33,089 bases of DNA from an uncultured Clostridia bacterium (GTDB lineage Bacteria; Bacillota; Clostridia; Oscillospirales; UBA644), in NCBI GenBank assembly GCA_944386295.1, contig CALXAO010000095.1:1-33089 (forward strand), read 5' to 3'. The notes below the pieces were generated by a model. It was not told where the DNA came from. It saw only the letters and a list, made by a program, of their open reading frames with translations, and did no database searches. This document shows, piece by piece, positions 1 to 33,089 of this stretch. Position 1 is the stretch's first letter, and each line of letters starts with the position of its first letter. The position numbers and the translations under genes were made by a program.

Positions 1-17
1 TAATTTTGATTCCCTGT

Positions 18-1496
18 TTACAGAATAATACAAATCAATCCGCCGCTGCCTTCGTTGATAATTTTTTGAAGGGTTTCTTGAAATTTTTCCCGAGCATCTT
101 CTGGCATCCGGTTCAACTTTGTTAACAACCCTTCGTTGACCAGTTCATGCAGGGATTTTCCGAAAATGTTGCTTTCCCAGATTTTTAGTGGGTCTTCTTC
201 AAATTCGGTAAGCATATATTTGACCAGATCTTCCGATTGCTTTTCCGAGCCTACAATAGGGGATACTTCCGTTTGAATATTTGCTTTAATAATATGATAG
301 GAAGGGGCGGAAGCTTTCAGTTTAACGCCAAACCGACCGCCTTGTTTGACAATCTCTGGCTCTTCTAGGGAAAGATCCTCCATGGCAGGGGTGACAATGC
401 CATATCCTTTTGCGCTGGCTTCTTGCAACGCATAGTCAATCCTGTCATACTCTTTTTGAATTTTAGCCAGCTTGCTGACAACAGCAATCAGATCCCCTTC
501 GTTTTCTACTTTAATTCCGGTGGTTTCGCTGAGAAGATGATAGAACAACTCCTGAGGAAGTTCCGCACACAGCCGGATGGAGCCACTGCCCAGTTCAATG
601 GATTCAATTTGCGCAGCTGTAATGTACTGGTTTTCCTGCATATGGGCCAAAAGAGTGTCGATTTCCCGGATTCTGCGCAGGTTCCGGGCTGCGTCGGCTA
701 TGTCGGAAACGACCGCCTGCCGCAGGGGATGGCCGTCTTCTAAGAAGCCAACCCAGCCGGGCATACGGATCCCGATTTCCTTCATGGGAAACTCAAACAA
801 GACGCTTTCCATAATTTTTTTAATGGTGCCTTCATTGATGCTTAGGCAGTCTACTGGCAGGACGGGAACATTATACTTTTGTTCCATTTCTTGGGCCAAA
901 GCAATGGTTTCCTGGGCCTGAGGGGAGACTGTGTTTAGCAGGACGACGAATGGTTTTTCGATTTCCTGCAATTCACTGATGACCCGTTCTTCTGCTTCCA
1001 GATAGGAGGAACGGGGAATTTCTCCTATGCTTCCGTCGGTGGTTAAAACCAGACCGATGGTAGAATGTTCCCGAATGACTTTTTGGGTTCCGATTTCTGC
1101 TGCCATGTTAAAGGGAATTTCCTGCTCATACCAAGGGGTTCGGACCATACGGGGCTGTTCGTTTTCAATGTAACCCAGCGCATCGGGGACAATATATCCC
1201 ACGCAGTCAATCAGACGGACGTTAAAGCCCACATTGTCCTGCAATTCTACCCGAACAGCTTCGTTTGGAATGAACTTTGGTTCGGTCGTCATAATAGTGC
1301 GTCCTGCCGCGCTTTGGGGCATTTCATCCAGCGCCCGATCTTTTTTGAAGGCGTTGTCCATGTTTGGCAGCACCAGCGCTTCCATAAATTTTTTGATAAA
1401 AGTGGATTTTCCGGTTCTGACCGGGCCGACAACGCCGATGTAAATATCGCCGCCAGTTCGTTGCGCAATGTCCTGGTAAATAGATGTATTGGTCAT
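18..1496 (-). CDS. spoIVA: Stage IV sporulation protein A (spore coat ATPase)
   Basis: SpoIVA is the ATPase that polymerises on the forespore outer membrane and forms the basement layer of the spore coat; it is made in the mother cell. The 492-residue product has the family's usual length. The N-terminal half is a P-loop domain with Walker A GPVRTGKST at about residues 24-32 and a following IDCVGY segment; the C-terminal half is the coat-assembly part. I start it at ATG 1496 because a GGAGGAG ribosome site lies about 7 bases upstream; an in-frame ATG 48 bases further out has no such site. The gene is divergent from dusB, with an insertion sequence between them whose target copy begins 76 bases upstream of the start. 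A weak sigma-E-like -10 (ACTATAAT, minus strand, 1521-1528) remains on the gene side of the insertion. The identification is firm; the promoter is tentative. Confidence 0.96.
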   Translation of the reverse strand: MTNTSIYQDIAQRTGGDIYIGVVGPVRTGKSTFIKKFMEALVLPNMDNAFKKDRALDEMPQSAAGRTIMTTEPKFIPNEAVRVELQDNVGFNVRLIDCVGYIVPDALGYIENEQPRMVRTPWYEQEIPFNMAAEIGTQKVIREHSTIGLVLTTDGSIGEIPRSSYLEAEERVISELQEIEKPFVVLLNTVSPQAQETIALAQEMEQKYNVPVLPVDCLSINEGTIKKIMESVLFEFPMKEIGIRMPGWVGFLEDGHPLRQAVVSDIADAARNLRRIREIDTLLAHMQENQYITAAQIESIELGSGSIRLCAELPQELFYHLLSETTGIKVENEGDLIAVVSKLAKIQKEYDRIDYALQEASAKGYGIVTPAMEDLSLEEPEIVKQGGRFGVKLKASAPSYHIIKANIQTEVSPIVGSEKQSEDLVKYMLTEFEEDPLKIWESNIFGKSLHELVNEGLLTKLNRMPEDAREKFQETLQKIINEGSGGLICIIL

Positions 1497-1571
1497 AACA
1501 ACTCCTCCGCAAGATAGTTCATTATAGTAATAAATATGTTGCATGGACGGGTTTTATTACAAGCAGATTTA

Positions 1572-1580
1572 GAAAAACAA
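1572..1580. repeat. Target-site duplication, left copy
   Basis: GAAAAACAA, identical to 3193-3201 on the far side of the insertion sequence. Confidence 0.8.
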
Positions 1581-1678
1581 CTTAGTGTAAAATAATTGTA
1601 GGAGAAATAAAAAAGATACAAGGAACAACTCAAATATGGTTTAATGAAGCTGCTATACACCACAAACCAAAGGAGAGT

Positions 1679-3043
1679 TTGTTCCCTGTGAAAGAAATTA
1701 TAGCAAGCAAAATTGAAAAGCTCAAGAGTGAAATTGAAAAATTCTTTGAAAATGATGAAGTAAGTCTGGATGTAGCGGAGAGTTACTTCGTCCAGCGGAT
1801 CGGAGAAACCGTCAGGGGACTGCTGACTGCCTGCTATGAGCAGAAGGATGCGGAACTGCTGGCAGACAAAGTAGGTCGGAAAGAAGCGGGATTAGTCGTG
1901 GAACGGCGTGGAGATGTGCGGCATGTAGTAACACAGTTGGGTGTGGTCAGTTATCATCGTACATATTACGCCAGTCACAGCGGAGGCTATTGCTATCCCA
2001 TAGACCAGGTGGTGGGACTGGAATCCTATCAGCGAGTTAGCAGCGGTGTAGGCTTGGGATTGGTAGAAAGTGCCCGTGAGATGTCATATGCCAAGGCCAG
2101 CCGAGTTGTAACCGGAGGACTGGTAACCAAGCAGACGGTGATGCGGAAGATCCGGGATGCGCATCCGGCGGTAGAGCCTGTGCTGCGGAAAAAGGTTGCC
2201 GTGCTCCATGTGGATGCGGACGAGGATCATGTAAAGCTGCAGACCGGGGATAGTAGGATTGTTCCTCTTGTTAATGTGTATGAGGGAATTGAGCGGAACG
2301 GCAAGCGTGGTGTGTGCAAAAATGTGTTCCATTGTTCTGAATTTGGCAAGAAAACCGAGGATTTATGGGAAGAAGTCTTAACAGAAATGGAACGGCGGTA
2401 TGATCTGACCGACACAAAAATCTATCTCCACGGTGACGGTGCGGCTTGGATCAAGCAGGGCTTGGAGTGGCTGCCCAACAGTGTATTCGTCCTTGACCGC
2501 TATCATATTAACAAAGCACTAAAGGGTACGGTCAGCGGTATTGAAAGAAAAAGTGGATGCCAGTACGAATACCATCTTCGTCAAGCCTTGAACGAGGGTG
2601 ACCGGGATTATTTCTGTTCAGTCCGGGACAGTCTGCTCGCCCGGTGGCCAGAGCGGGAGAAAACGATTCTTGAAAACAGCAATTATCTGCTCGGCAATTT
2701 TGATGCGATCCATATCTATAACACTGACCAAGAAGCAAGAAAAGGCGGAGCAACGGAGCCTCATGTAAGCCATGTTCTGTCCAGTCGGCTGAGCAGCCGC
2801 CCTATGGGTTGGAGTCCCAAAACATTGAAGAAGTTTGTACCCATCCTGGCGGCAGGACAGTGTACTTTCCGGGCGAAAGACGAAAAAGAATCTCCTTCAA
2901 GCACCAAGCAACAGAAGCACACGCCTCCGAAAATCCCTACATCGACCCTTGGCTTGCCACATCCGGACATGGTGGTATCCATGCCTGCCAAGCAGGGAAA
3001 AGTTACGCAGCTATTCAGGTTGCTTAATACTCTTTGTAAATAA
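1679..3043 (+). CDS. ISLre2-family transposase (UPF0236)
   Basis: The product has 454 residues, close to the usual size of ISLre2 transposases. It shows family hallmarks: an HVDADEDHV segment near residue 180, LHGDGAAWIKQGLEWLP followed by DRYHINKAL in the middle, and the block TEPHVSHVLSSRLSSRPMGW near residue 370. These carry the acidic and histidine residues expected of the catalytic core. The reading frame is uninterrupted to the stop, so the enzyme may be active. The start is uncertain: TTG 1679 lies only three bases after GGAG, and GTG 1688 in frame is an alternative with a wider spacing. It is the only gene in the element. Confidence 0.88.
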   Translation: MFPVKEIIASKIEKLKSEIEKFFENDEVSLDVAESYFVQRIGETVRGLLTACYEQKDAELLADKVGRKEAGLVVERRGDVRHVVTQLGVVSYHRTYYASHSGGYCYPIDQVVGLESYQRVSSGVGLGLVESAREMSYAKASRVVTGGLVTKQTVMRKIRDAHPAVEPVLRKKVAVLHVDADEDHVKLQTGDSRIVPLVNVYEGIERNGKRGVCKNVFHCSEFGKKTEDLWEEVLTEMERRYDLTDTKIYLHGDGAAWIKQGLEWLPNSVFVLDRYHINKALKGTVSGIERKSGCQYEYHLRQALNEGDRDYFCSVRDSLLARWPEREKTILENSNYLLGNFDAIHIYNTDQEARKGGATEPHVSHVLSSRLSSRPMGWSPKTLKKFVPILAAGQCTFRAKDEKESPSSTKQQKHTPPKIPTSTLGLPHPDMVVSMPAKQGKVTQLFRLLNTLCK

Positions 3044-3075
3044 AGCCCGGCGTCAGCCGCCTTGTTTACCATACT

Positions 3076-3146
3076 GCACAGATGTCAGTGGGTGTCAAGG
3101 GCGGTGTGCCGTTCATTTTACCCTTGATACCCACTGGCAGCTGTGC
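3076..3146 (+). repeat. Long hairpin in the 3' part of the insertion sequence
   Basis: Arms 3076-3101 and 3121-3146 are complementary at 23 of 26 positions with a 19-base loop. It lies between the transposase stop and the right terminal repeat. A short T run follows at 3153-3156, so it could act as a weak terminator, or it could be a structural part of the element's end. Confidence 0.6.
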
Positions 3147-3192
3147 TACCAATTTTGAGTTGCAAAAAATCCTACAACAACTTGACACCGTC

Positions 3193-3201
3193 GAAAAACA
3201 A
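3193..3201. repeat. Target-site duplication, right copy
   Basis: GAAAAACAA, identical to 1572-1580. It ends 8 bases before the -35 box of the dusB promoter. Confidence 0.8.
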
Positions 3202-3209
3202 GAACAGGC

Positions 3210-3238
3210 TTGACAAGCAGCGTCCGATATGATAAAAT
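3210..3238 (+). promoter_or_regulatory. Sigma-A promoter of dusB
   Basis: TTGACA at 3210-3215, a 17-base spacer, then TAAAAT at 3233-3238. Transcription would start near 3245, which rules out the upstream ATG 3210 and supports the TTG start at 3270. Confidence 0.75.
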
Positions 3239-3269
3239 AAATAAAGAAGAAAGAAAGGAACGGAGTTAT

Positions 3270-4205
3270 TTGGATTTTTGCAGAAAATTGTTTTTGGCGC
3301 CTTTGGCTGGAATTACAGATCGGGCTTTTCGGAAGGTGTGCCGGCAGTTTGGGGCTGATGTTGTCTGTACGGAGATGATCAGTGCTAAGGGAATTTGGTA
3401 TCAGGATAAGAAAACGGAAAGTTTGATGATGTTTGGAACGGATGAAATGCCCTGCGGAATTCAGTTATTTGGATCGGAGCCTGAGATTATGGCGCATGCG
3501 GTTCAGGTAGCAGCGGCACATAACCCTGCGTATATTGACCTGAATATGGGATGTCCGGTGCCGAAGATTGTAAAAAACGGAGATGGCAGTGCTTTAATGA
3601 AAAGTCTTTCCTTGGCATCAAAAATTATTGAAGCTGCGGTAAAAAGCGTGTCTTTGCCGGTAACGGTTAAGTTTCGCCTTGGATTTGATCGGGATATTTC
3701 TGTGGAATTTGCCCAGATGGCCTGCGTATCAGGAGCTGCAGCGCTTTTTGTGCACGGCCGGACCCGGGAGCAGTTTTATTCCGGAACGGCGGATTGGGAT
3801 GCCATTCGCCGGGTCAAAGAAGTTTCTACAGTTCCGGTAATCGGAAACGGAGATGTGTTTTCTCCTGAGGCTGCGGAACAGATTCTAAAACAAACCGGCT
3901 GCGACAGCATTATGATTGCCCGGGGAGCGTTGGGTAATCCGTTTTTGTTTGCGCAGATTCGTTCGTATTTTGCCACTGGACAATATGTTGTGCCGACTGA
4001 GCGGCAGCGTTTGGACACCGCATTGGAACAGTTGGAGGGTATGTGTATGGACAAGGGCGAGCGGATTGCTGTTCCTGAAGCTAAAAAACATATTGCCTGG
4101 TATTTGAAAGGGATGCGGGGCAATGCAGAATTCAAAAATCGGATTTTTGCAGCTTCTGGATTGGAACAAATGCGACAGATTTTGATAGAACTTCGGGATC
4201 GATAA
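3270..4205 (+). CDS. dusB: tRNA-dihydrouridine synthase (DusB-like)
   Basis: This flavoenzyme reduces specific uridines in the D-loop of tRNA using NADPH and FMN. The product has 311 residues. The N-terminus has the APLAGITDRAFR motif; NMGCPVPK carries the catalytic cysteine at about residue 95; an FHGRTREQ-type segment (here VHGRTREQFYSG) and GNGDVFS belong to the TIM barrel's FMN site. I chose TTG 3270 as start because it follows AAAGGAACGGAG and lies downstream of the mapped promoter, while the ATG at 3210 overlaps the -35 box. It appears monocistronic and is followed by a strong hairpin at 4281-4318. In many bacteria dusB is near fis or in a housekeeping cluster; here its neighbour is the insertion sequence. 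Confidence 0.93.
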   Translation: MDFCRKLFLAPLAGITDRAFRKVCRQFGADVVCTEMISAKGIWYQDKKTESLMMFGTDEMPCGIQLFGSEPEIMAHAVQVAAAHNPAYIDLNMGCPVPKIVKNGDGSALMKSLSLASKIIEAAVKSVSLPVTVKFRLGFDRDISVEFAQMACVSGAAALFVHGRTREQFYSGTADWDAIRRVKEVSTVPVIGNGDVFSPEAAEQILKQTGCDSIMIARGALGNPFLFAQIRSYFATGQYVVPTERQRLDTALEQLEGMCMDKGERIAVPEAKKHIAWYLKGMRGNAEFKNRIFAASGLEQMRQILIELRDR

Positions 4206-4280
4206 AAAAATACCGGCACATGTGCTATTGACATTTTCTCAGAAAAAGAACCTTTCATAGGCTAAGTGTTCTTACGGATA

Positions 4281-4320
4281 GAAAAGCACCTAAGTGGAAA
4301 TTTACTTAGGTGCTTTTCGT
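4281..4320 (+). terminator. Rho-independent terminator after dusB
   Basis: A perfect 15-bp stem with arms 4281-4295 and 4304-4318 and an 8-base loop. The stem itself ends in TTTTC and is followed by GTTTT. The symmetric A and T tracts mean it could stop transcription from both sides. Confidence 0.85.
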
Positions 4321-4488
4321 TTTGAAAGGGTTTTAGACATATTCTAAATTGGTGGGATTTGACGTACAAATTCAATACTTACGCTAATTCTTATTTCGTC
4401 AGCTACCACAAAGCGGTATCGCTTCAGTAAAATCAAGTTTTTTTTTTCAACAGCCGATTTGGTAAAATATTTGTTTCCTGATTTATTC

Positions 4489-4756
4489 TTAGCTCTTTTG
4501 CAAATAAGTTTTTTCTATATAAGCGGTAGGAATGCCAGGAGTTAATGCGATTTCCGTAATAAAAAAGCAATCAGAATATTTTGTTTTATTAAATCTTAGC
4601 TGCAATAGACCATGGCTCACCGTCAAGACCGAATGTTCCGTGACAGCTTATATCAGGACGTTCGGGCTGGAAACTAATTTTTTATAGAATCAAATCCTTC
4701 CCGTATTTTCGCTCTATCGGCACTTTCAGTATGTCTGTCTTTACTGGTGTCATCAT
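4489..4756 (-). pseudogene. Decayed small gene of unknown function
   Basis: Read on the minus strand from ATG 4756, one frame gives MMTPVKTDILKVPIERKYGK, then an in-frame stop, then a coding-like stretch ending FGLDGEPWSIAAK near 4597. A one-base frame change continues through NKTKYSDCFFITEIALTP to a stop at 4489-4491. Together this looks like one protein of about 88 residues with one nonsense and one frameshift mutation. I do not recognise the family. Another minus-strand fragment ending LALVNIDAFLKKLNM stops at 4762-4764, five bases before this start, as in an operon. No intact gene remains. Confidence 0.4.
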
Positions 4757-4761
4757 TTGTA

Positions 4762-4848
4762 TTACATATTCAGTTTTTTCAGAAAAGCATCAATATTAAC
4801 CAAGGCTAATTTGTATTTTTTTCGTAACATATCGTTGTATTTGTGACT
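4762..4848 (-). pseudogene. C-terminal fragment of an unknown protein
   Basis: About 28 lysine-rich residues (SHKYNDMLRKKYKLALVNID and onward) end at the stop 4762-4764. An in-frame stop lies just upstream, so only a tail is left. It directly precedes the decayed gene at 4489-4756 and may be its former operon partner. The open stretch is short and could be chance. Confidence 0.25.
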
Positions 4849-5112
4849 TAAAACCGAATGAGGCTAAGATTTTATTGAAATAATTAAAATAAGTTAAATA
4901 AAAATTCTTATTTTAATCCCCGGCATTGTTTATATTACCGCACTTTTTAAGGGCAATACGAAACAAATACTCTGTGTATTTTTGTATTTTGTAAAAATCT
5001 GTTTTATCTCTTTTGAAAGCTTTCACTGATAAGTCGCAAAATTGATTTAATTCGGTCAGTTTCGAAATCTTATTAATTTTATTACAAATCTTTTATTCAA
5101 TAAACAATAGAA

Positions 5113-5145
5113 AAGGACAGTAATGATAGCATCATTACTGTCCTT
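5113..5145 (-). terminator. Terminator of the prs-to-permease operon
   Basis: A perfect 15-bp stem (5113-5127 with 5131-5145) with a 3-base loop. On the minus strand it lies 35 bases after the permease stop and is followed by TTCTATTGTTT. Confidence 0.85.
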
Positions 5146-5180
5146 AAGAATACCGCTTTTAAAGAAGGGTTCTTTTTTAG

Positions 5181-6533
5181 TTAAAGAATACCTGCGGCGG
5201 TCAGTGCGGCCAAAATGTATTTTATCAGGAATAAACTGACGATAACATACATCAGAGGATGAATTTCCTTTATCTTCCGGGACGCAAGTTTCACCACGAC
5301 ATAGGAAATAAATCCAAAAGCCAATCCGTCTGTGATAGAGTAGAATAGGGGCATACACACTACGGTAAGGAACGAGGGGATTGCAATGCTCATATCTGCC
5401 CAGTCAATTTCTTTTAGGGCGCTTGCCATCATGATCCCGACGACAATTAGAATCGGCGCTGTGGCGGCACTGGGAATAAAGCCCAAAACCGGGGAAAGAA
5501 AAATGGAAAGAGCAAAACATATGCCGGTGACAGTTGAGGTCAAACCGGTTTTTCCACCGGCAGAAATGCCTGCGGTGGATTCTACATAGGTTGTAACGGT
5601 AGATGTTCCAATTACCGCACCGGCAGAGGTCGCGATGGCATCAGCCAGCATAGCACGTTCTACTTTAGGCAGATTTCCGTTTTCGTCCAAGTAACCTGCT
5701 TTGTTTGCGGCGCCAATAAGTGTGCCAATGGTATCAAACATATCTACCAAAACCAGGGTAATCAGGACAGAAATCAGGGAAGCAATTGGAGCGCTAAACA
5801 GTTCTCCGAAGCCTTTGAATGCAGCACCGAAGACGCTAAAGTCCAAAACTGGCGCCCAGCTTTCCGGCATGGAAACGCCCATGGGAATCTGGAAGACAAA
5901 CTGCAAAAGGCATGCAATGGCAGAGGTGCACAGGATGGAGATAAACAGCGCGCCCGGAACTTTTTTAATGACCAAAACAATGGTCAAAATCAGACCGAAA
6001 AGGGCAAGTAGAGTGGTGGGTACATTCAGGGCCCCCATTCCAATAATCGTTCCAGTAGTGCTGGATAAAAGGCCGGCATTGTTAAATCCAATTAAGGCAA
6101 TAAAGAAACCGATTCCGGCAGAAATTGCTTTTTTCAGACTTAAAGGGATTGCATCCACAATGGCCTTTCGGGCTCCGGTGACAGTCAGCAGAATAAAGAA
6201 CACGCCGCCGGTAAATACTGCTGCCAAAGCTGCATAAAAAGACAGGCCCATGCTACCACAGAGGGTGTAAGCAAAGACTGCGTTCAGGCCCATGCCGGGA
6301 GCCTGTGCCAAAGGATAATTGGTCATCCAGCCGATCAGCCAAGTACCTACTGCTGCAGAAAGGCAGGTCGCTGCCATGACTGCAATGCTGGGCATGTTTG
6401 GAGGGGTGCCATCGCCCAAGAATGTGGGGTTGACAAAGATAATGTACGCCATGGTGAAGAAGGTGGTTAGCCCGGCAATAATTTCTGTCCGAATCGTGGT
6501 GCCGTGCTCTTTGAGATGAAACAGTTTTTCCAT
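5181..6533 (-). CDS. NCS2-family purine permease (PbuG/PbuO/AzgA type)
   Basis: A 450-residue integral membrane protein that would import a purine base (guanine, hypoxanthine or adenine) with protons. The opening MEKLFHLKEHGTTIRTEIIA followed by GLTTFFTMAYIIFVNP is the AzgA-like subfamily signature; NYPLAQAPGMGLNAVFAYT and the DMFDTIGTLIGAANKAG block are further family motifs. About a dozen hydrophobic segments fit the fold, and the length is typical. GGAG lies 8 bases before the ATG. It is the last gene of the run prs-yfbR-yfhO-permease, 84 bases after yfhO and just before a terminator. The PRPP synthetase upstream makes the co-substrate that phosphoribosyltransferases use on the imported base. 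The exact base transported cannot be told from sequence. Confidence 0.93.
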   Translation of the reverse strand: MEKLFHLKEHGTTIRTEIIAGLTTFFTMAYIIFVNPTFLGDGTPPNMPSIAVMAATCLSAAVGTWLIGWMTNYPLAQAPGMGLNAVFAYTLCGSMGLSFYAALAAVFTGGVFFILLTVTGARKAIVDAIPLSLKKAISAGIGFFIALIGFNNAGLLSSTTGTIIGMGALNVPTTLLALFGLILTIVLVIKKVPGALFISILCTSAIACLLQFVFQIPMGVSMPESWAPVLDFSVFGAAFKGFGELFSAPIASLISVLITLVLVDMFDTIGTLIGAANKAGYLDENGNLPKVERAMLADAIATSAGAVIGTSTVTTYVESTAGISAGGKTGLTSTVTGICFALSIFLSPVLGFIPSAATAPILIVVGIMMASALKEIDWADMSIAIPSFLTVVCMPLFYSITDGLAFGFISYVVVKLASRKIKEIHPLMYVIVSLFLIKYILAALTAAGIL

Positions 6534-6617
6534 TTGAACTCTCCTTGTTTTTATATTTTCGAACGGCTTGTTTGTTCCTTACTGCTTCAAGCCAATCCAA
6601 TACAAAAATAAATCCGG

Positions 6618-9296
6618 TTACACAGGGTGTTCTGAATCTGCGGACGAATCTGGGAATTCCGGAGGAAGTGTTTTTTGTAAAGGTTTCTCTGAAAGGAAAG
6701 GCGTTGGTGCGTGTTTTCGGGCGCGAATGCACAGGAGAAGAAAAATAACTACGCCGCAAAGACTGACAATTAGCCCTAAGCAAAATCCGCGGGGAATAAA
6801 CCGCAATTCTACTGTGTGTTCTCCTGCTGTTAGGACGGTTCCGATAAATGCGTTTCCAAGTACCGGTGTAATTTCTGCTTTCTGCCCATCTACATACAGG
6901 GTCCAGTCCTTGCTGTAGGGAACCGACGTATAAAGCAGACCATCTTCCTTAACAGACACAGTGCCTTTTAGTATAGTGTCTGTATATTCAGTCACATTCC
7001 ATTGCTCATCGGCCAGAAGGTCATAACCTTCCTGCCAGGCGTCTGTATTCAAATAGTAGAAATATAAACTGATGGTGCCGGTTTTTTCTTTGTCTGGCAT
7101 AATCCGGAAGGTAATTTTATCGCCGGCTTCGCAATTCCCTACCGGGGCAATATACCGCAGCGTACTCATAGCAAAGGTATACGGCTGCTGTTCACCGATC
7201 TGAACCCGAATATCCCCACCTCCGGAGATGCGCATATAAGCATAAACCGGCCCGGAACGATTCGCGGTATAGGTCAGGGTCAGAACGCCGCTGGTTTGCC
7301 CTGTTTCGTATTTGTAGGTTCCCTGTCCGGTTTTATTAAAGCTTTCAAAACTTTCATATTGAGGCAAATGTTCTGGGCCTCCTCGCAGGAACAAATTACT
7401 GTTTAAACCGGTCAGTGCCTGAAACAGATTGTTTTGCACGCTGAACGGGCTATTTGTAAATTCAAATTCTGCGGCCTCCACGCGGGTCATAAATCCGGTG
7501 GAAAGGTATTTGGTATTTCGATAGACCGCCATACCATTTTCTTTGAACATGAATTCTGTATTTGTAATGTCCGCCATGTAGTTGTCTCGTGAAATAAAAT
7601 ACTTCAGACCAAACAGGGAATTTGTCAAGGGGGAAGAATAATTATAATAGTAACTGTTTGCACCAGTTGTAAAGCCGAAGCCGGACATCATACTTGTGAC
7701 CGTCCGATTTGCGGTGGATGAAAATTGGCCAATGCCGGGATAATTGTAGAGAAACCCGTCATTAAGATAATACCGTCCAGTCATTTCCATCCGGTAAAAG
7801 GAAGGATCTTCCTCCCGGAGGCGGTCTGCAATGCCTGAAATGGTTTCTTGGGCATAGGGGTAAGTGTTGTAATCGGTTTTTCCGACTGAATCCATACTGT
7901 AAATCAGGCTGGCGGACAGCTCGGCTCCGGCCAGAAAAAAGAAGAAAAAGTGGAAGAAGGTTTCTTTCAAAAGTTTCTGTTCATACAGAAGAAGAATCAC
8001 AATATAACAAACTGTAAGCACGCTGTTTCCCAGCAGCTTAATTTTGTCGGTTACAGTAAAAGACAAACCGATCATGATCAGCGTAAGAATGGCCATGCCC
8101 ACAAAGTCATAAATTTTCAAATCTCGCAGCAGAGTAAATCCTCGATACCCGATAAGCAAAAGTACAAAACAAAATAGGAAAGAATACCGAGCTGGAAGCA
8201 TGTTGGGAAAGTGAAATCCGTGGAGAATGTAGTCTAACAGATTGAAGTTTGCGCTAAACATGATAAAAGCCAAGAAGAGAATACTGCTGACTTTTTCTGC
8301 AAGACGGACTTTGGGGGACCGAAGAAATACCACCATTAGCAACAGAGAAGGAATGCCGCAGTAGAGATTTGGCAGGCCCGACATAACTGTGGGTTTCTGA
8401 AATGCCCATAAATTGGAAATAACCTCCAGAAAGGAGTCATAAAACTCCAGACTGTCTCCGAATCCATTGTTCTGTCCGCTGTCGGTGCTTCCGAGAGAAA
8501 GAACTACATGAAGAATAAGAACGGCCGTCAGCGCGCCTGCCAAAATGGAATATCCGGCAAATCGTCCCAAGGTTTTCAAAAAATTCTTTCCAAAAATTCC
8601 GCGGATGGCACAGACTGAAAAAAAGAATACTACGGCAAAAAAACAGACGAAAAATCCAATATAGTAATTTGCCAGAATTGCTGCTGCCAGGGAAAGAACG
8701 TACAGCCGGAATTTTCCTTCGGTAATCAGCGAATACAGTCCCAGCACGACCAAAGGAAGCAGGGCAAAGGTATCCATCCAGATAACATTCCAGTAATACC
8801 CCATGGCATAACTGCAAAAGGCATACATCCATCCAAAAAAAACGGTAGAAATGTCACAGCGATGATAAATCTTGCGCAGAAGCAGGGCAAAAAACCAGCC
8901 TGCGCAGCCCAGTTTTATCATTAGAAAAACGGTCATGGCTTCTCGGAGTACTGCGGCTGGAAGAAAAACGGTGAGCAGATTCAGGGGACTCGCGATATAA
9001 TAGGCAATCATACCCCAGAAATCAGTGCCGAAGCCTCCGTTCCAAGAATAAAACAAATTGCTCCCATTCTGCAGTTTTCTCTGAAATTCTACCAGAAAAG
9101 GATAATATTGCTGCCTCAGATCAGAGTAGAGCATCTGTTTGTCTCCAAAGGGATGAACTCCGTCCAAGGCAAACCCAATTCCTATGGCAAGAAAGGGGAG
9201 AAGGAAAGCCAGAAATAAATAAAGCTTATCGGTTTTCTTTTCTTTTAAAGGTTTGGAAAGGCCTGCAGAACACAGGAAACTGATTGGATTGATCAT
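6618..9296 (-). CDS. yfhO: YfhO-family multi-membrane protein
   Basis: An 892-residue membrane protein of the YfhO family, which is linked in Gram-positive bacteria to envelope glycosylation, including the modification of teichoic acids. A cytoplasmic start of about 25 residues is followed by many hydrophobic helices up to about residue 480. The family motif FGDKQMLYSDLRQQYYPFL follows the first helix. A long extracellular part (roughly 490-840) is rich in Asn, Tyr and Gly, and a last helix near 850 leads to a short tail. The start is ATG 9296 with GGAG 6 bases upstream. It sits 18 bases after yfbR, so it is probably cotranscribed with nucleotide genes without an obvious functional link. The sugar or acceptor it handles is unknown. 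Confidence 0.88.
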   Translation of the reverse strand: MINPISFLCSAGLSKPLKEKKTDKLYLFLAFLLPFLAIGIGFALDGVHPFGDKQMLYSDLRQQYYPFLVEFQRKLQNGSNLFYSWNGGFGTDFWGMIAYYIASPLNLLTVFLPAAVLREAMTVFLMIKLGCAGWFFALLLRKIYHRCDISTVFFGWMYAFCSYAMGYYWNVIWMDTFALLPLVVLGLYSLITEGKFRLYVLSLAAAILANYYIGFFVCFFAVVFFFSVCAIRGIFGKNFLKTLGRFAGYSILAGALTAVLILHVVLSLGSTDSGQNNGFGDSLEFYDSFLEVISNLWAFQKPTVMSGLPNLYCGIPSLLLMVVFLRSPKVRLAEKVSSILFLAFIMFSANFNLLDYILHGFHFPNMLPARYSFLFCFVLLLIGYRGFTLLRDLKIYDFVGMAILTLIMIGLSFTVTDKIKLLGNSVLTVCYIVILLLYEQKLLKETFFHFFFFFLAGAELSASLIYSMDSVGKTDYNTYPYAQETISGIADRLREEDPSFYRMEMTGRYYLNDGFLYNYPGIGQFSSTANRTVTSMMSGFGFTTGANSYYYNYSSPLTNSLFGLKYFISRDNYMADITNTEFMFKENGMAVYRNTKYLSTGFMTRVEAAEFEFTNSPFSVQNNLFQALTGLNSNLFLRGGPEHLPQYESFESFNKTGQGTYKYETGQTSGVLTLTYTANRSGPVYAYMRISGGGDIRVQIGEQQPYTFAMSTLRYIAPVGNCEAGDKITFRIMPDKEKTGTISLYFYYLNTDAWQEGYDLLADEQWNVTEYTDTILKGTVSVKEDGLLYTSVPYSKDWTLYVDGQKAEITPVLGNAFIGTVLTAGEHTVELRFIPRGFCLGLIVSLCGVVIFLLLCIRARKHAPTPFLSEKPLQKTLPPEFPDSSADSEHPV

Positions 9297-9314
9297 ACCG
9301 ACTCCTTTCCCGGA

Positions 9315-9890
9315 TCAGTCAGACATTTCATCTAGAGTTGCGGAAAATCCAGGTAGGAATTCTTCTTCAAATACCCGCAGGCTTTGCAGGGGGTATTCCA
9401 AAAGTTTGTGCTCCAGCGCAATCTGGGCGGAATCAAAATCCCGGTTCCCTGTCTTTTGTTCCTCAATGCATTTGATATAAGCCGAGAGGGTATCTGCTGC
9501 CTTGACATAAATCCATTCTGGCTCATTTTCTCCGTTGAGAATGTCGGAAAAATCTTCCCGAAGGTCTTCCGGCAGTTTTGCCAGCAAATTGTCCTTTGCA
9601 ATGTCCTCCACTTCCTGATAACTACCCCGAATTCCTTCGTTAAAGTACTTAACGGGCGTTGGCAGATCTCCGGTGATGGTTTCGGACGCGTCATGGTACA
9701 TAGCCAGCACTGCCGCCCTGTCAGGGTTCAGTTTCCCGCCAAATCGGTTGTTTTCAATAATAATCAAGGCATGCGCTAACATGGCGGTCTGATGGGAGTG
9801 CTCCTGGAGATTTTCTGGCAACATATTACGCATCAGTCCCCATCGGCGGATATATTTCATGCGGTTGAGAAAAGCAAAAAAGTGATACAT
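9315..9890 (-). CDS. yfbR: 5'-deoxynucleotidase, YfbR-like HD-domain phosphohydrolase
   Basis: YfbR enzymes hydrolyse deoxyribonucleoside 5'-monophosphates to nucleosides with a divalent metal. The 191-residue product shows the expected metal-binding set: H33 in EHSHQTAM, the H66-D67 pair in MYHDASE, and D133 in AADTLSAYIK. The ITGDLPTPVKY segment is also typical. Its length matches the E. coli enzyme. AGGAG lies 8 bases before ATG 9890. It follows prs after 41 bases, so PRPP synthesis, nucleotide breakdown and base import would be expressed together. Confidence 0.92.
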   Translation of the reverse strand: MYHFFAFLNRMKYIRRWGLMRNMLPENLQEHSHQTAMLAHALIIIENNRFGGKLNPDRAAVLAMYHDASETITGDLPTPVKYFNEGIRGSYQEVEDIAKDNLLAKLPEDLREDFSDILNGENEPEWIYVKAADTLSAYIKCIEEQKTGNRDFDSAQIALEHKLLEYPLQSLRVFEEEFLPGFSATLDEMSD

Positions 9891-9931
9891 GACAAAATCT
9901 CCTGGGCAAAAAACAAACCAAAGATGAAATG

Positions 9932-11104
9932 TTATTTCTGATTATTTTTATAGCGGATCAATAGATCTTGAATTTTTTTATTAGGATCCAGCAGCCGGGT
10001 AACCGACTGATTGTGATGCAGCGCCAGAATAAAATAAGAAATGTATTTGGATACATCTACTTCTACAAACCAGGGTGCCTGGGCTAATTCGGGTTTTCGA
10101 TAAGTCAGATTCGTTCCCAGAACACAAGAAATAATACCGTCTTCATGGGCTTTACGGAATTTTTCGGTTCCTTCGGTAAACAGCGCATACGTTGCAGATA
10201 GAAAAATCCGACCGGCTCCTTTTTCTTTCAGTTCGTAGGCCAAACTGATCATGGAATCCCCTGAGGCGATAATATCATCGGCCACTAAGATATCTTTTCC
10301 TTTGACCGAATTGCCCAAATACTCGTGTGCTACAATAGGATTCCTCCCATTGATGATCGTGGAATAATCTCGGCGCTTATAAAACATACCCAAATCTACG
10401 CCCAGAACAGAGGAATAGAAAATATTCCGGTTCATGGCGCCCTCATCAGGGCTGACAATCATAAGATGATCCTTGTCGATGCAGATGTCGTTATATTTCC
10501 GGAAGAGGGCCTTGAGCACCTGATAATGGGGCATAACGTTGTCAAAACCCATCAGGGGAATCGCGTTTTGTACCCGGGGGTCATGTGCGTCAAAGGTTAC
10601 AATGTTTTCTACCCCCATACGTTCCAGTTCCTGCAGGGCTACAGCGCAATCCAGAGATTCCCGGGCGGAACGCTTGTGCTGCCGTCCGCCGTACAGAAGG
10701 GGCATAATAACTGTAATTCGGTAGGCTTTGCCGCTCATGGCTTCGATGATCCGTTTCAGGTCCTGGAAATGATCGTCCGGTGACATGGGAACTTCTTGGC
10801 CGAACATATCGTATTTGCAGTTATAATTGCCCATATCAGTAAGTATGTAGATGTCATATCCCCGAATTGTTTCCTTCAGGACAGCTTTACCGTCGCCGGT
10901 GCTGAAACGGGGGCAGTTAACGTGCAGAAGCATGGAGTCTTTGATTGTAGGGTCGTTTTTGTATTCCGGATACAGATTATGATACCAATTGGTTAGATAA
11001 TAGTCGATTTTTTCGCTCAGTTCCATGGCGCCCGGCATGGGGATCACACCCAGGGGAAAGAATTCGTTGGGATGTGCCAAAATTGCTTTTGTTTGTTCGT
11101 CCAT
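9932..11104 (-). CDS. prs: Ribose-phosphate pyrophosphokinase, long clostridial form
   Basis: This enzyme makes PRPP from ribose 5-phosphate and ATP, the precursor of purines, pyrimidines, histidine and NAD. The product (390 residues) is longer than the usual about 315, with an extended N-terminus and inserts as found in clostridial homologues. The PRPP-binding loop reads VADDIIASGDSM; VSPDEGAMNR and TFDAHDPRVQN are the ribose-phosphate and ATP regions. I place the start at ATG 11104, about 11 bases after GGAG; a GTG at 11116 directly abuts that GGAG and is unlikely. It is the first gene of the run to 5181. A TATAAT on the minus strand near 11145 may be its -10 box, with a poor -35. Confidence 0.93.
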   Translation of the reverse strand: MDEQTKAILAHPNEFFPLGVIPMPGAMELSEKIDYYLTNWYHNLYPEYKNDPTIKDSMLLHVNCPRFSTGDGKAVLKETIRGYDIYILTDMGNYNCKYDMFGQEVPMSPDDHFQDLKRIIEAMSGKAYRITVIMPLLYGGRQHKRSARESLDCAVALQELERMGVENIVTFDAHDPRVQNAIPLMGFDNVMPHYQVLKALFRKYNDICIDKDHLMIVSPDEGAMNRNIFYSSVLGVDLGMFYKRRDYSTIINGRNPIVAHEYLGNSVKGKDILVADDIIASGDSMISLAYELKEKGAGRIFLSATYALFTEGTEKFRKAHEDGIISCVLGTNLTYRKPELAQAPWFVEVDVSKYISYFILALHHNQSVTRLLDPNKKIQDLLIRYKNNQK

Positions 11105-11220
11105 AAAATCATTCACTCCATCGTATTATTTATCCTGTTACTATTATAAAATAAATTACCAAACATCAAAGGACTAAAAGATGAAAAAAAACGTACATCT
11201 TGTAACTTTTACAGGAAAAA

Positions 11221-11260
11221 GGGAAGAGCCGAACTTTATTTCGCTGGTTCGGCTCTTCCC
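11221..11260 (-). terminator. Terminator after the 97-aa gene
   Basis: A perfect 14-bp GC-rich stem (11221-11234 with 11247-11260), followed on the minus strand by TTTTTCC. It separates the small gene at 11269-11562 from prs. Confidence 0.85.
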
Positions 11261-11268
11261 CGGTGTCG

Positions 11269-11562
11269 TTATTCTTCCAATGCCCGGTTCAGCCAGATGG
11301 TTGCGATGGTAATCGCACTGTACATTCCGGTTTTTTCGGTGCGCTGAATAATGCGCTCACTTCCCTTAATATCAGGGTCATTGGAGTGCAGTTCTACAGA
11401 GATTTTAGTGGAAAGGTCAATATCCTTATCCTTTTTTGTATCTAAGATCTGCATCATAATTACACATTTATCGGTCAAATTTCCGTAAAACAGAATATTG
11501 CCGGAACGGACCAAAGGCCGTCCTTGGAAATATAAAAACGGCTTTTTCTTTGCAGCTGCCAC
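11269..11562 (-). CDS. Conserved-looking 97-aa protein of unknown function
   Basis: I do not recognise a named family. The protein begins MAAAKKKPFLYFQGRPLVRS and contains GNLTDKCVIMMQIL, SVELHSNDPDIKGSERIIQR and a hydrophobic end, YSAITIATIWLNRAL. No signal peptide or transmembrane helix is obvious, and the alternation of short hydrophobic stretches suggests a small beta-rich domain. I start it at GTG 11562, with GGGGG about 7 bases upstream. An ATG at 11604 lies only about 7 bases after the predicted transcript start. It is a one-gene unit with a perfect consensus promoter and a strong terminator, so it is likely well expressed. Confidence 0.7.
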   Translation of the reverse strand: MAAAKKKPFLYFQGRPLVRSGNILFYGNLTDKCVIMMQILDTKKDKDIDLSTKISVELHSNDPDIKGSERIIQRTEKTGMYSAITIATIWLNRALEE

Positions 11563-11617
11563 AATTGTTTCCCCCTTTGCTGTGGTGGTGCGTTTTAGGT
11601 TCAATTTATTTTACTAC

Positions 11618-11646
11618 ATTATAACATAGATTTCTATTTCTGTCAA
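11618..11646 (-). promoter_or_regulatory. Perfect sigma-A promoter of the 97-aa gene
   Basis: Minus strand: TTGACA (11641-11646), 17-base spacer, TATAAT (11618-11623). Predicted transcript start is near 11611, leaving a leader of about 49 bases before GTG 11562. Confidence 0.85.
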
Positions 11647-11672
11647 GGGTTTTCTTTATTTCGAGAAAACAG

Positions 11673-11703
11673 ATCAGGACGCCTGGAACATAGGCGTCCT
11701 GAT
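11673..11703 (-). terminator. Terminator after the secreted propeller protein
   Basis: A 12-bp perfect stem (11673-11684 with 11692-11703), loop of 7, followed on the minus strand by CTGTTTTCTC. It begins 5 bases after the stop codon of the upstream gene. Confidence 0.75.
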
Positions 11704-11708
11704 GCAAA

Positions 11709-14330
11709 TTACCGGTAATCGGAAATCCAGCTGCGCACTTTATAGAAGGCTCCGGTAGAATGGGTTTGTGTTCTTCCGTACAACTCCCACTGTGTCCCGT
11801 TCTGGACTGGAATTGTGACTTCTACCCGGTCGGTGTTCCAAGATTGAAAGGTATTGTTCGGAATTGTAGTAACCGCAGTGTTCGTTTCCTTGTAGCTGCT
11901 GATTCCCTTTACTGCGGAACGGTTTAAAACCTCAGAAGCAATATAGGTTGTTTGAAAGGTTTCGGCAGCAATGTCGTATTGGTAGGTTGCGCTGTTGTCC
12001 GTGATCCACAGCCGATTGCCGTCTCCATAAACTGCCGATAGGTCATGGCCTCCGCCGTTGCCTGGTAGGGTTTTCCGGTATTCTGAGGCTTCTGTAATCG
12101 TAGGATTGGCTGCGGTGCCTCCAATCCGGTAAGCGGTCAGATGTAGGTCCCCTACCGCCCAAAGAAGGTTTCTCTGGGGATCCCAGAGCACACCGTGGGC
12201 CCCCTGAAGATTGGCTTGTACATAAGCGGTGCTGTTCTGAGATGCTGTGTAAATCCGTATCCAGCCGCCGTTACTAGCGGCTGCAGCAATGTTTCCGTTT
12301 GGCAGATATTCAATGGAATGGGGATTTGCGGATCCAGTGGCGTTGACTTCCCAGATTTTTTGGCCGGTGGCGTAATCTGCAATTCCCAAAAATCCATTGG
12401 ATGCAGAGACTGCAACTACGTATTTGCGCAGATTGGGCGCGTAACGCAATTTTGCGTCGGTGCAGTAGGCAAAGGCGCTTTGCAAAGTAAAGCCGTTGGC
12501 TGTTGACGGTGCCCAGCTCCAAACCGTTTCGTTGGCTTCCCAATTGTCGGCATGAATGTCATAGACTGAAATTCTTGCATTGGCCTGGTCGGTTACCATT
12601 GCCAGTTGTTGAGGACCGACTGTGCGATAGGTGACCGTATTGTACATCATAACAGCGTCTTCGTCCTGCTGCCCCATGCTTCCGATGACAAAGCGGATCT
12701 TATCTCCTACCTGAATATTAGCAGATACTTTGTAAGTTATTTGGTCTGTGGATGTTAGGCTGACTACGTTACCGTTTGTGGGCCAAATCTGTTCATTGTT
12801 TTTAAAGATCTGAAGAGAAGTTGGCGTTTTACTTCCCGCAGAAGAGGCGTTATAAGAAACTGCGCGTGCTATCATGGTGGTAATTTCCACGCGTCCGGAA
12901 TAAGGTGCTGTAAATGTTTTGACGGTATCTGCGTTTTTTGCGGGATGAACTTTGACTCCTAGCAAATCTGCGTAGCAGTAAGGATACGTTGACCAGTCGG
13001 CTGCATACATGTATTTTCCATAAGAGGAAATATACTGGTAGGTCATATCGTGGAATGTATTTGATGTTTGGTTGTGCCATTCCCAACTCCAATGCTCAAT
13101 AGGGGTGCCCCAGTTGCTTTGAGACGCGGAAAATGTATATGCATCTCCTGCCCGGAGAGCTGGCGCTTCCAAAGAGATATAGGTTATTGTATTATAATTT
13201 TGTACGGCATCTGCGTCGATCTGGTCCATTCCCCCTATAACAAAGCGGATTTTATCTCCAGCTTGGACTGGGACGGAAATCGAAAAGTCCTTTGCGTCGG
13301 TGGAGGTCAGGGATAGAACATTGCTGTACAGAGGATAGACCTGGGTATTGTTTACTAAAATGCGTAGGGAGGTAGGTGTTTGGTTTCCTCCTGCGACATA
13401 TTGATTAAAACGGGCAATAGAGGTGTCAATTCGGATGGTTCCGCTGTAAGGAGCAGAAAAAGTTTTAACGGTGTCAACGTCAAGTCCCGGATGCATTTTT
13501 GTTCCCAGCATATCCACATAACAGTAGGGATATTGATTCCAGTCGGCTACATACATGTTTTTTCCATAGGAAGCAACATACTGATAGGTCATCGGTGAAA
13601 AAGACGTTCCGTTTTTTGGCGTCCATTCCCAGCTCCACAAAGGGGTGTCCTGGCCCCAGGTACTGTTCGTTGCAGCAAAGGTATATGTTTGTCCGATTCG
13701 TTGATCCCCCGGATCCCCAACGGACTCATAGGTAACGGTTGTTATCATGTTGACGGCATCTGAATTATGATTTCCCATACTGCCTACCACAAACCGCAGC
13801 TTTTCCCCTGCGCGAACCTTTGCTGTAACTGTAATGTTTTTTTGTGTTGTGGATGTCAGGATCAGGAAGTTTTCCTCTGAGGGGTAAATAATTGTATCGT
13901 TAAGCAAAATTTGAAAGGAAGTCGGAGTATTTCCCGTAGGACTGGTAAATTCTCCTGTCCGGGCAATGGTAATATTGATTGATACAGAGCCGGAGGCCGG
14001 CGCTGTAAATACTCTTGCCGCGTCTGCATTTGTGTTGGAGTGTACATTATTACCTCCCCAGCGGGCTGCACAGTAGGGATATAGTTCCCAGTCTGCTACA
14101 TAACAGTCTCCTTGCCCGGAAATATTAGTAAATACCATGTCTTGAAAGGGACCGCCACCTGCCAAACGCCACTGCCAGGACCAGATATCGCTGGATTTGC
14201 CCCAGTGTTCTTCCTGTGTGTAGGTAAAGGATGTTCCGGGCTGAACTGTATCTCCTGTGGCATAAAGAATCGGGAACAGTGAAAGGAGAAACAGCAGTGC
14301 AAACAATGAACATAACAATTTCTTTTTCAT
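11709..14330 (-). CDS. Secreted three-module protein with DUF6528-like propeller
   Basis: An 873-residue exported protein. Residues 1-24 form a classic signal peptide (MKKKLLCSLFALLF and on, cleaved near ILYA). Three homologous modules follow at about 33-203, 215-386 and 396-570: WSWQW/WSWEW recurs at 50, 232 and 414, a period of 182, and each module repeats ADW..YPYC, F.AP.SG, TPTSLQI and GDKIRFVIG. These look like beta-sandwich, possibly carbohydrate-binding domains. From about 575 to the end is a beta-propeller like DUF6528 (opening LAMVTDQANARISVYD, with GAHGVLWD and GGGHDLSAVYGD). No cell-wall anchor, LPXTG or SLH domain is visible. I prefer ATG 14330 (AAGGAA 7 bases upstream); a TTG at 14402 would add a 24-residue basic extension. 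Function is inferred only as extracellular binding, perhaps of a polysaccharide. Confidence 0.8.
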   Translation of the reverse strand: MKKKLLCSLFALLFLLSLFPILYATGDTVQPGTSFTYTQEEHWGKSSDIWSWQWRLAGGGPFQDMVFTNISGQGDCYVADWELYPYCAARWGGNNVHSNTNADAARVFTAPASGSVSINITIARTGEFTSPTGNTPTSFQILLNDTIIYPSEENFLILTSTTQKNITVTAKVRAGEKLRFVVGSMGNHNSDAVNMITTVTYESVGDPGDQRIGQTYTFAATNSTWGQDTPLWSWEWTPKNGTSFSPMTYQYVASYGKNMYVADWNQYPYCYVDMLGTKMHPGLDVDTVKTFSAPYSGTIRIDTSIARFNQYVAGGNQTPTSLRILVNNTQVYPLYSNVLSLTSTDAKDFSISVPVQAGDKIRFVIGGMDQIDADAVQNYNTITYISLEAPALRAGDAYTFSASQSNWGTPIEHWSWEWHNQTSNTFHDMTYQYISSYGKYMYAADWSTYPYCYADLLGVKVHPAKNADTVKTFTAPYSGRVEITTMIARAVSYNASSAGSKTPTSLQIFKNNEQIWPTNGNVVSLTSTDQITYKVSANIQVGDKIRFVIGSMGQQDEDAVMMYNTVTYRTVGPQQLAMVTDQANARISVYDIHADNWEANETVWSWAPSTANGFTLQSAFAYCTDAKLRYAPNLRKYVVAVSASNGFLGIADYATGQKIWEVNATGSANPHSIEYLPNGNIAAAASNGGWIRIYTASQNSTAYVQANLQGAHGVLWDPQRNLLWAVGDLHLTAYRIGGTAANPTITEASEYRKTLPGNGGGHDLSAVYGDGNRLWITDNSATYQYDIAAETFQTTYIASEVLNRSAVKGISSYKETNTAVTTIPNNTFQSWNTDRVEVTIPVQNGTQWELYGRTQTHSTGAFYKVRSWISDYR

Positions 14331-14385
14331 TAATAAGTTCCTTTCTTTCCGTTTCTTTCGGAATTTTTTTAGAGCCCCCTTTTTG

Positions 14386-14406
14386 CTATATGGATTTGAC
14401 AAGCAT
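14386..14406 (-). CDS. Possible six-codon leader peptide
   Basis: Minus strand: ATG 14406 reads MLVKSI then stop. It follows a strong GGGAGGTGAGG site at ideal spacing, inside the roughly 120-base leader of the secreted protein. It may be a regulatory upstream reading frame. The same ribosome site could instead serve the TTG at 14402. Confidence 0.35.
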   Translation of the reverse strand: MLVKSI

Positions 14407-14458
14407 AGGCCTCACCTCCCTCGGGAAATGTTGACAGTGTGCTGTGTTTTTTTGTTTT

Positions 14459-14487
14459 ATTGTAACATATAATTTATCTAAATACAA
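14459..14487 (-). promoter_or_regulatory. Promoter of the secreted propeller protein
   Basis: Minus strand: TTGTAT (14482-14487), 17-base spacer, TACAAT (14459-14464). Predicted start near 14452 gives a long leader of about 120 bases. The rest of 14403-14665 is AT-rich and I see nothing else in it. Confidence 0.55.
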
Positions 14488-14665
14488 TATAAATTAGCAA
14501 AAATTTTCTTTTTTTTAGCAATTTAAAATAATATTTGCATATAATACTGATTCTTTTGTAATTTTCCAAAAATTGATGCCAAAGACTTTTCGGCAGCTTT
14601 AGAAAATCCTATTTGCTTTTTTTATAAAATAGAAAGAGGTACATAGGTACTCTCCCAGAATAAAA

Positions 14666-15432
14666 ATGAAAAAGAGTGAATTGCTTATGATAATGGATTG
14701 GGAGTTGGTTGAAACAAATTGCTAAAACTACCCAAACTGTTTATATGTGGGGACTCTTTAGTCCTGTTTCGGAATCCATTATTGCACAGAAAGTACGGCA
14801 GCATCCCGGAAGATACAGCGAGTCCCGGCAGCGGTTTTGCAGCCTTTAATCGGTCAGGGAGTATAGGCCTAGGATTGCGTTTGGTTGATTAAAGGTGTTT
14901 TTTTGGACCGGAATGGAGATGCTTTTAAGCCGTTTGGCGGCGCGGTATATGAATCCAACGGTGTGTCGGATGTGAATGTGATGGATGTTTTCTTTTTGCT
15001 CCGGTGTTACCGAAGATCTCAACGGTATTTTATTGAGTGAGTCGAATCATATTGGTGTGTATATTGGAGAAGGGAAAGTCGTGGAGGCTACTTTGGATCA
15101 AAACTATGATAGGGTTGTGATTACCAATCTGTTTGAACGTGGATAGTGTAAGCGGGGAAAATCCGGATTTGTGGAATATGAAGAATCAAAAAACAAAGAA
15201 TCTGTATATTTATGTGCAGAGTGTTGGATTTGTGGTTCGGGAGACGTTGCGTTTTTTCGGAGGCAGCTTACGGGGAAGGAGCGGCATTCTGTCCGATTGG
15301 GGATGAAATGGAACTTCTGGAATTTATTCCAGGAATTTAAGCAGACGGATATCAATGGGTTGAACCCGTTATAACTGCATAGAAGGATACAGTCAGTATG
15401 ACAACATGTGTTATTATGTTTATAAAAAATAG
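14666..15432 (+). pseudogene. NlpC/P60 peptidoglycan hydrolase, broken by frameshifts
   Basis: Several frames together spell one protein. KQIAKTTQTVYMWGLFSPVS is the N-terminal part. DCVWLIKGVFLDRNGDAFKP holds the catalytic cysteine (normally DCVGLIKG, glycine here replaced by Trp). GVTEDLNG and HIGVYIGEGKVVEAT contain the catalytic histidine, and ITNLFERG ends in a stop at about 15146. Coding traces go on through GKSGFVEYEE, GDEMELLEFIPG and DGYQWVE to GYSQYDNMCYYVYKK and a stop at 15432, which looks like an SH3-like C-terminal domain. At least four frame changes or stops separate these pieces. Such proteins cleave wall peptides at gamma-D-Glu bonds. The ends are approximate; the gene is dead. 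Confidence 0.75.
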
Positions 15433-15474
15433 TAAAATGCACATGTCCGGTAAAAACGGACAATAGAAAAACCA

Positions 15475-15512
15475 CCCCTTTATGGTAGAATGAAAATACT
15501 ACCGTAAAGGGG
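15475..15512 (+). repeat. Hairpin upstream of the IS3 orfA
   Basis: Arms 15475-15488 and 15499-15512 match at 13 of 14 positions with a 10-base loop, just inside the left end and before the orfA start. Such hairpins in insertion sequences often block read-through from outside; that role is inferred. Confidence 0.5.
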
Positions 15513-15520
15513 GATTCTGT

Positions 15521-15754
15521 ATGCCAAAAGAAATAAAGCAATATGAAAAAATGCACGATTTCTTTCCCGGAGTAGCGATTAAACCAAAAGGCAGACCGAG
15601 AAAAAGGGGCACGGAACTGCCACCATCTGTTCAGCAATTAAGCAGGCTTACACAATTACAGTATGAACTTTCAAGGGAGTCGAAACGGAAAATGAACGGA
15701 CGCGGGATTTTCTCTCGCTTACCAAAAGGAAGTGAGAACAAGCGTAAAGTATAA
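15521..15754 (+). pseudogene. IS3-family orfA remnant
   Basis: A 77-residue open frame, MPKEIKQYEKMHDFFPGVAI followed by KPKGRPRKRGTELPPSVQQL, resembles the linker and coiled part of an IS3-type OrfA. The helix-turn-helix DNA-binding part that normally precedes it is absent, so the frame is a truncated remnant even though it is open. A GGGGG-rich site precedes the ATG. Confidence 0.55.
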
Positions 15755-15777
15755 GGATAATTCAATAATTTTTTAGT

Positions 15778-16258
15778 GTTTCAAGAAGCGGTTACTGTGT
15801 AAAAAGAATGGATATTCCTGTAAAAGACCTCCCGCTTGCCGAAAAGATAAGAGAATGCCAGGATCGTTGTACATATATGGCTTGAATGCAACCCCAATCC
15901 AAAGACAGTACTGCGGGAGACTTCAAACCAAATCAAAAGTGAGTTACGGACACACAAAGCAAGGCGTACTGTATCTTTCAATTATCCGAGATTTATGTTG
16001 CGTACAAGACCGGTTATTAACCTTGTGCTTTCAACCGTGCGAGCAGCTGAGAGAAAAGAGAAGGTCACCGTTCAAATGTCAAGACGTGGAAATCCGTATG
16101 GCAATGCTTTAGCTGAAAAATTTTTCTCAATAGTATTTACAGAGCCAAGCTTCAAACCTATCAGGAGGCGAGCCATACATCCATTTCTACAATAACGAGC
16201 GAATTTAACTTAAAACAAAACTGACTCCTCATGAAACGCGAAGTCAGTATGTTGCTTG
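15778..16258 (+). pseudogene. IS3-family orfB (DDE transposase) remnant
   Basis: Pieces in different frames match an OrfB: LAEKIRECQDRC, GHTKQGVLYLSIIRDL (around the first catalytic Asp region), PVINLVLSTVRAAERKEKVT, MSRRGNPYGNALAEKFFSIV (third catalytic region) and IHFYNNERI followed by LKTKLTPHE. The normal segment with the second catalytic Asp, between EKVT and MSRRGNPY, is deleted, and several frameshifts and stops intervene. It cannot encode a working transposase. Confidence 0.7.
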
Positions 16259-16324
16259 AAATTTAATTTGTTTTTGTTCTGTCCGTACAATTTGGAGTAG
16301 TTCAAATTGTTCCGAGGCTTTTTG

Positions 16325-17671
16325 CTATTTCAGGACGCGACAGGTTTGTATCCCGTAGTATTCCAAACAAGCGATGGCCGTCTTGTCGATTCGTTCTCCG
16401 CAGACCAGTATCGGGACGGCAGGAGGACAGCTGACTGTGGGTGTGCCCAGAATCCGTCCGAGGCATGCTTGGACATTTTTTTCTTCCTGTGGGGAGAGCA
16501 GCGCTTCTCGCGGGGAACAGACAGTTTCCGGTCGAAGCGGAAGCGGTGGTTGATTCGGAATTGGTTTCCGAGGAATTAATGTTGCCAATGTTTTCTGCAG
16601 CCGTTTTATCTCCTGTTCAGAAATTTCCGGTGAAATCATCAGGACAAGAAAATCCGGATCGGAAAATTCTGGGATAATCCCCCGCTTTTGCAGAAAATCT
16701 GCTACCTCTCGCCCCGTATAGCCGAATTCTTTGGGCGCCAAAGTCAGTTTTAAGGGTTCGTTTCCCCGAAATAGAGGTTGAAGGTCCGGAAGCTGTTGCT
16801 TCAATGCTTCCGTCCATGTGATGCAGCGGGCCAGCCGTTCTCGGTAATTTCCGGCAAGAATCTGGTTTGCGTAATCTAGGGATTGCAGAATCAGATATGA
16901 GGGGCTGGTCGAGGCAAAGACCGAAAGGGCAGATTCCGCCATGGAGATCAGCGAGGCGGGTGCTTTGGTCGAGAAATGCAGATATGCACCTCCGGTTAGT
17001 ACCGGAAGGGTTTTATGGGCAGAGTCACAGCAAAGATCTGCTCCCAGAGTCATGGGGTGTAGAGAAGGGGAGAGAAAATTTAGATAAGCACCATGGGCAT
17101 TGTCTACCATCAGCAGCGTTTTGTGCTTTTTGCAGATTTCAGATAAGCCGGTCAGGTCGACCCGGTTTCCCAGATAGTCCGGGCTTGTAAGATAAACCGC
17201 TGCAATCGGTGCAGACTCTTCTGATAGGGCAGTATCCAATTCTTCCGGAGTTATTGGGCAAGAAAGCAGATTTTCCCTATTCCGAGGGAACAGCCACTGG
17301 ATTTTGCAATCTAACAGAGCTGCAGATGTCAAAAATGTTTTGTGGGCATTGCGTCCAGCCAAAATTTTTGGCTGCCGTCCGGTTTCCTTGCTGTAAAGCA
17401 AGGCTAGGTATACCATAGCGCGAATGCACAGGGAGGACCCTTCGGCTGAATAAAAGGTTCGCCCTGCACCAAACAGTTCTGCTGCCCGCGCCTGACTTTC
17501 CAAAAGAATTCCCTGGGCGGAATACAGTACATCAGCTCCCTCAATTTCAGTAATATCAAGGGCTTCCGGTCCCAAAACAGGATTGCCCTTATGTCCTGGC
17601 ATATGTAGACGCAAAGGAGATGACTTGGCGTATTGTTCTACGAAATCGCAAAGAGGTATTTGGGATTTCAT
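16325..17671 (-). CDS. Orn/Lys/Arg decarboxylase family PLP enzyme
   Basis: A fold-type I PLP decarboxylase of the SpeA/YaaO group, 448 residues. RLHMPGHKGN (about 21-30), AEGSS (76-80), VDNAHG (D190 and H193 stack on and pair with the cofactor) and DSAHKTLPVLTGG with the Schiff-base lysine K220 are all present. The C-terminal small domain continues to a cysteine-containing end. It would decarboxylate a basic amino acid to a polyamine precursor, but the substrate is not decidable here. The N-terminal wing domain of the long inducible decarboxylases is missing, as in biosynthetic forms. ATG 17671 overlaps the stop of the radical SAM gene in ATGA, so translation is probably coupled; I reject a longer start 42 bases upstream for that reason. 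Confidence 0.9.
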   Translation of the reverse strand: MKSQIPLCDFVEQYAKSSPLRLHMPGHKGNPVLGPEALDITEIEGADVLYSAQGILLESQARAAELFGAGRTFYSAEGSSLCIRAMVYLALLYSKETGRQPKILAGRNAHKTFLTSAALLDCKIQWLFPRNRENLLSCPITPEELDTALSEESAPIAAVYLTSPDYLGNRVDLTGLSEICKKHKTLLMVDNAHGAYLNFLSPSLHPMTLGADLCCDSAHKTLPVLTGGAYLHFSTKAPASLISMAESALSVFASTSPSYLILQSLDYANQILAGNYRERLARCITWTEALKQQLPDLQPLFRGNEPLKLTLAPKEFGYTGREVADFLQKRGIIPEFSDPDFLVLMISPEISEQEIKRLQKTLATLIPRKPIPNQPPLPLRPETVCSPREALLSPQEEKNVQACLGRILGTPTVSCPPAVPILVCGERIDKTAIACLEYYGIQTCRVLK

Positions 17672-19035
17672 GGGTGCAGGTCCGCTTTTGCGGCTTCCAG
17701 GAAAATGGCGCATTCTATCCGTTTGCGAAACAGTTCACAGCCGTATTTATAAACACCCTGTACCGAACCGGTGGCGTGGTAGGCATTGGCTGCGCAGCCG
17801 CCTGCACAGTAAAGCTTTGCCCAGCACTCTTTACATTGGGGACGGCTGTAAACATTACAGTCTGCAAATTTCTGTTGTGTTGCCCAGTTGGTAACTCCAT
17901 GCCAGATATCTCCCAGACGAAATTCTTCTTCTCCCACAAACTGATGGCAGGGATATAGGTCCCCCCAAGGGGTAACAGCCATATATTCAGTGCCTGAGCC
18001 GCAGCCGGAAATACGTTTGTAAATGCAGGGGCCGTCTTTGAGGCTAATCATGTAGTGATAAAAGGTAAATGGCTTTCCCTGCCGTTCCCGTTCCAGCATC
18101 AGCAGCGCTAATTGTTCGTATTGTTCCATAATGACGGGCAGGTCTTTTTCTGTCAGGGCCGACGGGTCATCAGGCGGGCAGACCACAGGTTCCATACTGA
18201 GCTCGGTAAAACCCAAGTCCAGCATCTGCCGGATATCTTTCAGAAAATCCGGATTAGCGTGGGTAAAGGTTCCTCGGATGTAATAATTTTTATTCCCCCG
18301 TGCGTTTACCAACTTCTGAAATTTTGGAACAATACGATCCCAGCTGCCTTTGCCGGCATAGTCTATCCGGAACCTATCATGAATTTCTTTTCGACCGTCC
18401 AGACTGAGAACTACGTTGCTCATTTCCTTATTGGCAAACGCGATAATGTCGTCATCCAAAAGCATACCGTTGGTCGTCAGGGTAAAACGGAAATTTTTAC
18501 CGCATTCTTTTTCCCGATTACGGGCATAAGCCACCAGGTGCTGAACCACGTCGAAATTCATCAGAGGCTCTCCGCCGAAAAAATCTACCTCTAAATTGGT
18601 GCGTTCTGCGGAATTTTCGATTAAAAAATCCAGCGCACGCTTTCCGACGTCCAAGGACATGACTTCCCTGTCTCCATGATATTTTCCCTGGCTGGCAAAG
18701 CAATAGGAACAGTTCAGATTGCAGGTATGAGCCACATGGAGGCAGAGGGCTTTGATTACATTAGTGTTCTTTTGCTTGAGTCGATCGGCCAGCGGTTCAA
18801 AGGTATCAGCGGCGAATAGCCTGCCCTCCTGTCGGAGTTGTTCAATCTGTTCGTAGCATTCTTCCAGTTCCGGGTCTTTTCCATAGGTTTTGTGCATGGT
18901 GTTTAGAACCTGCTCTTTGGTGTGGTCTGCAAACATGCCGATCATTTCGTATGCCACCTTGTCCACTACATGAACCGAACTGGAAAAGGTGTCGAGTACA
19001 ATATAATACTCACCCAATTGATAACGATGGATCAT
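17668..19035 (-). CDS. SCIFF peptide radical SAM maturase (ranthipeptide synthase)
   Basis: A 455-residue radical SAM enzyme with a C-terminal SPASM domain. C105, C109 and C112 in HTCNLNCSYCFASQG bind the SAM-cleaving 4Fe-4S cluster; FFGGEPL is the SAM-contact motif. The N-terminal about 90 residues form the peptide-binding region seen in RiPP maturases. The C-terminus has the SPASM cysteine pattern (CGSGTEYMAVTPWGDLYPCH, then CKECWAKLYCAGGCAANAY, then a Cys near GVYKYGCELF) for auxiliary clusters. Enzymes of this type (CteB, Tte1186) install a thioether between a peptide cysteine and a nearby residue. The partner peptide lies 63 bases upstream. GGGAG is 7 bases before ATG 19035. Confidence 0.95.
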   Translation of the reverse strand: MIHRYQLGEYYIVLDTFSSSVHVVDKVAYEMIGMFADHTKEQVLNTMHKTYGKDPELEECYEQIEQLRQEGRLFAADTFEPLADRLKQKNTNVIKALCLHVAHTCNLNCSYCFASQGKYHGDREVMSLDVGKRALDFLIENSAERTNLEVDFFGGEPLMNFDVVQHLVAYARNREKECGKNFRFTLTTNGMLLDDDIIAFANKEMSNVVLSLDGRKEIHDRFRIDYAGKGSWDRIVPKFQKLVNARGNKNYYIRGTFTHANPDFLKDIRQMLDLGFTELSMEPVVCPPDDPSALTEKDLPVIMEQYEQLALLMLERERQGKPFTFYHYMISLKDGPCIYKRISGCGSGTEYMAVTPWGDLYPCHQFVGEEEFRLGDIWHGVTNWATQQKFADCNVYSRPQCKECWAKLYCAGGCAANAYHATGSVQGVYKYGCELFRKRIECAIFLEAAKADLHP

Positions 19036-19060
19036 TGTTTTTCTCCCTGTTGTTATGCAA

Positions 19061-19082
19061 AATGCCGCCTTCCGGCGGCATT
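19061..19082 (-). promoter_or_regulatory. Intercistronic hairpin between SCIFF peptide and maturase
   Basis: A perfect 9-bp stem, AATGCCGCC with GGCGGCATT, closed by a GGAA tetraloop on the minus strand and followed by TTTG. It lies between the peptide stop and the maturase ribosome site. It could be a partial terminator or an RNA stabiliser that makes peptide more abundant than enzyme. Confidence 0.6.
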
Positions 19083-19098
19083 CCGATTGTATCGAAGC

Positions 19099-19254
19099 TT
19101 ATTTCATTTCCTTTTTAGTATTTTCGCACTGCTGATTTGCGATTCCACAACTGGTCTTGCAGGCTGACTGGCAAGAAGTCTGACATTCGCCGCAGCCGCC
19201 GTTTTTTGCGCTTTGGCACAGATTCCGTGTTTCCAGTGTTTTGATGTGTTTCAT
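19099..19254 (-). CDS. SCIFF precursor peptide (six-cysteines-in-forty-five family)
   Basis: A 51-residue peptide, beginning MKHIKTLETRNLCQSAKNGG and continuing CGECQTSCQSACKTSCGIAN. This is the highly conserved SCIFF precursor; the leader MKHIKT and the core CGECQTSCQSACKTSC are near the family consensus. Cysteines are at 13, 21, 24, 28, 32, 36 and 43, so one more than the six of the family name, the extra one at 13. Position 37, where I recall a threonine acting as acceptor for Cys32 in studied members, is glycine. GGAGG lies 9 bases before ATG 19254, and a perfect promoter lies upstream. The maturase follows. SCIFF products have been proposed to act in signalling; the role here is unknown. 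Confidence 0.95.
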   Translation of the reverse strand: MKHIKTLETRNLCQSAKNGGCGECQTSCQSACKTSCGIANQQCENTKKEMK

Positions 19255-19309
19255 ATAAAAATCCTCCTAAAATGATCTTCCATTGTCTAACAGGATGTAT
19301 TTTTCTTAC

Positions 19310-19338
19310 ATTATAACATAAAACATTTCCGTTGTCAA
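19310..19338 (-). promoter_or_regulatory. Perfect sigma-A promoter of the SCIFF operon
   Basis: Minus strand: TTGACA (19333-19338), 17-base spacer, TATAAT (19310-19315). Transcript start near 19303, giving a leader of about 48 bases before the SCIFF start. Confidence 0.88.
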
Positions 19339-19366
19339 TATTTCGGTGGAAAAATATTTATTTTTG

Positions 19367-19894
19367 TTAGATTTTGAAATTTAGTAAGAATATAATAAAA
19401 AATTCATAATTTGATTGTAAAATATATCTATAATATTTATGAAAGGTCTCCGGAACTTCAAATCTTTCTAAAATCGGTGCAAGAATGTGTTTTTTTAAGT
19501 GCCGGTATCGTGTTTGAACCTGCATCCCGTGCGGATTGCGGAAAACTGCACGGTAGAGATTTTTATTATCGCATATAAACTGCAGATACGGCCGTAAATA
19601 ATCTTGTGTAATAAGCACAAGGTCGTTTAATCCTTTTTCCGATATTTTATCAACAAACGCCGCCGAACTCTGCGAAAAATAAGATAAAAAGCGTTCGTTA
19701 ACAGTTTCCATCGCTTCCTCTGCCAAATCTGCCACTGTTTCATAGTGTAAATAAAAGGTTGACCTGTTTACTCCTGCCTTTTCGCAGATTTCCTTGACTG
19801 TAATATATTCCAAATCCTTTACTGCAAGCAAAGCAATCAGAGCATCGTCCATAAGGAGGGCCGTATTGAAATATTTACTTTCCGATTTATTCAT
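19367..19894 (-). CDS. TetR/AcrR-type transcriptional regulator
   Basis: A 175-residue regulator. The N-terminal DNA-binding domain is clear: YITVKEICEKAGVNRSTFYL at about 30-49 is the TetR helix-turn-helix, followed by HYETVADL. The middle resembles the ligand domain of YttP/DhaS-like members (LRPYLQFICDNKNLYRAVF). The last 15 residues (QSNYEFFIIFLLNFKI) are unusually AT-rich and do not look like the expected final helices, so the C-terminus may be cut short by a frameshift. It starts 17 bases after the small membrane-protein gene and is probably cotranscribed. It likely represses its own operon. No clear operator palindrome was found. Confidence 0.85.
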   Translation of the reverse strand: MNKSESKYFNTALLMDDALIALLAVKDLEYITVKEICEKAGVNRSTFYLHYETVADLAEEAMETVNERFLSYFSQSSAAFVDKISEKGLNDLVLITQDYLRPYLQFICDNKNLYRAVFRNPHGMQVQTRYRHLKKHILAPILERFEVPETFHKYYRYILQSNYEFFIIFLLNFKI

Positions 19895-19911
19895 ATGCCG
19901 CCCTTCCCTTC

Positions 19912-20271
19912 TTATTCCGTTTCTTCACTGATTTCCTTGGCAAGCTGTATAATTTCAAATGCATACTGCTTTTTGCCGCTTTCAAGCAATTTTTTATAAA
20001 TCGGATAATTAACGCTGACACCGATAATCCCAATGACGCCAACAATAATGCCAATCGCCGTTATAAAAGCACTTCCGTCCCCAATTACTTTCATTGATAG
20101 GCACATTCCCACACCAAGCACAAGTGCCATAATTATACCAAAGGTATAGGTAAAAATATTTGCTTTGCTTTTTGCTTTTCTGTCCAGCTTTTTTAAAGCA
20201 ACAACCTTTGAAGTGTCCTTCGGTGCATATTCGTTGGCAATTGCCTCTGCATAAATTTTATCTGTGTTCAT
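19912..20271 (-). CDS. Small two-helix membrane protein next to TetR
   Basis: A 119-residue protein. Residues 1-36 are soluble and charged (YAPKDTSKVVALKKLDRKAK). Two hydrophobic helices at about 38-60 and 68-91 surround a short glycine-containing loop, and a charged helix ends in EISEETE. Proteins of this shape are commonly found beside TetR regulators in Clostridia and are annotated as hypothetical (sometimes, without good reason, as dihydropteridine reductase). GGGAG lies 7 bases before ATG 20271. It is probably the regulated gene of the pair. A TATAAT on the minus strand near 20325 is a possible -10 box; no good -35 is seen. Confidence 0.7.
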   Translation of the reverse strand: MNTDKIYAEAIANEYAPKDTSKVVALKKLDRKAKSKANIFTYTFGIIMALVLGVGMCLSMKVIGDGSAFITAIGIIVGVIGIIGVSVNYPIYKKLLESGKKQYAFEIIQLAKEISEETE

Positions 20272-20421
20272 CGTGGTTTCTCCCTTAAATCATATTTCAA
20301 CCTCAGTTGATAATATAATTATAACAGATTTGATCCTAAAACGGAACAACACAATTTTTGTTTTGTGTGGATTTTTGAATACTGTTGTTTCTGTTCAATC
20401 CGCTTGGCTGATTACAAAATC

Positions 20422-20462
20422 AAAAGAGAGAAGCTACATAAGGAACGTAACTTCTCTCTTTT
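20422..20462 (-). terminator. Terminator after the S1-domain gene
   Basis: Arms 20422-20437 and 20447-20462 pair at 15 of 16 positions. On the minus strand the stem ends in CTCTCTTTTGATTTTG. It closes the long sporulation/division run. Confidence 0.8.
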
Positions 20463-20464
20463 GT

Positions 20465-20866
20465 TTAATATTTTTGGGACCGTTTCGCATAAGAGGCACG
20501 ATGATTTTCTTTGGAGCGAATGTCCGAGAGCTTTTCCTCCGAATCCTGCTTAAATTTGCTGAGCATATCCTCAAAGGACATTGACTTTTTTTCCGGAACG
20601 GGAGCAACAGAACCGGCGCCAGCCCGAGGCGGGACCATAGCCTGTTTTACGGAAAGATTGATCCTTCCCCTCTCATCTATCCCCAGGACCTTCACCTTGA
20701 CCTGCTGTCCTTCGGTCAGGAAATCCCGGATCTCCGTTACATATCCGGTGGAAACCTCCGAAATGTGAACCATTCCGGACCGTCCGCCTTCCAGTGACAC
20801 AAACGCACCGAATTTGGTAATCCCGGTCACAGTTCCCTCCAGTATCATACCTGCTTCCAAAGCCAT
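20465..20866 (-). CDS. S1 RNA-binding domain protein (YabR-like)
   Basis: A 133-residue protein. Residues 3-72 are one S1 domain: GMILEGTVTGITKFGAFVSL, then SGMVHISEV and VKVKVLGIDERGRINLSVKQA, the classic fold segments. A proline/alanine linker leads to a charged helical tail containing MSFEDMLSKFKQDSEEKLSD. This layout is that of B. subtilis YabR, which also follows divIC. It is thought to bind RNA or ribosomes; its precise role is not established. The ATG at 20866 lacks a strong ribosome site. It lies 75 bases after divIC and before a terminator; spoIIE, which often follows in related genomes, is not here. Confidence 0.88.
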   Translation of the reverse strand: MALEAGMILEGTVTGITKFGAFVSLEGGRSGMVHISEVSTGYVTEIRDFLTEGQQVKVKVLGIDERGRINLSVKQAMVPPRAGAGSVAPVPEKKSMSFEDMLSKFKQDSEEKLSDIRSKENHRASYAKRSQKY

Positions 20867-20941
20867 AAATTACCGTTGCCGCGCCAATTTGGAGCATCGC
20901 TCCGAATGCCGCGGTTCCACTCCCTTCCCATGTTGTTATAC

Positions 20942-21217
20942 TCAATATCCTGTGATATCTACATAAATTTTTTCATCATTGAATCCGTATCCCAGACTAT
21001 CTTCCGCAATATTTTTATAGAAGTCCTCAATATTGTCTTCTGATAAAATATCGCTGTATTCGCTGTTTTTCATCTTCTGCAAACGGATCAACTCTTCCAT
21101 CCGTTCCAATTCCGCGTCTGTACGCGCGATACTGATTCTTCTTTGAATCACCTGGACAGAAGTGCCGACAAAGATCGCGGCAAGAATCAGCGTTACAACC
21201 AAACGTGACTTTCGCAT
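20942..21217 (-). CDS. divIC: Septum formation initiator, DivIC/FtsB family
   Basis: A 91-residue bitopic protein. A short basic N-terminus (MRKSR) is followed by one transmembrane helix at about 6-24, then a coiled coil (RISIARTDAELERMEELIRL and on, roughly 27-55), and an extracytoplasmic end with LGYGFNDEKIYVD, which matches the conserved LG.....E...Y motif. DivIC bridges FtsL and DivIB in the divisome. AAAGGG lies 6 bases before the ATG. It starts 3 bases after yabQ, so it is part of the same transcript. Confidence 0.9.
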   Translation of the reverse strand: MRKSRLVVTLILAAIFVGTSVQVIQRRISIARTDAELERMEELIRLQKMKNSEYSDILSEDNIEDFYKNIAEDSLGYGFNDEKIYVDITGY

Positions 21218-21220
21218 GTT

Positions 21221-21595
21221 TTACCCTTTTTCTTTCTCGTCCGTACAGTGCTTCTGTTTTTTCCTCCGCGTCCGAGCGGAAATTACCGCCCGCCGAAGCA
21301 CACTGGCCAGACGGACCATTCCCCGGCCCAGCGTATAATAACAAAGAAGCCAACCAATGATAAACGCAATCAGCAAATAAAGCCGAACCGCGCCGTCATT
21401 CAAAATCAAAATAAACCCGAACGCCAAGAACGAACTCAAGAAAAAGTAAATCATGTCCTGTAGGAACACGGTTACTTTTCCGCAGGAAACCAACGTCCGG
21501 AAAATCCGAAACAAATCATAGAACATGCCCAGACCAAACCCAAACAGTACAGAACAACCGAGCACAATAAGCTGCTGCTGATTTGAAAACGTCAC
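21221..21595 (-). CDS. yabQ: Spore cortex biosynthesis protein YabQ
   Basis: A 124-residue membrane protein required for spore cortex formation. Hydrophobic helices lie at about 9-28, 43-64 and 68-90; GMFYDLFRIFR after the first helix is the family signature. The C-terminal tail is strongly basic (ARTRRKKQKH). The start is GTG 21595, preceded by GGTGGG. It follows yabP after 12 bases, the conserved order in spore formers. Confidence 0.9.
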   Translation of the reverse strand: MTFSNQQQLIVLGCSVLFGFGLGMFYDLFRIFRTLVSCGKVTVFLQDMIYFFLSSFLAFGFILILNDGAVRLYLLIAFIIGWLLCYYTLGRGMVRLASVLRRAVISARTRRKKQKHCTDEKEKG

Positions 21596-21607
21596 CGCAG
21601 CCCACCG

Positions 21608-21871
21608 TTATTTAAAAACCCGTGCAAGAAAACTCTCGTTCCGCTTTTTGGTCTTTGTATATTCCAAACTGTCAATCTGCCCTTCGACAATCAAATCGCC
21701 GCCGTCAATGGAAAGCTGATTGATGTGCAGCCCGGTGCCCTTGATATGCAGTCCGCCCATCTGGGTGGTCATACACACGCTTTGCTCGTCAAAATGGCTC
21801 ACGTCCGTAACGCCGGAAATCACCGCCTTTGCACGGCTTTCCAGAACCACATTGTGTACTGTATCGGTCAT
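21608..21871 (-). CDS. yabP: Sporulation protein YabP
   Basis: An 87-residue soluble protein of the YabP/YqfC family, needed with YabQ for cortex assembly and recruited by SpoIVA-type coat factors in the mother cell. The beta-rich pattern HNVVLESRAKAVISGVTDVS, then TQMGGLHIKGTGLHINQLSI and GDLIVEGQIDSLEY is diagnostic. The tail is basic. I start at ATG 21871, with GGAGGG 7 bases upstream, instead of an in-frame ATG 33 bases earlier. Confidence 0.92.
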   Translation of the reverse strand: MTDTVHNVVLESRAKAVISGVTDVSHFDEQSVCMTTQMGGLHIKGTGLHINQLSIDGGDLIVEGQIDSLEYTKTKKRNESFLARVFK

Positions 21872-21938
21872 TGCCAATCCCTCCGCATCTGTCTGCCAGG
21901 TCACTTGCCTGTAATACAGTATATGCGACGGATCCCCC

Positions 21939-22178
21939 TCAAATGACTCGGTACAGTGTTTCGGCAGCAGCCTTCTGCACGTGTTCGCTTACTGCGAGAA
22001 CTTCCACGCGCAGAGGCTTTCCTCCCAACGTAATTTCCAGAATATCCCCGGCCTTTACCTCACTGGAAGGCTTAGCAACCTTCCCGTTAATTGTAACCCG
22101 GGAAGAAGAGCAGGCCTCGCTGGCCACCGTTCTTCGTTTGATCAGTCGGGAAACCTTCAGATATTTATCGACGCGCAC
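21939..22178 (-). CDS. rqcP: S4-domain ribosome quality-control factor RqcP
   Basis: A 79-residue protein made up of an S4 RNA-binding domain: MRVDKYLKVSRLIKRRTVAS, then VTINGKVAKPSSEVKAGD and ILEITLG. RqcP (YabO) binds obstructed 50S subunits and supports poly-alanine tailing by RqcH. The start is GTG 22178, only 4 bases after the hup stop and with little ribosome site, so translation is probably coupled to hup. The length is family-typical (about 80-90). Confidence 0.92.
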   Translation of the reverse strand: MRVDKYLKVSRLIKRRTVASEACSSSRVTINGKVAKPSSEVKAGDILEITLGGKPLRVEVLAVSEHVQKAAAETLYRVI

Positions 22179-22182
22179 CGAA

Positions 22183-22458
22183 TTATTTTACAGCATCCTT
22201 GAGGATTTTACCAGCCTTGAACACAGGCACCTTGGACGCAGGAATAGCAATGGTCTCGTTGGGCTTTTGGGGGTTACGGCCTTCCCGGGCTGCTCTCTGC
22301 CGTACTTCAAAGCTTCCAAACCCAACCAGCTGCACCTTATCACCAGTCTTCAAAGCCTCAGTGATGGTATCCAGATAGCAATCCAGAATCTCAGAAGCAT
22401 CCTTCTTGGAAATTTCCATTTTTTCCGCAACTGCAGAAATTAGAGCGTACTTGTTCAT
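22183..22458 (-). CDS. hup: DNA-binding protein HU
   Basis: A 91-residue HU-type nucleoid protein. [20 protein letters not shown] forms the helical dimerisation half; [23 protein letters not shown] leads into the DNA-grasping beta arms, with the conserved proline region [14 protein letters not shown]; the end is [19 protein letters not shown] lies 7 bases before the ATG. It has its own promoter with a long leader of about 180 bases and leads the set hup-rqcP-yabP-yabQ-divIC-S1. Confidence 0.96.
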
Positions 22459-22525
22459 TGTCCTTTTCTCCTTTAAAAAAACTTTAATAATTAGTCACCC
22501 GAAAAACGGGAATAACTCAAATCTA

Positions 22526-22553
22526 TTCGGAGCTTCTCAAAAGCCTGTCCGAA
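22526..22553 (-). promoter_or_regulatory. Hairpin in the hup leader
   Basis: On the minus strand, TTCGGA pairs with TCCGAA and inside it GCTT pairs with AAGC. It lies about 70 bases before the hup start. There is no T run, so it is not a terminator; a second small stem, CCCG with CGGG, follows. A regulatory role is a guess. Confidence 0.35.
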
Positions 22554-22643
22554 GCCGCCGGTCAAAAAATAAAGGCCCCTTTTTCTTTGCAGAATGCTCC
22601 GTTTTTTTAGAAAAAATCGCAGAAAACGGCCCTGTGTTCTTTT

Positions 22644-22672
22644 ATTTTACACTATTTTTTCGCATTTTGCAA
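22644..22672 (-). promoter_or_regulatory. Sigma-A promoter of hup
   Basis: Minus strand: TTGCAA (22667-22672), 17-base spacer, TAAAAT (22644-22649). It begins 8 bases after the spoVB stop. Transcript start near 22637. Confidence 0.65.
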
Positions 22673-22680
22673 GGTGCGCC

Positions 22681-24252
22681 TTAATTTTTTCTAAATATTT
22701 TCCGTATTTCACAAATATTAATACATTTAAGAAAAAATAATAGTACAACATACACAATCCCGCCCACCAAAATTAACGGAAATACACCAAACCGTGCTGC
22801 AGACAAACTGGGGAAAAGCGCTGTAAATCCCTTGACGGCTCCGAAACAGCCCAGCGCCGCCACCAGCGGCTTGAAGAGAACCTGCCCCCACTTGGGAGAA
22901 TAGTGCAGATATTTCCGAATGAACAGCAGATTCAGAATCAGCATAACCGGGTAGGCGATATTGGTTGCAATCGGAGCACCGTGAATGTTCAGCTCCGGGA
23001 TTCCCACCAGCACATAAGTAAACACTGTCTTGATCGCCGCACCTACCGCCACCGAAACCACCGAAAGATACGCCTTTCCTACCGCCTGCAGAATGGAAGC
23101 GGTCACATTGGTCAGTCCTACGGAAATCAGGGCAAAGGAGACAATTTCCAGCAAGGGCGTGGCCACCTGCACACTCTCCGGCAGCCGGGGATAAAACAAA
23201 TAAAGAGAGTTTTCCGCCACAGCGTTCAGCCCAAAGGCGCAGCCAAAGGCCAAAATTGAGGAAAATTTGATCGCGGTATCCAGCGAGGACCGAATCTGCC
23301 GCTGCTGCCTCAAGGCAAAGGCGGAGGAAATCGAAGGAACCAAGCTGGTGCCGATGGCAATAATCAGAAAGGAGGGAAGATTAAAAATCGTCAGCGCCAT
23401 ACTGCCGTAACAGCCCCAGTTAAAATTGGCCATCTCCACACCCAGATAGGTTTTCATTCGGTTTACCACAAAGAAGGCATCCACCGCGCTCATCAGATTG
23501 GAGGTCACCGACGAAATCATCACGGGAAACGCAATCAAAAAAAACTGCTGAAGCAGCTTCTTTTTGGGTGTGGGTGTTTCCCGGACAAACTCGCCCAGAC
23601 TCAAACGGTAGGTTTCGCTTCGGAACAGATACCGGAACACCATAAACAAGGCGGAAAGCGCCGTCCCCAAAGTAATCCCGGAAATGGCACCGCCGACCAC
23701 CTGAGCCGGAGGATATCCCTTCCAGGACAGAAAATAGGCAATTCCCAATCCCGCAGCCATTTTTACCACGGCTTCAATAATATTGGAAATCGCGGTGGGG
23801 GTCATATTGTTGTGGCCCTGAAAAAAGCCGCGGAACACCGATACAATCGACATGAAAAAAATTGCAGGCATAATGGAAACCACGCAGTAGTAGGCATCCG
23901 CGCTGTTCATCAGCTCGGCCAGTTGGGGGGCAAAAAGAATGCCCGCGCCGGAAATCACCAGTCCGAAAATCACAAACAATACAAAAGCCATGCGCACCAT
24001 GTTTTTCACATCCCGGAACTGCCGCAGGGCAATCGACCGGGATACCATAGCAGCAATACCGGTGGGAATGCCGGACGTGGCCAGGGAAAGCAAAAATACA
24101 TAAATGGAATAGGCGGAATTAAAATACCCCATGGCCTCGGTTCCCACCAGGTTGGTCAGAGGAATCTTGAAAACAGCTCCGATCAGTTTTACCAAAAAAC
24201 CGGACAGAGACAAAATCATGGCACCGACCATAAATCCTTGTTTTTTGGACAT
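22681..24252 (-). CDS. spoVB: SpoVB-like polysaccharide/lipid flippase (MOP superfamily)
   Basis: A 523-residue membrane protein with about 14 hydrophobic segments, homologous to SpoVB/MurJ-type flippases that move lipid-linked cell-wall precursors across the membrane, needed for spore cortex. GFLVKLIGAVFKIPLTNLVG and GYFNSAYSIYVFLLSLATSG IPTGIAAMVSR near the N-terminus are characteristic, and RGFFQGHNNMTPTAISNIIE and QAVGKAYLSV are further motifs. I start at ATG 24252, which has GGAG 8 bases upstream; a GTG two codons earlier is too close to it. It lies 23 bases after mtnN. Confidence 0.92.
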   Translation of the reverse strand: MSKKQGFMVGAMILSLSGFLVKLIGAVFKIPLTNLVGTEAMGYFNSAYSIYVFLLSLATSGIPTGIAAMVSRSIALRQFRDVKNMVRMAFVLFVIFGLVISGAGILFAPQLAELMNSADAYYCVVSIMPAIFFMSIVSVFRGFFQGHNNMTPTAISNIIEAVVKMAAGLGIAYFLSWKGYPPAQVVGGAISGITLGTALSALFMVFRYLFRSETYRLSLGEFVRETPTPKKKLLQQFFLIAFPVMISSVTSNLMSAVDAFFVVNRMKTYLGVEMANFNWGCYGSMALTIFNLPSFLIIAIGTSLVPSISSAFALRQQRQIRSSLDTAIKFSSILAFGCAFGLNAVAENSLYLFYPRLPESVQVATPLLEIVSFALISVGLTNVTASILQAVGKAYLSVVSVAVGAAIKTVFTYVLVGIPELNIHGAPIATNIAYPVMLILNLLFIRKYLHYSPKWGQVLFKPLVAALGCFGAVKGFTALFPSLSAARFGVFPLILVGGIVYVVLLFFLKCINICEIRKIFRKN

Positions 24253-24275
24253 GAACACCGCTCCTTCGTATTCGG

Positions 24276-24959
24276 TCAGTGATGCATCCCGCCGCCGAGG
24301 CAGACGGCGAGCATCCGTTCGGTATTTTTCACAGCAGCAGCCAGAAACGACGGGTAATCTGCTCCGGCCGACTCATTCGCGTTGTCGGAAATGGCCCGGA
24401 CCACACCGCAGGGCACCTGGTTTGCTTCGCAGACCCGGGCAACGGCGGCACCTTCCATCTCACAGGCTAAAGCGCCGAACGTATCCCGCAGCCGGGCGGC
24501 GGCGACACTGTCTGCCACAAAAGTATCGCCAGTGGCAATCCGTCCCAGATAAGCCTGCCCCGAATCCAACACCTGTTGGGCGGCGGAAAACAGCGCGCGG
24601 GAAGTGGCCCCGTCACAGGAACAGAACTGTCCCACGCCTTCGTTCAATCCGGACAGGTCAAAGTCATATTCCACCAGATCAGACGCGACCACCACATCTC
24701 CGGTTTTTATTCCCCGGCCCACGCCGCCGGCCACACCAACATGAATCAAAAGCTCCGGCTGAAAGATCAGAATCGCCGCTTGAGCACAGCGAGCAGCCTG
24801 AACTTTGCCCACTCCGCTGGTTACAACCGCCACCTCTTGTCCCCAAAGCTGTCCCTGGGAAAAGGCCAGTCCGGCAACCTGACGCAGACGCACGTCGGTC
24901 ATGTGTGACCGAAAGCCCTCAGCTTCTGCCTCCATGGCACAGATCAAAACAAGCTTCAT
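24276..24959 (-). CDS. mtnN: 5'-methylthioadenosine/S-adenosylhomocysteine nucleosidase
   Basis: The enzyme splits MTA and SAH to adenine and the thio-sugar, removing products of polyamine synthesis and methylation. The 227-residue protein begins MKLVLICAMEAEAEGF, where the acidic residues near 10-14 include the catalytic Glu. ATGDTFV, ACEMEGAAVARVC (ribose-binding Met-Glu) and RAISDNANE with the purine-contacting Asp are the family motifs; HVGVAGGVG matches the phosphorylase-like GxAGG segment. The C-terminus is slightly divergent (GGGMHH). ATG 24959 overlaps the previous stop in ATGA. A futalosine hydrolase is an alternative, but the AMEAEAE start favours MTAN. Confidence 0.88.
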   Translation of the reverse strand: MKLVLICAMEAEAEGFRSHMTDVRLRQVAGLAFSQGQLWGQEVAVVTSGVGKVQAARCAQAAILIFQPELLIHVGVAGGVGRGIKTGDVVVASDLVEYDFDLSGLNEGVGQFCSCDGATSRALFSAAQQVLDSGQAYLGRIATGDTFVADSVAAARLRDTFGALACEMEGAAVARVCEANQVPCGVVRAISDNANESAGADYPSFLAAAVKNTERMLAVCLGGGMHH

Positions 24960-25231
24960 CGATCTTCCGACAGCAGGTCGATCTGGTCCAGCTGTTCACA
25001 GATTTCATTGTACAGTCTCTGCATCGGCTGGCTGATTTCCAGGCGTCCCCGGTCCATCTGTTCTGCCGCCAAACGCCCCAGCTTTTTATATTTGGCATTG
25101 ACCGAGCTTTTTAGTTCGGAAACATAAAGCTTAACCTTTGCCTTTTCCATCCATTCCGCGCTTTTTTCTCCGGCGCAGTTCAAAAACCGCTTGCCGGTAT
25201 CCACCGCGTCATTCCAAAAATTACTACTCAT
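24956..25231 (-). CDS. 91-aa helical protein of unknown function
   Basis: A charged, cysteine-poor protein, MSSNFWNDAVDTGKRFLNCA and onwards, that looks almost fully helical (SELKSSVNAKYKKLGRLAAE, QRLYNEICEQLDQIDLL). I do not recognise a named family, but short helical genes of this kind occur between trxB and mtnN-like genes in Ruminococcaceae as far as I know. I start at ATG 25231, 7 bases after GGAG; an ATG two codons earlier touches that site. The stop overlaps mtnN in ATGA, so the two are coupled. Confidence 0.7.
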   Translation of the reverse strand: MSSNFWNDAVDTGKRFLNCAGEKSAEWMEKAKVKLYVSELKSSVNAKYKKLGRLAAEQMDRGRLEISQPMQRLYNEICEQLDQIDLLSEDR

Positions 25232-25301
25232 TCTCATTCTCCGTTCCGCCGCGCAGCTGCGGCATACTTCCTGATTTCAATTTACGCCGAATCGGACAAA
25301 A

Positions 25302-26177
25302 TTATACCTGGAGCGCCGCGCCCGCGGCAATGGCCCCATCGCCCACAGCGGTAGCTACCTGGCGCACCGCTTTGGAAACCACGTCCCCAGCGGCAAATAC
25401 CCCGGCCTGGGAAGTTTGCAGATCCGACCCGCAAACCAGATATCCGCCGGCGTCCCGAGCCAGTGTCTCCGCCAGTTGACTGTTGGGAATCCCACCGATG
25501 GCAATAAACACACCGGAACAGGGAATTTCCCTCCCGTCCTCCAAAAGAACCCGCTCCACCTTCTGCGTTCCGGCAATGGACGCAATTTTCGCCGGCGTCA
25601 CAAAGGAAACGCCAGCATCCCGGGCTTCCTGTACCAAACGTTCCGGCGCCCGGAAGGCGTCCCGCCGGTGAATCAGTGTCACACGGCTGCAAAGCCGGGC
25701 CAGATACAGCGCATCCTCAAGGGCTGCCGTACCGCCTCCGGCCACCACAACCTCTTTTTTCCGAAAAAACGCGCCGTCGCAGGTGGCGCAATAGGACACG
25801 CCCCGGCCGGCAAATTCTGCCTCGCCGGGCACCTCCAGATTGCGGCGGGAGGCTCCGGTACAAAGAATCAGGGCGTCATAGTCCAGAATCTCTCCGTCGG
25901 AAAGACAGACCTGCTTTTCCGCGAATTTTACCGAGGATGCCTCTTTTCGGAGCAACCGGACGCCCTCCGCCACGCATTGCTCCTTCATTTTTTCCGCCAG
26001 GTCAAACCCGCTCACATGGGCAACGCCGGCGTAATTGTCAATAAAATCCGTCAGTAGCATCTGTCCGCCCGGCAGAGGCGCCCGCTCCACAATCAGGGTT
26101 TCCGCCCCGCCCCGGGCAGCATAAAGAGCCGCCGACAGCCCGGCCGGACCGGCACCGATAATGACAATCCGTTTCAT
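25302..26177 (-). CDS. trxB: Thioredoxin reductase (TrxB family)
   Basis: A 291-residue NAD(P)H-dependent flavoprotein. GAGPAG at 8-13 binds FAD; C130-A-T-C133 (in SYCATCDGAFF) is the redox-active disulfide; VVAGGGTAALEDALYLA is the nucleotide-binding Rossmann motif, and GVFAAGDVV closes the FAD site. It reduces thioredoxin or a related thiol protein in the cytoplasm. The HRRDAFRAPE segment (HRR.xFRA) matches the NADPH-type motif. The start at ATG 26177 removes a 29-residue extension that has no family support. A plausible minus-strand promoter lies at 26215-26243. Confidence 0.93.
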   Translation of the reverse strand: MKRIVIIGAGPAGLSAALYAARGGAETLIVERAPLPGGQMLLTDFIDNYAGVAHVSGFDLAEKMKEQCVAEGVRLLRKEASSVKFAEKQVCLSDGEILDYDALILCTGASRRNLEVPGEAEFAGRGVSYCATCDGAFFRKKEVVVAGGGTAALEDALYLARLCSRVTLIHRRDAFRAPERLVQEARDAGVSFVTPAKIASIAGTQKVERVLLEDGREIPCSGVFIAIGGIPNSQLAETLARDAGGYLVCGSDLQTSQAGVFAAGDVVSKAVRQVATAVGDGAIAAGAALQV

Positions 26178-26214
26178 TTCAGCATTCGTTCCTTTCTCTC
26201 TTTTGTCGAAAAAA

Positions 26215-26243
26215 GTAGTACGAAACCCTAATATTTTCGTCAA
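26215..26243 (-). promoter_or_regulatory. Probable promoter of trxB
   Basis: Minus strand: TTGACG (26238-26243), 17-base spacer, TACTAC (26215-26220). It is back to back with the plus-strand promoter at 26252-26279. Confidence 0.5.
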
Positions 26244-26251
26244 AAAATGCT

Positions 26252-26279
26252 TTGTTTCGCACAAAAGACATGCTATACT
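26252..26279 (+). promoter_or_regulatory. Promoter of the candidate small RNA
   Basis: TTGTTT (26252-26257), 16-base spacer, TATACT (26274-26279) with an extended-10 TGC directly before it. Predicted start about 26286. Confidence 0.6.
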
Positions 26280-26285
26280 GTATCC

Positions 26286-26388
26286 GATGTTTTACTCCCT
26301 TCAATTCTCGGCCCACAGGGCCCCTTTCGGAATCGTTCGGATCCGGGAGGTAGCGCTTACCGTCCGCGTCTCGCGGGCGGCTTTTTTT
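26286..26388 (+). ncRNA. Candidate small RNA of about 103 nt
   Basis: Between divergent trxB and the end of the uracil-DNA glycosylase gene, the plus strand has a promoter (26252-26279) and a textbook terminator, with about 100 bases between and no reading frame or downstream plus-strand gene. Possible stems are GGCCC-ACA-GGGCC (26310-26322), CTCCC (26305-26309 region) with GGGAG (26345-26349), GGTA with TACC (26349-26361), and the terminator. I compared it in mind with SRP, 6S and common riboswitches and found no match to their key motifs. It could be a stand-alone regulator, or antisense to the last few bases of the glycosylase gene. The class is unknown. Confidence 0.5.
26360..26388 (+). 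terminator. Terminator of the candidate small RNA
   Basis: CCGTCCGCG (26360-26368) pairs with CGCGGGCGG (26372-26380) with one G-T pair and a 3-base loop, then C and seven T at 26382-26388. The T run is on the plus strand only, so this is not the end of the minus-strand genes. Confidence 0.85.
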
Positions 26389-26971
26389 ATCCCTCTGCCA
26401 GGGAAAAATCCGTTCGGACGCCCAACTGCTGAATTTTTTCCTTCAGCCCCAACAGATCCGCGTAGGCATCCTTTTTCAAATTCTCATTCCGCAGCAATGC
26501 TGCGGGATGAAAGGTTGCCGTCATCCAGAAGCCTTTCCGTTCGTACCAGACGCCGTGGGCGCGCATAATCCGGAATTCCGGATCAATCAAGGTTGTGGCC
26601 GCCACTTTTCCCAGGCAAACAATAATTTTCGGATGAATCAACAGAGTCTGCAGGCGGAGAAAAGGCAAACAGGCGCTGCGTTCCTCCGGCAGCGGATCCC
26701 GGTTATGGGGAGGACGGCACTTGACAATATTGGCAATATAAACATTGCGTTCCCGACTCAGATCAATGCTGGCCAGCATTTTATCCAGCAGCTGTCCCGC
26801 TTTGCCCACAAAAGGGATCCCGGACAGATCCTCCTGTTCCCCGGGACCTTCTCCCACAAACAAAATTTCCGCCGCAGGATTTCCCACGCCGAACACCGTA
26901 TTGGTCCGAGTTGCCCCCAGAGAACACTGATGACAATCCAGACATTTTAGACGAAGTTCTTCCAGATTCAA
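26387..26971 (-). CDS. Uracil-DNA glycosylase, family 4 (iron-sulfur)
   Basis: A 194-residue DNA-repair enzyme that removes uracil from DNA. The four cluster cysteines fit the family: C13 and C16 (CHQCSLG), C85 ([10 protein letters not shown]) and C101. GEGPGEQED near 41-48 is the uracil-binding/catalytic motif, and FHPAALLR the second active-site motif. I start at TTG 26971, 9 bases after AGGA, because the ATG just upstream is in another frame; eight T residues lie in this region. It follows manA after 26 bases and is probably the end of the same transcript. Confidence 0.92.
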
Positions 26972-26997
26972 AAAAAATCATCCTGCCTTTCCTATTA

Positions 26998-27918
26998 TTA
27001 CATCGAACCCCAGCTCACACACAGGGTACGGAAAGAACCGGTTATTGGCAAGTCCTCCATGGCCCGGGGCAAAAACAGGGTATCGCCTTTCCGGACCGGC
27101 GCCGTTCCAATTTGCCCCTGACCGTCCAAAACAGTCACAATCCGCCCTTGTTCCGCCCGGAGAAGCCGACGGGTCAGGACAATCTCTTCCATAGAAAAAA
27201 ACGGACATTTCACCAGAACCCGGCAAGACCCACCAGGAACCGAATCCACCGACGGCGCCGGTGTTTTTTCCGCACACCGGATAGCCTGTTCGATTTGCAG
27301 CGGACGGGGACGGCCGTAATCGTACAGCCGATAGGTGGTCGCCGACGCCTGTTGAACCTCGGCAAGCAAGATGCCGCCGCCCAGGGCATGAATGCGACCG
27401 GCCGGAAGAAAAAACACATCCCCCGGTTGTACCGGGACAAAATTCAACAGATGCTCAACGGTTCCATCCTCCGCCGCCTGACGCAGCTGTGTCTCGGTGA
27501 CACATTCGCGCAGGCCGTAGACCAACTGAGCCCCCGGACGGGCCTGTAGAATCAGCCAGGCCTCGGTTTTGGCTTCGGCTCCGGGGTCGGCCGCTGCAGC
27601 CGCAGCGTCGGGATGGACCTGCACCGAAAGAGGAGCTTCCGCATCCAGCAGTTTAACTAAAATCGGAAACGGAGGAATCCGTCCATCGGGACCGGGGTCC
27701 CCCCAGACCGCCCAAATTTCCGACAACGGAGCTCCGGCCCACAAACCGTTAACCGCCACACTTTCCCGGCCGGGCAGCGCAGAGGCTTCCCAGCTCTCCG
27801 CAAGACGGGGGCCAGGGGCCGCTTTATGGTATTCTGAAATCAAAGCGGAGCCGCCCCATACCGCATCGGCAAAAAAAGGGGCAAGCTTTACCGGATAAGG
27901 GGTAATCAGGCCCACCAC
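26998..27918 (-). CDS. manA: Mannose-6-phosphate isomerase, class I
   Basis: A zinc enzyme interconverting mannose 6-phosphate and fructose 6-phosphate. The 306-residue product matches the short bacterial type. KLLDAEAPLSVQVHPDA has the zinc-binding Gln/His, the Glu of AKTEAW follows, and PAGRIHALGGGILLAEVQQA with DYGR completes the cupin active site. The N-terminus carries WGGSAL. The start is GTG 27918 or the adjacent GTG 27915, overlapping the end of the upstream gene by 13 bases; no ATG option exists. It belongs to the carbohydrate operon that begins near 31821. Confidence 0.93.
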   Translation of the reverse strand: MVGLITPYPVKLAPFFADAVWGGSALISEYHKAAPGPRLAESWEASALPGRESVAVNGLWAGAPLSEIWAVWGDPGPDGRIPPFPILVKLLDAEAPLSVQVHPDAAAAAADPGAEAKTEAWLILQARPGAQLVYGLRECVTETQLRQAAEDGTVEHLLNFVPVQPGDVFFLPAGRIHALGGGILLAEVQQASATTYRLYDYGRPRPLQIEQAIRCAEKTPAPSVDSVPGGSCRVLVKCPFFSMEEIVLTRRLLRAEQGRIVTVLDGQGQIGTAPVRKGDTLFLPRAMEDLPITGSFRTLCVSWGSM

Positions 27919-28871
27919 ATTTCCGACGCTTCTTCAAAGGTCATGGCTTCTTTAAGAACCGCGATGGCTTTGGACAGGCCTTCCTGGGGAGACATGAGGC
28001 TGTCCTCGTGCTCAATGCTCATAACATCGTCATAGCCCACAGTCCGCAACGCACTCACAATATCCTTCCAGTACTTGGTATCGTTGCCATAGCCCACCGA
28101 ACGGAACACCCAGGATCGGTCAGCAATTTCGGAATAGTGCTTGGTGTCCAGCACGCCGTTCACCGCCACATTATAGGCATTCACTGCAGTATCTTTGGCA
28201 TGGAAGTGGAAGATGCAGTCTTTCAGCACATAAATGGCCCGCACCGGGTCAATTCCCTGCCAAATCAAATGAGAGGGATCAAAGTTTGCGCCGATTTCCG
28301 GGCCGACCGCAGCCCGTAGACGAAGTAGGGTTTCGGGATTATAAACACAGAACCCGGGATGCATTTCAAAGCAGATTTTATCCACCCCGTGACTGCGGGC
28401 AAACACAGCCTCTTTTTTCCAATAGGGAATCAGCACCTCATTCCACTGATAGTCTAAAATTTCCAAAAAATCCCCGGGCCAGGGGCAGGTTACCCAGTTG
28501 GGGTACCGGGACGTGGGGCAATCCCCGGGGCAGCCAGAAAAGGTATTGATCCGATGAATTCCCAATTTCTCCGCCAGAAGAACCGCGTTTTCAAAATCTC
28601 GGTGGAACTGCTCCGCCACCTCTTTCTGAGGATGCACTGCGTTACCGTGGGCACTTAGCGCCGAAATTTCCATCCCATATATGTCGATTGACTCCCGGAA
28701 TTCCGCAAACTTCCTTTCGTCGGCCAGCAGGACCTCCGGATCGCAGTGGGCCTTTCCCGGAAATCCGCCGCAACCAATTTCCACCATCGGAACCCCGGCC
28801 CCTTTCAGGTATGCCAGTGCTTCCCTTAAAGGCAGGTCCTGCAACAGAACCGCAACAACTCCTAATTTCAT
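27906..28871 (-). CDS. Sugar phosphate isomerase/epimerase (xylose-isomerase-like TIM barrel)
   Basis: A 321-residue member of the AP-endonuclease-2/IolE-like barrel family. It begins MKLGVVAVLLQDLPLREALA. Expected metal ligands are seen in FEMHPGF, ANFDPSHLIW, FHFHAKD and SIEHED. Such proteins act on free or oxidised sugars or inositols, often with Gfo/Idh oxidoreductases, and one is present in this operon. A longer open frame upstream (to 29246) only shadows the cyclophilin gene; I start at ATG 28871, 8 bases after GGAGGA. The start lies 4 bases past the cyclophilin stop. The substrate is unknown. Confidence 0.88.
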   Translation of the reverse strand: MKLGVVAVLLQDLPLREALAYLKGAGVPMVEIGCGGFPGKAHCDPEVLLADERKFAEFRESIDIYGMEISALSAHGNAVHPQKEVAEQFHRDFENAVLLAEKLGIHRINTFSGCPGDCPTSRYPNWVTCPWPGDFLEILDYQWNEVLIPYWKKEAVFARSHGVDKICFEMHPGFCVYNPETLLRLRAAVGPEIGANFDPSHLIWQGIDPVRAIYVLKDCIFHFHAKDTAVNAYNVAVNGVLDTKHYSEIADRSWVFRSVGYGNDTKYWKDIVSALRTVGYDDVMSIEHEDSLMSPQEGLSKAIAVLKEAMTFEEASEMWWA

Positions 28872-28875
28872 ACAA

Positions 28876-29499
28876 TCATTCCTCCTGCTCTTTGTAAATT
28901 TTAAGGACATCAACGCCCAGAATTTCCACAGTTTCCAACGGACGATCGTTGCCGTCCACGGCCACCGAGGCAATCCGATCCACCACATCCAAGCCCGTGT
29001 ACACCTGTCCAAAAATCGTATGGGACAGATCCAGCCAGGGCGTGCCGCCCACCTTCTGATAAACCTGGGCCACAGATTCCGGAACCGAAACCCCGTTCCG
29101 GCGTGCATACTCCACCACGCCTGGGTCGCAGGTGCGGGCATGGACCACAAAAAACTGACTGCCGTTTGTTCCGGTATTCCGTCCCCGGTTGGCCATGGAC
29201 AGGGCTCCCCGGTAATGATGCAGCTGCTCGGTATATTCATCCGCAAAGGACCCTCCCCAGATGCTTTCTCCTCCGGTGCCGTTCCCCTGGGGATCCCCGC
29301 CCTGGATCATAAAATCAAAAATGACCCGGTGAAAAGGCGTCCCGTTATAATATCCATTTTTCCCATGGGTCAAAAAATTTTCCACTGCCTTTGGAGCAAA
29401 CTGGGGAAAAAATTTCACCCGAAACTCCCCCAAACCGGTGCGAATCACCGCGACAGTTTCGCCCGCCGCCGGCGGGGCAAGCTGCTGGATCCCAGACAT
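28876..29499 (-). CDS. Cyclophilin-type peptidyl-prolyl isomerase
   Basis: A 207-residue cytoplasmic proline isomerase (no signal peptide). The central cyclophilin motif runs FHRVIFDFMIQGGDPQGNG, with the catalytic Arg at the third position. Then come LSMANRGRNTGTNGSQFFV and HTIFGQVYTGLDVVDRI. An insert of about 30 residues between (TCDPGVVEYARRNGVSVPES and on) is typical of the clostridial form. AAGGAGG lies 7 bases before ATG 29499. It sits between a zinc-ribbon protein and a sugar-isomerase gene, without obvious functional link. Confidence 0.93.
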   Translation of the reverse strand: MSGIQQLAPPAAGETVAVIRTGLGEFRVKFFPQFAPKAVENFLTHGKNGYYNGTPFHRVIFDFMIQGGDPQGNGTGGESIWGGSFADEYTEQLHHYRGALSMANRGRNTGTNGSQFFVVHARTCDPGVVEYARRNGVSVPESVAQVYQKVGGTPWLDLSHTIFGQVYTGLDVVDRIASVAVDGNDRPLETVEILGVDVLKIYKEQEE

Positions 29500-29517
29500 T
29501 ACATTTCCTCCTTCGCG

Positions 29518-29883
29518 TTATTGCAACAGTTCCGGCATCCATTCCCCCCGGAACGCAAAGACAAGCACCCAAACAAGGGTAGAAAGCACCAGCCCCGCCC
29601 CGGAAAGAATCCTCGCCGCGGTCCGCATACTGCGGTGGGGAATCACTTCCCGTCCCAAAGACAGCGAAAGCGCTACCAGAGAAAAAGGAAACGCGCCGCA
29701 GAACAAAAGGCCGCACAGCGACAGCACAAAGGCGGCAATGGCCTTTCGGTCGGCCCGGAGTTCCTCCTCCGAGAGAGCCGGAGTCTCCGGAACAGCCGCG
29801 AGAACCGAAAAGGGAGCTCCGCAGCGCAGACAAAAGCGAGCTTCCTCCGGATTTTCACATTGACAAACGGAACAGTATTTCAT
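29518..29883 (-). CDS. Zinc-ribbon membrane protein (DUF4190-like)
   Basis: A 121-residue protein. Residues 4-21 form a zinc ribbon (C4, C7, C18, C21; MKYCSVCQCENPEEARFC). A linker of about 20 residues leads to two hydrophobic helices at about 48-70 and 90-111. This domain order resembles the DUF4190-type small membrane proteins of Gram-positives. Its role is unknown. ATG 29883 overlaps the oxidoreductase stop in ATGA, so translation is coupled. Confidence 0.75.
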   Translation of the reverse strand: MKYCSVCQCENPEEARFCLRCGAPFSVLAAVPETPALSEEELRADRKAIAAFVLSLCGLLFCGAFPFSLVALSLSLGREVIPHRSMRTAARILSGAGLVLSTLVWVLVFAFRGEWMPELLQ

Positions 29884-30959
29884 GATTCTCTCCAGACGAT
29901 TTCTTTTTCTTCAAAGGGGATGCTACGTCCCTCCCGAGCCGAAACAAACACCGCTTCTATCAGCGACAGTACCCGGCGCACCTGCTCCGGCCGGACGATC
30001 AGATTCTCTTTCCCGGCGATGGCGTCCCGCACATTTCGGTAAAAAGCGGTCTTGTCCCGGATCAACTCCGGCAGCGGGAAATCCTCCCGGGTTTCCGGAG
30101 GCTGGGGCGCAAAGGTCCGCGTGGGACCAGCGTCGGTCTGAACAATGACCGGTTCTACAGCTTCCGCCAGCTTAGAAACCTTGGTAATAATCCCGTCCGC
30201 GCCATCAAAGCTATTGATCACCATGGTTCCCCCGTTTCCCGCCATATACCAGCGGGGTTTGGAACGGAGCATAAAGGTCCCCAACTCGGTAATCACCGAA
30301 AGACCGGAATCAAATTTGAGAGAAATATGGAAATAATCGTCCACCAGAGAATTTTTGACGCTGTGCAGATCGGCAAACACTGTCAAAATTCGGCCGGGAA
30401 TCATATCCAGTAACTGGTCCAGAAAATGCACACCCCAATCATACACCATACCGCCGCCGTATTCCGGAAACGCCCGCCAACCGTTGATCAGTCCGCCGGT
30501 TCCGCTTAGACAACTCTGTACCGTATACACCTCGCCCAGGGCCCCGGAACGGAACACTTCCTTTGCCACCAGATAATCGTGATCCCAGCGCCGGTTCTGA
30601 TGCACCGTAAACAGCTTCTCGTTCCGGCGGGACGCGGCAATCATTTCGTCCAAATCCGCCACAGTTAACGTCACCGGTTTTTCACAGATAACATGCTTTC
30701 CGGCATCCAGTGCAGCGATGACATTTTCCTTGTGTACATGATTCGGAGTAGCCACAAGCACACAGTTGATCCTCTCATCCGCCAGCAGGGCGTCCCGGGA
30801 AGGATAAGCAAGATACCCGTCTGCCTCCCCCTTCTGCCGCTGGGCAGGTAAAACATCGTATACACCCACAACTTCAATGCCATCCACCAGACGTACCCGC
30901 TCCTGATGCCAGTGCGCCATGCCCCCGTAGCCAATAATTCCCATTCGCAAAATACTCAT
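29880..30959 (-). CDS. Gfo/Idh/MocA-family oxidoreductase
   Basis: A 359-residue NAD(P)-dependent dehydrogenase. The Rossmann motif GIIGYGGMAHWHQE opens the protein after MSILRM; VATPNHVH and CEKPVTLTVADLD (the EKP signature with its catalytic lysine) follow, and YDWGVHFLDQLLDMI is the substrate-side histidine motif. The family oxidises sugar or inositol hydroxyls. Together with the TIM-barrel isomerase three genes downstream it suggests breakdown or modification of a sugar. The start is ATG 30959, about 11 bases after AAGGA. It lies 25 bases after the peptidase gene. Confidence 0.9.
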   Translation of the reverse strand: MSILRMGIIGYGGMAHWHQERVRLVDGIEVVGVYDVLPAQRQKGEADGYLAYPSRDALLADERINCVLVATPNHVHKENVIAALDAGKHVICEKPVTLTVADLDEMIAASRRNEKLFTVHQNRRWDHDYLVAKEVFRSGALGEVYTVQSCLSGTGGLINGWRAFPEYGGGMVYDWGVHFLDQLLDMIPGRILTVFADLHSVKNSLVDDYFHISLKFDSGLSVITELGTFMLRSKPRWYMAGNGGTMVINSFDGADGIITKVSKLAEAVEPVIVQTDAGPTRTFAPQPPETREDFPLPELIRDKTAFYRNVRDAIAGKENLIVRPEQVRRVLSLIEAVFVSAREGRSIPFEEKEIVWRES

Positions 30960-30984
30960 ATTCCAATCGCTTCCTTTCTTCGTT

Positions 30985-31821
30985 TTACCGAGCCCTTTCC
31001 AAGGCCTCCATACATTGCTGCTGATATTCAATCTGGGTTGCAAGGTAATCTCGGTATTCTTCCAACGTTAAATTTTTTTCGGTCATCACAAGGGCGGCCT
31101 CGGTTCCCACATACCGGAAATGCACCGCCGAAGCCTGCCGGCCGGTAACCGATTCCTTTCCTTCCGGATACCGAAGAACAAACCCGAACGGCACAAGAGC
31201 CGTCTCTGCATAAGACGCGAATCCGGGCTGAGAAGGGTCGCTGATATCCACCGCAAGACCGGTCCGGTGCTCAGACCCCGCCACAGAACCGATTTCCTGG
31301 GTAACCAGCACCGTCGCCTGTTCCAGCAGATATCCAGCGTTCATATAACTCTGGACAGCCTGCGCAAACACCGCCTGCTGTTCCTCCTCCGACCGATAGG
31401 CGGCAGACACTTCCGGATGATACCCGGCCTTTGCCGCCTCACTCAAAAACTGCTGCAGCTTTGCCGCAGCAAACACTTCCAGACGCTGGGACGGATTCTG
31501 GTTCAGAGACACGGTATCGCAGGAATAATCTTCCGGAAGCGGCGTATCCTCATTCACCAGAAGCAAATAGACCGACGCCAGCGCCGTCTCATACTGCTGC
31601 TTCAGCGCCCGGTGCTCCGCGATCTGAACCGCGTATTCCTCAGAAGACAAAGACGATGAGGTTCCCGTACCCTCGCCTGTCGTATCCTCCGGCCCGGAAG
31701 GAGAATCAAACAGTTCGCGCAAAAACAAAAACGAAAACACAACAACGGTCAAAACAAGGATAAGCCCGATTAAAATAAAATATGCAATCGTGGACCGTTT
31801 GTTCTCTGGATAATACATCAT
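30985..31821 (-). CDS. VanY-like M15 peptidase with altered active site
   Basis: A 278-residue membrane-anchored protein of the VanY/LAS D,D-carboxypeptidase family. One helix at about 12-34 anchors it; a Ser/Gly-rich linker follows, then the peptidase domain from about 75. The first zinc motif is intact (SEHRTGLAVD, H185 and D192), as is the zinc histidine H234 in HFRYVG and the preceding RYPEGK.SVTG. But the usual E-x-W-H reads SAVH at 231-234, so the catalytic Glu and the Trp are replaced by Ser and Val. The protein may be inactive or have a changed function. ATG 31821 or 31818 starts it, after GGAGG at a wide spacing. Confidence 0.85.
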   Translation of the reverse strand: MMYYPENKRSTIAYFILIGLILVLTVVVFSFLFLRELFDSPSGPEDTTGEGTGTSSSLSSEEYAVQIAEHRALKQQYETALASVYLLLVNEDTPLPEDYSCDTVSLNQNPSQRLEVFAAAKLQQFLSEAAKAGYHPEVSAAYRSEEEQQAVFAQAVQSYMNAGYLLEQATVLVTQEIGSVAGSEHRTGLAVDISDPSQPGFASYAETALVPFGFVLRYPEGKESVTGRQASAVHFRYVGTEAALVMTEKNLTLEEYRDYLATQIEYQQQCMEALERAR

Positions 31822-31868
31822 GCGGCAGCATTTCCTCCTCTTCCCGCAGGGCAGCGGAATCTCTTTTT

Positions 31869-31897
31869 ATAGTACCACATTTTACCGCTTTTGTCAA
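31869..31897 (-). promoter_or_regulatory. Promoter of the peptidase-to-glycosylase operon
   Basis: Minus strand: TTGACA (31892-31897), 17-base spacer, TACTAT (31869-31874). Transcript start near 31862. Confidence 0.7.
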
Positions 31898-32003
31898 CAA
31901 AGAACCCAGGTTTTTTAAGAAAAAATCAAACATCCGCCGGAACCGTTTTCCCGGCCGTGCCCCAAGAACTTCAGATTTTCCAAAAAAAATTTACATTTGC
32001 CCC

Positions 32004-32032
32004 TTGCATTCCTCCGGAATTTGTGGTATAAT
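32004..32032 (+). promoter_or_regulatory. Promoter of tRNA-Pro
   Basis: TTGCAT (32004-32009), 17-base spacer, TATAAT (32027-32032), 11 bases before the mature tRNA. Confidence 0.8.
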
Positions 32033-32043
32033 GTATCTGCTTT

Positions 32044-32119
32044 CGGGGTGTAGCGCAGATGGTAGCGCGCTTGGTTCGGGACCAAGAGGTCGTGGGTTCA
32101 AATCCCGTCACTCCGACCA
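32044..32119 (+). tRNA. tRNA-Pro (anticodon CGG)
   Basis: A 76-base cloverleaf with encoded CCA. The acceptor stem CGGGGTG pairs with CACTCCG (one G-T pair). The anticodon stem CTTGG/CCAAG encloses TTCGGGA, giving anticodon CGG, which reads CCG codons. The T arm has GGTTCAAATCC. It lies between the minus-strand operon and an AT-rich stretch. Confidence 0.95.
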
Positions 32120-32125
32120 TGTGAT

Positions 32126-32180
32126 ACACCTTTTGCAATCCGACCACAAAGTCTGGATTACAACAGGTGTTTATTTTTTT
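32126..32180 (+). terminator. Terminator of tRNA-Pro
   Basis: Two nested stems: ACACCT (32126-32131) with AGGTGT (32165-32170), and inside AATCCGAC with GTCTGGATT (one bulged or mismatched base). TTATTTTTTT follows at 32171-32180. The stretch from here to 32404 is AT-rich and holds nothing I can name beyond the ribosome site of the next gene. Confidence 0.75.
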
Positions 32181-32404
32181 ATATAAAAAGTTAAAGCAAG
32201 GCTCCGGCAAATAAATTTTAATGTAATATTTAGAAATAAAATTACTATAAACATTTAAAATAAAAAAATTAATGAAAAATATAAATACTTATGTTATACT
32301 GAATTTGATAAACTGTATACTTTTATGAACCGATTGTTTTTTAAATAATATCATATAAAATTTTAAAATATGAAGTTTATTTAGAGTTAAAAAGGAGAAC
32401 AGAT

Positions 32405-33089
32405 ATGGAGAATTTGCTAAAAAAACAAAAATTCGTTATCAGTGATACATACGAAAGTCCGTTTATGAATAAAGTGGGGGTTTATCAGGACGGAACCGTG
32501 CCTATGTGCCGTGATAAAAACGGAAAACTCTGGGCGATAAGCGGACATTCTCATATGGGATTTATAGGAATGTTTTGCGGTAATGATCTTGACGATATGA
32601 AATTGGCATATCCTCTTTCATATAATTTTTGTGTAGGAAACGCAGAATATGCCTTTGATAAGATACGTTATCCTGAGGGGATTAAGGCCAGGGGAAGTAT
32701 CTGGCCTTTCGGTCTTTATATTTGCCCTGTAACAAACAGATTTTTTGCTTTTTTTCATAACGAATCAGGATGGAACGGGAAAGGTACGGCTTACGATGCC
32801 TTGGGTTTATGTGAAACTCCGCATTACGATTCTGATTTCAGACATGTAGGACTTATGCATTCTGACGACGAAGGGAAAACATGGACTTTTGACAGATGGG
32901 TTTTAACCGCCGAGCATGTTTGTTTTACGGAAAACTATAATCCTAACGGAGATATAGCATTGGGACAGAAAAACGGTCTTGTAGGGCTGGGAAGCAGCGA
33001 TTTTTCCATGTACATAGAAGAGGACGGAGAATATATCTATCTTATTTATGATATTATTCATGTTGACACAATAAAAGGATGTTGGAAAT
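32405..33089 (+). CDS. Partial gene: sialidase/BNR-like beta-propeller protein
   Basis: The open frame starts at ATG 32405 with AAGGAG 7 bases upstream and runs 228 codons off the window edge. The protein begins MENLLKKQKFVISDTYESPF, has no signal peptide, and contains DGTVPMCRDKNGKLWAISGH and an Asp-box-like SDDEGKTWTFDRW (S-x-D-x-G-x-T-W), as in sialidases and related beta-propeller glycosidases. Asp-boxes also occur in non-enzymes, so the activity is uncertain. Codon use is more AT-rich (GAT, AAA, ATA) than in the minus-strand genes to the left, suggesting transfer or a different ancestry. Confidence 0.6.
   Translation, partial: MENLLKKQKFVISDTYESPFMNKVGVYQDGTVPMCRDKNGKLWAISGHSHMGFIGMFCGNDLDDMKLAYPLSYNFCVGNAEYAFDKIRYPEGIKARGSIWPFGLYICPVTNRFFAFFHNESGWNGKGTAYDALGLCETPHYDSDFRHVGLMHSDDEGKTWTFDRWVLTAEHVCFTENYNPNGDIALGQKNGLVGLGSSDFSMYIEEDGEYIYLIYDIIHVDTIKGCWK

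Follow-up and report, generated by a model that had tools for sequence, protein, structure and literature searches.

Gly37-type SCIFF peptides form a single-origin branch of the family that co-segregates with its own maturase clade

Results

Glycine at position 37 of the SCIFF peptides is a derived state, which was fixed once along with a distinct clade of the maturase ScfB; the distribution of the residues, the single origin of Gly37 and its co-segregation with the maturase are established here by family-wide sampling and by phylogenetic analysis. The combination of Gly37 with a leader cysteine, Cys13, as found in the peptide encoded in the analyzed stretch of DNA (33,089 nucleotides, referred to as the window), is a hallmark of a SCIFF branch with its own matched maturase and not a fluke of one genome.

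The precursor peptide and its maturase

The scfA reading frame runs from 19254 to 19099 on the minus strand and is preceded on its 5' side by an AGGAGG ribosome-binding site; its product is MKHIKTLETRNLCQSAKNGGCGECQTSCQSACKTSCGIANQQCENTKKEMK. This peptide has a cysteine at position 13 of the leader and six cysteines in the core, at positions 21, 24, 28, 32, 36 and 43, together with Thr34 and Gly37, as the earlier note on this DNA had read from the sequence, and it is recognized by both family models (TIGR03973, 80 bits with a cut-off of 50; PF13165, 82 bits with a cut-off of 27). The six core cysteines have the fixed spacing of SCIFF peptides, within about 45 residues, and their columns are invariant or nearly so across the family; a gene of the ScfB type is present on the same strand, 63 bases downstream. 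The residue that is lacking is Thr37, which is the acceptor reported from in vitro work and not a criterion of family membership. The leader of CteA, as seen in the solved structure, aligns with ScfA over residues 1 to 21 without gaps, and therefore the residue numbers used here (Cys32, Thr34 and residue 37) are those of the literature. The peptide of the window is the only SCIFF peptide of its genome.

Table 1. Positions of the scfA-scfB locus features in the window
Feature	Position	Strand	Description
Orn/Lys/Arg decarboxylase-family gene	16325..17671	-	PF01276; start overlaps the scfB stop (ATGA)
scfB	17668..19035	-	455-aa radical SAM/SPASM SCIFF maturase of the Gly37-type clade, HTCNLNC loop
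Hairpin	19061..19082	-	Perfect stem of 9 bp with GGAA as the loop; between scfA and scfB; resembles a terminator or attenuator
scfA	19099..19254	-	51-aa SCIFF precursor, Gly37 type, seven Cys
Gly37 codon GGA	19144..19146	-	Thr in most of the SCIFF family
Thr34 codon ACC	19153..19155	-	Invariant alternative acceptor
Cys13 codon TGC	19216..19218	-	Extra Cys, in the leader

The ScfB of the window scores 732 bits with TIGR03974 (cut-off 425) and aligns end to end with CteB (PDB entry: 5WGG; 532 bits). All 12 family-conserved cysteines are present, including those of the CxxxCxxC motif and of the SPASM auxiliary clusters, as is the RRE, and the 12 cysteines are kept by the Gly37-type maturases in general. 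Seven other maturase sites are conserved within each group and yet differ between the Thr37 and the Gly37 type: Asp104 to Thr, Arg108 to Asn, Glu305 to Gln, Phe326 to Tyr, Phe328 to Tyr, Leu342 to Ile and Phe408 to Leu. Sites 104 and 108 are within the CxxxCxxC loop of the SAM-binding [4Fe-4S] cluster, which changes from HDCNLRC to HTCNLNC in the Gly37 type. It is possible that these diagnostic sites read residue 37, although such sites are expected in any case, because the Gly37 maturases have a long stem branch.

The hairpin in the scfA-scfB gap (Table 1) has counterparts in this gap at 98 of the 122 loci of the Gly type and at 142 of the 179 of the Thr type, and it may set the ratio of peptide to enzyme. 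The decarboxylase-family gene is likely part of the same operon as scfB, and such a gene is present in 64 of the 71 Gly37 loci, named or near, that extend far enough downstream, and in few other branches. The TetR-like gene upstream is ruled out as a part of the system, as it is not conserved (one of 134 Gly-type loci).

Distribution of residue 37 and of Cys13 in the SCIFF family

Searches with PF13165 covered 295 genomes at the level of the order, 391 at that of the class and 398 at that of the phylum, with matches in 222, 328 and 318 of these, respectively; loci were taken mostly one per genus, and 80 named relatives from a similarity scan were added. Among the 260 distinct peptides sampled by the family model, drawn from the better-scoring matches, 198 have Thr and 62 have Gly as residue 37, and every one has Cys32 and Thr34. 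Cys13 is found in 29 of these 62 Gly37 peptides and in none of the 198 Thr37 peptides, so that in the alignment that had been proposed as a check, Cys13 is a subset of Gly37. In the closest relatives (79 distinct peptides), Gly37 is present in all and Cys13 in 78. Gly37 is also fixed across 56 sampled genera. The family sample and the closest relatives rule out Gly37 as a rare anomaly, and the rarity implied by the earlier note does not hold; that note had accepted that its reading would suffer if Gly37 were common among modified SCIFF peptides, and of this the commonness in SCIFF peptides is what has been found.

Because this sample is biased to better-scoring matches, two more batches of weak-scoring members were read, which gave exceptions: peptides in which Ser32 and Ser37 occur together, a single Ala37 peptide, and peptides with Leu or Ile in place of Cys36. 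The statement that position 37 is only Thr or Gly, which held for 354 distinct cores, fell with these members, as did the invariance of Cys32. The resulting 426 distinct cores comprise 261 with Cys32/Thr37, 148 with Cys32/Gly37, 10 with Ser32/Ser37, six with Cys36 changed to Leu or Ile and with Thr37, and one with Ala37, totals that are not frequencies, since the set takes in relatives selected by similarity. Thr34 is present in all 426, the weak-scoring members included. The peptides with Leu or Ile at position 36 (L354, L371, L436, L454, L470 and L483) retain Thr34 as well as Thr37 and come from three GTDB families. In family f57, the Ala37 peptide (L464, genome G503) and a Thr37 peptide (L289, G383) are orphan precursors: their genomes are nearly complete, and no ScfB in them scores above the cut-off.

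The leader of CteA consists of residues 1 to 18, with the core starting at residue 19 (PMC8326336), and Cys13 is therefore a leader residue; the six core cysteines are intact. Its position in the leader, and the recurrence of extra leader cysteines elsewhere, rule out Cys13 as a seventh core cysteine. Other leader cysteines, for example Cys17, accompany Thr37. Cys13 probably has no role in the crosslink of the Gly37 peptides.

Phylogeny of the maturases

When the Thr37/Gly37 label is placed on a FastTree phylogeny of 320 maturases, it changes once. In the IQ-TREE phylogeny (103 rows, about one per genus, with a paralogue that is not ScfB as the outgroup), the Gly37 maturases are a single clade with an SH-aLRT value of 100, and none of 500 shuffles gives a count as low. 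A single change is also what each part of the maturase (RRE, radical SAM or SPASM) yields by itself, and what remains when the diagnostic sites are removed from the alignment. The outgroup-rooted tree places the Gly37 clade inside the Thr37 diversity, and the loop of the outgroup paralogue is HDCNLRC. Both types of residue 37 occur in eight of 105 GTDB families but in none of 219 genera; this patchy family distribution fits with transfer of the scfA-scfB pair as a unit, or with its differential loss.

A bordering lineage has serine at both position 32 and position 37. A scan of 394 genomes from the order finds the pattern QSASKTSCS in 11, belonging to six genera, and all 11 encode SCIFF peptides with Ser32 and Ser37 (L459, L466, L486-L496), in which Ser32 leaves no thiol at this position and the donor cysteine is absent. 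Among those of these genomes that were covered by the PF13165 search, no second SCIFF peptide was found. In four of these genomes the adjacent ScfB was tested, and it is intact in each, with 742-755 bits. Except for one partial sequence, the maturases of this lineage retain Asp104, and they branch beside the Gly37 clade: in the best tree they are a grade from within which Gly37 arises, and a single Ser clade is not rejected (AU test, p 0.185). The Ser codons of the peptides are mostly AGY. A change from AGY (Ser) to GGY (Gly) takes one step, and a change from Thr to Gly takes two.

Discussion

The apparent anomaly in the peptide of the window is ordinary in its order, and it is the family split behind it that is worth an experiment. 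In the literature covered, in which the primary SCIFF work is represented through reviews, no description of the Thr37/Gly37 split was found. The consensus SCTVAN, which the earlier note had given, is correct (PMC8326336, PMC8172795). The Cys32-Thr37 thioether of that note agrees with the in vitro assignment for Tte1186a and CteA, as given in two reviews (PMC8326336, PMC8172795), but is one side of a dispute: according to the same reviews, co-expression of CteA with CteB (Hudson et al. 2019) gave a thioether between Cys32 and the gamma carbon of Thr34 instead. The reviews leave this disagreement standing. The remark of the earlier note that Thr34 is near thus finds a counterpart in the acceptor of the later study, a residue that is moreover invariant.

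The SCIFF system of the window, one of a Gly37-type subfamily, is probably functional. We lean, by somewhat more than an even chance, toward a normal SCIFF system, with Cys32 joined to Thr34 and with Gly37 marking a co-evolved subfamily and not a broken acceptor. The RRE of the neighbouring ScfB would bind the leader, approximately residues 1 to 18 and including Cys13, and the enzyme would then use Cys32, one of the six core cysteines, to form a radical thioether. Because Gly37 is without a side chain and Thr34 is invariant, the thioether would most likely go to Thr34, which is two residues away from Cys32, and be formed at its gamma carbon, in line with the report on co-expressed CteA and CteB. 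This invariance does not single out the acceptor, as Thr34 is part of the block QSACKTS, which is invariant almost throughout. What speaks against a Cys32-Thr34 link is that residue 37 does not vary freely but has almost only two states, and that it co-segregates with the enzyme, which suggests that this residue is sensed by the enzyme or the product. The bordering lineage, where 32 and 37 both became Ser and 34 stayed Thr, also hints at a coupling of 32 with 37.

The closest known system is thermocellin, CteA/CteB of Acetivibrio (Clostridium) thermocellum (PDB entries: 5WGG and 5WHY). CteA is of the same precursor family, with the gap-free leader numbering, the six core cysteines, Cys32 and Thr34 in common, and CteB has RRE, radical SAM and SPASM parts that are aligned with those of the window ScfB. 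The window differs from CteA by Gly37 in place of Thr37, by Cys13 in the leader and by the leader motif TRNL, and from the CteA/CteB system by HTCNLNC in place of the Thr-type loop and by the decarboxylase-family gene after scfB. Tte1186a/Tte1186 of Caldanaerobacter subterraneus is likewise a SCIFF peptide with an ScfB maturase and with Cys32 as the donor, but the acceptor reported in PMC8326336 is Thr37, which is Gly in the window peptide. The maturase of the ranthipeptide freyrasin (PapA/PapB) likewise belongs, as a SPASM radical SAM enzyme, to the wider ranthisynthase group. Freyrasin differs in having Cys-X3-Asp repeats with six Cys-Asp beta links and is outside the SCIFF family; the window ScfB scores 279 bits with the PapB model, below the cut-off of 340.

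It is also possible, although unlikely, that the Cys32 thioether was lost in the Gly37 and Ser32/Ser37 branches and that ScfB uses another donor cysteine or another core chemistry. This is in agreement with the 11 Ser32/Ser37 genomes of six genera, which have no thiol at 32, with the high scores of the four ScfB tested there and with their position beside the Gly37 clade. However, every member of the Gly37 clade has Cys32, and neither an alternative donor nor an alternative product is known. A stepwise series of the peptide together with its maturase, from Cys32/Thr37 via Ser32/Ser37 to Cys32/Gly37, in which the enzymes of the Ser32/Ser37 and Cys32/Gly37 states carry out reactions undescribed for SCIFF peptides (an alpha-carbon link between Cys32 and Gly37, or a reaction without a thiol at 32), is doubtful to a comparable degree.

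In a ranthipeptide the thioether is formed to a beta or gamma carbon and in a sactipeptide to the alpha carbon, and Gly37 would allow a link of the sactipeptide type. We consider it rather improbable that the ScfB of the Gly37 clade takes the alpha hydrogen of Gly37 and generates a sactionine-type Cys32-Gly37 thioether, with the Thr37-type enzymes bonding the Thr side chain and the loop change reflecting this switch. Gly37 is strictly kept within the clade and co-segregates with the changed radical SAM loop, and there is a precedent in streptosactin (GggA/GggB), in which a radical SAM/SPASM enzyme joins Cys31 to the alpha carbon of Gly34 (PMC8172795). The precursor of streptosactin is unrelated, however, and GggB is of another maturase family, the window ScfB matching its model weakly (77 bits, cut-off 650). 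Furthermore, an alpha link is found in no known SCIFF or ranthipeptide, Thr34 is on hand two residues from Cys32, and the changes in the loop may just as well have come about by drift along the long stem. That Gly37 is a damaging change in a gene undergoing decay, with Cys13 as noise, has next to no probability and is already refuted by the alignment, with Gly37 fixed in so many genera, peptide and maturase intact and the conserved core unchanged, even if orphan SCIFF peptides without ScfB exist elsewhere, in the f57 lineage.

Natural controls exist for the Thr37 or Thr34 dispute: Thr37 is missing from one large clade and the donor Cys32 from a smaller lineage, and both have intact maturases of their own. 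The natural pairs of the Thr37, Ser32/Ser37 and Gly37 types would allow a direct test of the acceptor and might uncover a shift in radical chemistry within a single enzyme family.

Three loci (L372, L374 and L375), all of the Gly37 type, encode tandem two-core SCIFF peptides as single reading frames, with a leader-like stretch for each core. A Cys13/Gly37 peptide is also found in L046, a record whose name (Erysipelatoclostridium sp. An173) belongs to a distant class, which suggests transfer or contamination.
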